DNA from: Inmirania thermothiophila
GTDB lineage: Bacteria > Pseudomonadota > Gammaproteobacteria > DSM-100275
Assembly (NCBI RefSeq): GCF_003751635.1
Contig: NZ_RJVI01000003.1
Span: forward strand, 1 to 64,000
DNA: 64,000 bases
Direction of reading: 5' to 3'
In this document: positions 1 through 64,000 of the stretch, piece by piece
How positions within the stretch are numbered: position 1 is the stretch's first letter
Layout: each line of letters opens with the position of its first letter
Position numbers and translations under genes: made by a program
Notes under the pieces: model-generated
The model's database searches: none
What the model saw: only the letters and a program-made list of their open reading frames with translations
Told to the model about the DNA's origin: nothing

Positions 1-81
1 TTCGAGGTGGCCGACTACGGTCTGGTGGCCGACCTCAACGAGGCCGTGCCCGAGCTCATCGAGGCCCTCGGCAAGGAGTGA
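1..81 (+). CDS. etfA: Electron transfer flavoprotein alpha subunit, C-terminal end (partial)
   Basis: Only the last 26 codons are present; the gene begins before the window. The residues YGLVADLNEAVPELIEAL match the C-terminal helix of ETF alpha subunits, which bind FAD and carry electrons from flavoprotein dehydrogenases to the quinone pool with the beta subunit. It converges on purC with a 14-bp gap and no visible terminator between them. The assignment rests on this short tail, so the family is likely but not certain. Confidence 0.75.
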   Translation, partial: FEVADYGLVADLNEAVPELIEALGKE

Positions 82-95
82 GACCGCGGTGACGG

Positions 96-992
96 CTACG
101 CGGCGGCACCGGTCAGGCGCAGCAGCGCCTCGCGGTACCGCGCCGCGGTCTGCGCCACCACCTCCGCAGGCAACGCCGGTCCCGGCGGACGCTTGTCCCA
201 GTCGAGGCTCTCCAGCCAGTCGCGCACGTACTGCTTGTCGAAGCTCGGCGGGCTCTGCCCCGGGGCGTAGCGGTCGGCGGGCCAGAAGCGCGACGAGTCC
301 GGGGTGAGGACCTCGTCGATGAGGTGGATGCGTCCCTCCTCGTCGAGGCCGAACTCGAACTTGGTGTCGGCGATGAGGATCCCGCGCCCGGCGGCGTAGT
401 CGCGGGCCTCGCGGTAGATGGCGAGGCTGAGCGCGCGCACGCGCTCGGCCACCTCCTCGCCGAGCAGCGCCGCCGCCCGCGCGAAGGGGATGTTCTCGTC
501 GTGCTCGCCCACCGCGGCCTTGGTGGAGGGCGTGAAGATGGGCTCGGGCAGGCGCTCGGCCTGGCGCAGGCCGGGCGGCAGCGGGATGCCGCAGACGGTG
601 CCCTCGCGCTGGTACTCCTTCCAGCCGGAGCCGGCGAGGTAGCCGCGCACGATGGCCTCGACGGGCAGCGGGCGCAGCCGGCGCACCACCACCGCGCGGC
701 CGCGCACCTGAGCGCGCTCGTCCCCGCCGGAGACCACATCCTCGGGGGCGATACCGGTGAGGTGGTTGGGTACGAGGTGGGCGGTGCGGTGGAACCAGAA
801 CCCGGAAAGGGCGGTGAGGATGCGGCCCTTGCCCGGGATCGGGGTCGGCAGCACGACGTCGAAGGCCGAGAGGCGGTCGGTGGCGACGATCAGCCAGTGC
901 GCCTCGTCGACGGCGTAGATGTCGCGCACCTTGCCGCGGGCCACCAGCGGCAGGCTCTCGATCCGGCTCTCGAAGAGGACGTCCTCGCCCAT
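96..992 (-). CDS. purC: Phosphoribosylaminoimidazole-succinocarboxamide (SAICAR) synthase
   Basis: Cytoplasmic purine-synthesis enzyme that ligates aspartate to CAIR using ATP. The 298-residue product has the SAICAR synthase hallmarks: an N-terminal RGKVRDIY nucleotide-binding strand, TDRLSAFD, the [17 protein letters not shown] block, and [14 protein letters not shown] near the C-terminus. The length matches the longer eukaryote/proteobacterial type rather than the ~240-residue E. coli form. I chose the ATG at 992 because homology starts a few residues after it; the frame stays open upstream to 1097 but with no family similarity. It follows cbbM on the same strand, separated from it by a terminator. 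Confidence 0.95.
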
Positions 993-1046
993 GGCGCCTA
1001 CTCCCGGCTGCGGCGGCCCGGCGATTGTGCCACCGCGGAGGCGGAC

Positions 1047-1072
1047 AAAAAAGGCGGGCCCGGAGGCCCGCC
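1047..1072 (-). terminator. Rho-independent terminator of cbbM
   Basis: Read on the minus strand, an 8-bp perfect GC stem (GGCGGGCC/GGCCCGCC, loop of 4) is followed directly by six T residues. It lies 50 bp past the cbbM stop codon and ahead of purC, so RuBisCO transcription probably ends here. Confidence 0.85.
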
Positions 1073-1121
1073 AAGAGCACCACAATGGAGGAGGCACCCG
1101 CTTGTGGTCCGGTGTTCCCCC

Positions 1122-2522
1122 TCAGGCGGCGATGCCGAGGCGCTGCCGCCAGCCGGGGTAGTACTGGTCGGCGTCGTGGGGGAAGCTCTCGAAGGCCCGC
1201 GCCAGCTCGCGGTGCTCCTTGGCGTACTCCACGAGGTCGACGCCCTGGCGCCAGGCTTCGAAGGCCTGCCGCAGCGAGATGGCCCCTGCGGTGCCGCCGT
1301 CGAGGTGGCCGAAGGCGCCGCCGCCGGCGGTGAGGCAGAAGCTGTCGTGGCCGAGGTTGTCGCAGAAGGCCGGGATGCGGATCGCGTTCATGCCGCCGGA
1401 GATGTGCGCCGCGGTGGGCTTCATCCCGTACCACTTCTGCCGGAAGAACGGCCCGTCCGCCTCCTCGTTGCGGATCATGTACTCGACGATGCGCTCGTCC
1501 GGGCTGCCCTCCATCTTGCCGAAGCCCATGGTGCCGGTATGGATGCCGGAGGCGCCGGCGAGCCGCGCCAGCTTGCAGTGCACCAGCGGCGGGTAGCCGC
1601 GCGGGTTGACGCTGGAGGTGACGGCGCCGTGGCCCGCGCGGTGGTAGTGCAGATAGGTGTTGGGGAAGTAGCGCCGCGCCAGGGAGACGGCGGTGACGCC
1701 GGCGACGAAGCCGTCCACCAGGAACAGGACCCGGTTGGCGTCCTCGCCGAAGGTCTCGAGGATGTACTCGCCGCGGGCGATCATCTCGAAGGGGTCGTCG
1801 GCGGTGATGTTGGCGGAGAAGATCTTCGGCTCGCCGGTCTCGTCCTGGGCCCGCTTCATGGCGTCGGCCACCAGCGGGATGACCTTCTTGAGCGGGCAGA
1901 AGGGCTGGTTGCCCTGCGGCTCGTCGTTCTTGATGAAGTCGCCGCCCAGCCAGAACTCGTAGCAGGCGTCGGCGAAGGGCTGGGGCCGCAGGCCGAGCTT
2001 GGGCTTGATGATGGTGCCGACGATGGCGCCGCCGTTCTCGTGGTCGCGGCCCATGGCGCGCCAGATGTCGTGGATGGTGGTGGAGGGCCCGTCGAACAGC
2101 GCCAGCATCCGCGGCGGCACCCAGAAGTCGAGCATGCGCAGGCCGATGATGTCGCCCATGCCCTGGTTGTTGCCGATGATCAGGGTCATGACGTTGGCCA
2201 CTATCAGCCGGCCGTCGGTGATGTTGTGGTCGAAGAGGTCGTAGGGATAGGCGATCTTGATCAGGCCGCCGTCCTCGCCGAAGTAGTTCTCGTCGATGAA
2301 GTAGACCTTGGCGTCGATCTTCTTGGTGAAGTCGTCGGTGGTCTTGACCTCGACGTTGGTGCCCGTGGAGGACTCGGCCGCGACGTGGGCCGCGGTGGCG
2401 GTGAAGCCGTAGCCGGGCTTGGGCTTGAGCCGATAGGCGGCGAGCAGGTGGTTGCCCTCCCGCATCAGCTCGTCCTCGTTCATGCCGAGGTCGACGTAGC
2501 GTGCGCTCTGATCGATGGCCAT
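1122..2522 (-). CDS. cbbM: Ribulose-1,5-bisphosphate carboxylase/oxygenase, form II
   Basis: Catalyses CO2 fixation onto RuBP in the Calvin cycle. The 466-residue length and the absence of a neighbouring small-subunit gene mark form II, which works without CbbS. The active-site motif [10 protein letters not shown] is near residues 193-202, the Lys at about 198 being the one carbamylated by CO2; the IIKPKLG loop near 171-177 carries another catalytic Lys. The ATG at 2522 has an AAGGAG site 5-6 nt upstream. It is divergent from cbbR, the usual arrangement for regulation by CbbR. Form II enzymes suit high-CO2, low-O2 conditions, which agrees with the denitrification genes in this window. Confidence 0.98.
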
Positions 2523-2594
2523 GTCGTGCTCCTTCGCGTGGATCGCGTCATCGGACGTTGCACGGGAAAGGCTACGCAGGGCGGGCTATAATTG

Positions 2595-2615
2595 CCAATC
2601 ACGATTGATGATTGG
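2595..2615. promoter_or_regulatory. Probable CbbR operator between cbbM and cbbR
   Basis: Perfect 7-bp inverted repeat CCAATCA-N7-TGATTGG in the 111-bp divergent intergenic region. LysR-type regulators bind interrupted dyads of the T-N11-A class, and this is the most AT-rich stretch between the two genes. A TATAAT hexamer lies just upstream at 2587-2592 on the plus strand, but no good -35 was seen at the right spacing. Confidence 0.6.
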
Positions 2616-2619
2616 TGAG

Positions 2620-2635
2620 ATAAGCCGAGGCTTAT
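2620..2635. promoter_or_regulatory. Second inverted repeat, overlapping the cbbR start codon
   Basis: ATAAGCC-GA-GGCTTAT is a perfect 7-bp dyad that includes the first two bases of the cbbR ATG (2634). It could be a second CbbR half-site for autorepression, or a small RNA hairpin that hides the weak AGG ribosome site of cbbR. Confidence 0.45.
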
Positions 2636-3572
2636 GCATTTCACGCTCCGGCAGCTGGAAGTCTTCGAGGCGGTGGCGCGCCTTGGCAGCTACACCAAGG
2701 CGGCGCGGGAGCTGCACCTTTCGCAGCCGGCGGTCTCCATGCAGGTGGCGCAGCTCGAGGAGCAGGCCGGCATCGCCCTGCTCGAGCAGGTGGGGCGGCA
2801 GGCCCGCCTGACCGAGGCCGGGCGCGAGCTCTACGCGCGGGTGCGGGCGGTGCAGCGCGAGCTGGCCGAGGCCGAGGAGGTCCTGGCGGCGCACCGCGGG
2901 CTGCGCGGCGGGCGGCTGCGTCTGGCGGTGGCGACCACCGCAGGGGCCTTCGCCACGCGCGTGCTGGCGGCCTTCGCCCGCCGTCACCCCGGGGTGCGCC
3001 TGGCGCTGGAGATCATCAACCGGGCCGAGCTGCTGGCACGGCTCGAGGCGCACGAGGCGGACCTGGCCATCATGGGGCAGCCCCCGGCGGGGGCGCCGCT
3101 GCGGGCGCGTCCGTTCCTCGACAATCCGCTGGTGGTGATCGCCTCGCCCGAGCACCCGCTGGCCGGGCAGCGGCGCATCCCCCTCGCGCGCCTTGCCGAG
3201 GAGCGCTTCGTCCTGCGCGAGGAGGGCTCCGGCACGCGCGGGGCGCTGGAGCGGCTCTTCGCCGGGCACGGTCTCGTCCTGCGCGCCGAGCTCGAGATGT
3301 CCACCAACGAGGCCATCAAGCAGTCGGTGGCGGCGGGGCTCGGGCTCGCGGTGGTCTCGCTCCACACCCTGGAGCTGGAGCTCGCCGCGGGGCGGGTGCG
3401 CATCCTCGACGTGGAGGGCTTTCCCCTCATGCGCCGCTGGTATCTGGTGCAGCGCCGGGGGCGGCGGCTGGGGCCTGCGGCGGCGGCCTTCGCCGCCTTC
3501 CTGCCCGAGGTGGCGGCGGAGATGGTGCGGCTTCCGGACGGCGTGGCGCCGACGGGGCGGGAGGCGGTGTGA
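2634..3572 (+). CDS. cbbR: LysR-family regulator of the RuBisCO gene
   Basis: A 312-residue LysR transcription factor. Residues 1-60 form the winged helix-turn-helix (FTLRQLEVFEAVARLGSYTKAA, then LHLSQPAVSMQVAQLE), followed by a periplasmic-binding-like effector domain (GTRGALERLF, AVVSLHTLELEL). CbbR proteins sense Calvin-cycle or redox metabolites and activate cbb operons. The divergent position next to cbbM and the dyads in between support that role here. The start codon lies inside an inverted repeat and has only a weak ribosome site, so expression is probably low or controlled. Confidence 0.9.
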   Translation: MHFTLRQLEVFEAVARLGSYTKAARELHLSQPAVSMQVAQLEEQAGIALLEQVGRQARLTEAGRELYARVRAVQRELAEAEEVLAAHRGLRGGRLRLAVATTAGAFATRVLAAFARRHPGVRLALEIINRAELLARLEAHEADLAIMGQPPAGAPLRARPFLDNPLVVIASPEHPLAGQRRIPLARLAEERFVLREEGSGTRGALERLFAGHGLVLRAELEMSTNEAIKQSVAAGLGLAVVSLHTLELELAAGRVRILDVEGFPLMRRWYLVQRRGRRLGPAAAAFAAFLPEVAAEMVRLPDGVAPTGREAV

Positions 3573-3573
3573 G

Positions 3574-3960
3574 ATGCGTTTGGCTGCGGGCGTGGTTCCG
3601 GCGCTCGTGGCCGTCGCCGCCGGGGCGGAGGGGTGCCGGTCCGCGCCGGAGGAGGTGCGCCGCGGAGAGGCCCTTTGCCGGCGCCACTGCGCGCCCGGGG
3701 GGCCAAGGGGGGGCAGCCCGGCCGGCGGCACCCGCGGCCGGGCCACGATCGGGCGCCGTCCCTGGATGGGGCGGCCATGCCTGGCCGCACGCCCTCCATA
3801 AGCTGCGCTACATGATCCGAAGCGGCAGCCCCTTCCGGCCCCGCGCCATGCCGGCGCAGGGCGGGCGCGAGACCGACGTCGATGCCCTCATCGCCTGCGT
3901 CCGGTCGCCGTGGCCGGACGCTTTGGACCGCGCATGGCTGCGGGCGGAGAACCGCGGGCG
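3574..3960 (+). pseudogene. Decayed monoheme cytochrome c, tandem paralogue of the gene at 4120
   Basis: Pieces of a cytochrome c lie in three frames. From 3574 one frame gives a signal-like start and EEVRRGEALCRRHCAP, after which the CH codons of the heme site CxxCH are missing (CAPGGPRGG). Near 3745-3775 the PSLDGA motif is in another frame. From about 3770 a third frame gives HAWPHALHKLRYMIRSGSP and then DVDALIACVRSPWPDALDRAW. The third part aligns with LDGSGHAWHHPTAVLREVIREGT and IDDVIAWIQSRWPEPVYRRW of the intact gene downstream. At least two frameshifts and loss of the heme motif mean no working product. From 3960 to 4119 I see nothing recognisable. Confidence 0.7.
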
Positions 3961-4119
3961 CGCGGCCGCCTGGCTTGCGTCCTGGCGGCGAATCTTTCAG
4001 CATGGCGCCACGCCGGGCGCGCGGGGGCATCGGCGGAGTGTCGGCTCCTCCCGCCGTTCCTGGAGCAAGGGAGGGCGCGGCGGAGACGGATGGGATACAT
4101 GGACACGGGAGGGCGGCAT

Positions 4120-4542
4120 GTGACGATCCGGTCTCTGCTTGCGGCGCTCGCCCTGGCGGGGGCGTGGACGGCGGCTGCTGCCACCGAGCTGCGCAGCGAC
4201 TTCGCGCGCGTCATGCGCGGTGCGCGCGTCTTCCAGCAGCACTGCGCCGCCTGCCACGGGCGCACCGCCCAGGGGTCGCCAGACTGGCGCCGCCGCGGGC
4301 CCGACGGGCGCTTCCCGCCGCCGCCGCTCGACGGCAGCGGCCACGCCTGGCACCACCCCACGGCGGTGCTGCGCGAGGTGATCCGCGAGGGCACCGTAAA
4401 GGACGGCGGCGGCATGCCGGCCTGGAAGGGGCGGCTGGACGAGGGGCAGATCGACGACGTCATCGCGTGGATCCAGTCACGCTGGCCGGAGCCGGTCTAT
4501 CGCCGCTGGCAGGAGATCGAGCGGCGCAGCGGCCGCCGCTGA
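4120..4542 (+). CDS. Periplasmic monoheme cytochrome c
   Basis: A 140-residue exported class I cytochrome c. Residues 1-22 form a signal peptide ending in AAA. CAACH near residue 40 binds heme covalently, and the Met in GGMPAWKG is the likely sixth ligand. A GTG start at 4120 with GGGAGGG 6 nt upstream is preferred over in-frame ATGs at 4090 and 4099, which would put extra charged residues before the signal peptide. It is the intact copy of the paralogue pair with the remnant upstream, and leads into a DUF302 gene. The electron partner is unknown. Confidence 0.85.
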   Translation: MTIRSLLAALALAGAWTAAAATELRSDFARVMRGARVFQQHCAACHGRTAQGSPDWRRRGPDGRFPPPPLDGSGHAWHHPTAVLREVIREGTVKDGGGMPAWKGRLDEGQIDDVIAWIQSRWPEPVYRRWQEIERRSGRR

Positions 4543-4595
4543 CGGCGGCGGCTGCGCCGGGTATGGATGACGCAAAGACGCGAGGAGGCCTGGAT

Positions 4596-4991
4596 ATGGC
4601 GAGCTACGGTTTCAGCGTGACGGTGAAGGGTGACGTGGAGGCGGTGCGCGAGCGCGTGATCGAGGCGCTCAAGGCCGAGGGCTTCGGGGTGCTCACCGAG
4701 ATCGACGTCCAGAGGACGCTCAAGGAGAAGCTGGGGGAGGACATGCGCCCCTACCGCATCCTCGGTGCCTGCAACCCGCCGCTGGCCCATCGGGCGCTCA
4801 CCGCCGAGCCGGGCGTGGGCCTCCTCCTGCCGTGCAACGTGGTGGTGCGCGAGGTGGCCGACGGCGAGGTGGAGGTGGCCTTCATGGACCCCGAGTCCGT
4901 CCTCGGCGTGGTGGGCAACCCGGCGCTGGCGCCGCTGGGTGCTGAGGTCAAGACGCGTCTCGAGCGCGTGCGCGACGCCGTCGCCGGCTGA
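4596..4991 (+). CDS. DUF302 family protein
   Basis: A 131-residue protein without signal peptide or membrane segment. It has the DUF302 pattern: a TVKGDVEAVRERVIEALKAEGFGVL helix-strand, then YRILGACNPPLAHRAL around a conserved Cys, and LLLPCNVVVRE with a second Cys. DUF302 proteins are common beside sulfur-oxidation and cytochrome genes, but no reaction is established. The AGGAGG at 4582-4587 supports the ATG at 4596. It sits 53 bp after the cytochrome gene and may be co-transcribed. Confidence 0.85.
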   Translation: MASYGFSVTVKGDVEAVRERVIEALKAEGFGVLTEIDVQRTLKEKLGEDMRPYRILGACNPPLAHRALTAEPGVGLLLPCNVVVREVADGEVEVAFMDPESVLGVVGNPALAPLGAEVKTRLERVRDAVAG

Positions 4992-5078
4992 GCGCCCCGG
5001 CGCAGCGACCCGGCGCGGGTCCGGCGTGCGGGCGGGACGCGGCAGGATGGCGGTGTGATGCGCGGGCCGGACGGCTGC

Positions 5079-5327
5079 ATGCGGACCCTTGCCGTCCTGG
5101 TCCTCGCGGGGCTGGTGGCGGTGGCGGCGGGCCCGGTCGCAGCCGCCTGTGTCGGCGGACCGGGTGATCCGGATGGGGGCGCCTGCCGCCATCATGGTCC
5201 GCCGGTGCCGGGCGCACCCGGTATCTGCACCTGGCCCGGCTGCGTCTCTGACTCCCTCGCGCATCGGATGTGGGGCGCCGCGGCGGGGGCGGCGCGAGGT
5301 CGCGTTTCTTGGAGGGAGGACGATGCG
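5079..5327 (+). other. Possible small exported protein or remnant in the 336-bp gap before the frameshifted cytochrome
   Basis: From the ATG at 5079 the frame encodes a good signal-peptide-like start (MRTLAVLVLAGLVAVAAG, then AAAC) followed by a Gly/Pro/Cys-rich stretch with no recognised domain. The frame does not stop before the next gene; it runs on into the cytochrome signal peptide at 5328. It may be an eroded gene that lost its stop, or chance coding in GC-rich DNA. I see no other feature in this gap. Confidence 0.2.
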
Positions 5328-5901
5328 ATGGCAGAGAGACGACAGGGCCCGGCGCGGGTCGCGGGGGTGCTGGCGGCGGCGCTCATGCTCCTCGGCGCCG
5401 GGACGGTGCGGGCCGATGCGGGCCGATGCGGGCCACGGCCCGGGGGCGATGCAGCACGAGCATGGGGGCGGCCACCGCCACGACCGATGGCTCGAGCCGC
5501 CGCCCCCCTACCGGGGCCGGCGCAGCGACCGCTGGGCCGAGCCCGATGCGATCGCGCGCGGGGCGCGGATCTACAAGGCCCGCTGCGAGGTCTGCCACGG
5601 GCGGGACGGCCGTGGCACCGGCCCGCTGGCGGACAGGCTGCCGCACCGGCCGGCGGATCTGACCCAGAACTTCCATCACATCCCCCACGGCGGCGACGAC
5701 TATCTCTTCTGGCGCGTGAGCGAGGGCGGCACCGCCGAGCCCTTCCGCAGCCAGGGCTCCCGGATGCCGGCCTTCAAGGGGGTGCTGTCCGAGGGGGAGA
5801 TCTGGGACGTGCTCGCCTACGTCCATGCCTACTTCCACCTCGGGCTCCACCAGTGGCAGGAGGAGGCCGAGGTGGAGCGGGCCGGGAGAGGGACGCGATG
5901 A
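5328..5901 (+). pseudogene. Periplasmic cytochrome c, frameshifted by a 10-bp tandem duplication
   Basis: The ATG at 5328, 8 nt after GGAGGGAGG, starts a clear signal peptide (RVAGVLAAALMLLGAG, then TVRADA). The mature cytochrome is in another frame: His-rich start, CEVCHGRDGRGTG heme site, SRMPAFKG ligand, and a stop at 5901. The frames part at 5411-5430, where the 10-mer GGCCGATGCG occurs twice in tandem. Removing one copy joins VRADA to GHGPGAMQHEHG with no other change. As it stands, ribosomes from 5328 would read a wrong frame without a stop straight into the next lipoprotein gene. An in-frame ATG at 5323 would make the mature domain without its signal. The gene may be phase-variable, newly broken, or an assembly artefact. 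Confidence 0.85.
5411..5430 (+). repeat. Perfect 10-bp tandem duplication causing a frameshift
   Basis: GGCCGATGCG occurs at 5411-5420 and again at 5421-5430, with a partial third copy (GGCC) following. Ten is not a multiple of three, so a gain or loss of one unit switches the cytochrome frame. Confidence 0.95.
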
Positions 5902-6308
5902 GGATGCCGAAGATGAGCAGGACGACGAGAACGTGGCGTGCGGTGCTGGTCCTGGCCGGCCTCGTGGTGCTGGCGGGCTGCGGCCGGCAGGCGGACGACC
6001 GCCCGCTGCTGCCGCCCCGGGGGTTCGTGGCCGACCCCGCGAAGGGTGAGGTCGCCTACCGCAAGTACTGCGCCGCCTGCCACGGCGAGGACCTGCGCGG
6101 CACCGCCAGCGGGCCGCCGTTTCTCAGCGACATCTACCGTCCCGGCCATCACGGGGACATCGCCTTCTACAAGGCCGCGCGCGACGGGGTCCGCGCCCAC
6201 CACTGGCGCTTCGGCGACATGCCGCCGGTCAAGGGCGTCACCGCCGAGGAGGTGGGCCACATCGTCGCCTACGTCCGCCGCCGCCAGCGCGAGGCCGGGA
6301 TCCGCTGA
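5898..6308 (+). CDS. Lipoprotein monoheme cytochrome c
   Basis: A 136-residue protein whose start overlaps the stop of the preceding cytochrome gene (ATGA), suggesting translational coupling. Residues 1-25 form a lipoprotein signal with lipobox LAGC, so the mature protein should be lipid-anchored facing the periplasm. CAACHGEDLRG is the heme site and DMPPVKG carries the likely Met ligand. Length and motifs fit small class I cytochromes. It is in the same frame as the wrong-frame reading of the upstream gene, so the 10-bp duplication would disturb coupling by feeding ribosomes through as a fusion. Confidence 0.88.
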   Translation: MRMPKMSRTTRTWRAVLVLAGLVVLAGCGRQADDRPLLPPRGFVADPAKGEVAYRKYCAACHGEDLRGTASGPPFLSDIYRPGHHGDIAFYKAARDGVRAHHWRFGDMPPVKGVTAEEVGHIVAYVRRRQREAGIR

Positions 6309-6323
6309 GGGCGGCCGCGCGGA

Positions 6324-6352
6324 GGGACAGCCCGCGGCGGGTCGGGTACACT
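6324..6352 (+). promoter_or_regulatory. Possible sigma-70 promoter of the ccm operon
   Basis: GGGACA and TACACT are separated by exactly 17 bp, giving four of six matches at each element, and lie 29 bp before the ccmA start. This is the only promoter-like pair I found between the cytochrome genes and ccmA. Confidence 0.4.
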
Positions 6353-6380
6353 ACGCCGTCGTCGAATCCACGGGGGCGGC

Positions 6381-7064
6381 GTGTCGACGGAGGCCGTGCG
6401 CGAGGGCGGCGCTCCGGCGCGGGCGCGCGAGGCGCAGGCGGCCGGGGCCCTGCTCGAGGCGGAGGGGCTGGTGTTCGTGCGCGAGGACCGGGTCCTCTTC
6501 GAGGACCTGGGCTTCGCTCTGCATGCCGGCGAGGCCCTGCAGGTGGAGGGGCCCAACGGCTCGGGCAAGACGACGCTGCTGCGCGTCCTGTGCGGCCTCG
6601 CGCTTCCCGAGGAGGGCGAGGTGCGCTGGCGGGGAACCGACATCCGCCGCGCGCGGTCGGAGTATCTGGCCGAGCTCGCCTACATCGGCCATCAGCACGG
6701 GGTCAAGGGGGAGCTCACGCCGCGGGAGAATCTCGCCGTGGCCTGCGCCCTGGGCGGGCGGCGCGACGGCGTCGAGGCGGACGAGGCGCTGGCCCGGATG
6801 GGGCTTTCCGGCTACGAGGACGTGCCCTGCCGCACCCTCTCGGCGGGGCAGCGCAGGCGGGTGGCGCTGGCGCGGCTGCTGCTGACGCCGGCGCGGCTGT
6901 GGATCCTGGACGAGCCGTTCACGGCCCTCGACCGGGGCGGGCGGCGCGACATCGAGCGGCTGATCTCGCAGCACCTGGCGCAGGGCGGGCTGGCGGTCTT
7001 CACGACCCACCACGCGGTGGCGCTGGACGGCGCCGAGGCGCGGGTGGTGCACCTGGGGGCATGA
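6381..7064 (+). CDS. ccmA: Heme exporter ATP-binding protein CcmA
   Basis: ATPase of the CcmABCD complex, which releases holo-CcmE for heme delivery during cytochrome c maturation. The 227 residues contain Walker A GPNGSGKTT near 57-65, the ABC signature LSAGQRRR, Walker B LWILDEP and a switch His in FTTHH. About 20 residues before the usual CcmA start are extra and probably unstructured. A GTG start is used. It is the first gene of a nine-gene operon with mostly 4-nt overlaps, beginning here with ccmB. Confidence 0.93.
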   Translation: MSTEAVREGGAPARAREAQAAGALLEAEGLVFVREDRVLFEDLGFALHAGEALQVEGPNGSGKTTLLRVLCGLALPEEGEVRWRGTDIRRARSEYLAELAYIGHQHGVKGELTPRENLAVACALGGRRDGVEADEALARMGLSGYEDVPCRTLSAGQRRRVALARLLLTPARLWILDEPFTALDRGGRRDIERLISQHLAQGGLAVFTTHHAVALDGAEARVVHLGA

Positions 7065-7747
7065 GCGAGCAGATCGACACCGGGCGTGCCTTCCTGGCGA
7101 TGCTGCGCCGGGACCTGACGCTGGCCTACCGGCACCGGGGCGAGCTGGCGAACCCGCTGCTGTTCTTCGTCATCGTGGTGACGCTCTTCCCCCTCGGCGT
7201 CAGCCCGGAGGCGGGCCTGCTCGCGCGCATCGGCGCCGGGGTCATCTGGGTCGCGGCGCTGCTCGCGGCGATGCTCTCGCTGGACAGCATCTTCCGCTCG
7301 GACTTCGACGACGGCGCCCTCGAGCAGATGCTGCTGAGCCCCCACCCGCTCTCGATGCTGGTGCTGGCCAAGGTGGCGGCGCACTGGCTGGTGACCGGCG
7401 TGCCGCTGCTGGTGATGGCGCCGCTGCTCGGGGTGCTGATGCGGCTTCCGGGCGAGGCCTTGGGGGCGCTGGTGGCGACCCTGGCCCTGGGCACGCCGGT
7501 GCTGAGCCTGATCGGGGCCATCGGCGTCGCCCTCACGGTGGGGCTGCGCCGGGGCGGGGTGCTGGTCTCGCTGCTGGTGCTGCCGCTCTACATTCCGGTG
7601 CTGATCTTCGCGGCGAGCGCCGTCGAGGCGGCGGCCGCCGGGGTGCCGGTGACCGGGCAGCTCTACTTCCTCGGGGCGCTGCTGGCGCTGGCGCTGAGCC
7701 TCGCCCCGTTCGCCGCCGCGGCGGCGCTTCGCGTCAGCCTGAGCTAG
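7061..7747 (+). CDS. ccmB: Heme exporter membrane protein CcmB
   Basis: Inner-membrane subunit of CcmABCD, 228 residues with about six hydrophobic segments. Family features are the N-terminal RDLTLAYRHRGELANPLLFF and the FRSDFDDGALEQMLLSP loop that contacts CcmA. The ATG overlaps the ccmA stop by 4 nt. Confidence 0.93.
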   Translation: MSEQIDTGRAFLAMLRRDLTLAYRHRGELANPLLFFVIVVTLFPLGVSPEAGLLARIGAGVIWVAALLAAMLSLDSIFRSDFDDGALEQMLLSPHPLSMLVLAKVAAHWLVTGVPLLVMAPLLGVLMRLPGEALGALVATLALGTPVLSLIGAIGVALTVGLRRGGVLVSLLVLPLYIPVLIFAASAVEAAAAGVPVTGQLYFLGALLALALSLAPFAAAAALRVSLS

Positions 7748-7758
7748 GGGGTCCGCGG

Positions 7759-8499
7759 ATGTTCGAGCCGCTTCACCGTCTCGCCTCCCCGCCGCACTTC
7801 TACCGCTGGTCGGGGCGCCTGGCGCCCTGGCTCGGCGCGGCGAGCGGCGTCCTCATGCTGATCGGCCTCTACGGCGGCCTGGTGTTGGCGCCGCCCGACT
7901 ATCAGCAGGGCGACAGCTACCGCATCATCTTCATCCACGTGCCGGCGGCCTGGATGTCGCTGTTCGTCTACATGGTGATGGCGGTCTCGGCCGGCATCGG
8001 CATCGTCTGGCGGGTCAAGCTCGCCGAGGTGTTCGCCGTCTCCAGCGCACCGCTGGGGGCGTCGTTCACCTTCCTCGCGCTGGCCACCGGCGCCCTCTGG
8101 GGCAAGCCCATGTGGGGTGCGTGGTGGGTGTGGGACGCGCGCCTGACCTCGGAGCTCATCCTGCTCTTTCTCTACCTCGGCTACATGGCGCTCTACGCCG
8201 CCATCGAGGACCGGCGCATCGCCGCGCGCGCGGCCGGGATCCTGGCCCTGGTGGGCGTGGTCAATATTCCCATCATCCACTACTCGGTGGAGTGGTGGAA
8301 CACGCTCCACCAGGGCCCGACCGTGACCAAGCTCGACACCCCCTCGATCCACCCCAGCATGCTCTGGCCGCTGCTGGTGATGGCGCTCGCCTTCAAGCTC
8401 TTCTACGCCGCGGCGGTGCTGCTGCGCGCGCGCACCGAGGTCCTCGAGCGGGAGCGCAACGCGGGCTGGGTGAGCGAGATGCTGGGGGGGACCCGATGA
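7759..8499 (+). CDS. ccmC: Heme transporter CcmC
   Basis: Loads heme onto CcmE at the periplasmic face of the membrane. The 246-residue protein has six membrane segments and the tryptophan-rich WWD motif (GAWWVWDARL) near residue 120, with conserved His residues in the flanking periplasmic loops (IFIHVPAAWMS; WWNTLHQGPT). The length is normal. Confidence 0.95.
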   Translation: MFEPLHRLASPPHFYRWSGRLAPWLGAASGVLMLIGLYGGLVLAPPDYQQGDSYRIIFIHVPAAWMSLFVYMVMAVSAGIGIVWRVKLAEVFAVSSAPLGASFTFLALATGALWGKPMWGAWWVWDARLTSELILLFLYLGYMALYAAIEDRRIAARAAGILALVGVVNIPIIHYSVEWWNTLHQGPTVTKLDTPSIHPSMLWPLLVMALAFKLFYAAAVLLRARTEVLERERNAGWVSEMLGGTR

Positions 8500-8660
8500 G
8501 CCTTGCGGAGTTCTTCCACATGGGAGGCTACGCGTTCTACGTGTGGACCTCCTACGCCCTGGCCGCGCTGGTGCTGGCGGCCAACGTCGTTTCCATCCTG
8601 CGGCGGGAGCGCCGCGTGCGCGAGCAGCTCGCCCGGCGGGCGAGGCGGAGGCGTTCATGA
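8496..8660 (+). CDS. ccmD: Heme exporter small subunit CcmD
   Basis: A 54-residue single-span membrane protein. It starts with FHMGGYAFYVWTSYALA, typical of CcmD, followed by an Arg-rich cytoplasmic tail. It overlaps ccmC and ccmE by 4 nt each. CcmD stabilises CcmC and CcmE and helps release of holo-CcmE. Confidence 0.88.
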   Translation: MSLAEFFHMGGYAFYVWTSYALAALVLAANVVSILRRERRVREQLARRARRRRS

Positions 8661-9106
8661 GACCGAGACAGAGGCGGCTCTTCCTGGTGGGGTTCATCGT
8701 CTTCGGGGTCGGCGTGGCGGTGGCGCTGGCGCTTTCGGCCTTCCGCGAGAACCTGACCTTCTTTTACAGCCCCAGCCAGGTGCTCGCGGGGGAGGCCCCG
8801 GCGGATCACCTCATCCGCGTCGGCGGGGTCGTCGCCGACGGCTCGGTGCGGCGCGAGGCCGACGGGCTGACCGTGCGCTTCGAGGTCACCGACACCGTGC
8901 GCTCGCTCCCGGTCCACTACCGGGGCATCCTGCCCGACCTCTTCCGCGAGGGGCAGGGCATCGTCGTGCAGGGGCGCATCGGCCCCGACGGCGTCTTCCG
9001 CGCCGAGACCGTGCTCGCCAAGCACGACGAGAACTACATGCCGCCCGAGGCCGAGGAGGCCGTGCGCATGGCGCGCGAGGGCGGCGCCACCCGGGTCGCC
9101 GAGTAG
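8657..9106 (+). CDS. ccmE: Heme chaperone CcmE
   Basis: Periplasmic heme chaperone of 149 residues, anchored by one N-terminal segment, with an OB-fold. The heme-binding His is in LAKHDENYMPPE near the C-terminus; a Tyr is at its usual place. The start overlaps the ccmD stop. Confidence 0.95.
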   Translation: MRPRQRRLFLVGFIVFGVGVAVALALSAFRENLTFFYSPSQVLAGEAPADHLIRVGGVVADGSVRREADGLTVRFEVTDTVRSLPVHYRGILPDLFREGQGIVVQGRIGPDGVFRAETVLAKHDENYMPPEAEEAVRMAREGGATRVAE

Positions 9107-9115
9107 GAGGGGGCC

Positions 9116-11095
9116 ATGATCCCGGAGCTCGGCCACTTCTCCCTCATCCTCGCCCTGTGCCTGGCCCTGGCGCAGGCCTTCTTCCCCCTCGTCGGGGCGA
9201 GCCGCGGCATCCCCGGCTGGGTCGCCATGGCGCGCCCGGCGGCGCTGGGCCAGTGGCTCTTCGTCGCCTTCGCCTTCGGGGCCCTGACCTGGAGCTTCGT
9301 GGCCAACGACTTCTCCGTCGCCTACGTGGCCGCCAACTCCAACTCCAGGCTGCCGCTCGCCTATCGCATCTCGGCGGTGTGGGGCGGGCACGAGGGCTCG
9401 CTGCTGCTGTGGGTCTTCATCCTCGCCACCTGGACGGTGGCGGTGGCCTGGCTGAGCCGGGACCTGCCGGCGACCATGGTGGCGCGGGTGCTGGCGGTGA
9501 TGGGGATGGTGGCGGTGGGCTTCTACCTCTTCACGCTGCTCACCTCCAACCCCTTCGAGCGGCTGGCCCCGGCGCCGCTCGACGGCCGCGACCTCAACCC
9601 GCTGCTGCAGGATCCGGGGCTCGTGCTGCACCCGCCGATGCTCTACATGGGCTATGTGGGCTTCTCGGTGGCCTTCGCCTTCGCCCTCTCGGCCCTCATC
9701 GGCGGGCGGCTGGATGCGGCCTGGGCGCGCTGGTCGCGGCCGTGGACCACGGTGGCCTGGGCCTTCCTCACCGCCGGCATCACCCTGGGGAGCTGGTGGG
9801 CCTACTACGAGCTGGGCTGGGGTGGCTGGTGGTTCTGGGATCCGGTGGAGAACGCCTCGTTCATGCCGTGGCTGGTGGGCACGGCGCTGATGCACTCGCT
9901 GGCGGTGACCGAGAAGCGCAGCGCCTTCAAGAGCTGGACGGTGCTGCTCGCCATCTTCACCTTCTCCCTGAGCCTGCTGGGCACCTTCCTGGTGCGCTCC
10001 GGGGTGCTGACCTCGGTCCACGCCTTCGCCACCGATCCGGCGCGCGGGCTCTTCATCCTCCTCTTCCTCGGCGTCGTCGTCGGGGGCTCGCTGGTGCTCT
10101 ACGGTTGGCGCGCGGCCGAGGTGCGCGGGGTCGGGACCTTCGCCCTCTTCTCCCGCGAGACGCTGCTGCTGATCAACAACGTGGTGCTGGTGGTGGTGAT
10201 GGGGACGGTCCTGCTGGGCACCGTCTACCCCCTCGCCGTGGACGCCCTGGGCGTGGGCAAGATCTCGGTGGGGCCGCCCTACTTCAACCGCGTTTTCGTG
10301 CCGCTCATGGCGCCGCTGATGTTCCTCATGGTGGTGGCGCCCCACGTGCGCTGGAAGGAGGACGATCCCCTCGCCGTGGCGCGGCGGCTGCGCTGGACCC
10401 TGGCCGCGGCGGTGCTGCTCGGGGCGGCCTGGAACCTCGCCGTGGCCGGCACGCTCTCGGCGGGGGTGGCGGCGGCACTGGCGCTCGCGGCCTGGATCGT
10501 CCTCGCGACGCTGCAGGAGGTCTACGCGCGCGCGACGCGCCATCGGGCGTTCCTGCCGGGGCTCGCCGCCCTGCCGCGGGCGCACTGGGGCATGGTGCTG
10601 GGGCACCTGGGGGTGGCGGTCTTCATCGTCGGCGCGGCGCTGTCGAGCGCCTACAGCGTCAGCCGGGACGTGCGCATGGCGGAGGGCGACGCCCAGACGC
10701 TGGGCGGCTACCGCTTCGTGCTCCAGCGGCTCGAGCCGCGTGAGGGGCCCAACTACACGGGCACCGCGGGGGTCTTCGAGGTCTACCGGGACGGGCGCCT
10801 GATCGGCGAGCTCCACGCCGAGAAGCGGATCTACACCGTGCAGCGCATGCCCATGACCGAGGCCGGCATCGACCCGGGGGTCACGCGCGACCTCTACGTG
10901 GCCATGGGCGAGCCGCTCGACGACGGCCGCTCCTGGGCCGTGCGCCTCAACGTCAAGCCCTTCCAGCGCTGGATCTGGCTCGGCGGCGTCTTCATGGTGA
11001 TCGGCGGGCTGCTGGCGGCCACCGACCGCCGCTACCGGCTCGCGGTGCGGCGGCAGGCGGCGCGCCTCGCCGCCCTCGGGGGGCAGGAGGCATGA
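9116..11095 (+). CDS. ccmF: Heme lyase subunit CcmF
   Basis: Core of the ligase that attaches heme to the CxxCH Cys residues of apocytochromes. The 659-residue polytopic membrane protein has the WWD motif (GWGGWWFWDPVENASF) near residue 240, a large periplasmic domain before the last helix, and many conserved His residues. Length is typical. A GGAGGG ribosome site precedes the ATG. Confidence 0.96.
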   Translation: MIPELGHFSLILALCLALAQAFFPLVGASRGIPGWVAMARPAALGQWLFVAFAFGALTWSFVANDFSVAYVAANSNSRLPLAYRISAVWGGHEGSLLLWVFILATWTVAVAWLSRDLPATMVARVLAVMGMVAVGFYLFTLLTSNPFERLAPAPLDGRDLNPLLQDPGLVLHPPMLYMGYVGFSVAFAFALSALIGGRLDAAWARWSRPWTTVAWAFLTAGITLGSWWAYYELGWGGWWFWDPVENASFMPWLVGTALMHSLAVTEKRSAFKSWTVLLAIFTFSLSLLGTFLVRSGVLTSVHAFATDPARGLFILLFLGVVVGGSLVLYGWRAAEVRGVGTFALFSRETLLLINNVVLVVVMGTVLLGTVYPLAVDALGVGKISVGPPYFNRVFVPLMAPLMFLMVVAPHVRWKEDDPLAVARRLRWTLAAAVLLGAAWNLAVAGTLSAGVAAALALAAWIVLATLQEVYARATRHRAFLPGLAALPRAHWGMVLGHLGVAVFIVGAALSSAYSVSRDVRMAEGDAQTLGGYRFVLQRLEPREGPNYTGTAGVFEVYRDGRLIGELHAEKRIYTVQRMPMTEAGIDPGVTRDLYVAMGEPLDDGRSWAVRLNVKPFQRWIWLGGVFMVIGGLLAATDRRYRLAVRRQAARLAALGGQEA

Positions 11096-11628
11096 GGCTG
11101 CGCTACCTGCTGCCGGCGGCGGTCTTCGCCGCCCTCGTCGCCCTCTTCGCCGTCGGGCTCGGGCTCGACCCGAAGCGGGTGCCCTCGCCGCTCATCGACA
11201 AGCCGGCGCCGGAGTTCGCCCTCCCGAGCCTGCACGATCCGGAGCGGATCGTGCGCCGCGACGACCTCAAGGGCCGGGTCTACCTGTTCAACGTCTGGGC
11301 GAGCTGGTGCGTCTCCTGCCGCGCCGAGCACCCGCTGCTGGTGGAGCTTGCGCGCCGCGGCGAGGTCCCCATCTACGGCCTCAACTACAAGGACGAGCGC
11401 GGGGCGGCGTTGGCCTGGCTCGCCGACCTCGGGGACCCTTACACCGACAGCCTCATGGACCGCGACGGGCGCGTCGGCATCGACTGGGGCGTCTACGGGG
11501 TGCCCGAGACCTTCGTCGTCGACCGCAACGGGATCATCCGCTACAAGCAGATCGGTCCCATCACGCCCGAGGCGCTCAACGAGACCATCCTGCCGCTGGT
11601 GCAGCGGCTCAAGCGGGAGCAGGGGTGA
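11092..11628 (+). CDS. ccmG: Thiol:disulfide interchange protein CcmG/DsbE
   Basis: Membrane-anchored periplasmic thioredoxin of 178 residues that keeps apocytochrome Cys residues reduced. Residues 1-22 form the anchor. The active site is WASWCVSCRAEHP near residue 70, and GVPETFVVDRNG carries the conserved cis-Pro region. It overlaps ccmF by 4 nt. Confidence 0.93.
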   Translation: MRLRYLLPAAVFAALVALFAVGLGLDPKRVPSPLIDKPAPEFALPSLHDPERIVRRDDLKGRVYLFNVWASWCVSCRAEHPLLVELARRGEVPIYGLNYKDERGAALAWLADLGDPYTDSLMDRDGRVGIDWGVYGVPETFVVDRNGIIRYKQIGPITPEALNETILPLVQRLKREQG

Positions 11629-12101
11629 TGAGGCGGAGGCTGCTCGCCTTGCTGGTGCTGCTCGCGGCGGCGGCGCCGGCCTGGTCCGTGATCGAGGTCT
11701 ACCAGTTCCAGGACCCGCAGCAGGAGGCGCGCTTCAAGCGCCTGACCCAGGAGCTGCGCTGCCTGGTGTGCCAGAACCAGAACATCGCCGACTCCAACGC
11801 GGATCTGGCCAAGGACCTGCGCCAGGAGGTCTACGAGATGATCGTCGCGGGCAAGCGCGACGAGGAGATCATCGGCTTCCTCACCGCCCGCTACGGCGAC
11901 TTCGTCCTCTACCGGCCGCCCTTCAAGGCCACCACCGCCCTGCTCTGGGTCGGGCCCTTCGTGCTCGTGGTGGTGGGGGTGGTGGTGCTCATCCACTTCG
12001 TGCGCAGCCGCCAGCGCGCCGTGCCGGCCGAGCTCAGCCCCGAGGAGCGGGCGCGGCTCGAGGCGCTGCTCGCCGGCCGCGACGGGGAGGAGCGGCGATG
12101 A
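11628..12101 (+). CDS. ccmH: Cytochrome c maturation protein CcmH
   Basis: A 157-residue protein with signal peptide, an LRCLVCQNQNIADSNA redox motif (CxxC near residues 43-46) and a C-terminal membrane segment. It hands reduced apocytochrome to CcmF. Length is that of the short CcmH form, with the TPR part encoded separately as ccmI. Confidence 0.94.
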   Translation: MRRRLLALLVLLAAAAPAWSVIEVYQFQDPQQEARFKRLTQELRCLVCQNQNIADSNADLAKDLRQEVYEMIVAGKRDEEIIGFLTARYGDFVLYRPPFKATTALLWVGPFVLVVVGVVVLIHFVRSRQRAVPAELSPEERARLEALLAGRDGEERR

Positions 12102-13300
12102 GCGCCTTCTGGGCGGCGGCGGCGGCCATGGTGGCGCTGGCGCTCGCGCTGGTGGTGCCGCCGCTCATGGGGCGCGGGCGCGCCGCCGGCGTGGCGCGGC
12201 GCGAGCTCAACGTCGCCATCTTCCAGGACCGCCTGGCGGAGCTCGAGCGGGATCTTGCCGACGGCGTCATCGACGAGGCCCACTACCGCGAGGCGCGGGC
12301 GGAGCTCGAGCGCGACCTGCTCGAGGACGTGGCGGGCGCGGAGCCGGAGGAGCGGCTGCGTCGGGGCGGTGTGCCCTGGGCCGGCGTCGTCGTCGCCCTC
12401 GTCGTTCCGGCCCTGGCCGGCGGGCTCTACTGGCGGCTGGGCGCGCCGCAGCTCGCCGCCGGCACGGCGCCGCCGCCGCAGGCGGCGGGGGATATGACCA
12501 TCGAGCAGATGGTGGCGCGGCTCGCCGAGCGGCTGCAGCGCCAGCCCGACGACGGCGAGGGCTGGCGCATGCTCGGCCGCTCCTATCTGGTGATGGGCCG
12601 CTTCCCGGAGGCGGTGGAGGCCTACCGGCGGGCCCAGCGGCTGCTCGGCGACGAGCCGCAGGTCCTGGTGGGGCTCGCCCAGTCGCTCGCCCGCGTCAAC
12701 GGCGACCGTCTCGTGGGGGAGCCGGAGCGGCTGCTGCGGCGGGCCCTGGAGCGGGAGCCGGCCAACACGGAGGCGCGCCTGCTCGCGGGGTTCGCCGCCT
12801 TCCAGCGCGGCGGCTTCGCCGAGGCGGTCCGGCACTGGGAGCAGGTCCAGTCGAGCCTGCCCCCCGGCAGCGAGGCGGCCAAGGTGGTCGCCGACTATCT
12901 CGCCCAGGCGAGGGCGCGGCTCGGCGGGGCCGAGGGGGCGCCCGCGGCCGCCGCCGCGGCCGTGGTGGAGGTGCAGGTGCGGCTCGCCGAGGCGCTGCGG
13001 GACAAGGTGCGGCCGGACGACACGGTCTTCGTCTTCGCGCGGGCGCCGGACGGTCCGCCCATGCCGCTCGCGGTGAAGCGGTTGCGGGTCCGCGACCTGC
13101 CGGCGCAGGTGCGCCTCGACGACGGCGACGCCATGACCCCGCAGGCGCGGCTGTCCCAGTACGGGGAGGTGATCGTGGGCGCGCGCGTCTCGCGCAGCGG
13201 CGAGGCACGGGCCCGCAGCGGCGACCTCCAGGGCAGCGCCGGCGTCGTCCGTCCGGGCCAGGGCCCGGTCACCGTCGTCATCGACCAGGAGGTCCTGTAG
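12098..13300 (+). CDS. ccmI: Cytochrome c maturation TPR protein CcmI
   Basis: A 400-residue membrane-anchored chaperone for the C-terminus of apocytochromes. Residues 1-25 and about 95-115 are membrane spans flanking a cytoplasmic loop (FQDRLAELERDLADGVID), followed by TPR units (GWRMLGRSYLVMGRFPEAVEAYRRA) and a periplasmic C-terminal domain that ends in VVIDQEVL. It is the last gene of the ccm operon, overlapping ccmH by 4 nt. Confidence 0.92.
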   Translation: MSAFWAAAAAMVALALALVVPPLMGRGRAAGVARRELNVAIFQDRLAELERDLADGVIDEAHYREARAELERDLLEDVAGAEPEERLRRGGVPWAGVVVALVVPALAGGLYWRLGAPQLAAGTAPPPQAAGDMTIEQMVARLAERLQRQPDDGEGWRMLGRSYLVMGRFPEAVEAYRRAQRLLGDEPQVLVGLAQSLARVNGDRLVGEPERLLRRALEREPANTEARLLAGFAAFQRGGFAEAVRHWEQVQSSLPPGSEAAKVVADYLAQARARLGGAEGAPAAAAAAVVEVQVRLAEALRDKVRPDDTVFVFARAPDGPPMPLAVKRLRVRDLPAQVRLDDGDAMTPQARLSQYGEVIVGARVSRSGEARARSGDLQGSAGVVRPGQGPVTVVIDQEVL

Positions 13301-13366
13301 GGTTCCGCGGCGGGGGCTGCGCGTCCCCGGTCCCCCAAGCCCGGCGCCCACGCCCCGTTCCCCACC

Positions 13367-13380
13367 TTGATCCATATCAA
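13367..13380. promoter_or_regulatory. FNR/DNR box upstream of norC
   Basis: TTGAT-CCAT-ATCAA is a perfect match to the FNR/DNR consensus. Its centre is about 75 bp before the norC ATG, the same distance as the nirS box, and the ATCAAGGATT context is shared. The neighbouring dnr product is the likely activator under NO and low oxygen. Confidence 0.9.
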
Positions 13381-13448
13381 GGATTCCTGAGCGCCAGCCG
13401 CGGTTTCCTGTTCCGGCACTGGAACCGCAACCAGGGGGGACTTGCGCG

Positions 13449-13877
13449 ATGGCGACGACCTTCACCAAGTCCATGGCACGCAACATCTTCTACGGAGGGG
13501 CGGTCTTCTTCTTCCTGCTCTTCCTGGCGCTGACCATGGACACGACCTACAACCGGCTGCCGCAGCGAGACAACCGCCAGGCGATCACGGAGCAGGTGGC
13601 CCTGGGCAAGCGGGTGTGGGAGGAGAACGACTGCATCGGCTGCCACACGCTGCTCGGCGAGGGGGCGTACTTCGCGCCCGAGCTCGGCAACGTGTACAAG
13701 CGGCGCGGTCCGGACTTCATCAAGGCCTGGATCAAGGCGCAGCCGAGCGGCGTGCCGGGGCGGCGGCAGATGCCGCAGTTCAACCTCAGCGAGGAGGAGC
13801 TGGACGCGCTGGTGGCCTTCTTCAAGTACGTCTCCGAGATCGACACCAACGCCTGGCCGCCCAACATCGAGGGCTGA
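13449..13877 (+). CDS. norC: Nitric oxide reductase cytochrome c subunit
   Basis: Small subunit of cNOR, which reduces 2 NO to N2O at the cytoplasmic membrane. The 142-residue protein has one N-terminal membrane anchor (FYGGAVFFFLLFLALTMD) and a periplasmic cytochrome c domain with NDCIGCHTLLGEGAYFAPEL. RQMPQFNLS carries the axial Met. It is the first gene of the nor operon behind a perfect FNR/DNR box. Confidence 0.97.
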   Translation: MATTFTKSMARNIFYGGAVFFFLLFLALTMDTTYNRLPQRDNRQAITEQVALGKRVWEENDCIGCHTLLGEGAYFAPELGNVYKRRGPDFIKAWIKAQPSGVPGRRQMPQFNLSEEELDALVAFFKYVSEIDTNAWPPNIEG

Positions 13878-15332
<1,455 letters not shown>

Positions 15333-15344
15333 CCGCAGGGTGAG

Positions 15345-15404
15345 CGCCGCCAGGGACGGCGGCGGACGGGATCCATCGAAGGCGGGGGGCGGAGGCCCCC
15401 TGCC
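15345..15404 (+). other. Two RNA hairpins between norB and norE
   Basis: A 7-bp perfect stem (CGCCGCC/GGCGGCG, 15345-15364) and a 10-bp stem with one G-U pair (15381-15404) occupy the 92-bp norB-norE gap. Neither is followed by a T run. They could stabilise norCB mRNA or lower expression of the accessory genes. Confidence 0.45.
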
Positions 15405-15424
15405 TGGCTCCGGGGGGGCGACAC

Positions 15425-16027
15425 GTGCACGGCTGCGCCATCGCGGGACGCCGTCTCTGCCCCGGCGAGGTGCGCCGGGACGGCCTTCCCGGCGACCTCG
15501 CGATCTGGTTCTTCATCTTCGCCGAGCTGCTCGCCTTCGCCGCCTTCTTCCTCGCCTACGCATGGACGCGGCGCTCGGCCCCCGAGCTCTTCGACGCCGG
15601 GCAGGCGGTGCTCGACCGGCGCGCCGCGCTGGCCAACACCCTGGCGCTGGTGGCGGCGAGCCTCGTGGTCGCCCGCGCCGTCGCCGAGGCGGCGGCCGGG
15701 CAGGGGCGGCGGGCGGCGGGCCTGCTCTGGGCGGGCTTCGGTCTCGGCGCCCTCTTTCTCCTCGTCAAGGGCTACGAGTACGCCCACCTCGCGGCCCTTG
15801 GTCACGGTCTCGAGGGGGAGCTCTTCTTCACCTTCTACTACCTGCTCACCGGCTTCCACGCCTTACACGTGGTCCTCGGCATGGTGATCCTTGCCTGGAT
15901 GGCGGTGCGCGCAGGGCGCGGCGCCTATGATCTCGAGCAGCACGGGCTCGAGAGCGGGGCGAGCTACTGGCACATGGTGGATCTGGTGTGGCTGGTGCTC
16001 TTTCCGCTGGTCTACGTGCTGCACTGA
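15425..16027 (+). CDS. norE: NorE, cytochrome oxidase subunit III-like protein
   Basis: A 200-residue, five-helix membrane protein of the heme-copper oxidase subunit III family. It has GDLAIWFFIFAELLAF near the start, KGYEYAHL, and FTFYYLLTGFHALHVVLGM toward the end. NorE helps full NOR activity without binding metal. The start is the GTG at 15425; homology begins at about residue 20. Confidence 0.85.
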   Translation: MHGCAIAGRRLCPGEVRRDGLPGDLAIWFFIFAELLAFAAFFLAYAWTRRSAPELFDAGQAVLDRRAALANTLALVAASLVVARAVAEAAAGQGRRAAGLLWAGFGLGALFLLVKGYEYAHLAALGHGLEGELFFTFYYLLTGFHALHVVLGMVILAWMAVRAGRGAYDLEQHGLESGASYWHMVDLVWLVLFPLVYVLH

Positions 16028-16041
16028 AGGAGGAGGGCGGC

Positions 16042-16290
16042 ATGCCCGGGATCGATCGCTGCACGAGGGTCTGGGTGCTGCTGTCGGCGCTCACGGTGGC
16101 GAGCTGGCTTCTCGCGGAGACGGCCGGCGGCTGGGTGGTGCCGGCGGCGCTCGCCATCGCCGTGGTCAAGGGCCAGGCGCTGGTGGACGACTTCATGGGG
16201 CTTCGCCGCGCGCCGCGCCGCTGGCGGGCGCTCGTCTCGGGCTGGCTCCTGGCGGTGTCGGCGGGGATCGGCGCGGCCTTCCTCACCTGA
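16042..16290 (+). CDS. norF: NorF-like small membrane protein (cytochrome c oxidase subunit IV type)
   Basis: An 82-residue protein with three hydrophobic segments. The KGQALVDDFMGLRRAPRRWR segment resembles the prokaryotic cytochrome oxidase subunit IV/NorF family. A strong AAGGAGGAGGG precedes the ATG. Position after norE matches the norEF pair of Paracoccus and Pseudomonas. Confidence 0.75.
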   Translation: MPGIDRCTRVWVLLSALTVASWLLAETAGGWVVPAALAIAVVKGQALVDDFMGLRRAPRRWRALVSGWLLAVSAGIGAAFLT

Positions 16291-16305
16291 AGCGGAGAAC
16301 GGCGC

Positions 16306-17127
16306 ATGAACGAGACGGGCAAGGTCCGGGCGGGCGAGGCTGCACCCAAGGGGATTCCCTTCTACCTGCCCCAGGGCAACGAGTGCGCGCTCTTCGAGCA
16401 CGCCTGGCGCAACCGCCTGCCCCTGCTCATCAAGGGGCCCACCGGATGCGGCAAGACCCGGTTCGTGGCCCACATGGCGGCGCGCCTGGGGCGGCCGCTC
16501 ATCACCGTCGCCTGCCACGACGACCTCACCGCGGCCGACCTCGTGGGACGGCACCTCATCGGCGACGGCGTCACCTACTGGGCCGACGGGCCGCTGACCC
16601 GGGCCGTGCGCGAGGGCGGGATCTGCTACCTGGACGAGGTGGTGGAGGCGCGCAAGGACACCACCGTGGTCCTGCACCCCCTCACCGACGACCGCCGCAT
16701 CCTGCCCATCGAGCGCACCGGCGAGGTGCTCGAGGCGCCGCCCGAGTTCATGCTCGTGGTCTCCTACAACCCCGGCTACCAGAACCTGCTCAAGGGCCTG
16801 AAGCCGAGCACGCGCCAGCGCTTCGTGGCCATCCGCCTGGGGTTTCCGCCGCCGGAGCTGGAGCGGCGCATCGTCGCCCACGAGGGCGGGGTCGACGAGG
16901 CCCTCGCCGGGCGGCTGGTGCAGCTCGGCCAGGCCCTGCGCAACCTCACCGAGCACGACCTCGAGGAGGGCGCGAGCACGCGGCTGCTGGTCTATGCGGC
17001 GCGGCTGGTGGCGAGCGGGGTCCACCTGCGCGAGGCCTGCCAGGTGGCGCTGGTGGAGAGTCTCACCGACGACGAGGACACCGTCTCGGCGCTGGCGGAG
17101 GTGGTGGATGCCGTCCTCGGCGCATGA
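16306..17127 (+). CDS. norQ: NorQ, MoxR-type AAA+ ATPase
   Basis: A 273-residue AAA+ chaperone needed to insert non-heme iron into NorB. It has Walker [10 protein letters not shown] near residues 44-52, Walker B ICYLDEV near 105, and the [23 protein letters not shown] sensor region typical of NorQ/CbbQ. It works with NorD, encoded three genes downstream. The usual order places norD directly after norQ; here two membrane-protein genes come between. Confidence 0.93.
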
Positions 17128-17149
17128 GGCACGCGGCCAGGAGGTGGCG

Positions 17150-17506
17150 GTGGCGGCCGAGGCGCTCTATCTCGCCAACCTCCTGGTGGCCCCGGGGCTC
17201 GCCTTCGCGCTGCTGCTGTGGCTCTGGCGGCGCACGCGGCCGGCGCCCCCGCTTGCCGCCTGTCATCTGCGCCAGACCCTCACGGCGAGCCTCTGGGCGG
17301 GCTTCCTTCTCGTGGTGGTGGCGGCCGGGGTGGCGATGCTCGGCGGCATCGAGGCCCCGCCGACGTGGGTCTTCCTGATCCTCTACTTCACCACCTTCCA
17401 CTCGATGCTGGTCCTCTTCGGCGCCGTGGGGCTCGCCCGGGCCATGGCCGGCCGGCCCTACCGCTACCCCCTGTTCGGGGCGCCCTGCCCGGAGGTGGGG
17501 CCGTGA
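17150..17506 (+). CDS. Three-span membrane protein, possibly Tic20/DUF4870-like
   Basis: A 118-residue protein with three hydrophobic segments. LAACHLRQTLTASLWAG resembles the H-x-RQ start of Tic20/DUF4870 helices and RPYRYPLFG the C-terminal end. I chose the GTG at 17150 because AGGAGG lies 5 nt upstream; longer in-frame starts would overlap norQ. It overlaps the next gene by 4 nt, so it belongs to the nor operon. Its role in NO reduction is unknown. Confidence 0.65.
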   Translation: MAAEALYLANLLVAPGLAFALLLWLWRRTRPAPPLAACHLRQTLTASLWAGFLLVVVAAGVAMLGGIEAPPTWVFLILYFTTFHSMLVLFGAVGLARAMAGRPYRYPLFGAPCPEVGP

Positions 17507-18537
17507 GCGGGAAGGCGGCGCGGCTGCAGCGGCGGCGCCTGGCGACGCGGCTCGCCTTCTTCGCCCTCTTCGTCCTGGCCCCGCCCCTGGACCTGTTCCG
17601 CCTCGACCTCACCCGCGGCCACTTCGTCCTCTTCGGCTGGGACTGGACCCTGGGCCTGGAGCCGTTCCTGCGCGGCGAGATCGGGGCGGGCGAGGTCACG
17701 GTGAACCTCCTCCTGCGCGGGCTGCTCCCCATCGTCCTCGTGGTCGGCGTCTTCTTCTGGGTCTCCTGGCGCTGGGGGCGGCTCTACTGCGGCTGGCTCT
17801 GCCCGCACTTCTCCGTGGTGGAGCTCATCAACGGGCTGATGCGCCGCGCGGGCGGCCGGCCGTCGCTGTGGGAGCGCGAGCCGCTGCCGCAGGAGCGCCC
17901 GGACGGCACCCGGGAGCGGCGCGATCGGCGCTGGTGGTGGGCGGTGTGGCCTGCGGTGGGCGGCTTCGCCTTCCTGTGGGCGCTGGTGCTGCTCACCTAT
18001 CTGATGCCGCCGGCCGAGATCTACGGCGGTCTCCTGCGCGGCGGGCTCGGCCGCTACGAGACCGTCTTCCTGGCGGCGGCGACGGCGGTCTTCACCATCG
18101 AGTTCGCCCTCGCCCGCCACCTCTTCTGCCGCTACGGCTGCGCGGTGGGGCTGTTCCAGAGCTACGTCTGGATGGCCAACCGGCGGGCGATGGTGGTGGG
18201 CTACGACCGCACCCGCGCCGAGGCCTGTGCCGACTGCCTCGGGCACTGCGAGCATGTCTGCCCGATGCGGCTCAAGCCCCGCGCCATCAAGCGGCGCATG
18301 TTCGCCTGCGTCCAGTGCGCCCGCTGCATCCAGGCCTGCGACGAGACGCGGGCGCGCCACGGCGACGAGGGTCTGCTCACCTGGGTGCGCGACGCCTGCG
18401 CCCTCGACGTCTCCTGGCGCGACATCGGCCGCCCCTACGTCTGCACCGCGCCGGACTGCTTCCTGCGCCACCGCGACCGCCTCCACGGGAGGGCAGCGAC
18501 GTGGAAGAATCCGTCGGTCTCCTCTGGCACCGGCTGA
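17503..18537 (+). CDS. Membrane polyferredoxin, CcoG/NapH/NosR-C-terminal type
   Basis: A 344-residue protein with about five membrane helices and two 4Fe-4S clusters near the C-terminus (CADCLGHCEHVCPM and CVQCARCIQACD), plus membrane-edge Cys pairs YCGWLCPHF and FCRYGCAVG. This pattern is shared by CcoG (copper reduction for cbb3 oxidase assembly), NapH and the C-terminal half of NosR. Inside a nor cluster it may supply electrons for iron or copper handling during NOR assembly. It starts with GTG overlapping the previous stop and overlaps norD by 37 nt. Confidence 0.85.
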   Translation: MSGKAARLQRRRLATRLAFFALFVLAPPLDLFRLDLTRGHFVLFGWDWTLGLEPFLRGEIGAGEVTVNLLLRGLLPIVLVVGVFFWVSWRWGRLYCGWLCPHFSVVELINGLMRRAGGRPSLWEREPLPQERPDGTRERRDRRWWWAVWPAVGGFAFLWALVLLTYLMPPAEIYGGLLRGGLGRYETVFLAAATAVFTIEFALARHLFCRYGCAVGLFQSYVWMANRRAMVVGYDRTRAEACADCLGHCEHVCPMRLKPRAIKRRMFACVQCARCIQACDETRARHGDEGLLTWVRDACALDVSWRDIGRPYVCTAPDCFLRHRDRLHGRAATWKNPSVSSGTG

Positions 18538-20318
18538 TCACCCGCGCGGCCGGGCGCGGCCATCCCGAGGCGGCGGTGACCCTGGAGGCCGTCCGTCCCG
18601 TGGTGGGCATGCTCTTCCGCGCCGCCGGCGGGGGCGGGGGGGTCGCCGTCACCGCGGGGGCGGCCCGGCGCCACGGCGCCCGCCGGCGGCTTCTCGAGCG
18701 CATCGCCGGCAGCGGGGAGCGCGCGGAGCTGGCCTCGGTGGACGCCGAGGCCCTGCGGCTGCCGCCGTGCATCGATCTCTTTCCCGAGGCCGCCCTCAAC
18801 CGCGACCTCTATCTCTGGCTCGCCGCCCTCGCCGCCGCGCCGGGGCCTGCGGCGGGCGGCGAGGACGCCTGGCTTGCCGCCAACCAGTGGCGCACCCGCT
18901 GGGTGCTGGGGCGCCTGCCGGGGATGCGGCCCCGCTACCGGCGGCTGGTGGCGGCGCATCTCGCCCGGCGCCCGGACCCGGCGCGGCTGCGCGGGGCGGA
19001 GGCGGCGCGGGAGCGGGCCGTGCGCGAGGCCCTCGAGCGGCCGGGGACGGTGACGGCGTGGCCGGCGGCGGGGCCGCCGGTGCACCCGGTGCCGCTCTGG
19101 CTCTACCCGGCGCCGGAGGGGCGCGGCGACGGCGGCCAGGGAGCCGAGGGCGACGGCGGCGGCGGGCGGGCGCGCAGCGGCGGGCGCCGCCACGCCGCGG
19201 AGCGGGTGGCGCTGCCGCAGCGCCGCGGCGGGCTGCTGCTCAACCGCTTCGAGGTCCTCATGACCCTCGGCGAGTACGTGCGCGTGCACCGCGAGCCCGA
19301 GGAGGGGGAGGCCGACCCGGCGGCGGCGGACGATCTCGACCACCTCAGCGTCGCCCGCGGCGGCCGGTCGGTGGCGTCCAGGGTGCGCTTCGACCTGGAC
19401 CTGCCGGCGGCCGAGGCCGACGACCGTCCCCTCGGGCCCGGCATCCGCCTGCCCGAGTGGGACTGGCGCCGCGGCCGGTTGCTGCCGGAGCGCTGCCTGG
19501 TGCGGCCCATGGTGGCGGCCCGCGCGGCCCCGGCGGTCCTGCCGGCGCATCTGCGCCGGCCGGCGCGGCGGCTGCGCCGCCACTTCGAGGCCCTGGCCCC
19601 GGGCCGGCTCTGGCACCGGCGCCGCCCCGAGGGGCAGGAGCTGGATCTCGAGGCGCTGCTGGAGTTCAGCGCCGACCGCCTGCGCGGGCGGGCCGACGCC
19701 GAGCGCGGCCTCCACTGCGCCCTGGACCGGGGCGGGCGCAGCCTCTCGTGCCTGCTGCTTGCCGACCTCTCCCTCTCCACCGATGCCTGGATCGGCGAGT
19801 CGGGTCGGGTCATCGACGTCATCCGCGACAGCCTCTTCCTCTTCGCCGAGGCCCTCGCCGCCACCGGCGACCGCTACGCCATCTACGGCTTCTCCTCGCG
19901 CCGGCGCGAGCACGTGCGCATGAATCTCATCAAGGCCTTCCACGAGCGCTACGATGCGGCGGTGCGCGGGCGCATCGCCGCGGTGCGGCCGGGCTACTAC
20001 ACCCGCATGGGGGCGGCGGTCCGCTATGCCACGCGGCTCCTTGCGGCGGAGCGCGCGGCGCGGCGCCTGCTGCTGCTGCTCACCGACGGCAAGCCCAACG
20101 ACCTCGACCACTACGAGGGCCGCTACGGGATCGAGGACACGCGCGAGGCGGTGCGGGAGGCGCGGCGCCAGGGGCTCGTGCCCTTCTGCGTCACCATCGA
20201 CGAGGAGGGCGCGGCCTATCTGCCCCATCTCTTCGGGAGCGAGGGCTTCGTGGTGGTGCGCAGGCCGGGGGAGCTGCCGCGGGAGCTGCCGCTGCTCTAC
20301 GCCCGGCTGACGGCATGA
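18501..20318 (+). CDS. norD: NorD, von Willebrand factor A domain protein
   Basis: A 605-residue cytoplasmic protein that partners NorQ in loading non-heme iron into NorB. The C-terminal 200 residues form a VWA domain: the MIDAS-like DLSLSTD, then LLLLTDGKPNDLDHYEG. The N-terminal part is helical and family-specific. I chose the GTG at 18501, which has GGGAGGG 7 nt upstream and gives EESVGLLWHRL at the start; it lies inside the end of the preceding ferredoxin gene, suggesting coupled translation. Confidence 0.92.
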   Translation: MEESVGLLWHRLITRAAGRGHPEAAVTLEAVRPVVGMLFRAAGGGGGVAVTAGAARRHGARRRLLERIAGSGERAELASVDAEALRLPPCIDLFPEAALNRDLYLWLAALAAAPGPAAGGEDAWLAANQWRTRWVLGRLPGMRPRYRRLVAAHLARRPDPARLRGAEAARERAVREALERPGTVTAWPAAGPPVHPVPLWLYPAPEGRGDGGQGAEGDGGGGRARSGGRRHAAERVALPQRRGGLLLNRFEVLMTLGEYVRVHREPEEGEADPAAADDLDHLSVARGGRSVASRVRFDLDLPAAEADDRPLGPGIRLPEWDWRRGRLLPERCLVRPMVAARAAPAVLPAHLRRPARRLRRHFEALAPGRLWHRRRPEGQELDLEALLEFSADRLRGRADAERGLHCALDRGGRSLSCLLLADLSLSTDAWIGESGRVIDVIRDSLFLFAEALAATGDRYAIYGFSSRRREHVRMNLIKAFHERYDAAVRGRIAAVRPGYYTRMGAAVRYATRLLAAERAARRLLLLLTDGKPNDLDHYEGRYGIEDTREAVREARRQGLVPFCVTIDEEGAAYLPHLFGSEGFVVVRRPGELPRELPLLYARLTA

Positions 20319-20326
20319 GGTGATCC

Positions 20327-21571
20327 ATGGGGGAACAGGAGACGGCAAGGCTCGAGCGGCTGCGGGCGGAGGGTCGGGTCTTCACCGCCGCGCCCCATCG
20401 CGTGATGTTCTTCGGCGGTGCCCTGCAGCTGGTGGCGGTGGCGGTTTGGTGGGCGGCGGAGCTCGCCGCCCGCGCCGCCGGCACCGCCCTGTGGGCGCCG
20501 GTGGCGCCGGCGGCGGTGCACGGGGCGCTCATGGTGCTGGGCCTCTTCCCGTTCTTCGTCTTCGGCTTCCTCATGACCACCTACCCGCGCTGGATGGGCG
20601 GGCGGCCGGTGCCGGTGGCCGCCTACGTCGGGGCCTTCGCGGCCATGGCGGCGGGGGTGGTGGCGGTCTACGCGGGCCTGCTGGCGCAGGCCGCGGCCGT
20701 GGTGGCGGCGGGCTTCGGCGGCCTCGCCCTCGGCTGGGCGGTGGCCCTGGCGGCGCTGTGGCGGGTCTTCCGCACCGCGCCGGCGCCCGACAAGCGCTAC
20801 GAGCGCTGGCTCAACGCCGCCCTCGCGGCGGGGCTCGCGGCCTGCGCCGCGACCGCCGTGGCGGTGGCGGCGGGACGGGGCGGTCCGGCCCTGCTCGCGG
20901 TGCGGCTCGCCCTGTGGTGGTTCCTGCTGCCGGTGCTGGCCACGGTGGCCCACCGCATGATCCCGTTCTTCTCCGAATGCGCCCTGGAGGGCTATCGCGG
21001 CTACCGGCCGCGGTGGAGCCTGCCCGCGATCAACGTCGGGCTCGGCCTGCACGGGCTGCTGGAGCTTGCGGGCCGGGGGGCATCGACCTGGCTCCCGGAC
21101 GCCCTGGTCGCGGCGGTGGCGCTGCATCACAGCCTGCGCTGGGGCCTGCGCCGGGCCCTCGAGGTGCGCCTGCTGGGGGTGCTGCACCTGGCCTACCTCG
21201 CCTTCGGCATCGGCATGGCCCTGGGGGCGGCGGACGGGCTTGCGCGGCTCGCCGGCACGGCGGGGCTCGGACGGGCGCCGCTGCACGTCGTCACGGTGGG
21301 CTTCGCCGCGGCCATGGTGATCGCCATGGCGACGCGGGTCAGCCGCGGTCACTCCGGGCGGCCGCTGGTGATGGACGGGCTCGAGTGGGCGGTCTTCTGG
21401 TCCTTCGAGGCGGCCATGGTGCTGCGCGTGGTCGGCGAGCTCGTGCCGGGGGCGGGCTGGGCCTCGCCCAACCTCGTCGCGGCGGGGGTGTGGACGCTGG
21501 CGGCGGCGGCGTGGGCGGGGCGCTACCTCCCCGTCTACCTCAGGCCGCGCCTCGACGGCCGTCCGGGGTGA
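20327..21571 (+). CDS. nnrS: NnrS family heme- and copper-containing membrane protein
   Basis: A 414-residue protein with about 12 membrane helices. The N-terminal FTAAPHRVMFFGGALQL and VHGALMVLGLFPFFVFGFLMTTYPRW are the NnrS signature. NnrS proteins bind heme and copper and protect cells from NO stress, notably by preventing iron-nitrosyl build-up. It follows norD by 8 bp. Confidence 0.92.
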   Translation: MGEQETARLERLRAEGRVFTAAPHRVMFFGGALQLVAVAVWWAAELAARAAGTALWAPVAPAAVHGALMVLGLFPFFVFGFLMTTYPRWMGGRPVPVAAYVGAFAAMAAGVVAVYAGLLAQAAAVVAAGFGGLALGWAVALAALWRVFRTAPAPDKRYERWLNAALAAGLAACAATAVAVAAGRGGPALLAVRLALWWFLLPVLATVAHRMIPFFSECALEGYRGYRPRWSLPAINVGLGLHGLLELAGRGASTWLPDALVAAVALHHSLRWGLRRALEVRLLGVLHLAYLAFGIGMALGAADGLARLAGTAGLGRAPLHVVTVGFAAAMVIAMATRVSRGHSGRPLVMDGLEWAVFWSFEAAMVLRVVGELVPGAGWASPNLVAAGVWTLAAAAWAGRYLPVYLRPRLDGRPG

Positions 21572-21576
21572 GCGCC

Positions 21577-22035
21577 ATGGACCTGGTGATCGCGCGCCTG
21601 GTGCACGTCCTCGCGGTGGTGCTCTGGATCGGAGGCGTGGGGCTGGTGGCGCTGGTGCTCCTGCCGCAGCTTCGCGCCGAGCCCGACGCCGCCGCCGCCT
21701 TCGCCCGCTTCCGCGACGTCGTACGCCGCTTCGCCGCGATCGCGCGCTGGCTCGTGGCCCTTGCCGGCATCGCCGGGCTGCACATGCTGGCGCGGCTCGA
21801 CGCCTGGGGGCGCTTCGCCGTGCCGCGCTTCTGGTGGATGCACGCCATGGTGGCGCTGTGGACGGTATTCTTCCTGGTGCTCTTCGTCGCGCAGCCCCTC
21901 GCCGAGCGGCGCGACCCGGCGCCGGACGACCCGGCCCGGGCGCTGCGCCTTGCCCAGCGCGCCCATTGGGTCCTGCTGGCGGCGAGCCTCGTCACCGTGG
22001 CCGCGGCGGTGGCGGGGGCCCACGGGGGGCTCTGA
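21577..22035 (+). CDS. CopD-like four-helix membrane protein at the end of the nor operon
   Basis: A 152-residue integral membrane protein with four hydrophobic helices and conserved His residues (RLVHVLAVVLWIGGVG; WWMHAMVALWTVFF; RAHWVLLAAS), resembling CopD/DUF2269-type heme or copper membrane proteins. Such genes often follow nnrS. It converges on the TonB-like gene with a 3-bp gap and no visible terminator. Confidence 0.7.
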   Translation: MDLVIARLVHVLAVVLWIGGVGLVALVLLPQLRAEPDAAAAFARFRDVVRRFAAIARWLVALAGIAGLHMLARLDAWGRFAVPRFWWMHAMVALWTVFFLVLFVAQPLAERRDPAPDDPARALRLAQRAHWVLLAASLVTVAAAVAGAHGGL

Positions 22036-22038
22036 GCC

Positions 22039-22974
22039 TCAGCCGCCGGGCAGGAAGTCGATGGAGAAGGTCCCCTGCCACGGGGCCACGTCCCGCGGCT
22101 CGAAGCGCAGCAGGCGCACACGGGCCACGAGGCGGTCGAGGAAGGCACGGTCGTCGATCTCGCTGGAGAGCACGCGGCAGGCGGTGACGGTGCCGTCGGG
22201 GGCGATGGCGAGCTCGAGGACGACGCGTCCGCGGATGCCGATGCGGCGTCGCTGGGCGCGCCGGTAGAGGGCGTCGAAGGCCGCCTTGTGGCGGTCGAAG
22301 ACGAGCTGGATCTCCTCGCTGGTGCGGGCGGCGGCGCGGCGCTCGCGTGCCGCCGCGGCAAGCTCCGGGGCCTGCACCTCGCGCACGGCGCCGGCGGCGA
22401 GGGGGGCGCCGCCCACCGCGGCCCCCGGCGCGGCGACCCCGCCGCTGCCTTCGCCCGCGCGGGCGGTGAGCAGGCGCCGCCCGCCGGCCCCGGTCTCCGC
22501 CGCCTTGCGGGTGGGCCGCGTCCCGGCCAGGGCCTCGGTGGCGGGCAGCTCGCGCAGCGCCGCAAGCTCGCCGGCGAGCGCCAGCAGCCCGGCCTGCCGC
22601 GCCCGCTCGCGGGCGGCGGCGATCTCCTGCGACGGCGCCGGCCTGCGCTGCGGGGGCGGTTTCGGCGCCGCCCGCTTCTCGGGCCGCGGGGGCTTCTCGG
22701 GCTCGGGCTTTGGTTCCGGCTCCTCCCGCCGCTCCACCCGCGGTGGCGGCGGTGGCGGTGCGGCCCGGCGCTGCTCGACGAGACGGGCAAGCCGCGGCGG
22801 CACGCGCTCCAGCTCCTGGCGGCTGACCCTGGGCGGGGGCACGAGGAAGGTGAGCACCAGGCTCGCCGCGGTGAACAGGGTCAGGGTCGCGGCGAGGATG
22901 CGGCGGAAGCGGCGCCGCTCCTGCGGGTCCTCGCTCCACGGCAGCAGCGGCGGCGGCAGCGCGGCGGCGTCCAT
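22039..22974 (-). CDS. TonB-like energy transducer with AgmX/PglI-type C-terminal domain
   Basis: A 311-residue protein: cytoplasmic start, one membrane helix near residues 27-46 (ILAATLTLFTAASLVLTFLV), a Pro/Glu/Lys-rich linker (PPPPPRVERREEPEPKPEPE), an Ala-rich helical part, and a C-terminal domain (LVFDRHKAAFDALYRRAQRR, then GRVVLELAIAPDGTVTACRV) like that of AgmX/PglI and TonB. It should carry force from the neighbouring ExbB/ExbD motor across the periplasm. It is the last gene of an eight-gene operon. Confidence 0.85.
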   Translation of the reverse strand: MDAAALPPPLLPWSEDPQERRRFRRILAATLTLFTAASLVLTFLVPPPRVSRQELERVPPRLARLVEQRRAAPPPPPPRVERREEPEPKPEPEKPPRPEKRAAPKPPPQRRPAPSQEIAAARERARQAGLLALAGELAALRELPATEALAGTRPTRKAAETGAGGRRLLTARAGEGSGGVAAPGAAVGGAPLAAGAVREVQAPELAAAARERRAAARTSEEIQLVFDRHKAAFDALYRRAQRRRIGIRGRVVLELAIAPDGTVTACRVLSSEIDDRAFLDRLVARVRLLRFEPRDVAPWQGTFSIDFLPGG

Positions 22975-23451
22975 TCAGGAACGCCCCTCCCGGCGTACCA
23001 CGGCCAGGGAGATGCGGGGATAGCCGGCCGCGCTCAGGGTCTGCATGACGCGCTGGAGGAGCGCGAAGGGGATGGTGCGGTCGCCCACCACGGTGGCCTC
23101 GCGCGCGGCCGGGGGCAGGCCGGAGCGGGCGGCCTGGTGGGCGAGCTCCTCGGCGAGCGGCGCGATGGGGCCGTCGGGCGGGATCGCCGCGACGCGCACC
23201 ACGGGGCGGTCCTGGACGAGGATCGCCTCCGGCGTCACCGTCACCACCAGGGTCTGGCGCGGCGGGGTCTCGGCGCGCCCCGTGGGGAGGCGGACGGCGC
23301 GCCCCGGCGGCTGCACGTCGGAGGTGTTCACGAGGAGGAAGAACACCAGGATGGTGAAGATGTCCATGAGCGAGACCAGGTGCAGGCGCACCGGCGTGCC
23401 GCGGGCGTGGCGGCGGGCCATGCGGCGGGCGCGGCGGGATGCGGCGCTCAT
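22975..23451 (-). CDS. ExbD/TolR-family proton channel subunit, second copy
   Basis: A 158-residue protein with a basic N-terminus, one membrane helix (LVSLMDIFTILVFFLLVN) holding the Asp that carries protons in ExbD/TolR (SLMDIF), and a periplasmic domain ending in LSLAVVRREGRS-like sequence. It is paired with another ExbD gene, with a 4-nt overlap. Two different ExbD copies suggest a heteromeric stator. Confidence 0.9.
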   Translation of the reverse strand: MSAASRRARRMARRHARGTPVRLHLVSLMDIFTILVFFLLVNTSDVQPPGRAVRLPTGRAETPPRQTLVVTVTPEAILVQDRPVVRVAAIPPDGPIAPLAEELAHQAARSGLPPAAREATVVGDRTIPFALLQRVMQTLSAAGYPRISLAVVRREGRS

Positions 23452-23939
23452 GGCGCCCCCTCCGGCGGCGCCTCGCCGAGGGCGACGTCGGGAAAGAGCA
23501 GCCCGCCGCCGCCCTCCGGCCCGAGGCGCACGGTGTCCATGACGTCCACCAGGGTCTGGTAGGCGATCTCGGGCTCGAGCAGGAGCGTGATCTCGCGCGC
23601 CTCGGGGAAGCGGGCCTTGATCTCGGCCAGCTTCGCGGCGAGGGCGCCGTAGTCGTAGCCCTCGTCGCGGCGCGGAAAGCGGGCGATGGGGCCGGTGGCG
23701 GCGTCGGCGAGGAGCAGGCCGGTGCGGCGCACGGTGAGCTCGAGGCGCAGGCGCGGCGGGTCCGCCGGCCGCGCCTGCTCGCTCTCCGGAAGGTGGAGCT
23801 CCATCACCGCGAGGTGGGAGAAGACCGCCGAGAGCAGGAGGAAGGGCACCAGCACCACCATCAGGTTCATGAAGGCGGTGACGTCGATCTCGGGCTCCGC
23901 ACGCAGGCGGCGGCGCCGGGCCCTGAGCCGCGCGATCAT
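23448..23939 (-). CDS. ExbD/TolR-family proton channel subunit, first copy
   Basis: A 163-residue protein with an Arg-rich N-terminus and one membrane helix, IDVTAFMNLMVVLVPFLLL, in which the Asp of EIDVTAFMN is the proton-carrying residue. The periplasmic domain ends with a Gly/Pro-rich tail. The start overlaps the ExbB stop by 4 nt. Similarity to the second copy is low, as in AglQ/AglS of Myxococcus. Confidence 0.9.
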   Translation of the reverse strand: MIARLRARRRRLRAEPEIDVTAFMNLMVVLVPFLLLSAVFSHLAVMELHLPESEQARPADPPRLRLELTVRRTGLLLADAATGPIARFPRRDEGYDYGALAAKLAEIKARFPEAREITLLLEPEIAYQTLVDVMDTVRLGPEGGGGLLFPDVALGEAPPEGAP

Positions 23940-24613
23940 GCCTGCGCGGGGGCCTCGGTGCCGGCGGGCGGCTCCGCCGCGGGCGGTGCGCCGCGCACGA
24001 TGTTGACCAGCTTCACGGCCGCCATCTCGAGGCTGTCGATGATCTCGTGGGTGCGGCTCTGGATGACGGCGTGGGCGAGCAGGAGCGGGATCGCGGTCAT
24101 GAGGCCGAAGGCGGTGGTGTTCATGGCCACCGAGATGCTGGTGGAGAGGAGCGCCGCCTTCTGGGTCGGGTCGGCGTTGGCGACCGCGGTGAAGGCCGAG
24201 ATGAGGCCGAGGATGGTGCCGAGAAGCCCGAGGAGGGTGGCGATGTTGGCGAAGATGGCGATGTACTGGGTGCGCCGCTCGAGCCGCGGCACGATCTCCA
24301 TCAGGCTCTCCTCCATCGCCGTCTCGAGGTCGTCGGCACGGCGCCCGCGCCCGACCCGGGCGAGGCCGTAGGCGAGCATCCTGCCGATGGTGCTCTCCGA
24401 GGTGCTGGCGAGCTCCAGGGCCTGGGGGAACCGGCCCTGGTGCAGGAGCGGCAGGATCTGGTCCCAGATCTTGCGGTTGCGCGCCCGCACGCGGCCCAGA
24501 TAGATCCAGCGCTCGATGGTGATGGCCACGCCGAGGGCCAGCACCACCACGATCGGGTACATGAAGGGGCCGCCCTCCTGGAAGAAGCGGATCGCGGTCG
24601 CCAGCGGGTCCAT
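23936..24613 (-). CDS. MotA/TolQ/ExbB-family proton channel protein
   Basis: A 225-residue inner-membrane protein with three helices. Family features are the FFQEGGPFMYPIVVVLALGVAITIERW start, a cytoplasmic loop, and IATLLGLLGTILGLISAF followed by NTTAFGLMTAIPLLLAHAV. With the two ExbD proteins it should form a proton-driven motor. Read as ExbB-type rather than MotA because of its length and ExbD neighbours. Confidence 0.93.
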   Translation of the reverse strand: MDPLATAIRFFQEGGPFMYPIVVVLALGVAITIERWIYLGRVRARNRKIWDQILPLLHQGRFPQALELASTSESTIGRMLAYGLARVGRGRRADDLETAMEESLMEIVPRLERRTQYIAIFANIATLLGLLGTILGLISAFTAVANADPTQKAALLSTSISVAMNTTAFGLMTAIPLLLAHAVIQSRTHEIIDSLEMAAVKLVNIVRGAPPAAEPPAGTEAPAQA

Positions 24614-24628
24614 GGCCGTCCTCCTCGC

Positions 24629-24880
24629 TCACTCACGCGGGGAAGCGGGGATTATAGGGGCTTGTCCGCCCTCGGCGGCGGGCGGCGGCACGGCGAGGGG
24701 GTCCGGCGGCGCCGGCAGCGGCGGCGGCTCGGCTGGCTGCGGTGCCCGCCACGGCAGCAGGTAGAGCACCCGCGGCAGCTCGCGGTCGCCGATCACGGCC
24801 ATCCCCAGCTGCCCCTCGGGGAGGGTATCGCCGGCCGCGGCGCCAGCGAGCATCAGCAGCAGCGCGGCCGCCGCCCTCAT
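24629..24880 (-). CDS. Small exported protein between TPR lipoprotein and ExbB genes
   Basis: An 83-residue protein with a signal peptide (MRAAAALLLMLAGAAAG) and a short mature part rich in Pro (PAPPDPLAVPPP) after GMAVIGDRELPRVLYLLPW. No family recognised. Start at 24880 has GGAGGGG upstream and overlaps the preceding stop by 4 nt. Its place inside the operon suggests a periplasmic accessory role; GMAVIGDRELP...LPW may be a contact motif, by analogy with small partners of TPR proteins. Confidence 0.6.
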   Translation of the reverse strand: MRAAAALLLMLAGAAAGDTLPEGQLGMAVIGDRELPRVLYLLPWRAPQPAEPPPLPAPPDPLAVPPPAAEGGQAPIIPASPRE

Positions 24881-25515
24881 CGGTCCCCTCCGCCGCGGTG
24901 GGCGGCGAGGGCCTCGGCCCATGCCGCCACCGTGGGGTCCCCGCCGGCGAGCTCGAGATAGCGGCGGTAGGCCTTCAGAGCTTCGTCCGGCCGGCCCAGG
25001 AAGAGCTCCTCGAGCACGCCGAGATTGTGGTGGGCGAGGGCGTAACGGCGGTCGGCGCGGATCGCCGCGCGGTAGGCCTTCTCGGCCTCGGCGAGGCGAC
25101 CCTGCTCGCGCAGCAGCACGCCGCGGAGGTTGAGGGCCGGGGCCCAGCGGGGGGCGGCGGCGAGGGCCCGCTCCACCGCCGCCAAGGCGGCCTGCGGCTC
25201 GCCCGCGCGGCGCAGCAGCAGGGCGAGGTTGAGGTGCACCCCGGCGGGGGCGTCGGGGCGGGCGGCCAGGGCCTCGAGGATGGGGCGGGCGTCGTCGTCG
25301 TCGCCCGCCCTGAGCCGCGCCAGGGCCTCGGCGAAGCCGGCCTCCAGCGCCGCGCGGTCGGCCTGCGGCGCCGGCCCGGCAGGCTGCGGCTCGGGGGCGG
25401 GGCGGGATGGGGACGGCGCCGGCGGGGGTGCCGGCGGCTGCGCGGCGCAGCCCGCCAGCACCAGCACGGCCGCCGCCAGCAGCGGCTCAGGGCGTCGGAT
25501 CCAGGACGTCCACAT
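24877..25515 (-). CDS. TPR lipoprotein
   Basis: A 212-residue protein with a lipobox (LVLAGCAAQ, Cys near residue 22), a Pro-rich linker, and about four TPR units (VHLNLALLLRRAGEPQAALA; PALNLRGVLLREQGRLAEAE; ALAHHNLGVLEELFLGRPDEA). Likely lipid-anchored in the periplasm. The start overlaps the end of the large TPR gene by 29 nt, which argues for coupled translation; a later start is possible but would lose the lipoprotein signal. Confidence 0.8.
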   Translation of the reverse strand: MWTSWIRRPEPLLAAAVLVLAGCAAQPPAPPPAPSPSRPAPEPQPAGPAPQADRAALEAGFAEALARLRAGDDDDARPILEALAARPDAPAGVHLNLALLLRRAGEPQAALAAVERALAAAPRWAPALNLRGVLLREQGRLAEAEKAYRAAIRADRRYALAHHNLGVLEELFLGRPDEALKAYRRYLELAGGDPTVAAWAEALAAHRGGGDR

Positions 25516-28500
25516 GGTGTTCCACCTTCTCGCGGCGGTCGTAGTGGGCGGGATCGAGGGCCCGCAGGGCCTCGAGGCTGGCCGCCACCCAGCGGTCCCA
25601 GACGCCCTCACGGGCACGCGCCAGGTTGGCGGCGTGGAGCTCGACGGCGCGGTCCTCGAACGGCAGCGCCTGCTCCTCGAGCAGCACCTCGTACTGCGCG
25701 CGCGCGAGCGCGTCGAGGCCGGCGGGGCGCTCGGAGGCCAGGACATCGGCGGCGAGGCGGCGGTAGAGCTCGCCCACGCGGTAGGCGGCCTCGGTCACCG
25801 CCCCCGCGACCCCGGTGCGGGCGGCGGTCTCGTAGTGGCGCACCGCCTCCTCCAGGGCCTCGCGCTTGCGGGCGAGGCTCGCGCGCAGGGGCAGGCGCAG
25901 GCGGACGGCCTCGAAGCGGGCGCGGGCGATGTCGCCCAGGGCCAGGGCCGCGCGGGCGGCGAGGGTGTGGGCGGCGTCGGAGGCACCCGCCGCCTCCCTG
26001 CGGTAGGCGGAGAGGAGGCGGCGCAGCCAGATCGCGCGGCGTTCCGCGTCGCCGGCCTCTGCGTAGAGCCCGGCGAGGCGCCACCGCGCCTCCAGGGCCT
26101 CGTCCAGCGGGCGCGGATGCCGCGCGACGTAGTCGCGCAGGACATCGATCGCCTCGCGCCGGGCGCCCGCGGCGGCGAGGAGCTCGGCGGCGTGCAGGCG
26201 CGCCGCCCGCGCCACCGCCTCGTCGCGGCTCGCGGCGGCCACGCGCAGGAGCTCGCGCGCGGCCTCGGTGCGGCGGCCGAGGTGCTCGTAGGCGAGGGCC
26301 AGCTTCTCCGGGACCCGCGCGGCCAGGGGGTGGTCGGGGCTGTCCGCGCGCAGGGCCTCCAGCGCCTCGGCCGCCTCGGGCCAGCGCTCGAGCCGGATGA
26401 GGAGGGCGGCGGCGTCGAAGCGCGCCGGCGCCTCGAGCCCGGAGTCCGGGAGCTCGCGCGCCACGCGCAGGAACGCCGCCGCGGCCTCGGCGAGGCGGCC
26501 GCCGTCGCGCAGCGCCTCGGCCTGGCGGTAGAGCGCCAGCGCCAGGCGCGCCCGCACCGCCCGGGCGGAGGGGTCGGCCTCGAGGGCGGCGCGCCAGGCC
26601 GCCTCGGCGCCGGCCCAGTCCCCGGTCCGCGCCCGCGTCTCGCCGATCACCGCCAGCCCGCGGGCGCGCAGCGGCGCGGGGGCGTCCAGGAGCCCGGCGG
26701 CGGCCGCCACCGCCTCGTCGTCGCGGCCCGACTCCAACAGCGCCTCGGCGAGCCGGGCGCGGACCTCGGCCTGCCGCGGCGCCTGCGGGAAGCGGTCGAG
26801 GAAGCGGCGGGCGTCGGCGACGAAGCGGGCGCGGCCGCGGTCCGAGTCCCGCAGCGGGCCGTCGAGGAGCGCAAGCGCCGTGTAGCCGGCGGCGGCGGCG
26901 TCGGCGTGGGGCGGATCCGCCCACGCCGCCGCCTCGTAGGCGGCGAGCGCCTCCCGGGTGCGCCCGGCGGCGCGCAGCAGCTCGCCGAGGAGGAAGCGGT
27001 GCGGTCCCCGCGCCTCCGCGGGCACCGCCTCGAGGAGGGCGCGGTAGCGGCGCTCCGCCTCGGCCGCCGGCGCCTCGCCGGCCTGGAAGGCGGCGTGGGC
27101 GCGCCGGGCCAGCGCCTCCAGGTGCGGGGCGATGGCGGCCCCGACGCGGCCGCGTGCGGTCTCGTCGAGGCCCGCCCAGAAGGGGCTGCCCGGGCCGTAG
27201 TCGGCGGCGAGGCGCTCCCGCGCCGGCCACAGCAGGCTGGGGAACCCCCCGGCGGCGTAGGCCTCGGCGGCGCGGGCGGCGAAGAGGGCCGCCTGCACAT
27301 CCGCGGGGTGGCGGCGGCCGTAGGCGAGAAAGGCCTCGGCGGCGTCGACGAAGCGCTCCTTGCGCAGGTAGTGCTCGCCGAGGCCCTGGTAGAGCAGGGC
27401 CGCGAAGGGAAGCGGGCGGCGTCCGAGGGCGGCGTCGAGGACGCGGACGCCGCCCTGGTGGTCGAGGGCGAGGGCGAGCACGCCCAGGGTGTCCTCGAGG
27501 AGCTGGCGGCGCGGGCCCGAGGCGGCCTCGAGGCCGCCCGGCGGGAGCTCGGCGGCGAGCACGGCGAGGAAGTCGTCTTCGGCCTCCGCGTAGGCGCCCA
27601 GCTTGTAGCGCGACCAGCCGCGCTTGTAGCGGGCGTGGACCGCGAGCGGGCCGCTGCCGCCCTCGAGCGCGCGGCTGTAGGCGTCGGCGGCCTCCGCGTA
27701 GCGGCCGAGGGTGAAGCGGGTCTCGCCGAGACGGAACCAGATCTCGGTGGCGAGGGCCCCGTCGGCGTCCGCGGCCGCCGTCTCCAGGGCCCGGGCGGCG
27801 CCGGCGAGGTCGGCGGCGAGGTCGGCAGCGTGGGCCTGCTGGTAGCGCAGACGGGCGCGGCGCCCGGGGTCGGCCTCGGTGCCGGCGAGGCGCCCGTAGA
27901 GCGCGGCCGCCTCGGCGAGGGCGGGATCGACCCCGGGGAGCGGCCGGCCGGTGGTCTCCTGGGCCTCGCCGCTGGCGAGGAGGAGGGCGGCGAGGTGCTC
28001 GGCCGCGGCCGCGGCGGTGTCGGGCTCGGGCGCCGCGGCGAGCCGGCGCAGCGCGCGCGCGGCGCGGCCGAAGTCGAAGGGGGGCGGCGGCGCGTGCTGC
28101 GGGCGCAGGGCGAGCACCGCCGCGACGGTCTGCGCCTCGTGCGGCGGGAGGGTGCGGCCCGCCCCCGGCGCGGGGGCGGCGCGGGCGATGGCCCCGAGGC
28201 GGGCGGCGAGGCGGAGCTGCCCCCGGCGCAGGCGTGCGCGGCGCGCGTCCACCGCGGCGAGGACGGTCTGCGCCATCGCCTCCTCGAGGCGGGCCGCTTC
28301 CTGGCGCAGGCGCGCGGCCGCGGTCCGCGCCTCGTCGGCGAGGGCGGCGAGACGCGGGGCGAGGCCGCCGTAGGGCGGTCCGGCCTCGCCCTCCAGACGG
28401 GCCAGCGCCGCCTCGACCGCCGCGAGCTCGGCCTCGGCGGCCTCGTCGTCGCCGCGGCCTCGCCACCAGATCCCGCGCGCCCGCCGGCCGCCGACCGCTC

Positions 28501-29548
28501 GCACCAGCCCCAGGTACAGGCGGTGGAGCTCGGGCTCCGGGGGGCCGTCGAGGAGGGTGGCGAGGCGGGCATCCAGCGGGTGCTCCGGCAGCGGCAGCAG
28601 GGCGTGGCGGCGTGGCGCCAGGCGCCGCGCCGCCGCCGCCACCTCGCGCGGGCGGGCCTCCACCAGGGGTGCCGCGTGCGCGAGGCGGTCGGCGGCGGCC
28701 TCGAGCCGCACGGCCTCGGCGCGCAGCCGCGCCTGCAGCTCGCGGGCCGCGGCGAGGCGCGGGTCGCGGCAGGCCTCGGGGAGGGCGCCGCAGGCGGCGG
28801 CGAGCCGCTGCCCGGGCGGGCCTTGGGGTAGGGCCAGGGCGGTCTCGGCGGCCTCCAGGCGGCCGAGGGCGCGGGCGAGAAGGTCGGCGGCCGCGGCGGC
28901 GGCACCGTCGCGCAGCAGCGCCGCGGCGGCGCGCTCGGCGGCGCGGGCGGTTTCGCTGCCCGGCGTCCCCCGCAGGGCGAGGTGCATGCGCACCGCCAGC
29001 GCCGCCGCCGCCTCGCCCTGGGCATCGAGGGCGCGGGCGGCGAGGCGAAGCGCGGGCGGATCGGGCGGCAGCGGCCGCAGGCGGGCCAGGGCCTCGTCGG
29101 CGCGGCCCTGGCGCAGGGCGAGTTCGGCGGCGGCGAGGCCGAGGGACGGGGCGGGCGGCGGTGGCGCGCGGTCGAGGGCGGAGATCGCCTCCGCCGGGCG
29201 GCCGAGGCGGTGGAGGGCGATGGCGCGCAGCAGCGTGGCCTCCGGGCCCGGCGCCTGTGCGAGGTGGGCGAGGGCCGCCTCGGGGGCGCCGCGGGCGAGG
29301 GCGAGCCGGGCGTGCAGCTCCGGTGCGCCGGCGAGCCGCTGGAGGAGGCGTGCGGCGCCCTCGAGGTCGCCCGCGGCGAGCGCCGCGGCGGCGTCCAGAC
29401 GGGGGGTGCCGGGCGGCGGGGGCGGCGGCTGCCGGCGCGCGCCGTGGGCGGCCAGGATCTCCGCTACCAGCGCCTCGGGCCCCGGCGCCGCCAGCGCCGT
29501 GCCCGCCAGGAGCAGGGCCGCGGCGGCGGCCCCGCGGCTCAGGGCCAT
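25487..29548 (-). CDS. Giant periplasmic TPR protein
   Basis: A 1353-residue protein with a signal peptide (residues 1-20, ending in LAAP) and TPR-like helical repeats over almost its full length, for example LALARGAPEAALAHLAQAP near the start, IWFRLGETRFTLGRYAEAA in the middle and WRLAGLYAEAGDAERRAIW near the end. No catalytic domain is visible. In AglT- and TtpC-like systems such proteins bridge an ExbBD motor to envelope partners. It lies between a small exported protein and a TPR lipoprotein in the ExbBD operon. Composition is extremely Ala/Arg-rich, which makes repeat boundaries hard to set by eye. Confidence 0.85.
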   Translation of the reverse strand: MALSRGAAAAALLLAGTALAAPGPEALVAEILAAHGARRQPPPPPPGTPRLDAAAALAAGDLEGAARLLQRLAGAPELHARLALARGAPEAALAHLAQAPGPEATLLRAIALHRLGRPAEAISALDRAPPPPAPSLGLAAAELALRQGRADEALARLRPLPPDPPALRLAARALDAQGEAAAALAVRMHLALRGTPGSETARAAERAAAALLRDGAAAAAADLLARALGRLEAAETALALPQGPPGQRLAAACGALPEACRDPRLAAARELQARLRAEAVRLEAAADRLAHAAPLVEARPREVAAAARRLAPRRHALLPLPEHPLDARLATLLDGPPEPELHRLYLGLVRAVGGRRARGIWWRGRGDDEAAEAELAAVEAALARLEGEAGPPYGGLAPRLAALADEARTAAARLRQEAARLEEAMAQTVLAAVDARRARLRRGQLRLAARLGAIARAAPAPGAGRTLPPHEAQTVAAVLALRPQHAPPPPFDFGRAARALRRLAAAPEPDTAAAAAEHLAALLLASGEAQETTGRPLPGVDPALAEAAALYGRLAGTEADPGRRARLRYQQAHAADLAADLAGAARALETAAADADGALATEIWFRLGETRFTLGRYAEAADAYSRALEGGSGPLAVHARYKRGWSRYKLGAYAEAEDDFLAVLAAELPPGGLEAASGPRRQLLEDTLGVLALALDHQGGVRVLDAALGRRPLPFAALLYQGLGEHYLRKERFVDAAEAFLAYGRRHPADVQAALFAARAAEAYAAGGFPSLLWPARERLAADYGPGSPFWAGLDETARGRVGAAIAPHLEALARRAHAAFQAGEAPAAEAERRYRALLEAVPAEARGPHRFLLGELLRAAGRTREALAAYEAAAWADPPHADAAAAGYTALALLDGPLRDSDRGRARFVADARRFLDRFPQAPRQAEVRARLAEALLESGRDDEAVAAAAGLLDAPAPLRARGLAVIGETRARTGDWAGAEAAWRAALEADPSARAVRARLALALYRQAEALRDGGRLAEAAAAFLRVARELPDSGLEAPARFDAAALLIRLERWPEAAEALEALRADSPDHPLAARVPEKLALAYEHLGRRTEAARELLRVAAASRDEAVARAARLHAAELLAAAGARREAIDVLRDYVARHPRPLDEALEARWRLAGLYAEAGDAERRAIWLRRLLSAYRREAAGASDAAHTLAARAALALGDIARARFEAVRLRLPLRASLARKREALEEAVRHYETAARTGVAGAVTEAAYRVGELYRRLAADVLASERPAGLDALARAQYEVLLEEQALPFEDRAVELHAANLARAREGVWDRWVAASLEALRALDPAHYDRREKVEHHVDVLDPTP

Positions 29549-30033
29549 GCCCGCACCTCGAGGTGGCGGATGCGGTCGCCGAGGATGGTGAGCTCGACGA
29601 CCTTGGGGGCGGCCTCCTTGACCAGATCGTAGCGGGTGCCCTGCTCGTAGGCGTAGCCGTTGAGATCGCGGCCCCCCATGACGGCCTCGAGCCGGTATCG
29701 CCCCGGCGGCAGCCGGGCCGCCCAGAAGGGGAGAACGCCGTCGGAGAGGAGCGCACCGAGCTCATCCTGTCCAGGCCGGTGCTCGGCGACCACGCGCCCG
29801 TCCAGGCGCAGGATCACGGATTCGAGGACGAAGGGGGCGCCGAAGCGCATGGAGAGGAGGACGAGGACCCTGTCGCCGTCGGGGGCGAGGACCGCCTCCT
29901 CGGCGGCCCAGGCCTCGGTCAGGACCCGGCGGGTGTCCGACAGCGCCGCGCGCGCCGCCGCCGCGGCCTCGTCCAGGGGGTCGGCGCGGACGATCCCCGC
30001 CAGCAGGGCGGCGGCGAGCAGGACGTGACGCAC
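29539..30033 (-). CDS. Exported protein of unknown family, first gene of the ExbBD-TPR operon
   Basis: A 164-residue protein with a signal peptide (VLLAAALLAGIVRA), then a mostly beta-strand-like mature part (DGDRVLVLLSMRFGAPFVLESVILRLDG; RLPPGRYRLEAVMGGRD), suggesting an Ig-like or lipocalin-like fold. No family recognised. The GTG start at 30033 has GGGAGG upstream. It overlaps the giant TPR gene by 10 nt and leads the operon; its promoter must lie in the 155-bp gap to 30189, where I saw no clear -10/-35. Confidence 0.7.
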   Translation of the reverse strand: MRHVLLAAALLAGIVRADPLDEAAAAARAALSDTRRVLTEAWAAEEAVLAPDGDRVLVLLSMRFGAPFVLESVILRLDGRVVAEHRPGQDELGALLSDGVLPFWAARLPPGRYRLEAVMGGRDLNGYAYEQGTRYDLVKEAAPKVVELTILGDRIRHLEVRAWP

Positions 30034-30188
30034 GCTTCCTCCCTTTCCGGCGGCCCCTCCCCGGCCGTGCCCGCCGCCGCCTCCGCTGCGCCGGCTCCCG
30101 CCCCGGCCCGCCGGCCCGGGGAGCCGGGGCGGCGCCCGCCGCCCCGTGCCGCTATTCTACGGCACCGGTCCGTTCCCGAAGGTGGCCG

Positions 30189-30575
30189 ATGGCGGCGTAC
30201 TATGCCTGGATCAAGACGGTGCACGTGACCGCGGTGGCGGTGAGCCTGCTGCTCTTCCTGCTGCGCGGCTGGTGGGCGGTGACGGGCTCGCCGCGGGCGG
30301 CGAGCGTCTGGGCGCGCCGCGTGCCGCACTACAACGACGCCGTGCTCCTCGCGGCGGGGCTCGCCCTCGCGGCCATCCTGCACCAGTACCCGCTGGTGGA
30401 CGCCTGGCTGACGGCGAAGCTGGCGGGGCTGCTGGCGCACATCGGCCTGGGCTGGATCGCGGTGCGCGGCCCCGGCTCCCGCCCGGTGCGGGCCGCCGCC
30501 TGGGCAGCCTCCATCGCGGCCTTCGGCTACGTGGCGGCGGTGGCCCTCACCCGCGATCCCTCGCCCTGGGCATGA
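30189..30575 (+). CDS. SirB2 family membrane protein
   Basis: A 128-residue protein with four membrane helices. KTVHVTAVAVSLLLFLLRGWW at the start and LTAKLAGLLAHIGLGWIAVR in the third helix match the SirB2/DUF family, whose function is not established. Its 3' end overlaps the convergent lamin-tail gene by 29 bp. Confidence 0.85.
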   Translation: MAAYYAWIKTVHVTAVAVSLLLFLLRGWWAVTGSPRAASVWARRVPHYNDAVLLAAGLALAAILHQYPLVDAWLTAKLAGLLAHIGLGWIAVRGPGSRPVRAAAWAASIAAFGYVAAVALTRDPSPWA

Positions 30576-31137
30576 GCAGCAGCCCCGTGGCGAGGAGCGC
30601 CCACGGCGGGGGCAGGGGCAGCGGCGCACCGCCCGGGGTCGCGCGGGTGGGGCGGAAGGGGCCGCCGGCGGCGGGGATGCGCGCCAGCGCAAGGTCCGCC
30701 ACGGCGGGGTCGTCGCTGCCGATGGAGGCGAGGCCGGCGACGACGCCCTCCCACGCGACGGCATCGAGCACGAGGCCCGCGGCGACGAGGCGCGCCGCGT
30801 CCGGCCCGTTCTGGATGAGGTGGGTGGCGGGGCCGATGTCGAGGTCGCAGGTCGGCACCCTCGCCGGGTTGCCGCAGAGGACGAGGAAGCCGCCTGCGGC
30901 GATGGTGAGACCGTCGAGGGCGGCGCTGCGGTAGACGCTGCCGTCGGCGCCGTTGACGAGCTCGAGCACGTGGCCGTCCAGCGATGCGGCCGCGCCGTCG
31001 GGGTTGTGCAGCTCGATGAACTCGGCCTCGTCGGCGCCGGGCTGGTCGTAGTCGATCTCGCTGATGAGGACGGTGCCGGCGGCGGTGCGGGCGGCAAGGC
31101 CGAGGACGAGGGCGAGGGGCAGCAGGCTCCTGCGCAT
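30547..31137 (-). CDS. Exported lamin-tail domain protein with PEP-CTERM-like C-terminus
   Basis: A 196-residue protein with signal peptide (residues 1-20). A lamin-tail domain follows: VLISEIDYDQPGADEAEFIELHN, then LVLCGNPARV and TIAAGGFL. The C-terminus, LPLPPPWALLATGLLLM followed by basic PRARDRG, has the shape of exosortase sorting signals (short motif, helix, Arg-rich end) but with PLP in place of PEP. It is likely exported and processed at the cell surface. A GGGAGGAG site precedes the ATG. Confidence 0.75.
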   Translation of the reverse strand: MRRSLLPLALVLGLAARTAAGTVLISEIDYDQPGADEAEFIELHNPDGAAASLDGHVLELVNGADGSVYRSAALDGLTIAAGGFLVLCGNPARVPTCDLDIGPATHLIQNGPDAARLVAAGLVLDAVAWEGVVAGLASIGSDDPAVADLALARIPAAGGPFRPTRATPGGAPLPLPPPWALLATGLLLMPRARDRG

Positions 31138-31248
31138 GGCGTTCTCCTCCCTGAGATCCGCAACGGGCGCACTGAATAAATCTAGCACGGATGCGCGCGC
31201 GTGGCAGGGTGCGCCGGGATGGGCTAAGCCATGGGGCATGGGGGCGTG

Positions 31249-31755
31249 ATGCGCTGGACACGGCGGGGTCTGCTGAGGCTTGCGGCGGCGGGGCTTTCGG
31301 GCCTTGCCGGGGCGGCGGTGGGGCTGCGCCTCTGGCGCGCGCGGCCCTTGCGCGGGGCCGAGCGCGGCGTGCTCGATGCCGCGGTGGACGCCGTGGTGCC
31401 CGCCGACGAGGCGCCGGGGGCGCTGGATCTCGGGATCGCGGCCGCCCTCGCGGCCGAGGCCGAGGGGGATCCCCGCCTGCGCCGGCTGCTGCGCGAGGGT
31501 GTGCGGTGGCTCGAGCGGGAGGCCAGGTCGGTACACGGGCGGGGCTACGCCGCCCTCGGCGAGGAGGCGCGCACGGCGCTGCTCCTGGCCGCGGCGGGGC
31601 GGTCGGGTCCGCCGCGGCGCTTCTTCGAGACCCTGCGCCGGGAGGTCCTCGTGCGCTACTACGGCGATCCGGGGGTGTGGGCCGCGATCGGGTACCGGGG
31701 GCCGCCGCAGCCGCGGGGCTACCCCCGCTACTGGGCGCCGCCGGACGATGCCTGA
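31249..31755 (+). CDS. Gluconate 2-dehydrogenase subunit 3 family, Tat-exported
   Basis: A 168-residue protein. The N-terminus MRWTRRGLLRLAAAGLSGLAG has a twin-arginine signal, and the mature part (DAAVDAVVPADEAPGALDLGIAAAL; FFETLRREVLVRYYGDPGVWAAIGY) matches the small subunit of GMC-type membrane dehydrogenases. This subunit carries the folded catalytic partner through the Tat pathway. The ATG at 31249 is preferred over 31231 because it places the Arg pair near the start. It overlaps the next gene by 8 nt. Confidence 0.85.
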   Translation: MRWTRRGLLRLAAAGLSGLAGAAVGLRLWRARPLRGAERGVLDAAVDAVVPADEAPGALDLGIAAALAAEAEGDPRLRRLLREGVRWLEREARSVHGRGYAALGEEARTALLLAAAGRSGPPRRFFETLRREVLVRYYGDPGVWAAIGYRGPPQPRGYPRYWAPPDDA

Positions 31756-33388
31756 GCCGGTGGACGTGGTGGTGGTGGGGGCGGGCGCCGGGGGCACCGC
31801 CTGCGCCTGGCGGCTCGCCAGCCGCGGCGCCTCGGTGATGGTGCTGGAGTCCGGCCCCGCCTACGATCCCGCGCGGGACTACCGGCTCCATCGCCCGGAC
31901 TGGGAGCGGGTGGGCTTTCCCGAGAAGCGGCCGGGCCTGCCCTACACGGTGGCGCCGCTGCAGCCCCTGGATCCCGCCCACGACTCCCTGCGCTCCTGGA
32001 GCGCGGGGCTCGGGCGCATCAACCGCACCGGGCGCCGCCAGCCCGTGGGCTACCTGCACGTGCGCGGCGTCGGCGGGGCGACGCTCCACTTCACCGGCGA
32101 GGCCCACCGGCTGCACCCGGACGCCTTCCGCATCCGCAGCCTGCTCGGGGTGGGCGCCGACTGGCCGCTGGGGTACGAGGCCCTGGAGCCCTACTACGAC
32201 GTGGCGGAACGGATCGTCGGGGTGGCGGGGACGGATCCGGACCCGCGCTGCCCCCGCTCGCGGCCCTACCCCTTCCCGCCCCATCCCGTGGGCTGGACGT
32301 CGCGCCCGGTGATCGCGGGGCTGCGCCGGCTGGGCCTCGGCTGGGCGCCGAACCCCCTCGCCGTGCTCCCGCAGCCGTGGGACGGGCGGCCCGCGTGCAA
32401 CTACTGCGCGCAGTGCAACCGGGGCTGCCCGCGCCGCGACAAGGGCAGCGCCGACGTGACCTTCGCCCGGCGCGCCGCGGCCACGGGGCGCTGCCGCATC
32501 GTCACCGGGGCGACGGTGCTGCGCGTGCTGCCGGACCGCCGCGACCGCGTGCACGGGGTGGAGTACGCGGACGAGGCGGGCGGCCGGCACCGGGTGCGGG
32601 CGGGGGCGGTGGTGCTGGCGGCGGGGGCCGTGTTCACGCCGCGCCTGCTCCTCGTCTCCGGGCTCGGCAACGAGAGCGGCGAGGTGGGCCGCAACTTCAT
32701 GGAGACCCTGTCCTGGACCTCGGCCGGGCTCCATCCGCGCCCCTTGCAGGCCCACCGCGGGCTGCCCCGGGAGGTGATCTGCTGGGACCGCAGCGCCCCG
32801 GACCCCGCCGCCCGGGTGCCGGGCGGGTTCCGCCTCGGCCCTGCCACCGCGGAGGCCGGCTACGCGGGGCCGGCGGGCCATGCCGTGCACCTCGTCGCCG
32901 GCATCGGCCGCGGCCACAAGCGCGCCATGCGCGAACGCTTCGGCCATGCCCTCGCGGTGGGCGCCATCGGCGAGTGCCTGCCCAACCCCGGCAGCTTCGT
33001 CGACCTCGACCCCGAGGTGCGCGACGCCCACGGCCTGCCGGTGGCGCGCATCCACAGCCGGCTCGATGCCGATGCCCTGGCGCGTCTTGCCGAGATGGCG
33101 GCGACGGTGCGCGCGGTCCTCGCCGCCGCGGGCGTCGAGGCGGTGGCCGCCGAGTTCGGCAGCCTCGATCTCTTCCAGAGCACCCACGTCTTCGGCACCT
33201 GCCGGATGGGGCGGGATCCGCGGACCTCGGTGGTGGACGACCAGGGGCGGAGTCACCGCTGGCGCAATCTCTGGATCGCCGACGCCAGCGTCTTCCCCTC
33301 CTCCGGCGGCGGCGAGGCCCCTTCCCTCACGGTGGAGGCGCTGGCCATCCGCACCGCCGACGCGATCCTCGCCGCGGCCCGCGGGTGA
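31748..33388 (+). CDS. GMC family FAD-dependent oxidoreductase
   Basis: A 546-residue flavoprotein. The dinucleotide-binding motif VVVGAGAGGTACAWRLA is at residues 7-23. It also has CNYCAQCNRGCP, a Cys-rich motif seen in the sugar-dehydrogenase-like GMC branch, and the catalytic His block STHVFGTCRMG near the C-terminus, followed by GLWIADASVFPSSGG-type FAD-binding sequence. It has no signal and is probably exported with the Tat subunit. The usual cytochrome c partner is not adjacent; substrate unknown. Confidence 0.9.
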   Translation: MPEPVDVVVVGAGAGGTACAWRLASRGASVMVLESGPAYDPARDYRLHRPDWERVGFPEKRPGLPYTVAPLQPLDPAHDSLRSWSAGLGRINRTGRRQPVGYLHVRGVGGATLHFTGEAHRLHPDAFRIRSLLGVGADWPLGYEALEPYYDVAERIVGVAGTDPDPRCPRSRPYPFPPHPVGWTSRPVIAGLRRLGLGWAPNPLAVLPQPWDGRPACNYCAQCNRGCPRRDKGSADVTFARRAAATGRCRIVTGATVLRVLPDRRDRVHGVEYADEAGGRHRVRAGAVVLAAGAVFTPRLLLVSGLGNESGEVGRNFMETLSWTSAGLHPRPLQAHRGLPREVICWDRSAPDPAARVPGGFRLGPATAEAGYAGPAGHAVHLVAGIGRGHKRAMRERFGHALAVGAIGECLPNPGSFVDLDPEVRDAHGLPVARIHSRLDADALARLAEMAATVRAVLAAAGVEAVAAEFGSLDLFQSTHVFGTCRMGRDPRTSVVDDQGRSHRWRNLWIADASVFPSSGGGEAPSLTVEALAIRTADAILAAARG

Positions 33389-33422
33389 CGGTGTCGGATT
33401 TTTTGACAACCGGCGCGCCGCG

Positions 33423-33436
33423 GCCTCCGCGGAGGC
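33423..33436. repeat. 14-bp perfect palindrome upstream of the PEP-CTERM gene
   Basis: GCCTCCGCGGAGGC lies 36 bp before the sigma-54-like -24/-12 site. It could be part of an upstream activator site or the end hairpin of the GMC transcript. Confidence 0.4.
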
Positions 33437-33471
33437 GTGCAACCCGTTGAAGGAGCCGGCGTTCCCTGTGC

Positions 33472-33487
33472 GGGCGCGGATCTTGCA
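33472..33487 (+). promoter_or_regulatory. Sigma-54-type promoter of the PEP-CTERM gene
   Basis: GGGCGCGGATCTTGCA keeps the GG-N10-GC core of RpoN promoters and differs from TGGCACG-N4-TTGCA at only two consensus positions. It starts 62 bp before the ATG at 33534. PEP-CTERM genes in Betaproteobacteria such as Zoogloea are controlled by RpoN with PrsK/PrsR, so the placement makes sense. Confidence 0.6.
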
Positions 33488-33533
33488 CGGGCACGGTGCC
33501 GGGCTCGGCCGGCGCCGTGAGGAGGAGATCGTC

Positions 33534-33692
33534 ATGAAGGCACTGCTGTCGCTGCTGGCCGCGCTGGCGCCCTGGACCGTCTGGGCCGGCGCGGCCGGAG
33601 GGCCCACCGGGACCATCCCCGAGCCCTCCACCATCGCCCTGCTCGCGGCCGGGGCGGTCGGGGTCGCCCTCGCCGCCCGCAGGCGCCGCTGA
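33534..33692 (+). CDS. Minimal PEP-CTERM sorting-domain protein (52 residues)
   Basis: The whole protein is a signal peptide (KALLSLLAALAPWTVWAGA), a short Gly/Thr spacer and a textbook PEP-CTERM signal: IPEPSTIALLAAGAVGVALA followed by ARRRR. After signal peptidase and exosortase cutting, only about ten residues would remain. GAGGAG precedes the ATG. A sigma-54-like promoter lies upstream, supporting a real gene. It could act as a decoy or regulator for the exosortase, or as a precursor of a small surface peptide. Confidence 0.8.
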   Translation: MKALLSLLAALAPWTVWAGAAGGPTGTIPEPSTIALLAAGAVGVALAARRRR

Positions 33693-33727
33693 GGCTGCTA
33701 TCATGGGCCCCGCCTCATGCGGGGTCC

Positions 33728-34780
33728 ATGATGCAAGCCGCCCGCCGCGCCCTCCTCGCGCTGCTGCTCATCGTCTCGCCCGGCGCCGTCGCCGACGGCG
33801 TGATCCTCCTCTACCACCGCTTCGGCGAGGACCGCTTCCCCGCCACCAGCATCGGGCTCGGGGCCTTCGAGGCCCAGCTCGAGCACCTGGCCGAGGGCGG
33901 ATACCGCGTCGTGCCCCTCGCGGAGATCGCCGACGCCGTGCGCACCGGCCGCCCCGTCCCCGACCGCACGGTGGCGATCACCGTGGACGACGCCTACCGC
34001 TCGGTCTTCGATGCCGCCTGGCCGCGGCTGCGCGCCCGCGGCTGGCCCTTCACCGTCTTCGTCGCCACCGATCCCGTGGACCGCGGCCTGCCGGGCTTCA
34101 TGACCTGGGGGCAGATGCGGGAGATGGCCGCCGCCGGCGTCGCCTTCGCCAACCACGGCCGCAGCCATGACAGCCTGCTGCGCCGCCCCGGCGAGGACGA
34201 GGCCGCCTGGCGGGCCCGGGTGCGGGCCGAGCTCCTGGGGGCCCAGGCCCGGCTGGAGGCCGAGCTGGGGGTGCGCGAGCGCCTCTTCGCCTACCCTTAC
34301 GGCGAGTTCGACGCCGCCCTGGCGGGGCTCGTGCGCGGGCTCGGCTTTGTCGCCTTCGGCCAGCACTCGGGGCCGGTGGGGCGCTGGAGCGATCCCCGCG
34401 CCCTGCCCCGGTTTCCGGTGGGATCCGCGGGGGTGGGCGGGGACGAGTTCCGCCTCAAGGTGGCGGCACGGGCGCTGCCGGTGGCGCGGGCCGAGCCCTG
34501 GGATCCGCGGGTGCCGCAGGGCAGCAATCCGCCGCGGCTGCGGCTCGTCCTCGCGCCCGTGGCGGGGCCGGATCCGGCGCGTCTGGCCTGCTACGCCGGC
34601 GGGCAGGGGGCGATCCCGGTGCGCCACCTCGGCGGGCGCGCCTTCGAGGTCGTGGCCCGCGCGCCCCTGCCGCCGGGGCGCGCCCGCTACACCTGCACCG
34701 CCCCCGGCGCCGACGGGCGCTGGTACTGGTACAGCCACCCGTGGATCATCCCGCCAGCTCCGTCCGGTCCGCCAGGGTGA
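33728..34780 (+). CDS. Exported polysaccharide deacetylase
   Basis: A 350-residue protein with a signal peptide (residues 1-22, ending in VADG). The NodB-type domain has ILLYHRFGED at its start, the metal-binding Asp pair in AITVDDAY, the His pair in NHGRSHDSL, and the YPYGEFD motif. A C-terminal beta-rich domain of about 100 residues follows. It likely removes acetyl groups from an exopolysaccharide or peptidoglycan, in keeping with the PEP-CTERM genes upstream. Its 3' end overlaps the convergent gene by 35 bp. Confidence 0.88.
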   Translation: MMQAARRALLALLLIVSPGAVADGVILLYHRFGEDRFPATSIGLGAFEAQLEHLAEGGYRVVPLAEIADAVRTGRPVPDRTVAITVDDAYRSVFDAAWPRLRARGWPFTVFVATDPVDRGLPGFMTWGQMREMAAAGVAFANHGRSHDSLLRRPGEDEAAWRARVRAELLGAQARLEAELGVRERLFAYPYGEFDAALAGLVRGLGFVAFGQHSGPVGRWSDPRALPRFPVGSAGVGGDEFRLKVAARALPVARAEPWDPRVPQGSNPPRLRLVLAPVAGPDPARLACYAGGQGAIPVRHLGGRAFEVVARAPLPPGRARYTCTAPGADGRWYWYSHPWIIPPAPSGPPG

Positions 34781-35708
34781 GGCGGTTGGCGCGGATCAGG
34801 CGCTGCACCTCGCGCACGTAGTCGGCGCCGCGGGCGGAGTAGCGGCGCAGCCCGTAGGCCAGCACCACCGGGTCCAGCGGCTCGCCCTGGGCGCGCATGA
34901 AGGCGCGCAGGCGGCGGAAGAGGCCGTAGGCGTGGCCGACGTTGAGGTTGTGCAGATAGGCGCGCACGGCGCTGCGCAGGTCCGGGTAGACGCGCACGCG
35001 GTGGCGCGCGTCGGCCGCGGCCTCGCGCGGGCGCAGGCCGCGCGCCTGCGTCCAGGTCCAGATGCCGAAGAGGTTGTTGGCCTCGCGCGCGAAGCGCGAG
35101 GCGCCCCACCCGCTCTCGATGGCGGCCTGGGCGAGGGCGAGGGCCGGCGGGACGACGTCGACGCGGCGCAGCAGCTCCTCGCGCACGGCGGGGTCGTTGA
35201 CGTCGCCGAAGACGCGGTAGCGGCGGGCGAGGGCCTCGAGCTCCCCACGCGCGGCCGAGCCCGGCTCCAGCCGTCCGGCGGCGAGGAGCGCGAGCAGCCG
35301 CCGGCGCTCGGCGAGGATGCGTCGGTTTTCGGCGAGCACCAGCGGCAGGAGGGTGCGGAAGAAGAGGGCCTTCTTCCGCGCCACCGGCAGGCGGTCGAGG
35401 TCCGGCGGCAGCCGCTCGACGTAGAGCGGCGGGATGCGCGCCCCGGGCGGCGGCGGCCAGGCGATGCCGGCCTCCTCGAGGCGCCGCGCCAGCGCCTCCG
35501 CCGTGGGCGGGGCCGCGACGGGCGGGGCCTCGGCCGGTGCCGGCGTCGCAACGGGCGGCGGCGCGCCCTCCGCGCGGGGCGGCGGCGCCTCGCGGGCGGG
35601 CTCGATGACGCGCGGGCGGGGCACCGCCAGCACCACGAGCAGCACCGCCAGCGTGGCGAGGCCGCCGAGGAGGGCGGCGTCGTCGCGTCGCAGGGTGACG
35701 TCGGACAT
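34746..35708 (-). CDS. Bax-like glucosaminidase domain protein
   Basis: A 320-residue protein with an N-terminal membrane anchor (residues 13-30), a Pro/Ala-rich spacer, and a mannosyl-glycoprotein endo-beta-N-acetylglucosaminidase (FlgJ/Bax type) domain: VVPPALALAQAAIESGWGASRFAREANNLFG, with the catalytic Glu in AIESGWG, and RVYPDLRSAVRAYLHNLN. Length and layout are those of E. coli Bax. It probably cuts peptidoglycan in the periplasm. Confidence 0.9.
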   Translation of the reverse strand: MSDVTLRRDDAALLGGLATLAVLLVVLAVPRPRVIEPAREAPPPRAEGAPPPVATPAPAEAPPVAAPPTAEALARRLEEAGIAWPPPPGARIPPLYVERLPPDLDRLPVARKKALFFRTLLPLVLAENRRILAERRRLLALLAAGRLEPGSAARGELEALARRYRVFGDVNDPAVREELLRRVDVVPPALALAQAAIESGWGASRFAREANNLFGIWTWTQARGLRPREAAADARHRVRVYPDLRSAVRAYLHNLNVGHAYGLFRRLRAFMRAQGEPLDPVVLAYGLRRYSARGADYVREVQRLIRANRLTLADRTELAG

Positions 35709-35718
35709 GCCGCCATCC

Positions 35719-36906
35719 CTACCCCATCGGGGCGAGGGGCGCAAGGCCCGCGGTCACGGGGGCGGGTTCGAGGCGGAGCCGTTCGAGGGCCGCGGCGCCG
35801 GGGGGCGGGCCGAGGGCGGGGGCGAGGCCGGCCAGGACGCGGCGCGCGGTGGCGCGGAAGGTGGTGAGCTTGCCGCCGGCGACCACGGCGATCCGCACCG
35901 GCCGTCCGGCGAGCCCCACCAGGGTCTCGCGCGGGCGGCGAAACGCCGGGGCGTCCCCGCCCGGCAGCACGCGCAGCCCGGCGAAGGCCCCGAGGACCTC
36001 CGCCGGGCGGCGGGGAAAGCGGCGGCCGAAGGCGGCCCGAAGGTAGGCCACCTCCGCGGGCAGCGGGCGGCAGGCGGCGGGGTCCCCGGCGTAGGGGGTC
36101 TCGGTGGTGCCGACGAGGGTCTCGCCGCCCCAGGGCAGGGCGAAGACCGCGCGCCCGTCCGCCGCCTCCAGGTAGTACCCGGCGTCGAGGCGGCCGGCGA
36201 GCAGCAGATGGGTCCCCTGCACCAGCTCCAGCGGCGGCAGCGCCGGCGCCGGGTCGAGCCGGCGCAGGACCTGCGCCGTCCACGGCCCGGCGGCGACCGC
36301 CAGGGCCCGCGCCCGCACCTCGCCGCCGCGCCAGCGCACCACGACGCCGTCGCGGTCGGCCGCGGCGGAGCGGAGCGCGGCCTCGTGCAGCACCCGGGCG
36401 CCGTGGGCGGTGGCGGCGGCGAGCACCGCCGTGGTGAGGGCGGCGTCGTCGGTCTGGGCCTCGAGGTAGGCGAAGGCGGCGCACAGCCCGTCGCCGGCGA
36501 GGCCCTCCGCGGTCGCCTCCGCCGCCGGCAGGCTGCAGAAGCGCAGGTCGGGGCCGAGGCCCCCGAGGAGCGCGTAGAGGGCGAGGCCGGCGCGGATCTG
36601 CCAGGGGCGGCGACGCATGCCGGCGTAGACCGGGATGCGCATGGGCAGGCGGCGGACGAGGGCGGGGGCTTGCCGCAGCAGCCAGGCGCGTTCGCGCAGG
36701 GCCTCGCGCACGAGCCGCCACTGGCCGGTCTCGAGGTAGCGCAGGCCGCCGTGGACGAGCTTGGTGGAGCGGCTCGAGGTGCCGAGGGCGGGGGCCGGCA
36801 TCCGCTCCAGGACGAGCACCCGGTGTCCCGATGCCGCCGCCAGCCAGGCGATGCCGGCGCCCTGGATGCCGGCGCCGACGACCACGAGATCGACGCCGTC
36901 GCTCAT
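35719..36906 (-). CDS. FAD-dependent glycerol-3-phosphate dehydrogenase (GlpD-like)
   Basis: A 395-residue flavoprotein of the DAO/GlpD family that would oxidise glycerol-3-phosphate to DHAP. It has the FAD motif VVVGAGIQGAGIAWLA at residues 8-23, SSRSTKLVHGGLRYLETG and PWGGETLVGTTETPY, plus GGKLTTFRATAR near the end, all seen in GlpD. It is about 100 residues shorter than GlpD because the usual C-terminal helical domain is missing. It overlaps the phosphodiesterase gene by 4 nt. Confidence 0.88.
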   Translation of the reverse strand: MSDGVDLVVVGAGIQGAGIAWLAAASGHRVLVLERMPAPALGTSSRSTKLVHGGLRYLETGQWRLVREALRERAWLLRQAPALVRRLPMRIPVYAGMRRRPWQIRAGLALYALLGGLGPDLRFCSLPAAEATAEGLAGDGLCAAFAYLEAQTDDAALTTAVLAAATAHGARVLHEAALRSAAADRDGVVVRWRGGEVRARALAVAAGPWTAQVLRRLDPAPALPPLELVQGTHLLLAGRLDAGYYLEAADGRAVFALPWGGETLVGTTETPYAGDPAACRPLPAEVAYLRAAFGRRFPRRPAEVLGAFAGLRVLPGGDAPAFRRPRETLVGLAGRPVRIAVVAGGKLTTFRATARRVLAGLAPALGPPPGAAALERLRLEPAPVTAGLAPLAPMG

Positions 36907-37634
36907 CCGCACACCGCCGCGCGCAGCAGCGCCACCTCGGCGGTCTCGATGAGCCCCGCCCCGCGGGCGGCGAGGCGTGCCGCCTCGCGCGGCGTGTTGA
37001 CCTCGTAGACCGCCCAGCGCCAGGGGCCGGGCCACAGCGCCCCCCGCGGGGGCAGCCAGGCGCGGTCGACGAACAGCACCGGCGGGGCGAGCTCGCGGGC
37101 CGCCGCCCGGGCCCCGGCGTCGTAGGCCGGCAGGACCCACCCGGCGGGGGCGAGCTCGGCCGCGCGCGCCGCCTCCACCACCTCGGGCAGGAACGAGATC
37201 AGGGTCCAGCGCAGGCCCGGGACCGGTGCGAGGGCGTCGGCGAGGGCGTCGAGGGCGGCGGCGCCGAAGCGCTGCCACGGATCGGGCTTGAGCTCGACGA
37301 AGAGGTGGCGGCCGCGGGCGGCCACCAGGCGCGCCGCCTCGGCGAGGGTGGCGAGGCGGGCGCGGGGGAAGCGGTCGCCGAGGCGGCCGGGTTCGCCCGC
37401 GGGCCAGTCCGCGAGCACCGCCGCGGGCAGCTCCGCGACGCGCCCGGGACGGCCGCTGACGCGCGCGAGGTCGGCGTCGTGGCAGAGCACGGGCACGCCG
37501 TCGGCGCTCAGGTGCACGTCCACCTCGACGTGGTGGGCGCCGGCGTCGAGGGCGGCGGCGACGGCGGCGAGGGTGTTCTCGGGATAGCGGGCGCGAAAGC
37601 CGCGGTGGGCCACCACCTCGAAGCGCGCACCCAT
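36903..37634 (-). CDS. Glycerophosphodiester phosphodiesterase
   Basis: A 243-residue cytoplasmic GDPD enzyme that cuts glycerophosphodiesters to glycerol-3-phosphate and an alcohol. The catalytic and metal residues are in VAHRGFRARYPENTLAA, VEVDVHLSADGVPVLCHD, and FVELKP. There is no signal peptide, as in UgpQ. It lies between the kinase and GlpD-like genes with 4-nt overlaps, forming a pathway from phospholipid head groups to DHAP. Confidence 0.93.
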   Translation of the reverse strand: MGARFEVVAHRGFRARYPENTLAAVAAALDAGAHHVEVDVHLSADGVPVLCHDADLARVSGRPGRVAELPAAVLADWPAGEPGRLGDRFPRARLATLAEAARLVAARGRHLFVELKPDPWQRFGAAALDALADALAPVPGLRWTLISFLPEVVEAARAAELAPAGWVLPAYDAGARAAARELAPPVLFVDRAWLPPRGALWPGPWRWAVYEVNTPREAARLAARGAGLIETAEVALLRAAVCG

Positions 37635-39055
37635 CAGGCCGCCTCCAGCGCCGCGCGGGCGCGGGCGAAGCGGGCCGCGAGCGCGTCGTCGGCGAGCGGT
37701 GCGATGCGCCGCGACGGTGCCGGCCGCCACCGCGCGGGTGACCCCGCGGCCAGCCAGGCGATGCCGCGGGCGGTGGCCTCGGGCTCGGCGACCCGGTACA
37801 CAGGGAGGCCGGCGAGCGCGGCGAGGCGGCCGAGCAGCGGCTCGAGCCGCGCCAGGCCGCCGCCGGCGCGGATCGCGCGCAGCCCCGGCATGGCCCCGGC
37901 GAGGCCGGCGATGCTCGCGGCGATGACGAAGGCCATGCCCTCCACCACCGAGGCCACCGCGGCCGCATCCTCCACCGGCTCGCCCTCGGGCCAGCGCGGG
38001 AGGGCATGGGGGCGCCACCACGGTGCTCCGAGCCCGCCCACCGCGTCCACGAACAGCGGCGGCGGCGAGGACGGCTCCCGCGCCGCCAGGCGCAGCACCA
38101 CCTCCGCGGCGAGCCTGCGCCGATCGCCGATCCAGGCGAGCGCCGCGCCGGCGCCGTGGATGGTGGTCTCGGCCGCGAGCAGCCGCCCCGATGGTCCGGC
38201 ATCGGCGACGCCGACGGCATAGCCGCGGGGCACCCGCGCGGCCGGCACCTGGAGCGGCACGAGCCCGAAGGCGCCGGTGCCGAGGTTGAGGTGGAGCGTG
38301 TCGGCGCGCGGTGCGCCGTCGGCGTGGAGGGCGGCGGGCTGGTCGCCGTGGACCGCGGTCAGGGGAAGGCCCGTCCCGTGCAGCGCGCCCCAGCGGTGCC
38401 GCACCGGGCGGCATGCGGGCAGGGCCGCGGGCGGGACGCCGAAGGCCTCGAGCAGCGCGGGTTCCCAGTCGCCGCGCCGGAGCCCGTAGAGGAGGGTCCG
38501 CGAGGCGTTGCCGGCATCGATCCGCGGCGCGCCCCCGGTGAGGCGCTGCACCAGGAAGGCCGCCAGCGGGCCCACCACCGCGCGCCCCCCCTCGGCGGCG
38601 CGGCGGAGTGCGCCGTCGGCGCGCAGCAGCCAGGCGATCTTGCCCGCCGCGTGGTGGGCCGAAGGGACGAGGCCGGTGAGCGCGCGCAGGCGCGCCGGGG
38701 GCAGCGGGCAGGCCTCGAGGGCCTCGCCGCCGCGGGCGTCGAGCCAGCTGATGGCGGGCGTGAGCGGCCGCGCCCCCGCCCGCGTCCAGGCGAGCACCGT
38801 GGAGCGCTGCGTTGCAAGGCCCGCCGCCACCGGCCGCATTCCCCCGCGCCGGGCCGCGGCGAGGGCCTCGAGGGCGGCCTCCTCGAGGCTCAGCACGAGG
38901 GCCTCGGGGTCCTGTTCCACCGCCGCGCCGCGGCGCTGGAGCGCCACGGGGCGGACGACCCGGTGGCGCACGCTGCCGTCGGCGGCGACGAGCAGTGCGC
39001 GCGAGGCGTGGGTGCCCTGGTCGAGGGCGAGGACGACGTCGAGGGGGCGCTCCAT
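37634..39055 (-). CDS. FGGY-family kinase, probably glycerol kinase
   Basis: A 473-residue kinase with both FGGY domains. It shows ALDQGTHASRALL at the start, ATQRSTVLAW and ISWLDARGG, and the catalytic Asp in VHGDQPAAL near 245, followed by NLGTGAFG. These match glycerol kinase best, and the two genes after it handle glycerophosphodiesters and glycerol-3-phosphate. It is about 25 residues shorter than GlpK. I chose the ATG at 39055; the in-frame TTG at 39064 adds only three residues. Confidence 0.8.
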   Translation of the reverse strand: MERPLDVVLALDQGTHASRALLVAADGSVRHRVVRPVALQRRGAAVEQDPEALVLSLEEAALEALAAARRGGMRPVAAGLATQRSTVLAWTRAGARPLTPAISWLDARGGEALEACPLPPARLRALTGLVPSAHHAAGKIAWLLRADGALRRAAEGGRAVVGPLAAFLVQRLTGGAPRIDAGNASRTLLYGLRRGDWEPALLEAFGVPPAALPACRPVRHRWGALHGTGLPLTAVHGDQPAALHADGAPRADTLHLNLGTGAFGLVPLQVPAARVPRGYAVGVADAGPSGRLLAAETTIHGAGAALAWIGDRRRLAAEVVLRLAAREPSSPPPLFVDAVGGLGAPWWRPHALPRWPEGEPVEDAAAVASVVEGMAFVIAASIAGLAGAMPGLRAIRAGGGLARLEPLLGRLAALAGLPVYRVAEPEATARGIAWLAAGSPARWRPAPSRRIAPLADDALAARFARARAALEAA

Positions 39056-39108
39056 GGCCCCCAAGCATAGCCGCGGCGCGGGCGGGCGGCGCCCGCCCGC
39101 GGCGCCGC

Positions 39109-39753
39109 TCAGCCGCGGTGGCGGGTGGCGGCGTCGAAGGCCACCCGCTGCGGCGGATCCAGCTTCTCGTAGAGGGCCTCGCGGGCGGTGGCGAGGGCCT
39201 CGAGGCGGTCGGCGAGCTGCCGCATGCGGGTGGCCCGGAGGCGCAGCCGCCCTTCCGCCTCGAGGGCGCGGCCGGCGCCCCGCGGGGCCTCGGCACGGAA
39301 GGTCTGCAGGGCCTTCACCGCGTCCGCATAGGCGTTCCAGGCCGCCTCCTGGTCCGGACGGATCCCGAGCTGGGCGCGCAGCCGGTCGAGCCGGGCCTCG
39401 GCCGCCTGGGCGACCTGGGCCTGCATGGCCTCAGCGTCGCTCCCCATCCCGGGCATCCCGCCCGCGCCGGGGCAGGGCCCCTTCCCCGGGCCGCCGAAAG
39501 GGTGGCCGGGACCCATGTCCTGCGGTCCCTCCATGCCGCCCATCATGTGGCCGCCCATCATGTGGCCCATCATCCCGCCCATCATCCCCTGCGCGGGTCC
39601 GCCCATCATGCCCCCCATGGGGCCGCGCTCGCTCCAGCCCCCCCAGCCGCGGGGGCCTTCGGCGTCCCCGGGATGGGAGAAGGCGGTGGCGGCGGCGAGG
39701 CCGAGGGCGGCGGCGGTGGCGAGGGCCAGTGCGTTGCGGGTCCGGTTCTTCAT
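39109..39753 (-). CDS. Met-rich periplasmic Spy/CpxP-like protein
   Basis: A 214-residue protein with a signal peptide ending near AFSHP, a segment of MMGG/MMGHMMGG repeats (about residues 46-76), and a helical C-terminal part (LRAQLGIRPDQEAAWNAYADAVKALQ; LDPPQRVAFD) with the LTxxQ-like pattern of Spy/CpxP. Family members are chaperones for envelope stress; the Met and His clusters suggest copper(I) or silver binding. It is divergent from a CpxRA-like pair, with a CpxR-box-like repeat in between. Confidence 0.85.
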   Translation of the reverse strand: MKNRTRNALALATAAALGLAAATAFSHPGDAEGPRGWGGWSERGPMGGMMGGPAQGMMGGMMGHMMGGHMMGGMEGPQDMGPGHPFGGPGKGPCPGAGGMPGMGSDAEAMQAQVAQAAEARLDRLRAQLGIRPDQEAAWNAYADAVKALQTFRAEAPRGAGRALEAEGRLRLRATRMRQLADRLEALATAREALYEKLDPPQRVAFDAATRHRG

Positions 39754-39880
39754 GGTCGTTTCTCCTCTCGGGTTCCTGTGGGTCTTCGGAAGCGGGGCCG
39801 TTCGTCCCCTTCCTCGCCGCCCATGAGACCACCGCCATGTGTCCCGGCGATGTCGCCGCCTGTCCTGATGGTTTCGTTCT

Positions 39881-39913
39881 GTTACGACGCCGCGGCCGGT
39901 TACATTCGGTTAC
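39881..39913 (-). promoter_or_regulatory. CpxR-box-like direct repeats between the Spy-like gene and the response regulator
   Basis: On the minus strand, GTAAC-CGAAT-GTAAC (39899-39913) has the GTAAA-N5-GTAAA layout of CpxR sites, and a third GTAAC lies at 39881-39885. The 10-bp period suits tandem binding by an OmpR-type dimer. The site is 46 bp upstream of the response-regulator start and would allow autoregulation plus control of the Spy-like gene. Confidence 0.6.
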
Positions 39914-39959
39914 CGGTTCCTGCTCGGCGGCCCGGGTCCGGTGTGGTATCTAGGGGGCC

Positions 39960-40669
39960 ATGGAAAGGCCGCACGTGCTCGTCGTCGACGACGACCCGGA
40001 GATCCGCGCGCTGCTTGCCGCCTACCTCGAGCGCAACGGGCTGCGCGCGAGCACCGCCGAGGACGGCCGCGCCATGTGGCGGGCCCTCGCCGAGGACCGC
40101 ATCGACCTCGTGATCCTCGACCTGATGCTGCCCGGCGAGGACGGTCTGACCCTCTGCCGCGACCTGCGCGCCCGCTCCTCCGTGCCGGTGATCATGCTCA
40201 CCGCCCGCGGCGAGGAGACCGACCGCATCGTCGGCCTGGAGATGGGCGCCGACGACTACGTGGCCAAGCCCTTCAGCCCGCGCGAGCTGCTCGCCCGCAT
40301 CAAGGCGGTGCTGCGGCGGGCGGGGGGGGCCGCCGGGACGGCGCCGGGGCGGCGCTACCGCTTCGCCGGCTGGACCCTCGACGCGGTCACGCGCCAGCTC
40401 ACCAGCCCCGAGGGGACGGTGGTGCCGCTGAGCGGCGCCGAGTACCGGCTGCTGCGGGTCTTTCTCGAGCGGCCCGGGCGCGTCCTCGCCCGCGACCGTC
40501 TGCTCGACCTCGCGCGCGGCCGCGAGGCCGCCCCCTTCGACCGCAGCATCGACGTCCTGGTCAGCCGCCTGCGCCGCCGCCTCGGCGACGACGGGCGCGA
40601 GCCGCGGCTGATCCGCACGGTGCGCGGGGAGGGCTACGTCCTCGCCGCCGAGGTGGAGGTGGAGGGGCG

Positions 40670-40673
<4 letters not shown>
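39960..40673 (+). CDS. OmpR-family response regulator (CpxR-like)
   Basis: A 237-residue two-domain regulator. The receiver domain has the acidic pair VVDDDPE, the phospho-Asp in VILDLMLPGEDG near residue 56, the switch Thr in MLTARGEE and Lys in VAKPFSPREL. The C-terminal winged helix includes LSGAEYRLLRVFLERPGRVLARDRL and DVLVSRLRRRLGDD. The next gene, the sensor kinase, overlaps by 4 nt. Confidence 0.94.
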
Positions 40674-43859
<3,186 letters not shown>

Positions 43860-43918
43860 GCCTGTCGCGGGCGGGGCCTGCGGGCCCCGCCCGCCCCGGA
43901 TTCCCGACGGAGGAGGCG

Positions 43919-44251
43919 ATGCGCCGGACCCCGCTTGCCCTGGCCGCGATCCTGGCCGCGCTGCCGGCGGTGGCGGCAGGGCCCGGGGGCGCGCGCCAGC
44001 AGGCCCTGCTGCGCCTGCTGCGGCAGGACTGCGGCTCCTGCCACGGCATGACCCTGCGCGGCGGGCTGGGCTCGCCGCTCACCCCCGAGGCCCTCGCGGG
44101 CAAGCCCGACGACCTCCTCGTCACCACCATCCTCGACGGGCGGCCGGGCACCGCGATGCCCCCCTGGCGCAGCGAGATCACGCCCGAGGAGGCGCGCTGG
44201 CTGGTGGCACGGCTGCGTCGGGGGCTTGCGCCGCGGGAGGGCCTGCGGTGA
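43919..44251 (+). CDS. nirC: Small periplasmic cytochrome c of the nir cluster
   Basis: A 110-residue exported cytochrome with signal peptide (residues 1-20), CGSCHGMTLRGG heme site and an AMPPWRSEI axial Met. Size and position between nirS and nirF match NirC, which donates electrons to NirS or NirF-linked heme d1 synthesis steps. AGGAGG precedes the ATG. Confidence 0.85.
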   Translation: MRRTPLALAAILAALPAVAAGPGGARQQALLRLLRQDCGSCHGMTLRGGLGSPLTPEALAGKPDDLLVTTILDGRPGTAMPPWRSEITPEEARWLVARLRRGLAPREGLR

Positions 44252-45411
44252 GGGCGTCCGCCGCGGTGGCGCTGCTCGCCCTGCTCGCCGCCGGCTGCGC
44301 CTCGGTGCGCGGCACCGGGGACCTCGGCCTCGTCGTCGAGCGCGCCGACGGCGCGGTGCAGGTGGTGGACACCACCCGCATGGCGCGCCTTGCCCGCATC
44401 GAGGGCCTCGGCGACCTCTCCCACGCCTCGGCGGTCTTCTCCCGCGACGAGCGCTACGCCTACGTCTTCGGCCGCGACGGCGGCCTGACCAAGGTGGACC
44501 TGCTGCGGGGGCGGATCGTGCGGCGCATCCGCCAGGCCGGCAACAGCATCGGCGGCGCCATCTCCCAGGACGGTCGCGTGATCGCGGTCTCCAACTACGA
44601 GCCGGGCGGGGTGCGGCTCTTCGATGCCGTCACCCTCGAGCCCCTGGCGGAGATCCCGGCGGTGGGCGCCGACGGGCGCCGCTCCAAGGTGGTGGGGCTC
44701 GTGGACGCCCCCGGACGGCGTTTCGTCTTCAGCCTGTTCGAGGCCGGCGAGATCTGGATCGCCGACGTGCACGACCCACGCCGGCCGCAGGTGCAGCGCA
44801 TCCGCGAGGTCGGCCGCCAGCCCTACGACGCGCTGGTGACCCCGGACGGGCGCTGGTACATCGCCGGGCTCTTCGGCGAGGACGGCCTGGCGCTGGTGGA
44901 CCTGTGGCATCCGGAGCGGGGCGCACGGCGCATCCTCCCCCACTACGGTCGCGGCGAGCGGCGGCTGCCCGTCTACAAGATGCCGCACCTGGAGGGCTGG
45001 GCCATCGCCGGGCGGCTCGCCTTCCTGCCCGCGGTGGGCCGCCACGAGCTCCTCGTGGTGGAGACCGAGGGCTGGCGCGAGGTGGCGCGGATCCCGGTCC
45101 ACGGCCAGCCGGTCTTCGCCATGGCCCGCCCGGACGGGCGCCAGGTCTGGGTCAACTTCGCCCATCCCGACAACGACACCGTGCAGGTGATCGACACCGA
45201 GTCGCTCCGTGTGGTGCGCACCCTGCGCCCGGGGCCGGCGGTGCTGCACATGGAGTTCACGCCGCGCGGGGAGCAGGTCTGGATCTCGGTGCGCGACGGC
45301 GGCGAGGTGCAGGTCTACGACACCGAGCGGCTGGAGCCGGTGGCGCGGCTCGAGGCGCGCTACCCCAGCGGCATCTTCTTCACCGCGCGGGCGCACCGGA
45401 TCGGGCTGTGA
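44248..45411 (+). CDS. nirF: Heme d1 biosynthesis protein NirF
   Basis: A 387-residue protein built like the NirS propeller without a cytochrome domain (LGLVVERADGAVQVVDTTR; PDGRWYIAGLFGEDGLALVDL). The N-terminal LLAAGC is a lipobox, so NirF is probably a periplasmic lipoprotein. It acts late in heme d1 synthesis, likely removing propionate side chains or passing on the tetrapyrrole. It starts with GTG overlapping the nirC stop. Confidence 0.92.
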   Translation: MRASAAVALLALLAAGCASVRGTGDLGLVVERADGAVQVVDTTRMARLARIEGLGDLSHASAVFSRDERYAYVFGRDGGLTKVDLLRGRIVRRIRQAGNSIGGAISQDGRVIAVSNYEPGGVRLFDAVTLEPLAEIPAVGADGRRSKVVGLVDAPGRRFVFSLFEAGEIWIADVHDPRRPQVQRIREVGRQPYDALVTPDGRWYIAGLFGEDGLALVDLWHPERGARRILPHYGRGERRLPVYKMPHLEGWAIAGRLAFLPAVGRHELLVVETEGWREVARIPVHGQPVFAMARPDGRQVWVNFAHPDNDTVQVIDTESLRVVRTLRPGPAVLHMEFTPRGEQVWISVRDGGEVQVYDTERLEPVARLEARYPSGIFFTARAHRIGL

Positions 45412-45431
45412 CGGTTCACGGGGACGGGGCG

Positions 45432-45950
45432 ATGCGGGGCAGAGACATGCAGGCGGCGGCAGAAGGGGGGAGGGGCGCCGAGGGCGGGGTGAGCGCCCTC
45501 GAGGCACCGGAGCGCCGCCTCGTCGCCCGCTATCAGTCGGGCCTGCCCCTCGCCCCGGCCCCTTTTTCCGAGATGGGGCGCGCCGTGGGGCTGAGCGAGG
45601 CCCAGGTGCTGGAGGCCCTCGTGCGGCTCCGCGAGCGCGGTGTCCTCTCCCGGGTGGGGGCGGTGGTGCGCCCGCACACCGTCGGGGCGAGCACCCTCGC
45701 GGCGATGGCGGTGCCGGAGGCGGAGCTGGAGCGGGTGGCGGCGCAGGTCTCGGCCCGGCCCGAGGTCAACCACAACTACGAGCGCGAGGGCGAGCTCAAC
45801 CTCTGGTTCGTGGTCACCGCCGCCGACGAGGCGCATCTTGCGCGGGTGCTCGCCGAGATCGAGCAGGCGTGCGGCCACGAGGTGATCGCCCTGCCCATGG
45901 AGCGGGAGTATCACATCGACCTGGGGTTCGATCTGGAATGGACGCGCTGA
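45432..45950 (+). CDS. nirD: Siroheme decarboxylase subunit NirD
   Basis: An AsnC/Lrp-like protein of 172 residues: an N-terminal winged helix (FSEMGRAVGLSEAQVLEALVRLRERGVL) and a C-terminal domain with NHNYEREGELNLWFVV. NirDLGH convert siroheme to didecarboxysiroheme. The N-terminal 25 or so residues may be excess: a GTG at 45408 overlaps the nirF stop, while ATGs at 45432 and 45447 are downstream alternatives. Confidence 0.88.
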   Translation: MRGRDMQAAAEGGRGAEGGVSALEAPERRLVARYQSGLPLAPAPFSEMGRAVGLSEAQVLEALVRLRERGVLSRVGAVVRPHTVGASTLAAMAVPEAELERVAAQVSARPEVNHNYEREGELNLWFVVTAADEAHLARVLAEIEQACGHEVIALPMEREYHIDLGFDLEWTR

Positions 45951-46450
45951 CCGCCCTCGACCCGCGCGACCGCGCGCTCCTCGGCGCCATCCAGGACGGC
46001 CTGCCGCTGGTGGCGCGGCCCTACCGCGCGGTGGGCGAGCGCCTGGGGATGGACGAGTCGGAGGTGATCCTGCGCCTTGCGCGGCTGCTGCGCAGCGGCG
46101 TCATCCGCCGGCTCGGGCTGGTGGTGCGCCACCATGAGCTGGGCTACCGCGCCAACGCCATGGTGGTCTGGGACGTCCCCGACGAGGAGGTGGACGCGGC
46201 GGGGGCGCGCCTTGCGGCCGAGCCTGCGGTGCACCTCTGCTACCGCCGCCGGCGCCATCCGCGCTGGCCCTACAACCTCTACTGCATGGTGCACGGGCGC
46301 GACCGCGAGGCGGTGCTCGCCGAGATCGAGGCGGTGACGCGGCGGGCCGGTCTCGCCGGGCGCCCGCGCCGGGTGCTCTTCAGCCGCCGCCGCTTCAAGC
46401 AGCGCGGGGCCCGCTACGTCTTCGAGGAGCCGGGCCATGCATCGGCTTGA
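45938..46450 (+). CDS. nirL: Siroheme decarboxylase subunit NirL
   Basis: A 170-residue AsnC/Lrp-like protein with winged helix (YRAVGERLGMDESEVILRLARLLRSGVI) and CYRRRRHPRWPYNLYCMVHG in the C-terminal domain, the NirL/NirH form. It overlaps nirD by 13 nt and nirG by 14 nt. Order and size agree with the D-L-G-H order of Pseudomonas. Confidence 0.88.
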   Translation: MDALTALDPRDRALLGAIQDGLPLVARPYRAVGERLGMDESEVILRLARLLRSGVIRRLGLVVRHHELGYRANAMVVWDVPDEEVDAAGARLAAEPAVHLCYRRRRHPRWPYNLYCMVHGRDREAVLAEIEAVTRRAGLAGRPRRVLFSRRRFKQRGARYVFEEPGHASA

Positions 46451-46880
46451 CCGCGCCCTCCTGCGCCGCCTCCAGGACGGCATCGGGGTGGATGCGCGCC
46501 CCTTCGCGGCCGTCGCCGCCGAGCTCGACTGCCCCGAGGACGAGGTCATCGAGCGGCTCGACCGCATGCTGGCCCAGGGGCTGCTCACCCGCTTCGGGCC
46601 CATGTACGACGCCGCCCGCCTCGGCGGCGAGTTCATGCTCTGCGCCATGGCGGTGCCGGCAGAGCGGCTCGACGAGGTGGCCGAGGCGGTCAACGCCCAT
46701 CCCGAGGTGGCCCACAACTACGAGCGCGAGCACCGCTACAACCTCTGGTTCGTGGTCGCCACCGAGCACGCCGGCGAGGCCGAGGGGGTGGTGCGCGCCA
46801 TCGAGGACGAGACGGGGCTCGCGGTGCTGCGCCTGCCCAAGGAGGCCGAGTACGGCATCGGCCTGAGGTTCGAGCCGTGA
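46437..46880 (+). CDS. nirG: Siroheme decarboxylase subunit NirG
   Basis: A 147-residue AsnC/Lrp-like protein with an N-terminal winged helix (FAAVAAELDCPEDEVIERLDRML) and HNYEREHRYNLWFVV as in NirD. It is the third of four consecutive paralogues. The end overlaps nirH by 4 nt. Confidence 0.88.
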   Translation: MHRLDRALLRRLQDGIGVDARPFAAVAAELDCPEDEVIERLDRMLAQGLLTRFGPMYDAARLGGEFMLCAMAVPAERLDEVAEAVNAHPEVAHNYEREHRYNLWFVVATEHAGEAEGVVRAIEDETGLAVLRLPKEAEYGIGLRFEP

Positions 46881-47386
46881 ACGCGCGCCCCGAGCACACC
46901 GCCTGGCGGCCCGATGCCATCGACCGGCGCATCATCGCCGCCACCCAGGCCGGGCTGCCGCTGGTGCGCGAGCCCTACCATGCGGTGGCCGAGGCCCTCG
47001 GCCTGCCCCCGGAGGTGGTGATGGCACGCATCCGGGCGATGCTGGCGGCGGGGGCCATCCGCCGCATCGCCGCGGTGCCCAACCACTACCGGCTCGGCTA
47101 CCGCGCCAACGGCATGGCGGTGTGGGACGTGGACGACGAGCGCGTCGACGAGCTGGGCCGGCGCATCGCGCGCCTGCCCTTCGTCAGCCACTGCTACCGC
47201 CGCCCGCGCCGCCCGCCGCACTGGCCCTACAACCTCTTCACCATGCTCCACGGGCGCGAGCGCGCCGAGGTGGAGGCCCGCGCGGCGCAGGTGCGCGCCC
47301 TCCTCGGCGAGGCCCTGCGCGGGCACGAGATCCTCTACAGCCGCCGGATCCTCAAGAAGACCGGCCTGCGCATCCGGGAGGGCTGA
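46877..47386 (+). CDS. nirH: Siroheme decarboxylase subunit NirH
   Basis: A 169-residue AsnC/Lrp-like protein paired with NirG. It has HAVAEALGLPPEVVMARIRAMLAAGAI and HCYRRPRRPPHWPYNLFTMLHG, the NirL/NirH motif. The GTG start overlaps the nirG stop. All four subunits being separate is the Pseudomonas pattern, unlike the fused DL and GH forms. Confidence 0.88.
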   Translation: MNARPEHTAWRPDAIDRRIIAATQAGLPLVREPYHAVAEALGLPPEVVMARIRAMLAAGAIRRIAAVPNHYRLGYRANGMAVWDVDDERVDELGRRIARLPFVSHCYRRPRRPPHWPYNLFTMLHGRERAEVEARAAQVRALLGEALRGHEILYSRRILKKTGLRIREG

Positions 47387-47389
47387 TCC

Positions 47390-48544
47390 ATGCTGCGCCT
47401 GAGCCAGTATCTGCGCGACGCCGTCGAGGGGCGTCCGGTGCCGCGGCGCCGCCCGGCCGCGCCGGTGGTGATCTGGAACCTCATCCGCCGCTGCAACCTG
47501 CGCTGCAGCCACTGCTACACCGCCTCGGCCGACCGCGACTTCGCCGGCGAGCTTGGCACCGCCGAGGCCCTGGCGGTGGTGGACGACCTCGCAGCGATGC
47601 GGGTGCCGGCGCTGATCCTCTCCGGTGGCGAGCCGCTGCTTCGGCCCGACCTGATGCGCATCGTCGCCCGCGCCAAGGCCGCCGGCATCTACGTCGGCCT
47701 CTCCACCAACGGCACCCTCGTGGACGCGGCCTGGGTCGAGCGGCTCGCGGGCTCCGGGCTCGACTACGTGGGGATCAGCCTCGACGGGCTTGAGGCCACT
47801 CACGACCGCATCCGCGGCCGCGAGGGCGCCTTCGCCGCCGCCCTCGCCGCCCTCGAGCGGCTCGCCGCGCGGGGGCTGCGGGTGGGTGCGCGCTTCACCC
47901 TCACCCGCGACAACGCCCTCGAGCTGCCGGACCTCATGGACCGGCTGGACGCGGCCGGGGTGCGCCGCTTCTACCTCTCCCACCTCAACTACGCGGGGCG
48001 CGGGCGCAGCGCCAGCGACGCCCATCTGCGCACCACGCGGGAGGTGATGCACTACCTCTGCGAGCTCGCCTGGCTCGATCTGCAGACGGGACGGGAGCGC
48101 GAGATCGTCACCGGCAACAACGACGCCGACGGCGTCTTCCTGCTGCACTGGTTGGCCCGGCGCGCCCCCGAGCACGCACCGGCGCTGGAGGCGCGGCTGC
48201 GCGCCTGGGGCGGCAACGCCAGCGGCATCGCCATCGCCAACATCGACAACCGCGGCTGGGTCCATCCCGACTCCTTCTGGTGGGACCACCGCCTCGGCAA
48301 CGTGCGCGAGCGCCCCTTCTCCGAGATCTGGCGCCGCTCGGACGACGCCCTCCTGGCGGGCCTGCGGGCGCGGCCGCGCCCGCTCAAGGGACGCTGCGCC
48401 GCCTGCCGCCACCTCGAGCTGTGCAACGGCAACACGCGGGTGCGGGCCAAGCTCGCCTTCGGCGATCCCTGGGCCGAGGACCCCGGTTGCTATCTCACCG
48501 ACGCCGAGATCGGCCTCGGGGAGGCGGGCCGTGCGGTGGCCTGA
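47390..48544 (+). CDS. nirJ: Radical SAM heme d1 synthase NirJ
   Basis: A 384-residue radical SAM enzyme that replaces two propionates of didecarboxysiroheme in heme d1 synthesis. The 4Fe-4S/SAM motif is CNLRCSHC near residues 35-42, followed by LILSGGEPLLRPDL and VGISLDGLEATHD. A C-terminal Cys-rich SPASM-like region (GRCAACRHLELCNGNTR) probably holds another cluster. It starts 3 bp after nirH and overlaps nirN by 14 nt. Confidence 0.93.
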   Translation: MLRLSQYLRDAVEGRPVPRRRPAAPVVIWNLIRRCNLRCSHCYTASADRDFAGELGTAEALAVVDDLAAMRVPALILSGGEPLLRPDLMRIVARAKAAGIYVGLSTNGTLVDAAWVERLAGSGLDYVGISLDGLEATHDRIRGREGAFAAALAALERLAARGLRVGARFTLTRDNALELPDLMDRLDAAGVRRFYLSHLNYAGRGRSASDAHLRTTREVMHYLCELAWLDLQTGREREIVTGNNDADGVFLLHWLARRAPEHAPALEARLRAWGGNASGIAIANIDNRGWVHPDSFWWDHRLGNVRERPFSEIWRRSDDALLAGLRARPRPLKGRCAACRHLELCNGNTRVRAKLAFGDPWAEDPGCYLTDAEIGLGEAGRAVA

Positions 48545-50096
48545 GCGGCTGGCGGCGCTCGCGCTGGCGGCGGCCGCGGCGGTGGCGCAGGGGACGCCGG
48601 ACGCCGCCGCCCTCTACCAGACCCACTGCGCCTCCTGCCACGGGGCGGACCGCCTCGGCGGCATGGGCCCGGCCCTGGTGCCCGAAAACCTCGGCCGGCT
48701 GAGCCCGGAGAAGGCGGCGCGCGTGATCGCCGAGGGGCGTGCGGCGACCCAGATGCCGGCCTTCGGCGATCGCCTCGGGGCCGACGAGATCGAGGCCCTG
48801 GCGCGCTGGATCTTCGCGCCGCCGCCCGCGCCCCCCGCCTGGGACGCGGCGCGGATCGAGGCCACGCGCCGGGTGCTGGTGCCGCCCGAGCGCCTCGCGA
48901 AGGCGCCGCGCCATGGCGCCGACCCCCTCAACCTGTTCGTCGTGGTGGAGCTGGGGGACCACCACATCAGCATCCTCGACGGCGACCGCCTCGAGGTCAT
49001 CGCCCGCCTGCCGACGCCGCGGGCGGTGCACGGCGGGCCGAAGTTCTCCCCCGACGGGCGCTTCGTCTACGTCGCCTCGCGCGACGGCTGGATCATCAAG
49101 GTCGACCTCTGGGGGCTCGAGCGCGTGGCCGAGGTCCGCGCCGGCATCAACACCCGCAACCTCGCGGTCTCCGACGACGGCCGCTACGTCATGGTGGGCA
49201 ACTACCTGCCCCACACCCTGGTGGTGCTGGATGCCGCCGACCTGCGGCCCCTGCGGGTGATCCCGGTGGTGGGCCGCGACGGCACCTCCTCGCGGGTGAG
49301 CGCCGTCTACGTGGCGCCGCCGCGGGGGAGCTTCATCGCCGCCCTCAAGGACGTCCGGGAGATCTGGGAGATCCCCTACAGCAGCCGCGCCGAGGCCCTC
49401 CCCGTCTACGAGGGGCCGATGCACGACTACCGCGCCGACTCCGGCGAGGCGCCGCCGCTGGCCGAGGGCGCCTTCCCGGTGCGGCGGATCCCGGTGGGGA
49501 CCTTCCTCGACGACTTCCTTTTCGACCCCGAATACCGGTTCCTGATCGGCGCCTCGCGCCAGAGCCGCACCGCCCGGGTGGTGCACCTGGCGGTGGGGCG
49601 CGAGATCGCCCGCATCGACCTGCCGGGCCTGCCCCACCTCGCCTCCGGGATCACCTGGCGCTGGCGGGGGCGGCGGGTGATGGCGACGCCGAACCTGCGC
49701 GAGGGGGTGGTGACCGTGGTCGATCTGCAGGACTGGAAGGTGGTGCGGCGCATCTCCACGCTGGGCCCCGGCTTCTTCCTGCGCAGCCACGAGAAGAGCC
49801 GCTACGCCTGGGTGGACGTGTTCTTCGGCAAAGACCGCGACGTGGTGCAGGTGATCGACAAGGAGCGCCTGGAGGTGGCGGCGACCCTGCGTCCGGCTCC
49901 GGGCAAGACCGCCGCCCACGTGGAGTTCGACCGCCACGGCCGCTACGCCCTGGTCAGCGTCTGGGATATGGACGGCGCGGTGGTGGTCTACGACGCCCGC
50001 ACTCTGCAGGAGGTCAAGCGCCTGCCCATGCGCAAGCCCTCGGGGAAGTACAACGTCTGGAACAAGATCACGCGCTCGGAGGGCACCAGCCACTGA
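48531..50096 (+). CDS. nirN: Cytochrome c/heme d1 protein NirN
   Basis: A 521-residue periplasmic paralogue of NirS: signal peptide, cytochrome c domain (THCASCHGADRLGG), then a d1-binding propeller (VVVELGDHHISILDGDRLEV). NirN completes heme d1 by introducing the acrylate double bond and passes it to NirS. The start is GTG. nirE, which makes the siroheme precursor by methylation, is not in this cluster and must be supplied elsewhere. Confidence 0.92.
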   Translation: MRWPERLAALALAAAAAVAQGTPDAAALYQTHCASCHGADRLGGMGPALVPENLGRLSPEKAARVIAEGRAATQMPAFGDRLGADEIEALARWIFAPPPAPPAWDAARIEATRRVLVPPERLAKAPRHGADPLNLFVVVELGDHHISILDGDRLEVIARLPTPRAVHGGPKFSPDGRFVYVASRDGWIIKVDLWGLERVAEVRAGINTRNLAVSDDGRYVMVGNYLPHTLVVLDAADLRPLRVIPVVGRDGTSSRVSAVYVAPPRGSFIAALKDVREIWEIPYSSRAEALPVYEGPMHDYRADSGEAPPLAEGAFPVRRIPVGTFLDDFLFDPEYRFLIGASRQSRTARVVHLAVGREIARIDLPGLPHLASGITWRWRGRRVMATPNLREGVVTVVDLQDWKVVRRISTLGPGFFLRSHEKSRYAWVDVFFGKDRDVVQVIDKERLEVAATLRPAPGKTAAHVEFDRHGRYALVSVWDMDGAVVVYDARTLQEVKRLPMRKPSGKYNVWNKITRSEGTSH

Positions 50097-50158
50097 GCCC
50101 TTGCGCCCCGCCTCCGCGGCGGTGAAACTTGACCGGACGCAGCTTGCGGGCGCCCGAG

Positions 50159-50824
50159 ATGTGGATTTCCGGAAACGCCGTCGGCTGGCCGCTGGGGGCG
50201 GCGGGGTGGCTGCTGGCCGTGCCGCTGCTCCTGTGGGCGGTGACGCGCACCCCGTGGCGGCGCCTCGCCGGCGGGCCCGGGCTGCATCTGCTCCTCGGCG
50301 GCGCGGTGGCCCTGATGGTGCTGTGGCGGGTGCGGGCGGGGCTTCCGGCGGGGCCGGAGCTTCACTTCCTGGGCCTGACCGCGGCGACCCTCGTCCTCGG
50401 GCCGGCGCCGGCGGTGCTGGCCGGGGCGCTGGCGGCGCTGGGGCTGCTGCTCGCCGGTGCCGCCGCGGCCGCGCCCCTGGGCCTCAACCTGCTCGCCGGG
50501 GTCGCCCTGCCGGTGGCGGTGACCCAGGGGCTGCTGCGCCTTGCGCGGCGCCGGCTGCGCCGGCAGTTCTTCGTCTACGTGATGGTCAACTGCTTCCTCG
50601 CCGCCGGCCTCGCCGCCGCCACGGCGGTGCTCGCGGCGAGCGCGCTGGTGGCGCTGGGCGGCGGCGGCGCGGTGCGGCTGCTGCCGGACTATCTCGCCCT
50701 GCTGCCGCTGCTGATGCTGCCCGAGGGGCTGCTCAACGGCATGGTGGTGGCGCTGCTCGCGGCCTTCCGGCCGGAGTGGGTGGCGAGCTTCGACCCGCGC
50801 CGCGACCTCGGCGGCGAGGCGTGA
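50159..50824 (+). CDS. CbiM-like energy-coupling-factor membrane protein
   Basis: A 221-residue membrane protein with about six helices, resembling the CbiM/ECF transporter permease family (LHFLGLTAATLVLGPAPAVLAGALAAL; MLPEGLLNGMVVALLAAFRPEW). No ATPase or T component is nearby. The ATG at 50159 is favoured; a TTG at 50129 would add ten residues. It lies between nirN and dnr, and such genes are often seen near denitrification genes. The substrate could be a metal such as cobalt or nickel, but this is open. Confidence 0.75.
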   Translation: MWISGNAVGWPLGAAGWLLAVPLLLWAVTRTPWRRLAGGPGLHLLLGGAVALMVLWRVRAGLPAGPELHFLGLTAATLVLGPAPAVLAGALAALGLLLAGAAAAAPLGLNLLAGVALPVAVTQGLLRLARRRLRRQFFVYVMVNCFLAAGLAAATAVLAASALVALGGGGAVRLLPDYLALLPLLMLPEGLLNGMVVALLAAFRPEWVASFDPRRDLGGEA

Positions 50825-50833
50825 GCCCGGCCC

Positions 50834-51508
50834 TCAGCAATGGCCGAGGCGGCGCAGCCCCTCCACGTCGCGCAGGTGCACGGTGCGTCCCTCCACGGTC
50901 ACCAGGCCGCGGGCGCCGAGCTCGTGCAGCACGCGCGAGAAGGTCTCCGGCGTGAGGTTGAGGCGGGAGGCCACGACGGCCTTGCTCGCCGGCAGGCGGA
51001 CGCTGTGCCGGCCGCCGTCGGGCTCGTCGCCGAGAAGGTAGCCGATCACGCGCTGGGTGGCGCTGTGCAGGGTGAGGTCCTCCACCTCGCGCACCAGGTG
51101 GTGGAGGCGCTGCGCGAGCCCCGAGAGCAGGGCCCGCGCGAAGGCCGGATCGTCCTCGATGTGGCGCAGCACCGCGCAGCGCCCCACGTGGAGCAGGCGG
51201 CTTGCGCGCAGGGCCTGGGCGTAGGCGGGGTAGGGGCGGTCCAGGAACATCACCGCCTCGCCGAAGGTGCGCCCCGGGCCCAGGAGCTCCAGCACCTTCT
51301 CGGCGCCGTCCTCGCTCAGCATGGCGAGCTTGATCTGCCCCTCCAGCACGCAGTGGAAGCCCGTGGGACGGTCGCCCTTGTGGAAGAGGATCTCGCCGCG
51401 GGCGAGCTCCACCACGCGCGTGCCCGCCGCGATCTCCTCGAGGTGGCGGGGGTCGAGCTGCTGGAAGAGCGGGATGCCCGCGAGGATGTCGATGATCTCG
51501 CCGCTCAA
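50834..51508 (-). CDS. dnr: Crp/Fnr-family regulator of denitrification (Dnr-like)
   Basis: A 224-residue regulator with a cyclic-nucleotide-type sensor domain (residues about 10-125) and helix-turn-helix (ASKAVVASRLNLTPETFSRVLHELG). It lacks the N-terminal Cys cluster of FNR, which points to the Dnr branch that senses NO through heme. It likely binds the TTGAT-N4-ATCAA boxes before norC and nirS. The start is TTG at 51508 with GGGAGG just upstream, and an imperfect box lies 15-28 bp upstream. Confidence 0.88.
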   Translation of the reverse strand: MSGEIIDILAGIPLFQQLDPRHLEEIAAGTRVVELARGEILFHKGDRPTGFHCVLEGQIKLAMLSEDGAEKVLELLGPGRTFGEAVMFLDRPYPAYAQALRASRLLHVGRCAVLRHIEDDPAFARALLSGLAQRLHHLVREVEDLTLHSATQRVIGYLLGDEPDGGRHSVRLPASKAVVASRLNLTPETFSRVLHELGARGLVTVEGRTVHLRDVEGLRRLGHC

Positions 51509-51522
51509 GCTGCCTCCCGGTC

Positions 51523-51566
51523 TTGATCTCGCTCAAGGGCGGGGTGGCCCCGGTCGCGGGTAGTAT
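51523..51566 (+). promoter_or_regulatory. FNR/DNR-type box between dnr and the hemerythrin operon
   Basis: TTGAT-CTCG-CTCAA (51523-51536) has one mismatch from the consensus. TAGTAT at 51561-51566 is a -10 at the class II distance in the plus direction, so it should drive the hemerythrin operon. On the other side it lies close to the dnr start and may repress it. Confidence 0.7.
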
Positions 51567-51600
51567 AGACGCCGTCGCAGGCACCATCGGGAGGCATGCC

Positions 51601-52035
51601 GTGAGCGAGATCAGCAGCTTCATGACCCGGGACCACCGCGACTGCGACGAGCTGTTCGCGGCGGCGGAGAATGCGGTCCATGAGGGGGACTGGGAGGCGG
51701 CGCGGGAGCGCTTCGCCGCCTTCGCCGACGCGCTTCGCCGCCACCTCGACATGGAGGAGCAGGTGCTCTTCCCCGAGATCGAGGAGCGCACGGGCATGGT
51801 CGGGGGGCCGACCCAGGTCATGCGCATCGAGCACCAGCAGATGCGCGACGTCATCGCCGCCATGGAGCAGGCGGTCGCGGACGAGGACGCCGACGAGTAC
51901 CTGGGCCAGGCCGAGACGTTGATGATCCTGATGCAGCAGCACAACATGAAGGAGGAGCAGATCCTCTACCCCATGAGCGACCAGGCCCTCGGTGGCGATG
52001 CCGCGGAGGTGCTGGGGCGCATGCGGGCGCTGTGA
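51601..52035 (+). CDS. Hemerythrin domain protein
   Basis: A 144-residue four-helix protein with the diiron ligands of the hemerythrin HHE family: the His in MTRDHRDCDELF, RRHLDMEEQVLFPEIE, MRIEHQQM and MQQHNMKEEQILYPM. In a Dnr-controlled operon it probably binds NO or repairs iron centres, similar to DnrN/YtfE. It starts with GTG after GGGAGG and overlaps the DUF2249 gene by 4 nt. Confidence 0.85.
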   Translation: MSEISSFMTRDHRDCDELFAAAENAVHEGDWEAARERFAAFADALRRHLDMEEQVLFPEIEERTGMVGGPTQVMRIEHQQMRDVIAAMEQAVADEDADEYLGQAETLMILMQQHNMKEEQILYPMSDQALGGDAAEVLGRMRAL

Positions 52036-52310
52036 CCGTGCAGGCGCGCGAGCGCGTCCTCGACGTCCGCGACCTCGAGCCCTGCGAGCCCCTGGAGCGG
52101 GCGCTGGAGGCCGCGGCCGCCCTCGCGCCGGGTGAGTACCTGCGCCTGCTTCACCGCCGCGAGCCCCATCCGCTCTACGAGCTGCTGGCGCGGCAGGGCC
52201 TGCGCCACCGCACGCGCCGCGGGCGGCAGGCGCCGGTGGAGGTGCTGATCTGGCGCGAGGGCGACGCCGTCGCGGCGCGGGCGGTGGAGGACCTCACGGG
52301 GGCGGAGTAG
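52032..52310 (+). CDS. DUF2249 domain protein
   Basis: A 92-residue protein of the DUF2249 family, with VLDVRDLEPCEPLERALEAA and YLRLLHRREPHPLYELLARQG. These TusA-like small proteins commonly neighbour hemerythrin and NO genes, but no activity is proven. It is translationally coupled to its neighbours by GTG overlap upstream and a 3-bp gap downstream. Confidence 0.85.
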   Translation: MTVQARERVLDVRDLEPCEPLERALEAAAALAPGEYLRLLHRREPHPLYELLARQGLRHRTRRGRQAPVEVLIWREGDAVAARAVEDLTGAE

Positions 52311-52313
52311 GCG

Positions 52314-53600
52314 GTGGGGCGCTTCGGCAACCTGAGCTTCGAGCGCATCCCGCCGCTGGGAGTGCCGCTGCGCTTCTTCCTCACCGCGCCCTGGCTGGGG
52401 GCGGCGGCGGGTGTGGCCCTCGTGCTCTGGGGCGGGGCGGCGCTCACGATGCGCTGGGCCCCCGAGACCCTGGCCGTGGTCCATCTCGTCACCCTCGGCT
52501 TCCTCCTCACGGTGATGGCGGGGGCGGTCTACCAGGTGATGCCGGTGCTGACCGGGGTCCCTCTGCCCGGCGCCGCCGCGCTGGGGCCGTGGGTCCACGC
52601 CGGCGTCCTCGCCGGGGCGCTGCTCGCGCCGGCGGGGCTCGCCGGGGTGCGGTGGGCGGCGGCGGCGGGCACCGCCGTGCTGGGGGCGGCGCTCGCGGTG
52701 TTCCTGGCCCAGGGGTTCGCGGCCGCGGCGCGGGTGGGCTGGCGCCACGAAAGCGGCCGCAGCGTGGCCATGGCCCTGGTGGCGCTCGCGGTGACCGCGG
52801 GGCTCGGGCTCCATCTGCTCGCCGGCCACGCCGGCTGGGGCGTGCTCGCCCGCCAGCTCACCGACCTGCACTGGGTGTGGGCCCTCGCCGGCTGGCTCGG
52901 CCTCCTGGTGATGGGGGTGGGCTTCCAGGTGGTGCCCATGTTCCAGGTCACGCCGCCGTACCCGAAGCCGGTCACCTGCTGCCTGCCGGCGGCGCTGCTG
53001 GGGCTGCTGGCCCTGTGGTCGGGGACGCGGGGGGTGCCGGCGGCGGAGGTCGCGGCGGCGGCCCTCATCGGCCTTGCCGCCGCCACCTTCGCGGCGGCGA
53101 CGCTGGTGCTGCAGCAGCGGCGCAAGCGCAAGGTCTGGGACGTGACCGTCGCCTTCTGGCGCCTCGGCATGGGGGCGCTGCTCGCCGGCCTGGTCGCGGT
53201 GGCGGCGGCGCGCGCGGCCGGCGACGCGCGCCTTGCGCTTCTCGCCGGGATCCTGCTGCTCGCCGGATGGGGCGTGTCCCTGGTTAGCGGCATGCTCTAC
53301 AAGATCGTCCCCTTCCTCGCCTGGCTCCACCTGCAGAACGTCCTTGTGGCGCGGTCCCTGCTCGGGCGGCATCGCATCCCCAACATGAAGCAGTTCGTCG
53401 ACGACGGGCGCGCCCGCCTGCAGTTCCGCCTCCATGCGGCGGCGCTGGCGCTGCTCGCGGCGGCGCCGTGGGCGGGGGACGCGGCGGCGCGCCTCGCCGG
53501 CCTGCTCCTCGCCCTCTCCTTCGCCCTCCTGGGGGTGAATCTCGCCGCGGCGGCCCGGCGCTACCGGCACGAGCGCGCAAGGCTCGACGCCGCAGGCTGA
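52314..53600 (+). CDS. NnrS-like / heme-copper-oxidase-like polytopic membrane protein
   Basis: A 428-residue protein with about 12 membrane helices. Conserved His-bearing helices include VVHLVTLGFLLTVMAGAVYQVMP and LLHL-type turns in LHWVWALAGWLGLLVMGVGFQVVPMFQ, resembling NnrS and subunit I-like proteins found beside denitrification genes. It is the third gene of the Dnr-controlled operon. It starts with GTG 3 bp after DUF2249. Confidence 0.7.
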   Translation: MGRFGNLSFERIPPLGVPLRFFLTAPWLGAAAGVALVLWGGAALTMRWAPETLAVVHLVTLGFLLTVMAGAVYQVMPVLTGVPLPGAAALGPWVHAGVLAGALLAPAGLAGVRWAAAAGTAVLGAALAVFLAQGFAAAARVGWRHESGRSVAMALVALAVTAGLGLHLLAGHAGWGVLARQLTDLHWVWALAGWLGLLVMGVGFQVVPMFQVTPPYPKPVTCCLPAALLGLLALWSGTRGVPAAEVAAAALIGLAAATFAAATLVLQQRRKRKVWDVTVAFWRLGMGALLAGLVAVAAARAAGDARLALLAGILLLAGWGVSLVSGMLYKIVPFLAWLHLQNVLVARSLLGRHRIPNMKQFVDDGRARLQFRLHAAALALLAAAPWAGDAAARLAGLLLALSFALLGVNLAAAARRYRHERARLDAAG

Positions 53601-53651
53601 GGCCCGCCCCGCGGCGTTGACGCTGCGGCGGCGGCGACCGAAGATGCGCTC

Positions 53652-53840
53652 ATGGAGCCGCTTGCGACCTGGGAGAAGGTGCTGCTGGGCGTCGGTGCCC
53701 TGCTGCTGCTGCTGTGGTTCTACCCGGGGCTGCAGGCGCTTCACCGCCGCGCGCAGGAGGCGCCCAGAGACTGGCCCGGATTTCTCCTGCCGCTGGCGGC
53801 GGTGGTGCTGGTGGTCCTCCTCCTCCTCGCCTCCGTCTGA
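53652..53840 (+). CDS. Small two-span membrane protein
   Basis: A 62-residue protein with two hydrophobic helices (KVLLGVGALLLLLWF and LLPLAAVVLVVLLLLASV) joined by a short charged loop. No family recognised. It lies 6 bp before djlA and is probably co-transcribed with it. Confidence 0.6.
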   Translation: MEPLATWEKVLLGVGALLLLLWFYPGLQALHRRAQEAPRDWPGFLLPLAAVVLVVLLLLASV

Positions 53841-53846
53841 GGGCCC

Positions 53847-54569
53847 ATGGGCGGCTGGCTGGGCAAGGGTCTCGGCGGCCTGGTGGGGCTGCTTGCGGGC
53901 GGTCCCCTCGGGGCCGCCGCGGGGGTGCTGCTGGGCCACGGGGTCGATCGCGGCCTCGCCGCGCGGGCGCTGCGCGGGGGCGCGCGCGAGGCCTACCGCA
54001 TGGCCGTGTTCGCGGTCATGGGCCATCTCGCCAAGGCCGACGGGCGCGTCAGCCGGGCCGAGATCGCGGCCGCCGAGGCGGTCATGCGGCGCATGGGCCT
54101 CGGGCCGCGGGCGCGCAGGCGGGCGCAGGCGGCCTTCCGCCGGGGCAGGTCGCGGCGCTTCCCCCTGGAGCTTGCGCTGGCGGCGGTGGCGCGGCTGGAG
54201 CGGACGCGTCCCGGTGCGGCGCGCGAGTTCCTGCGCCTGCAGGCGCAGGTGCTGTGCGCGGACGGTCCGCCGGATGCGCGCCGTCGCGCCCTCTACCGCC
54301 AGGTCGCGGCGCGCCTCGGCGTGGCCGCCGCCGAGGCCGACGTCCTGCTGCCCCCGGGGGATGGGCTCGCCGACGCCTTCCGCATCCTCGGCCTGCCGCC
54401 GGATGCCACCCTGGAGGAGGCGCGGCGCGCCTACCGCCGGCTCCTCGCCCGCCACCACCCCGACCGCGCCGGCGGCGACGAGGCGGTCCGCCGCGCGGCG
54501 GAGGCCCGCACCCGGGAGATCATCGCCGCCTGGGGGCGTCTGCGCGCCGCCCTCGGGGATCAGAGGTAG
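53847..54569 (+). CDS. djlA: DjlA-type co-chaperone
   Basis: A 240-residue protein with a Gly-rich N-terminal anchor (GLVGLLAGGPLGAAAGVLLGHGVD), a TerB-like helical middle (VMGHLAKADGRVSRAEIAAAEAVM), and a C-terminal J domain with the HPD motif (RHHPDRAGGD) and FRILGLPPDATLEEARRAYRRL. DjlA stimulates DnaK at the membrane. Length is slightly shorter than E. coli DjlA. It converges on the next gene with a 10-bp overlap. Confidence 0.9.
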   Translation: MGGWLGKGLGGLVGLLAGGPLGAAAGVLLGHGVDRGLAARALRGGAREAYRMAVFAVMGHLAKADGRVSRAEIAAAEAVMRRMGLGPRARRRAQAAFRRGRSRRFPLELALAAVARLERTRPGAAREFLRLQAQVLCADGPPDARRRALYRQVAARLGVAAAEADVLLPPGDGLADAFRILGLPPDATLEEARRAYRRLLARHHPDRAGGDEAVRRAAEARTREIIAAWGRLRAALGDQR

Positions 54570-55009
54570 CGCCCGAGGGCGCCGATGGCGGCGAGGGCGA
54601 GCCCCAGCGCGAGGTTGAGCGCCACCACCGCCCGCACCCGGGCGAGCGCCGCCCCCGCCGCCGGCCAGTCGCCGGCCGCCGCCGCGGCCCGCAGGGCCGG
54701 CCAGGGCCGGGCCTGGAGCCAGAGGAAGAGGGCGATCATGAGCCAGCCCACGGCCTGCATGGCGTGCACCGGCCAGCGCGCATGGGCGAGGCCGCCGAGG
54801 GCGGCCACCATCCAGTAGCCGGTCAGCGGCAGCACCAGGACCGCACCCCAGACCCAGCGGAAGAAGCGCCCGAGGACCTCGCGCCAGAGGGCGATCCGCA
54901 CCGGGGGCTCCAGCGCCGCCGCGGCCGGGCGCAGGACGAGGTAGGCGAAGAACATGCCGCCGACCCAGACGACGGCGGCGAGCAGATGCAGGGCGAGGGC
55001 GACGGCCAC
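54560..55009 (-). CDS. CopD family membrane protein
   Basis: A 149-residue protein with four membrane helices and conserved His residues (LALHLLAAVVWVGGMFFAYL; WPVHAMQAVGWLMIALFL). It matches the CopD/DUF2269 group linked to copper or heme membrane chemistry. A similar four-helix gene closes the nor operon. The start has GGAGG upstream. Confidence 0.78.
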   Translation of the reverse strand: MAVALALHLLAAVVWVGGMFFAYLVLRPAAAALEPPVRIALWREVLGRFFRWVWGAVLVLPLTGYWMVAALGGLAHARWPVHAMQAVGWLMIALFLWLQARPWPALRAAAAAGDWPAAGAALARVRAVVALNLALGLALAAIGALGRYL

Positions 55010-55189
55010 GGGCTTCCTCCCGGCGGTGCGGGAGGGTCATTGTCGCCGCCGCGCCCGGCGGCGCCAAGGCGCGCCCTCCGCCTTATGCGCGGATAAGAAC
55101 AATCAAACGCAAAACAACCGCCTGACGGGTGCACGGGCGGGGCCGCCTGCGCTACCCTTGGGCGCCCGGACCGTCGGAGGAGCCGCTTC

Positions 55190-55867
55190 GTGGACGACCT
55201 CATCGCACCCTCGATCCTCTCGGCCGACTTCGCGCGCCTCGGCGAGGAGGTGGAGGCGGTGCTCGCCGCCGGCGCCGACCTCGTCCACTTCGACGTCATG
55301 GACAACCACTACGTGCCCAACCTCACCATCGGGCCCATGGTGTGCAAGGCGCTGCGCGACTACGGCATCACCGCACCCATCGACGTCCACCTGATGGTGA
55401 AGCCGGTCGACCGCATCATCCCCGACTTCGCCGAGGCCGGGGCCGACTACATCACCTTCCACCCCGAGGCGAGCGAGCACATCGACCGCAGCCTGCAGCT
55501 CATCCGCGACTGCGGCTGCAAGTCGGGGCTGGTCTTCAACCCGGCCACGCCGCTGCATCACCTCGACTACGTCATGGACAAGGTGGACATGATCCTGATC
55601 ATGTCCGTCAACCCCGGCTTCGGCGGGCAGCGCTTCATCCCCTCGGCCCTGGACAAGCTGCGCGAGGCGCGGCGGCGCATCGACGAGAGCGGGCTCGACA
55701 TCCGCCTCGAGATCGACGGCGGGGTCAAGGTGGACAACATCCGCGCCATCGCCGAGGCCGGCGCCGACACCTTCGTCGCGGGTTCCGCCATCTTCGGCGC
55801 CGACGACTACGCCGCCGTGATCCGCGCCATGCGCGAGGAGATCGCGGCCGCGCGCGTGCCGCGATGA
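55190..55867 (+). CDS. rpe: Ribulose-phosphate 3-epimerase
   Basis: A 225-residue TIM-barrel enzyme interconverting ribulose-5-phosphate and xylulose-5-phosphate in the Calvin and pentose phosphate cycles. It has [14 protein letters not shown], the metal-binding His and Asp in [22 protein letters not shown] and [10 protein letters not shown]. The GTG at 55190 follows GGAGGA. It is coupled to gph by a 4-nt overlap. Confidence 0.96.
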
Positions 55868-56544
55868 GCGGGGCCTGCGAGGCGGTGCTGCTGGATCTCG
55901 ACGGCACGCTGGTGGACAGTGCGCCGGACCTCGCCGCGGCGGTGGACGAGATGCTCGCGGCGCTGGGGCGGACGCCGGCGGGGGAGGCGGCGGTGCGGCG
56001 CTGGATCGGCAACGGCGCCCCGCGCCTGGTCAAGCGCGCCCTCACCGGCGAGATGGAGGCCGAGCCCGACCCGGCCCTGTTCGAGCGGGCCTATGCCCTC
56101 TTCCTCGACGCTTACCAGCGCCACCTCTCGGAGGGCACGCGCCTCTACCCGGGGGTGGCGCAGGGGCTGGAGGGGCTCGCCGCCATGGGCCTGCGCCTCG
56201 GCTGCATCACCAACAAGCCGGCCCGTTTCACCGAGCCGTTGCTGGCGCGGCTGGGCATCCGCCGGTACTTCGGCGTCGTGGTGAGCGGCGACACCCTGCC
56301 CCGGGGCAAGCCCGACCCCGCCCCCTTGCTGCACGCGGCGGCTTGCCTCAAAATCGAGCCCGGCCGCACGCTCATGGTGGGCGACTCGGTCAACGACGTG
56401 CAGGCGGCGCGGGCCGCGGGGATGCGCGTCGTCTGCGTCCCCTACGGCTACAACCACGGCGAGGACATCGCCGCGGCGCAGCCGGACGCGGTGATCGCGA
56501 GCCTTGCCGAGCTGCCGGCCTGGATCCTGAACGAGGCCGCCTGA
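55864..56544 (+). CDS. gph: Phosphoglycolate phosphatase
   Basis: A 226-residue HAD-superfamily phosphatase with [14 protein letters not shown] at residues 10-23, [18 protein letters not shown] and [15 protein letters not shown]. It removes 2-phosphoglycolate, the oxygenase side product of RuBisCO, so it complements CbbM. The rpe-gph-trpE order is common in gammaproteobacteria. Confidence 0.93.
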
Positions 56545-56551
56545 AGGGCGC

Positions 56552-56614
56552 ATGAAGACCATCACCTGGCACATCCGGATCACCGTCGGCGACGGGCGAT
56601 GGCGCAGCCGCTGA
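56552..56614 (+). CDS. trpL: Putative trp leader peptide
   Basis: A 20-codon reading frame in the 118-bp gph-trpE gap, with Trp codons at positions 6 and 17 and an AGGG site 3 nt before its ATG. Trp is rare, so two in 20 residues before trpE suggest a leader. The Trp6 codon lies inside a stem arm that pairs with the trpE ribosome site. Tandem Trp codons, seen in classical leaders, are absent. Confidence 0.5.
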   Translation: MKTITWHIRITVGDGRWRSR

Positions 56615-56659
56615 GGCCGCGAACCGCTCGACGACCCCGGATCCGGAGCCAGGTGATGG
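56559..56659 (+). promoter_or_regulatory. Long RNA stem hiding the trpE ribosome-binding site
   Basis: The segment CCATCACCTGGC (56559-56570) pairs perfectly with GCCAGGTGATGG (56648-56659), and TCCGGATC (56574-56581) with GATCCGGA (56640-56647), leaving only a 3-nt bulge: 20 base pairs in all. The 3' arm contains AGGTGA at 56651-56656, a good SD, 6 nt before the trpE ATG. There is no T run, so this looks like a translational rather than a transcriptional attenuator. The 5' arm lies inside the leader ORF, including its first Trp codon. Confidence 0.75.
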
Positions 56660-56662
56660 AAC

Positions 56663-58135
56663 ATGAACGTCCACGAATTCGCCCGTAAGGCCCGCGAGGG
56701 CTACAACCGCATCCCCGTCTGCCGCGAGGTCCTCGCCGACCTCGACACGCCGCTGTCCACCTATCTCAAGCTCGCCGACGGCCCCTACGCCTATCTCTTC
56801 GAGTCGGTGCAGGGCGGCGAGAAATGGGGCCGCTACTCCATCATCGGCCTGCCCGCGGCCACCGTCGTGCGCGTGCGCGGCCGCCGCATCGAGGTGGAGC
56901 GCCACGGCCGGATCGTCGAGGAGGCCGAGGCCGCCGACCCGTTGGCCTGGATCGAGGCCTTCCGCGCCCGCTACCGGGTGCCCGAGGTGCCGGGGCTGCC
57001 CCGCTTCACGGGCGGCCTGGTGGGCACCTTCGCCTACGACACCGTGCGCTACATCGAGCCGCGGCTTGCGGGCAAGGCCCCGCCCGACGCCCTCGGCACG
57101 CCCGACATCCTGCTCTTCCTCTCCGAGGAGGTGGTGGTCTTCGACAACCTCCGGGGGCGGCTCTTCCTCGTGGTCCACGCCGACCCCGAGACCCCCGATG
57201 CGCTGGCCCGCGCCGAGCGGCGCATCGACGAGCTGGTGCGCCGCCTGCGCGGCCTGACCCCGGCCTACCTCCACGGGGGCGGCAGCGGCCCCGGCGAGGA
57301 CGACTTCGTCTCCGGCTTCACCCGCGAGGGCTTCGAGGAGGCGGTGCGCCGGGTCAAGGACTACATCGCCGCCGGCGACTGCATGCAGGTGGTGCTGTCG
57401 CAGCGGCTGACGACCCGCTACGCCGGGCACCCGCTGGACTTCTACCGCGCCCTGCGCGGCCTCAACCCCTCGCCCTACCTCTTCTATCTGCACTGCGGCG
57501 ACTTCCACGTCGCGGGCTCGTCACCCGAGATCCTCGTCCGTCTCGAGGACGGCGAGGTCACCGTGCGCCCCATCGCGGGCACCCGCCCGCGGGGCGCCGA
57601 CGCGGAGGAGGACGCGCGGCTGGAGCAGGAGCTGCTGGCCGACCCGAAGGAGCGGGCCGAGCACCTGATGCTGATCGATCTGGGGCGCAACGACGTCGGC
57701 CGCGTCGCCGAGATCGGCACCGTGCGCGTCACCGAGCGCATGGTGGTGGAGCGCTACTCCCACGTCATGCACATCGTCTCCAACGTCAGCGGCCGCCTGC
57801 GCCCGGGCCTCGGCGCCATGGAGGTGCTGCGCGCGGCCTTCCCTGCCGGCACCGTCACCGGCGCGCCCAAGATCCGCGCCATGGAGATCATCGACGAGCT
57901 CGAGCCCGTGCGCCGCGGGATCTACGCCGGGGCCGTGGGCTACATCGGCTGGCACGGCAACATGGACACCGCCATCGCCATCCGCACCGCCGTCCTGCGC
58001 GACGGCATGCTCCACGTCCAGGCCGGGGCCGGCGTCGTCCACGACTCGGTGCCGGCGCGGGAGTGGGAGGAGACCATGAACAAGGGCCGCGCCCTCTTCC
58101 GCGCCGCGACGCTCGCGGGCTCCGGGCTGCTGTGA
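56663..58135 (+). CDS. trpE: Anthranilate synthase component I
   Basis: A 490-residue enzyme that makes anthranilate from chorismate with TrpG. The Trp-feedback N-terminal part includes [22 protein letters not shown]; the chorismate-binding part includes [43 protein letters not shown] and [19 protein letters not shown]. Its SD is in the stem formed with the leader. Confidence 0.97.
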
Positions 58136-58147
58136 GGGGGACGGGCC

Positions 58148-58729
58148 GTGGTGCTGGTGATCGACAACTACGACTCCTTCACCTGGAACCTGGTCCAGTA
58201 CCTGGGCGAGCTGGGGGCCGAGGTGGCGGTGGTGCGCAACGACGCCTGCACGGTGGAGGAGGCGGCGGCACGCGCGCCGAGCCACCTGGTGATCTCGCCG
58301 GGGCCGTGCACGCCGGCGCAGGCCGGGATCTCGGTGGAGGCGGTGCGGCGTCTCGCCGGGCGCGTGCCCATCCTCGGCGTCTGCCTCGGCCATCAGTGCA
58401 TCGGCGCCGCCTTCGGCGGCCGCATCGTGCGGGCGCGGCGGATCATGCACGGCAAGACCTCGCCCGTGCACCACCGCGGCCTCGGCGTCTTCCGCGGCCT
58501 GCCGAGCCCCTTCGAGGCCACCCGCTACCACTCGCTGGTGATCGAGGAGGCGACGCTGCCGGGCGAGCTCGAGGTCACGGCCTGGTGCGAGGAGCCCGAC
58601 GGCGGGCGCGAGATCATGGGCGTGCGCCACCGCACCCTGCCGGTGGAGGGGGTGCAGTTCCACCCGGAGTCGATCCTCACCGCGCACGGGCACGCCCTGC
58701 TGCGCAACTTCCTGGAGATGTCGGCCTGA
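58148..58729 (+). CDS. trpG: Anthranilate synthase component II (glutamine amidotransferase)
   Basis: A 193-residue class I glutamine amidotransferase supplying ammonia to TrpE. It has [17 protein letters not shown], the catalytic Cys in [10 protein letters not shown] near residue 79, and the His/Glu in VQFHPESIL. It starts with GTG, 12 bp after trpE. Confidence 0.96.
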
Positions 58730-58762
58730 GGGCGCGGCCGCAGGCCGGAGGAGGCTGGAGCG

Positions 58763-59782
58763 ATGCAGATGCAGGAGGCGATCCGCCGCGTCGTCGAGGG
58801 GGGCGACCTGACGGCGGAGGAGATGACCGCGGTGATGCGCGCCGTCATGGGTGGGGAGGCGACGCCGGCGCAGATCGGCGGCTTCCTCGTGGGGCTGCGC
58901 ATGAAGGGCGAGACGGTGGAGGAGATTGCGGCGGCGGCGGCGGTGATGCGCGAGCTCGCCACCCCGGTGCGGGTGGACGTCCCCCACCTGGTGGACACCT
59001 GCGGCACCGGGGGCGACGCCGCCGGCACCTTCAACATCTCCACCGCCGCTGCCTTCGTCGTCGCCGCGGCGGGCGGGCACGTGGCCAAGCACGGCAACCG
59101 CTCGGTGTCGAGCCGCTCGGGCAGCGCCGACCTGCTGGAGGCCGCGGGGGTGCGGCTGGAGCTCACCCCGGAGCAGGTGGCGCGCTGCATCCGCGAGGTG
59201 GGCGTGGGCTTCCTCTTCGCGCCGCGCCACCACGGCGCCATGCGCCACGCCATCGGGCCGCGGCGGGAGATGGGGGTGCGCACGGTGTTCAACCTCCTGG
59301 GACCGCTCACCAACCCGGCCGGCGCCCGGCGGCAGGTGATCGGCGTCTTCGACCGCCGCTGGGTCGAGCCCATGGCCGAGGTCCTGGGGCGCCTCGGCTC
59401 CGAGCACGTGCTGGTGGTGCACGCCGAGGACGGCCTCGACGAGATCAGCGTCTCCGCCCCCACCGAGGTGGCCGAGCTGCGCGGCGGCACGGTGCGCAGC
59501 TACCGCGTCACCCCCGAGGGGCTGGGGCTTGCGAGGTCGCCCCTGGAGGCCCTCGTGGTGGCCGGCCCGGCGGAGAGCCTGGCGGTGGTGCGCGGGGTCC
59601 TCGGCGGCGAGGGAGGGCCTGCCGCCGACGTGGTCGCCGCCAACGCCGGTGCCGCCCTCTACGTCGCGGGCCTCGCCCCCGATCTCGCCGCGGGCGTGGC
59701 GCGGGCGCGCGAGCTCATGGCCTCGGGCGAGCCCCTGCGCCGCCTCGAGGCGCTGGCGCGGCTGACGGAGTCCATGGCGTGA
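58763..59782 (+). CDS. trpD: Anthranilate phosphoribosyltransferase
   Basis: A 339-residue enzyme joining anthranilate to PRPP. It has [18 protein letters not shown] (phosphoribose binding), [21 protein letters not shown] and [25 protein letters not shown] site precedes the ATG. Confidence 0.96.
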
Positions 59783-60585
59783 TCGCCGACGTCCTGCGCC
59801 GCATCCTGGCGCGCAAGGCCGAGGAGGTGGCCGAGCGCGGCCGCCTGCGCCCGCTCGCCGAGGTGCGCGCCGCGGCCGAGGCCCGGCGCGAGCCCCCCCG
59901 CGGCTTCGCCGCCGCCCTCGAGGCGCGCATCGGCGTGGGCGCGGCCGCGGTCATCGCCGAGTGCAAGCGCGCCTCCCCCAGCAAGGGGCTGCTGCGCGAG
60001 CCCTACGACCCGGCCGCCATCGCCCGCAGCTACGAGCGCGGCGGCGCCGCCTGCCTCTCCGTCCTCACCGACCGCGACTTCTTCCGGGGCGACGACGCCC
60101 ACCTCGCCGCGGCCCGTGCCGCCTGCGCGCTGCCGGTGCTGCGCAAGGACTTCCTCGTCGATCCCTATCAGGTCTGGGAGGCGGCGGCGCTGGGGGCCGA
60201 CTGCGTGCTCCTGATCGTGGCGGCCCTGGACGATGGGCGGCTGGCGGACCTGCACGCCCTCGCCCTGGCGCTCGGTCTCGACGTCCTCGTCGAGGTCCAC
60301 GACGAGGCGGAGCTGGAGCGGGCGCTGCGCCTCGGCCCGCGGCTTCTCGGCATCAACAACCGCGACCTGCGCACCTTCCGCACCGATCTCGCCACCACCG
60401 AGCGGCTCGCGCCGCAGGCGGCGCGGGCCGGGGCCTGCGTGGTCGCCGAGAGCGGCATCCATACGCGCGCCGACGTCGCCCGCGTGCGGGCGGCCGGCGT
60501 CCACGCCTTCCTCGTGGGCGAGGCCTTCATGCGCGCGCCGGACCCCGGGGCCCGCCTCGCCGAGCTCTTCGCCCACGGCACCTGA
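59779..60585 (+). CDS. trpC: Indole-3-glycerol phosphate synthase
   Basis: A 268-residue TIM-barrel enzyme. It has [14 protein letters not shown] with the catalytic Lys, [37 protein letters not shown] and [12 protein letters not shown]. The GTG at 59779 overlaps the trpD stop by 4 nt, and two hairpins follow 10 bp after the stop. trpB, trpA and trpF are elsewhere. Confidence 0.96.
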
Positions 60586-60595
60586 GCCCGGCACG

Positions 60596-60650
60596 CGCGA
60601 AGGCCCGGCACAGGGCCGGGCCTTCGCGGGGCGCCCGCCCGCAGGCGGGC
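60596..60650. terminator. Paired GC hairpins after trpC
   Basis: A perfect 14-bp stem with a 5-nt loop (60596-60628) is followed by a 7-bp stem (60633-60650). Neither has a T run, but the first stem is exceptionally stable. They lie between convergent trpC and the small exported gene and probably end transcription from both sides. Confidence 0.75.
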
Positions 60651-60660
60651 TCCGTTCCGC

Positions 60661-60909
60661 TCAGCTGCGGTCGTCGGCGAAGCCGAGCGCCGCCGTGCCG
60701 ATCACGCCCTGCGTCGCCCGCACCGAGGGCTCGCCGCTGCGGTCGTCCGCCGCCACCAGCCCGCCGCCCGGCTGCGACACGCTCGCCACCACCGCCGGCT
60801 CGCCGCTGCGGTCCTGCCCGTACTCCAGCGTCCCCGCCGTCGCCGTCATCGCCAGCCCCGACAGCAGCACCGCACCCAGCACACCCTTCACCATCTCGTG
60901 AGTCTTCAT
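60661..60909 (-). CDS. Small exported protein with DRSGEP repeats
   Basis: An 82-residue protein: signal peptide (KGVLGAVLLSGLAMTATAG), then a short mature part with GQDRSGEPAVVAS and DDRSGEPSVRAT repeats and a terminal FADDRS. The repeats share a 17-nt identical stretch (60728-60744 and 60797-60813). No cysteine, no known domain. A GAGGAG site precedes the ATG. Family not recognised; possibly a small envelope or secreted peptide precursor. Confidence 0.65.
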   Translation of the reverse strand: MKTHEMVKGVLGAVLLSGLAMTATAGTLEYGQDRSGEPAVVASVSQPGGGLVAADDRSGEPSVRATQGVIGTAALGFADDRS

Positions 60910-61035
60910 CTCGCGTTCTCCTCGCATCTTCGCTTCGCTTGCAGGGCGTGCAATCGCCGCCCTTGCCCCTAAAGACCCGGCCGCGGCGCGGATCCTTACT
61001 GCGATGGCAGGAAAAAACGGGGCGGCGGCTGCGCC

Positions 61036-62433
61036 TCAGTGCGGGACGCCGTCGGCGGCGAGATCGGGGTGGATGACGGTGCGGTTGCGCCCGCCGCGCT
61101 TGGCGGTGTAGAGGGCGTCGTCGGCGGCGCGGTAGAGCGCCTCGGCGTCCTCGGCGTGGTGGGGCAGGGTGGCGACACCCAGCGAGACCGTCACCGCCTG
61201 GCGGATGCGCTCCGGGTAGCGGTCGGCGAGCGCGGCCACCTCCCTGCGCAGCCGCTCGGCGCACCGCGCCGCCTCTTCGGTCTCGGTCTCGGGCATGAGG
61301 ATGCAGAACTCCTCGCCCCCGGTGCGGGCGGCGAGATCGGAGCGGCGCACGACCCGCTGGATGGTGGCGGCCAGGGTCTGCAGCAGCTCGTTGCCCGCGA
61401 GGTGGCCGTAGCGGTCGTTGTAGGCCTTGAAGCGGTCCAGATCGAGGGTGATGAGGGAGAGCGGCCGCCCGTAGCGGTTGGCCCGCTCGGTCTCCTCGGC
61501 CAGGCGGCGCATGAATTCCTGCTGGTTGGCGAGGCGGGTCAGCCCGTCGGTGACCGCCATGCGCCGGGTTTCCTCCAGCAGCCGGAGCCGCTCCAGGGCG
61601 AGGGCGGCGTACTCGGCCAGCAGCCCCAGGATCCACGCCGCCTCCTCGTCGAAGCGCCGCGGCGCGAAGTCGTCCACGTAGAGGATGCCGACGATGCGCC
61701 CCTGGGCCCGCAGCGGCGCGGCCACCACAGAGCGCACCCCGGCCTCCGCGAGGAGCGGGTTGACGGGTTCCTCCAGGGCGGTGATGTCGGGGATGATGGT
61801 GGGGCTGTCGCGGTTGAGGATGTGGGTGGTGAGGCCGCCGGGGCGCAGCCGCCAGCGGCGGAAGCTGGCGAAGTGCTCGGGGAAGCCGCGCCAGGCGGCG
61901 AGCACCATCTCGCCGGTGCGCTCGTCCAGCAGGGCCACCGAGCCCGCCGGCGCCTCGGCCACCTCCAGCGCGCAGCGCAGGACGCGCTGATAGGCGTCGT
62001 GGAGGTCTCCCGTGGCGGAGAGGGCCACCGCGAGCTCGTAGACCCGCTCGAGACGGCGGTTGCGCCGCGTCGCCGCCTCCGCCTGCGCCCGGGTGGTGCG
62101 GGTCAGCTCCCACAGCAGCCGTGCGGCGGTGCCGTCGAGCACGTGGACCCTCGGCGGCAGCCGCGCCGCGAGGCGCCGGCCCACCTCGGGATCCCCGGTC
62201 ACGTCCACCACGAGGTCGGCGTCGGCGCAGGGCGCGAGGAAGGCCTCGAGATCGTGGTGGACGGGGATGCCGCGGCGGTGTGCTGCGGCGATGCCGGGTG
62301 CCGCGGGGTTGCGGTCGCAGACGGCGACGATCTCGGTCTCGGATTCCTCCAGCGCCTCGAGCAGGCTGCTGCCGCCCCGGCCTGCCCCCACGAGGGCCAG
62401 GCGCAGCGGTCGCGGCGGGCTCTCCTTCGCCAT
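61036..62433 (-). CDS. Rossmann-GAF-GGDEF diguanylate cyclase
   Basis: A 465-residue soluble protein with three parts. Residues 8-100 look like an NAD(P)-binding Rossmann domain (LALVGAGRGGSSLLEAL; DADLVVDVTGDPEVG). A GAF domain covers about 145-290 (GSVALLDERTGEMVLAAW; APLRAQGRIVGILYVDDF). The C-terminal GGDEF domain has LDRFKAYNDRYGHLAGNELL and an intact GGEEF active site, so it should make c-di-GMP. The Rossmann domain may sense a dinucleotide or redox state; this fusion is unusual. Confidence 0.88.
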   Translation of the reverse strand: MAKESPPRPLRLALVGAGRGGSSLLEALEESETEIVAVCDRNPAAPGIAAAHRRGIPVHHDLEAFLAPCADADLVVDVTGDPEVGRRLAARLPPRVHVLDGTAARLLWELTRTTRAQAEAATRRNRRLERVYELAVALSATGDLHDAYQRVLRCALEVAEAPAGSVALLDERTGEMVLAAWRGFPEHFASFRRWRLRPGGLTTHILNRDSPTIIPDITALEEPVNPLLAEAGVRSVVAAPLRAQGRIVGILYVDDFAPRRFDEEAAWILGLLAEYAALALERLRLLEETRRMAVTDGLTRLANQQEFMRRLAEETERANRYGRPLSLITLDLDRFKAYNDRYGHLAGNELLQTLAATIQRVVRRSDLAARTGGEEFCILMPETETEEAARCAERLRREVAALADRYPERIRQAVTVSLGVATLPHHAEDAEALYRAADDALYTAKRGGRNRTVIHPDLAADGVPH

Positions 62434-62466
62434 GGGCCGCCCTCCTTATCCATGTCAGATGAAGGG

Positions 62467-63204
62467 TTAACGCGCGATCTTAGCGCGCGCCGGCGCCGGA
62501 ATCCACCCGCGCGCGGCGCGGCGCAGCCTCGCCGCGCTCCGCGGGCGGGCGAGCACGGCGAGGGCGAGGGCGGTGTAGCGGCGCGCCGCGGCGCGACCGC
62601 GGCCCCGCCGCGCGAGGGCGGCGGCGCGGCGCCCGGCGGCGCGGTCGCAGCCCTCGAGCAGCGGCGCGACCGCCTCGTGGAGGGCGGCGAGCCGCCGCGG
62701 CCGGCGTGCATGGTGGTGGACGAGCACGGCGAGGACGAAGGCGAGCCGCCGCCCCGGGTCGGCCAGACGCTCGGCCTCCGCCATGGGCAGCAGGGGCCGC
62801 GCCCGGCGCAGGGCGCGGGCGAAGACGCCGGCGCCGAGGGCGTGCACGTTCCCGCGGGCGTCGTGGATCGGGGTGCTCGCGATCCCGCAGCTCGGCGAGC
62901 GGGCCTTGAGGATCACCCCGTCGAGGGTGGTGAGGATCTCGGTCTCAGCCTGCGCCGCCAGGGCCGCGGTGACGTCGCGGGCGGGGTCGTCCACGCCCAC
63001 GGCACGCGGCGCGTGGGCGGCGCCCACGAGGTGGACGGGCGGGCGCGGCACGCCGAGCCCGGCGGCCACCTCGGGGCAGAGCGGCACCAGATCGAAGGTG
63101 CGGGCGAGGACCTCGGCCACCACCGGGTCGCGCCGGTGGCCGCCGTCGTAGCGCACCGTCTCGCCCAGCAGGCAGGCGCTGACACCGATGCGGGGGCGGG
63201 CCAT
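62467..63204 (-). CDS. DUF523 family protein with degenerate C-terminal extension
   Basis: A 245-residue cytoplasmic protein. The DUF523 part spans roughly residues 1-150: IGVSACLLGETVRYDGGHRRD, PLCPEVAAGLGVPRPPVHLV and GVILKARSPSCGIASTPIHD, with conserved Cys residues. In relatives this is followed by DUF1722; here only an Arg/Ala-rich tail of about 100 residues remains. The function is unknown, and the tail may be eroded. Confidence 0.8.
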   Translation of the reverse strand: MARPRIGVSACLLGETVRYDGGHRRDPVVAEVLARTFDLVPLCPEVAAGLGVPRPPVHLVGAAHAPRAVGVDDPARDVTAALAAQAETEILTTLDGVILKARSPSCGIASTPIHDARGNVHALGAGVFARALRRARPLLPMAEAERLADPGRRLAFVLAVLVHHHARRPRRLAALHEAVAPLLEGCDRAAGRRAAALARRGRGRAAARRYTALALAVLARPRSAARLRRAARGWIPAPARAKIAR

Positions 63205-63272
63205 GGCGGCATTGTGGCACAGCGGCGCGACGCCGCTATGCTGGGGGCGGGCGCAGGCGGGGAGGGCCCGGG

Positions 63273-64000
63273 ATGACGGCGGAGGCGGTGGCGGTGGTCA
63301 CGGGCGGCGGCAGCGGCATCGGCCGCGCCCTGGTGCGGCGGCTCGCCGCGGCGGGCATCCCCGTCCTCGCCGTGGGGCGGCGGCAGGGGCCGCTGGAGGA
63401 GACGGCGGCGGCCGACCCGGGGCGGATCCGCCCCGTCGCCGCCGACGTGGGCACCCCGGAGGGGCGCGCGGCGGTGGCGGAGGCGGTGGGGGCATCGCCG
63501 GTGCGCTTCCTCGTGCACAACGCGGCCGTGCTCGAGCCGGTGGCGCCCCTTGCGCAGGTGGGGCTCGCCGCCTGGCGGGCGCACATGGCGGTGAACGTGG
63601 AAGGCCCCCTGTTCCTGACCCAGGCCCTGCTGGGGCGGCTCGGCGGCGGGCGGGTGCTGCACGTCTCCTCCGGCGCCGCCCATCGGCCGGTGCCGGGCTG
63701 GGGCGCCTACTGCACCGCCAAGGCCGCCCTGCACATGATCTGGCAGGTGCTGCGCGAGGAGCTGGCGGCGGCCGGGGTGGCGGTGGGGAGCGTCCGCCCG
63801 GGGGTGGTGGACACGCCCATGCAGGCGGAGATCCGGCGCCAGCCGCGGGCGCGCTTCCCGGTCGTGGACCATTTCGTGGCGCTGCACCGGCGCGGGGCCC
63901 TGCGCCCGCCGGAGGAGGCGGCGGAGCTCCTCTTCCGGCTCCTCGTCGAGGTGCCGCCGCAGGCCTTCTCCGCCGCGGAATGGGATCTCGACCGCGACGG
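63273..64000 (+). CDS. Short-chain dehydrogenase/reductase (partial at window end)
   Basis: Open from the ATG at 63273 to the window edge, 242 codons. It has the NAD(P)-binding motif VVTGGGSGIGRALV at residues 9-22, VHNAAV, the catalytic Ser in LHVSSGAAHR and the active-site YCTAK, followed by RPGVVDTPM. This is the classical SDR family; the substrate cannot be told. GGAGGG lies 5 nt before the start. Confidence 0.9.
   Translation, partial: MTAEAVAVVTGGGSGIGRALVRRLAAAGIPVLAVGRRQGPLEETAAADPGRIRPVAADVGTPEGRAAVAEAVGASPVRFLVHNAAVLEPVAPLAQVGLAAWRAHMAVNVEGPLFLTQALLGRLGGGRVLHVSSGAAHRPVPGWGAYCTAKAALHMIWQVLREELAAAGVAVGSVRPGVVDTPMQAEIRRQPRARFPVVDHFVALHRRGALRPPEEAAELLFRLLVEVPPQAFSAAEWDLDRD

Follow-up and report, generated by a model that had tools for sequence, protein, structure and literature searches.

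The question raised by this locus is why the gene of a predicted periplasmic cytochrome c is divided between two reading frames, and whether the division reflects a mutation, a switch or an artefact. The window, that is, the whole 64,000-nucleotide stretch of Inmirania thermothiophila DNA that was analysed, carries an exact period-10 tandem array, TGCGGGCCGATGCGGGCCGATGCGGGCC, at positions 5407–5434 of the forward strand, where a 10-base duplication breaks the frame. The array is 28 bases long with 18 matched positions at period 10, corresponding to two full copies and a further 8 bases (2.8 copies), and over these 18 positions the duplicated insert matches the adjacent sequence exactly. The first-pass annotation had placed GGCCGATGCG at both 5411–5420 and 5421–5430, and direct reading of the sequence bears this out. 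Tandem Repeats Finder (TRF) delimits a longer, imperfect array at 5399–5434 with 3.6 copies.

The affected gene lies in a small module on the forward strand. Its mature half (5431–5901) encodes a His-rich monohaem cytochrome c with a CEVCH haem site and, judged from Pfam, alignment and codon bias, is intact but for the frame break. It matches Cytochrome_CBB3 (3.4e-12) and Cytochrom_C (8.4e-9), and the CXXCH motif lies within a domain that scores above the gathering values of both families (46.9 bits vs 27 for PF13442 and 37.1 vs 21.3 for PF00034). The module also includes an upstream cytochrome c (3910–4542, by Pfam; these are the limits of the open reading frame, and translation probably starts further in), whose homologues in the three relatives L043, L045 and L052 show 54–57% identity and lie upstream of DUF302. 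A DUF302 protein follows in the window as well (4596–4991; Pfam DUF302, 7.2e-30), with identities of 66–71% in the same three relatives. The order of upstream cytochrome, DUF302, small exported His/Cys-rich reading frame and His-rich cytochrome is conserved in all three. At 5058–5322 the window holds a small signal-peptide-like reading frame without a stop of its own, possibly a remnant; its position matches that of the small exported His/Cys-rich gene in the gap between DUF302 and the cytochrome of L043, L045 and L052. On the other side, a lipoprotein-type cytochrome c (5898–6308; lipobox LAGC, haem site CAACH), recognized by Pfam and codon usage, overlaps the preceding stop codon by ATGA, and ccm-type genes are found directly downstream in the window.

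To describe the junction, frames were numbered as position modulo 3. The ATG at 5328 is in frame 0 and its frame translates to MAERRQGPARVAGVLAAALMLLGAGTVRADA; the mature cytochrome (5449–5901) occupies frame 1. An open run of frame 0 extends from 5055 to 6308 and contains the lipoprotein cytochrome. The codon-usage log-odds per codon favour frame 0 over 5328–5409 (0.04 vs −0.78 and −1.03 in the other two frames), frame 1 over 5431–5898 (0.21 vs −1.36 and −0.96) and frame 0 over 5898–6305 (0.27 vs −1.08 and −1.25). The bias thus switches from frame 0 to frame 1 inside the array and returns to frame 0 in the next gene, and this shift in codon usage indicates that the 10-base unit, which is not a multiple of 3, breaks the frame of a real gene. 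The signal-peptide coding piece (5328–5420, frame 0), which ends in ADA as for a signal peptidase, was assigned by codon bias, hydropathy and the likeness of its N-terminus to those of the paralogue described below, L043 and L045. Only 5 of 2000 shuffles aligned as well with the paralogue, and the corresponding numbers are 11 for L043 and 16 for L045. Since this likeness exceeds that of most shuffles, the signal peptide is most likely part of the cytochrome gene at 5431–5901 and not of a neighbour.

Two ATGs in different frames lie five bases apart at 5323–5330 (ATGCGATG), with a GGAGG-type site upstream of both. By sequence reading, this purine-rich ribosome-binding region, with two overlapping GGAGG motifs (5311–5319), is placed to serve either ATG 5323 or ATG 5328. 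The alternative ATG (5323–5325) shares its frame with the mature cytochrome. From sequence and hydropathy, however, its N-terminus, MRWQRDDRARRGSRGCWRRR..., lacks an export signal, being arginine-rich and without a hydrophobic core; its best 11-residue hydropathy mean is −0.13, compared with 2.59 for the frame-0 peptide.

The intact form of the gene can be seen in its homologues. A paralogue elsewhere in the same genome (G000:C2:655398-655823) is 60% identical and reads signal peptide and cytochrome in a single frame. GTDB genomes scanned with an alignment as the query yielded 76 loci; a scan of genome contigs with a single protein as the query found no relative. In all 20 usable gammaproteobacterial relatives (L042–L061, of which L051 and L061 had already turned up in the first search as L009 and L011), a signal peptide or lipobox is in frame with the cytochrome. 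The comparison covered 56 relative genomes, the nearest of which shares only the class, with none from the same genus, family or order. As the paralogue and the 20 relatives read through in one frame, the copy in the window is broken, and codon bias, the paralogue and about 20 relatives give good support to the earlier claim that the duplication splits the signal peptide from the cytochrome. The mature half retains the family-invariant residues in the alignment, is up to 69% identical to relatives, and contains neither a stop nor a second frame break. Across six relatives and the paralogue, where dS could be computed, dN is 0.24–0.33 and dS is 0.66–2.4. With dN well below dS, the mature half appears to have been under purifying selection until recently, and its undecayed state points to a recent frame break. 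A separate observation concerns Sedimenticola hydrogenitrophicus SB48, where the homologue (L069:5180-5440) has a frame break at a G run relative to strain SN1189 (L060), making this an independent break of the gene, or a sequencing error, in a second lineage.

The array itself is not a product of chance: among 100 order-3 Markov sequences, each 64 kb long, no tandem repeat reached 18 matched positions. As a genomic background we sampled 446,724 bases (about 17% of the genome): the window, almost the entire remainder of its contig, and 80 kb from a different contig. Three arrays in this sample reach 18 matched positions; the other two have 15-base units, which keep the frame, leaving 5407–5434 as the sole array of at least 18 matched positions with a unit length not divisible by 3. 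When the threshold is lowered to at least 12 matched positions, 16 of the 19 sampled arrays have units that are multiples of 3, and the exceptions are 5407–5434 together with a 7-base and an 8-base unit of only 12 matched positions each. No second frame-breaking array comparable to 5407–5434 was found in the 447 kb sampled. The 15-mer GGGCCGATGCGGGCC has two overlapping occurrences, both in the array, and none elsewhere in the whole genome.

We consider it probable that a recent 10-base slipped-strand tandem duplication turned off this periplasmic His-rich cytochrome c gene. Before the duplication, this stretch would already have contained two TGCGGGCC octamers with starts 10 bases apart, and mispairing between these 8-base direct repeats would have gained one 10-base unit. 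The added 10 bases would shift the frame, such that ribosomes starting at ATG 5328 would make an exported nonsense polypeptide, and those starting at ATG 5323 or at an internal start would make a cytochrome that lacks an export signal and has no access to periplasmic haem attachment. c-Type cytochromes receive their haem in the periplasm, so neither product of the two-unit allele should be a working cytochrome. The same mispairing may also remove a unit, making the allele revertible in principle, and the intact paralogue may cushion the loss. Judged from sequence, the two-unit allele is most likely off for the secreted cytochrome, a revertible null. It shares with known slipped-strand duplication frameshifts the short direct repeats one unit apart, the gain of one unit, the lost frame in an otherwise intact gene and reversibility in principle, and differs in nothing fundamental except that the product is seen here and not the event.

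Other explanations were also weighed. Under an assembly or sequencing error, the genome would truly hold one unit and an intact gene. The intact sequence on either side of the array and the draft state of the genome (five contigs) agree with this, but a 28-base array is far below ordinary short-read length and can be spanned, insertion of a whole 10-base unit would be an unusual base-calling error, and the genome is 99.85% complete with 0 contamination; we regard such an error as rather unlikely. It is very improbable that the two-unit allele still yields the cytochrome, either by +1 ribosomal frameshifting or from ATG 5323. Each ATG does have a GGAGG-type site, and each of the two frames is open; however, frame 0 offers no stop codon to stall a ribosome, the array has no long homopolymer, and the product of ATG 5323 has no hydrophobic export signal. 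Single-strand folding is no stronger than that of shuffles (z 0.18, obtained with DNA energy parameters and weak evidence on RNA). Programmed frameshifting was rejected on the results for stop codon, homopolymer and fold. Rfam gave no match in 4500–7500. A functional frame-0 fusion of the signal peptide, about 160 Arg/Pro/Gly-rich residues and the lipoprotein cytochrome is barely credible: it would use the open frame from 5328 to 6308, but codon usage in frame 0 is strongly non-coding over 5431–5898 (−1.36 per codon) and the shifted frame is equally stop-free in the paralogue, L043 and L044, and the candidate was rejected on these two grounds. The first-pass annotation had drawn attention to the stop-free run of the shifted frame into the lipoprotein cytochrome at 5898. 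The run is indeed open to 6308, but the same openness in those three homologues leaves it little weight, and it follows from the ATGA overlap (5898–5901), which fixes the frame relation, and from the G+C content of 75%.

A further rival is a phase-variable (contingency) locus, in which one or two units would switch export of the cytochrome on or off. In its favour, a 10-base unit shifts the frame, the array falls at the junction of signal peptide and mature protein and is unique of its kind in the 447 kb sampled, and the off allele shows no other damage. A phase-variable gene in its off state would likewise combine a 10-base array with an undecayed mature half. These features recall the simple-sequence contingency loci of Neisseria and Haemophilus, which likewise have an intragenic array near the 5′ end of a gene for an exported protein. 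Here, however, the exact copies number only 2.8, under the repeat numbers used for calling such loci: the PhasomeIt cut-off is 3 repeats for units of 6 to 9 bases, with none listed for 10-base units (PMC5953494), and the main determinant of repeat instability is the repeat number (PMC3899988). Genomes rich in phase-variable loci also contrast with the present sample, where no comparable frame-breaking array occurs, and none of the relatives examined is broken at this site. The open frame into the downstream gene is an effect of base composition. Moreover, the known loci act on surface antigens, whereas this one would act on a periplasmic electron carrier and its array is known from one assembly; no direct precedent for a cytochrome made phase-variable by a tandem repeat was found among the top literature matches. 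We judge a contingency locus unlikely, and its fuller version, an export switch of a copper-linked periplasmic cytochrome c that provides bet-hedging for metal handling or electron transfer, quite unlikely. Were this switch real, the target of the contingency locus would be an electron carrier instead of a surface antigen, in an environmental gammaproteobacterium. Given the short array and the lack of a similar one in the sampled 17%, we treat the allele as a revertible null and not as a switch. Among the three options left by the first-pass annotation, recent inactivation fits best, and the phase-variable switch loses ground to the array of two copies and 8 bases and to the sample without another like it.

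Several other features of the window and genome were observed. The genome encodes a form II RubisCO. The norCB-like genes (window 13449–15332) and a haem d1/nir-type cluster (about 42000–46450) suggest that the organism probably denitrifies. On the reverse strand, window 39109–39753 encodes a Met-rich exported protein with in-frame 15-base repeats and lies divergent to a paired response regulator and sensor kinase on the forward strand (window 39960–42079); from the sequence, the protein and the two-component pair look like an envelope- or metal-stress system. In the genome copy analysed, G000:C3:245001-252500 (L127:1001-8500) consists of 7.5 kb of N.

Regarding the role of the broken gene, its relatives provide the context. 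In L045, the module is preceded by CopA multicopper oxidase (TIGR01480 above the cut-off) and CopB and followed by a MerR regulator, and L052 starts with CopA multicopper oxidase, also with TIGR01480 above the cut-off. The His-rich cytochrome is preceded in L048 by a CusA/CzcA-type RND pump, and the cytochrome of L039 by an HMA-domain heavy-metal P-type ATPase and a CsoR-type repressor. From these neighbours (copA/copB, CusA-type efflux, P-type ATPase, MerR/CsoR regulators), the His-rich cytochrome probably serves copper handling in the cell envelope. In the window itself no copper genes adjoin the cytochrome (no copAB), cytA and DUF302 being its conserved neighbours there, and CopA matches in this genome are only below the family cut-off. 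With the monohaem class I/cbb3-type cytochromes c (PF13442, PF00034) the protein shares the CXXCH haem site, significant Pfam matches and, in its relatives, a signal peptide, and it adds to them a His-rich N-terminal linker and a conserved GDxYLFWRVSEGG segment. The family motif is HRHxxWxxPP...GDxYLFWRVSEGG, found beside copper-resistance genes in L039, L045, L048 and L052. No specific equivalog or named family in NCBIfam reached its cut-off for this group, which looks like an unnamed copper-linked cytochrome c family. No direct precedent linking DUF302 with copper resistance and cytochrome c was found among the top literature matches. What is new here is the copper-gene surroundings of the relatives of the His-rich cytochrome.

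For the organism, the break means that the strain probably lacks a working copy of this cytochrome unless the allele reverts. Automatic annotation would probably place the start of the gene model at ATG 5323 or at an internal ATG, and such a model describes a protein without an export signal. Perhaps the more useful side result is a family of His-rich cytochromes c that accompanies copper-resistance genes and lacks a specific curated name.

Follow-up and report, generated by a model that had tools for sequence, protein, structure and literature searches.

Gene Organization of the Locus

The window analyzed here, that is, the whole 64,000-nucleotide stretch of Inmirania thermothiophila DNA, contains eight co-directional genes (g1 to g8) on the minus strand between positions 30033 and 22039, all of them present where the preliminary description had placed them. 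Coordinates and junctions confirm its account of eight genes on one strand joined mostly by overlaps of 4–29 nt: g1 and g2 overlap by 10 nt, g2 and g3 by 29 nt and g3 and g4 by 4 nt, a gap of 15 nt separates g4 from g5, the g5/g6 and g6/g7 overlaps are of 4 nt each, and g7 and g8 abut. The operon is bordered upstream by a divergent SirB-like gene (30189, plus strand) and downstream by a convergent gene with its stop near 22035; a scan of the operon found no promoter, and a terminator scan gave only chance-level signals. The GC content is ~78%, long spurious open reading frames (ORFs) are common, and one of 1233 aa runs antisense to g2. Because such ORFs are common at this GC content, length alone does not prove that g1 to g8 are genes; they are considered real because the gene set, with the same order and strand, is conserved in dozens of other gammaproteobacterial genomes.

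The first gene of the unit, g1 (30033–29539, minus), starts with a GTG codon preceded by GGAGG and encodes an exported 164-aa protein composed of a helix and a transthyretin (TTR)-like beta sandwich. Homologues occur in 15 of 56 relatives, and g1 opens the unit in most loci. Its AlphaFold2 model has a mean pLDDT of 82; its VIA Z scores to TTR-like folds are 8–9.5, and the best E-value of a Foldseek structure search was 0.0098. Since the TTR-like sandwich is a common fold, assigning a function to g1 from this match was rejected. A weak Myxococcus relative (E 1.2e-8) lies between mglA and gltC.

The next gene, g2 (29548–25487, minus), encodes an exported TPR protein of 1353 aa. The preliminary description was right that so large a protein exists; nearly all relatives have two genes (about 600 and 940 aa) in its place. 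The C-terminal half (about residues 540–1353) is GltD-like, with 30–36% identity to GltD of 13 other loci and a match to the GltD profile at E 8e-270. The N-terminal half (about residues 1–540) resembles GltC weakly: the hhalign match is collinear with a probability of 78%, and the HMMER score does not exceed that of shuffled sequences. Its position and the clear gltC-gltD fusions in other loci (L033, L224, L229, L241, L252 and L253) favor the GltC identity. From these comparisons we infer that the ancestral core unit has nine genes and that g2 is probably a GltC-GltD fusion. A single origin of the fusion was rejected, as the GltD tree needs four changes, at least three of them forced by well-supported branches; judged by this tree, the fusion arose more than once. 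All four Myxococcus GltD paralogues are set apart from the gammaproteobacterial proteins in the same tree. A PDB sequence search with g2 returned designed or generic TPR proteins only.

The gene g3 (25515–24877, minus) encodes a TPR lipoprotein (lipobox LVLAGC) corresponding to GltE (AglT), with TPR matches and weak NCBIfam matches to GltE, Tgl and PilW. It is followed by g4 (24880–24629, minus), encoding an exported 83-aa protein that is probably GltF. It retains the IxGxxELPxxLYxxPW motif and has lost a second, C-terminal motif, and a gene of this type lies between gltE and aglR in 70 loci. In a deeper alignment, the probability of the g4–GltF match was low (7.7%), yet above all of 200 column shuffles; a comparison of mature regions only, with few sequences, gave 2%. 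Neither g1 nor g4 has a family match in Pfam or NCBIfam.

The motor genes are g5 (24613–23936, minus), for an ExbB/TolQ-type channel ring protein at the AglR position (PF01618, E 1.5e-27; ExbB/TolQ matches in the PDB sequence search), g6 (23939–23448, minus), for ExbD1 at the AglQ position (PF02472, E 2.9e-14), and g7 (23451–22975, minus), for ExbD2 at the AglS position (PF02472, E 1.6e-13). The last gene, g8 (22974–22039, minus), encodes GltG, with one membrane helix, a Pro-rich linker and an AgmX/PglI-TonB C-terminal domain (NF033768, E 2.4e-11; TIGR01352, E 1.4e-7; PF03544, E 3e-5), and without an FHA domain; its PDB sequence search gave weak TonB matches only. The domains previously assigned thus hold: TPR in g2 and g3, MotA_ExbB in g5, ExbD in g6 and g7, and TonB_C with an AgmX/PglI tail in g8.

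Relationship to the Agl-Glt Core Complex

Homology of GltD, GltE, GltG and AglRQS was tested with profiles from the gammaproteobacterial loci against one Myxococcus genome. GltD matched the Myxococcus paralogues at E 7e-48 to 4e-93 (gliding cluster G1, 1e-64; G4, 4e-93), GltE and GltG matched their G1 counterparts at E 8e-32 and 1.4e-17, and the AglR, AglQ and AglS profiles matched at E 6e-51, 6e-24 and 1.3e-31, respectively. In the window, the AglR, AglQ and AglS homologues are adjacent (g5-g6-g7). Of 64 loci complete enough for the comparison, 63 keep the core gene order; GltD occurs in 89 of 370 sampled genomes, and the core in about a quarter of the sampled Gammaproteobacteria.

A stand-alone core made up of GltC, GltD, GltE and GltG, AglR, AglQ and AglS, and an extra gene was described in Gammaproteobacteria, with no function given, and also in Geobacter and Fibrobacter (Luciano et al., 2011; PMC3169522); Marinobacter and Saccharophagus are among the carriers named there. 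It has been proposed as a possible basal transport machinery (Wartel 2013), and our literature search found no functional data on any stand-alone core. The window operon shares with this set GltD, GltE, GltG and AglRQS in one locus, here a single region and one operon, plus an additional gene (g1 or g4), and differs in the probable fusion of GltC and GltD. By homology and gene order, it is almost certainly a reduced, stand-alone member of the Agl-Glt core complex. The earlier statement that the layout recalls Agl/Glt was therefore correct in kind but too weak, as the operon is homologous to and syntenic with the published core set. The preliminary description had named clear homology to a characterized gliding operon of identical gene content as what would speak against its reading. 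This applies in part: the operon is clearly homologous, but no functional work on a stand-alone core was found, and GltA/B barrels are missing from the window genome. New relative to Luciano et al. are the GltF-like gene in the core, the Myxococcus relative of g1, the Asn at the AglQ position, the frequent GltA/B-type barrels in gammaproteobacterial genomes and the probable fusion of GltC and GltD in this operon.

Compared with the Myxococcus gliding machinery (G1, G2 and M1), the operon is alike in its motor, TonB-like transducer and TPR periplasmic proteins; it differs in lacking GltA/B/H/I/J/K, in having Asn instead of AglQ Asp28 and a GltG without FHA domain, and in gathering all genes in one operon. 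The Myxococcus G4 cluster by mglA (MXAN_1922-type) has a like order (g1-like, gltC, gltD, gltE, gltF-like, gltG) and the best GltD score among the paralogues but, unlike the window operon, no motor of its own and a GltG with an FHA domain. The Nfs spore-coat machinery, which moves surface polysaccharide, uses the same modules driven by AglRQS, yet is sporulation-specific and includes the NfsA/B barrels. The Ton and Tol-Pal systems share the ExbB/ExbD 5:2-type motor and a TonB-type C-terminal domain, whereas the window operon has two unlike ExbDs and several TPR and periplasmic proteins, and lacks a receptor and, in Pfam/NCBIfam searches, any TolB or Pal domain.

Asp/Asn Pairing in the Motor

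A proton-binding Asp is not present in both ExbD-type subunits of the operon: g6 carries Asn25 where AglQ has Asp28, while g7 keeps the membrane Asp (SLMDIFTILVFF). The Asn is found in 63 of 65 gammaproteobacterial loci, as against Asp in 4/4 myxobacterial copies; the ExbD2 Asp is present in 69 of 69, the pore Thr residues of AglR are retained, and the two other ExbD/TolR proteins of the window genome keep their Asp. This loss in one ExbD, like the probable fusion in g2, had escaped the preliminary description. Asn at the AglQ position together with an invariable Asp in the partner indicates an obligate Asp/Asn heterodimer of ExbD1 and ExbD2, which the sequences make moderately likely. A 2022 review states that it is not known whether AglQ and AglS form homo- or heterodimers (PMC9389320). 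An ExbD1 without Asp and an ExbD2 always with it argue for heterodimers, and offer a natural test object for the number of protons needed per 5:2 motor.

Genes Linked to the Core in Other Genomes

GltA/B-type barrels (TIGR04565) were found in 56 of 89 genomes with GltD and 0 of 281 without it, the haem-lipoprotein C0 in 52 and 1, and DUF3570 in 75 and 22, respectively, as raw counts that ignore kinship among genomes. The barrels are usually accompanied by a haem-lipoprotein/flavin cassette, with a conserved co-directional order C0-C1-C2-C3-DUF4266-DUF3570-ApbE that runs on into g1-gltC in many loci. In Myxococcus, a GltA/B-like pair adjoins gltC. Genes downstream of gltG show no wide conservation among the relatives. 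The presence of GltA/B in gammaproteobacterial genomes corrects the view that they are confined to myxobacteria and Bdellovibrio, and the linked barrels and haem/flavin genes are the first concrete testable lead found for the role of the widespread stand-alone core. A search for papers connecting DUF3570 or hydrazine-synthase-like proteins with the core found none. Candidatus Tenderia electrophaga (PMC5371394) was rejected as a functional lead, since its TPR gene with triheme cytochromes is unrelated.

Proposed Mechanism and Alternative Explanations

Taken as a whole, the operon is likely a reduced stand-alone core working as a proton-driven envelope motor, and it is similarly likely, by analogy, that this motor would pull on an outer-membrane complex. 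The earlier proposal of a force-transmitting envelope machine is judged right, with the machine Agl/Glt-like. Gene content, gene order, homology and the Asp/Asn pairing are direct observations, and from homology we infer the following steps. Five AglR (g5) subunits would form a ring enclosing one helix each of ExbD1 (Asn) and ExbD2 (Asp), and proton flow via the single Asp side would turn this rotor. The TonB-type domain of the ring-bound GltG (g8) would then make contact, cycle by cycle, with a periplasmic and outer-membrane assembly of the GltC-GltD fusion (g2), the lipoprotein GltE (g3), the GltF-like g4 and the TTR-like g1, and these contacts would pull on or move an outer-membrane complex. 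A pair of GltA/B-type barrels is the likely complex in most relatives; the window genome has no such pair. For Myxococcus, a GltG–AglR interaction and TonB-box coupling have been published or proposed (PMC3169522; PMC5349195; PMC9389320). The membrane His of TolA/TonB is missing from GltG in 60 of 65 loci, which counts against this explanation, as do the absence of a TIGR04565 barrel from the window genome and the weak resemblance of the g2 N-terminal half to GltC.

The ExbB, ExbD and TonB_C domains would also suit nutrient uptake of the TonB or TtpC type, by a system whose receptor gene lies far away. Such a system is very improbable, as the closest matches are to Agl/Glt and the AgmX tail and not to TonB equivalogs (all below cut-off), and the gene set is that of g1-GltC-GltD-GltE-GltF. 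Neither a DUF3450/TtpC gene nor a TonB-dependent receptor was found in the operon (Pfam/NCBIfam) or the flanking genes tested, which bears out the earlier remark on their absence and leaves the comparison with TtpC-type TonB systems unsupported. Homology to GltC/D/E/G and AglRQS would also fit a machine for moving over or adhering to surfaces, on the model of Myxococcus gliding. This we regard as improbable in view of the missing GltA/B family and the natural Asn at the Asp28 position; moreover, polar mutations of the G4, G5 and nfs homologues of gltD left Myxococcus without a motility defect, and Luciano et al. argue that motility is not driven by the core on its own (PMC3169522).

A further possibility, held tentatively, is that cores in general serve to position or energize surface redox proteins, the motor acting on GltA/B-type barrels that display C0 and DUF3570/DUF4266/ApbE/thioredoxin, and bare copies like that of the window serving another surface protein. 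The enrichment of all three families in genomes with GltD, the C0-to-ApbE order continuing into g1-gltC and the flavinylation of DUF3570 by ApbE (PMC8238504) speak for this. However, a search of the window genome found no TIGR04565 barrel, C0 or DUF3570, 14 of the 89 genomes with GltD lack all three, the co-occurrence ignores kinship, and neighborhood does not equal function. Joined to the preferred motor, this yields a more speculative and rather doubtful statement: gammaproteobacterial cores would be Asp/Asn-rotor proton motors acting on GltA/B-type barrels and placing or operating surface haem and flavin redox proteins, with another surface partner for window-type copies.

The natural Asn at the AglQ position could also denote a weak or non-rotary device, because the D28N change in AglQ paralyzes the Myxococcus motor, abolishing proton conductance and motion (PMC3858216). 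With Asn in nearly all loci, the core might then be a motor that idles or is under regulation, or else a tether that stays passive, and not an energized machine. This is considered unlikely, as the invariant ExbD2 Asp and the AglR pore Thr suggest a retained proton path. If the obligate Asp/Asn rotor is true, there would be one proton path per turn.

Identity of the operon

The preliminary description had placed eight genes on one strand between 30033 and 22039, and all of them (g1 to g8) were confirmed as real at exactly these positions, on the minus strand. They are tightly packed, with overlaps of 10, 29, 4, 4 and 4 nt, one 15-nt gap and one abutment, and the operon is closed off by a SirB-like gene running divergently on one side and by a convergent gene on the other. 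Pfam and NCBIfam recognize one MotA_ExbB protein, two ExbD proteins, a TonB_C domain with an AgmX/PglI tail and TPR in two proteins; g1 and g4 have no match in either database. The genome (2.6 Mb, 99.85% complete) has nearest relatives among the compared genomes that share its class only; it was assigned to the Gammaproteobacteria on the ground that this class is known to carry the core complex. Around the operon, a VWA-domain protein (NorD/CbbO-like by eye) is followed by NnrS in the same direction (18900-21568). Next to the operon (31231-33689) are a gene resembling gluconate-2-dehydrogenase subunit 3, an oxidoreductase-like ORF judged GMC-type by eye, whose tested frame matches nothing in Pfam, and a gene for a short PEP-CTERM protein.

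Sequence homology identifies the operon as the Agl-Glt core complex of Luciano et al. (2011; PMC3169522), for which a role as basal transport machinery has been considered possible (Wartel et al., 2013; PMC3858216). Profiles made from gammaproteobacterial loci were searched against a Myxococcus genome (recorded as 'Comamonas sp. KCTC 72670', 9.0 Mb) that had been found via an M. xanthus MglA query and whose MglA is 99% identical. They matched AglR, AglQ and AglS (E 6e-51, 6e-24 and 1e-31, respectively), four GltD paralogues (E 7e-48 to 4e-93), and GltE and GltG. Myxococcus clusters were named from order, size and adjacency rather than locus tags. Two features agree with published values and support the assignment of loci L160 and L162: the 89-residue length of GltF in the presumed G1 cluster, and the position of the proton Asp, residue 28, in the presumed AglQ. 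The best GltD score falls on a G4-type cluster directly downstream of mglA (locus L158), whose gltD mutant (MXAN_1922) is without motility defect (Luciano et al., PMC3169522). This best score does not indicate a sister relationship, since all four Myxococcus paralogues group together in the GltD tree, separate from the gammaproteobacterial proteins. The G4-type cluster (L158:5337-15596), immediately 3' of the polarity GTPase gene mglA, comprises a g1-like gene, gltC, gltD, gltE, a gltF-like gene and gltG with FHA.

Distribution and gene order

GltD occurs in 89 of 370 evenly drawn gammaproteobacterial genomes, representing 69 of 272 genera and 46 families. Among 75 further loci, in which genes were called in this analysis from open frames and profile matches, 73 contain GltD and 64 of these hold gltD, g4, aglR, exbD1, exbD2 and gltG together. 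The order g1-gltC-gltD-gltE-g4-aglR-exbD1-exbD2-gltG, with some members undetected in some loci, is kept in 63 of the 64, and the lone exception differs merely by an additional gltE-like match behind it. Some gammaproteobacterial genomes carry a second gltC-gltD-gltE-g4 set, in part of the cases together with g1 (L237, L244, L249 and L255). No motor genes were found beside them, a motor-less arrangement like that of Myxococcus, where motor and glt clusters stand apart. Pairs of g1 and gltC with no gltD or motor adjoining were seen at L024:3227-5810 and L027:5127-7680.

The periplasmic and lipoprotein components

Almost all relatives have two genes where the window has g2, one for an exported GltC of about 600 residues and one for a GltD lipoprotein of about 940. 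In the window, g2 is a single frame without a second lipobox and is probably a GltC-GltD fusion. Its GltC half is recognized weakly (hhalign probability 78%, with the register right; HMMER not above shuffles of the Ala-rich sequence), and the assignment of this half therefore relies on where it lies and on analogy. Six other loci (L033, L224, L229, L241, L252 and L253) show such a fusion clearly, with N-terminal halves that match GltC with E 8e-47 or better; these fall in three other families, and the tree requires 4 label changes.

The predicted fold of g1 is a helix plus a transthyretin-like sandwich, a common fold (mean pLDDT 82; VIA Z 8-9.5). An extra core gene was described as having no homologue in Myxococcales (Luciano et al., PMC3169522). 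In Myxococcus L158, a gene flanked by mglA and gltC is related to g1, weakly but with significance (E 1.2e-8), which would run counter to this if g1 is the gene they meant. Like GltF, the small protein g4 carries a signal peptide, and it shares the position and size of GltF. Aligned along their length, the two profiles score better than all of 200 column shuffles, but the hhalign probability is 7.7%; g4 is probably GltF. GltF has been cited in a review as TonB-box-like (PMC9389320); the conserved g4 stretch I-x-G-x-x-E-L-P-k-x-l-y-I-v-P-W would be the counterpart of that site. In the window's g4 the second conserved motif is lost, and the protein is Pro-rich instead.

Upstream cassette and candidate partners

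A highly conserved gene set precedes g1 in many relatives, reading in the same direction (L268-L287, e.g., L269:2094-10606): C0, an SH3-barrel protein, a TIGR04565 barrel, a thioredoxin-like protein, DUF4266, DUF3570 and ApbE. C0, a lipoprotein of roughly 900 residues, carries a hydrazine-synthase-alpha domain in its middle part and has two or three CXXCH motifs. In some genomes the cassette lies 10-15 kb off the core or is oppositely oriented. Often divergent to it is a trio of a Tat-signal protein, a LamG/CXXCH lipoprotein and a mono-CXXCH protein, two of which have no Pfam match.

With phylogeny ignored (Fisher p < 1e-37 each), GltD-positive and GltD-negative genomes (89 vs 281) differ in TIGR04565 above cut-off (56 vs 0; 31 families), C0 (52 vs 1) and DUF3570 (75 vs 22). 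In Myxococcus, TIGR04565 matches the barrel pairs adjoining gltC and nfsC, by position GltA/B and NfsA/B. GltA and GltB were reported in Myxococcales and Bdellovibrionales only (Luciano et al., PMC3169522), and possible TonB boxes have been noted in them (Mignot and Nollmann, PMC5349195). The ApbE/DUF3570/thioredoxin-like/DUF4266 set, in which ApbE flavinylates DUF3570, has been described (Meheust et al., PMC8238504); no paper linking ApbE/DUF3570 to the Agl-Glt core was found among the open-licence papers searched. TIGR04565, C0 and DUF3570 have no match in the window genome, one of 14 of the 89 GltD-positive genomes lacking all three; thus no outer-membrane partner was found for its machine, and a redox reading is not directly applicable to this operon.

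Motor residues and proposed mechanism

Beyond the genes, their order, homology, residue pattern and co-occurrence, which are established, homology suggests a mechanism in which a PMF-driven ring and rotor would act through GltG, spanning the periplasm and reaching out with its TonB-type domain, TPR proteins would serve as scaffold, and an outer-membrane complex would be pulled on or moved.

The membrane motif of g6, at the AglQ position, reads TAFMNLMVV, and that of Myxococcus AglQ TAFIDLMAV, with Asp28. Asn occupies this site in 63 of 65 gammaproteobacterial loci; Asp is found in the other two and in all four myxobacterial copies (two Myxococcus, two Sorangium). The AglS-position subunit (g7 family) has Asp in 69 of 69, the ring protein AglR (g5 family) retains its pore threonines, and the window genome's two other ExbD/TolR proteins retain Asp. 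In Myxococcus, the D28N change in AglQ does away with proton conductance and leaves the machine paralysed (PMC3858216). The simplest reading is that the g6/g7 type would form an obligate heterodimer with a single path for protons; for AglQ and AglS, the choice between hetero- and homodimers has been called unknown (PMC9389320). The TolA/TonB-type membrane His is absent from GltG in 60 of 65 loci, and coupling to the ring may thus differ.
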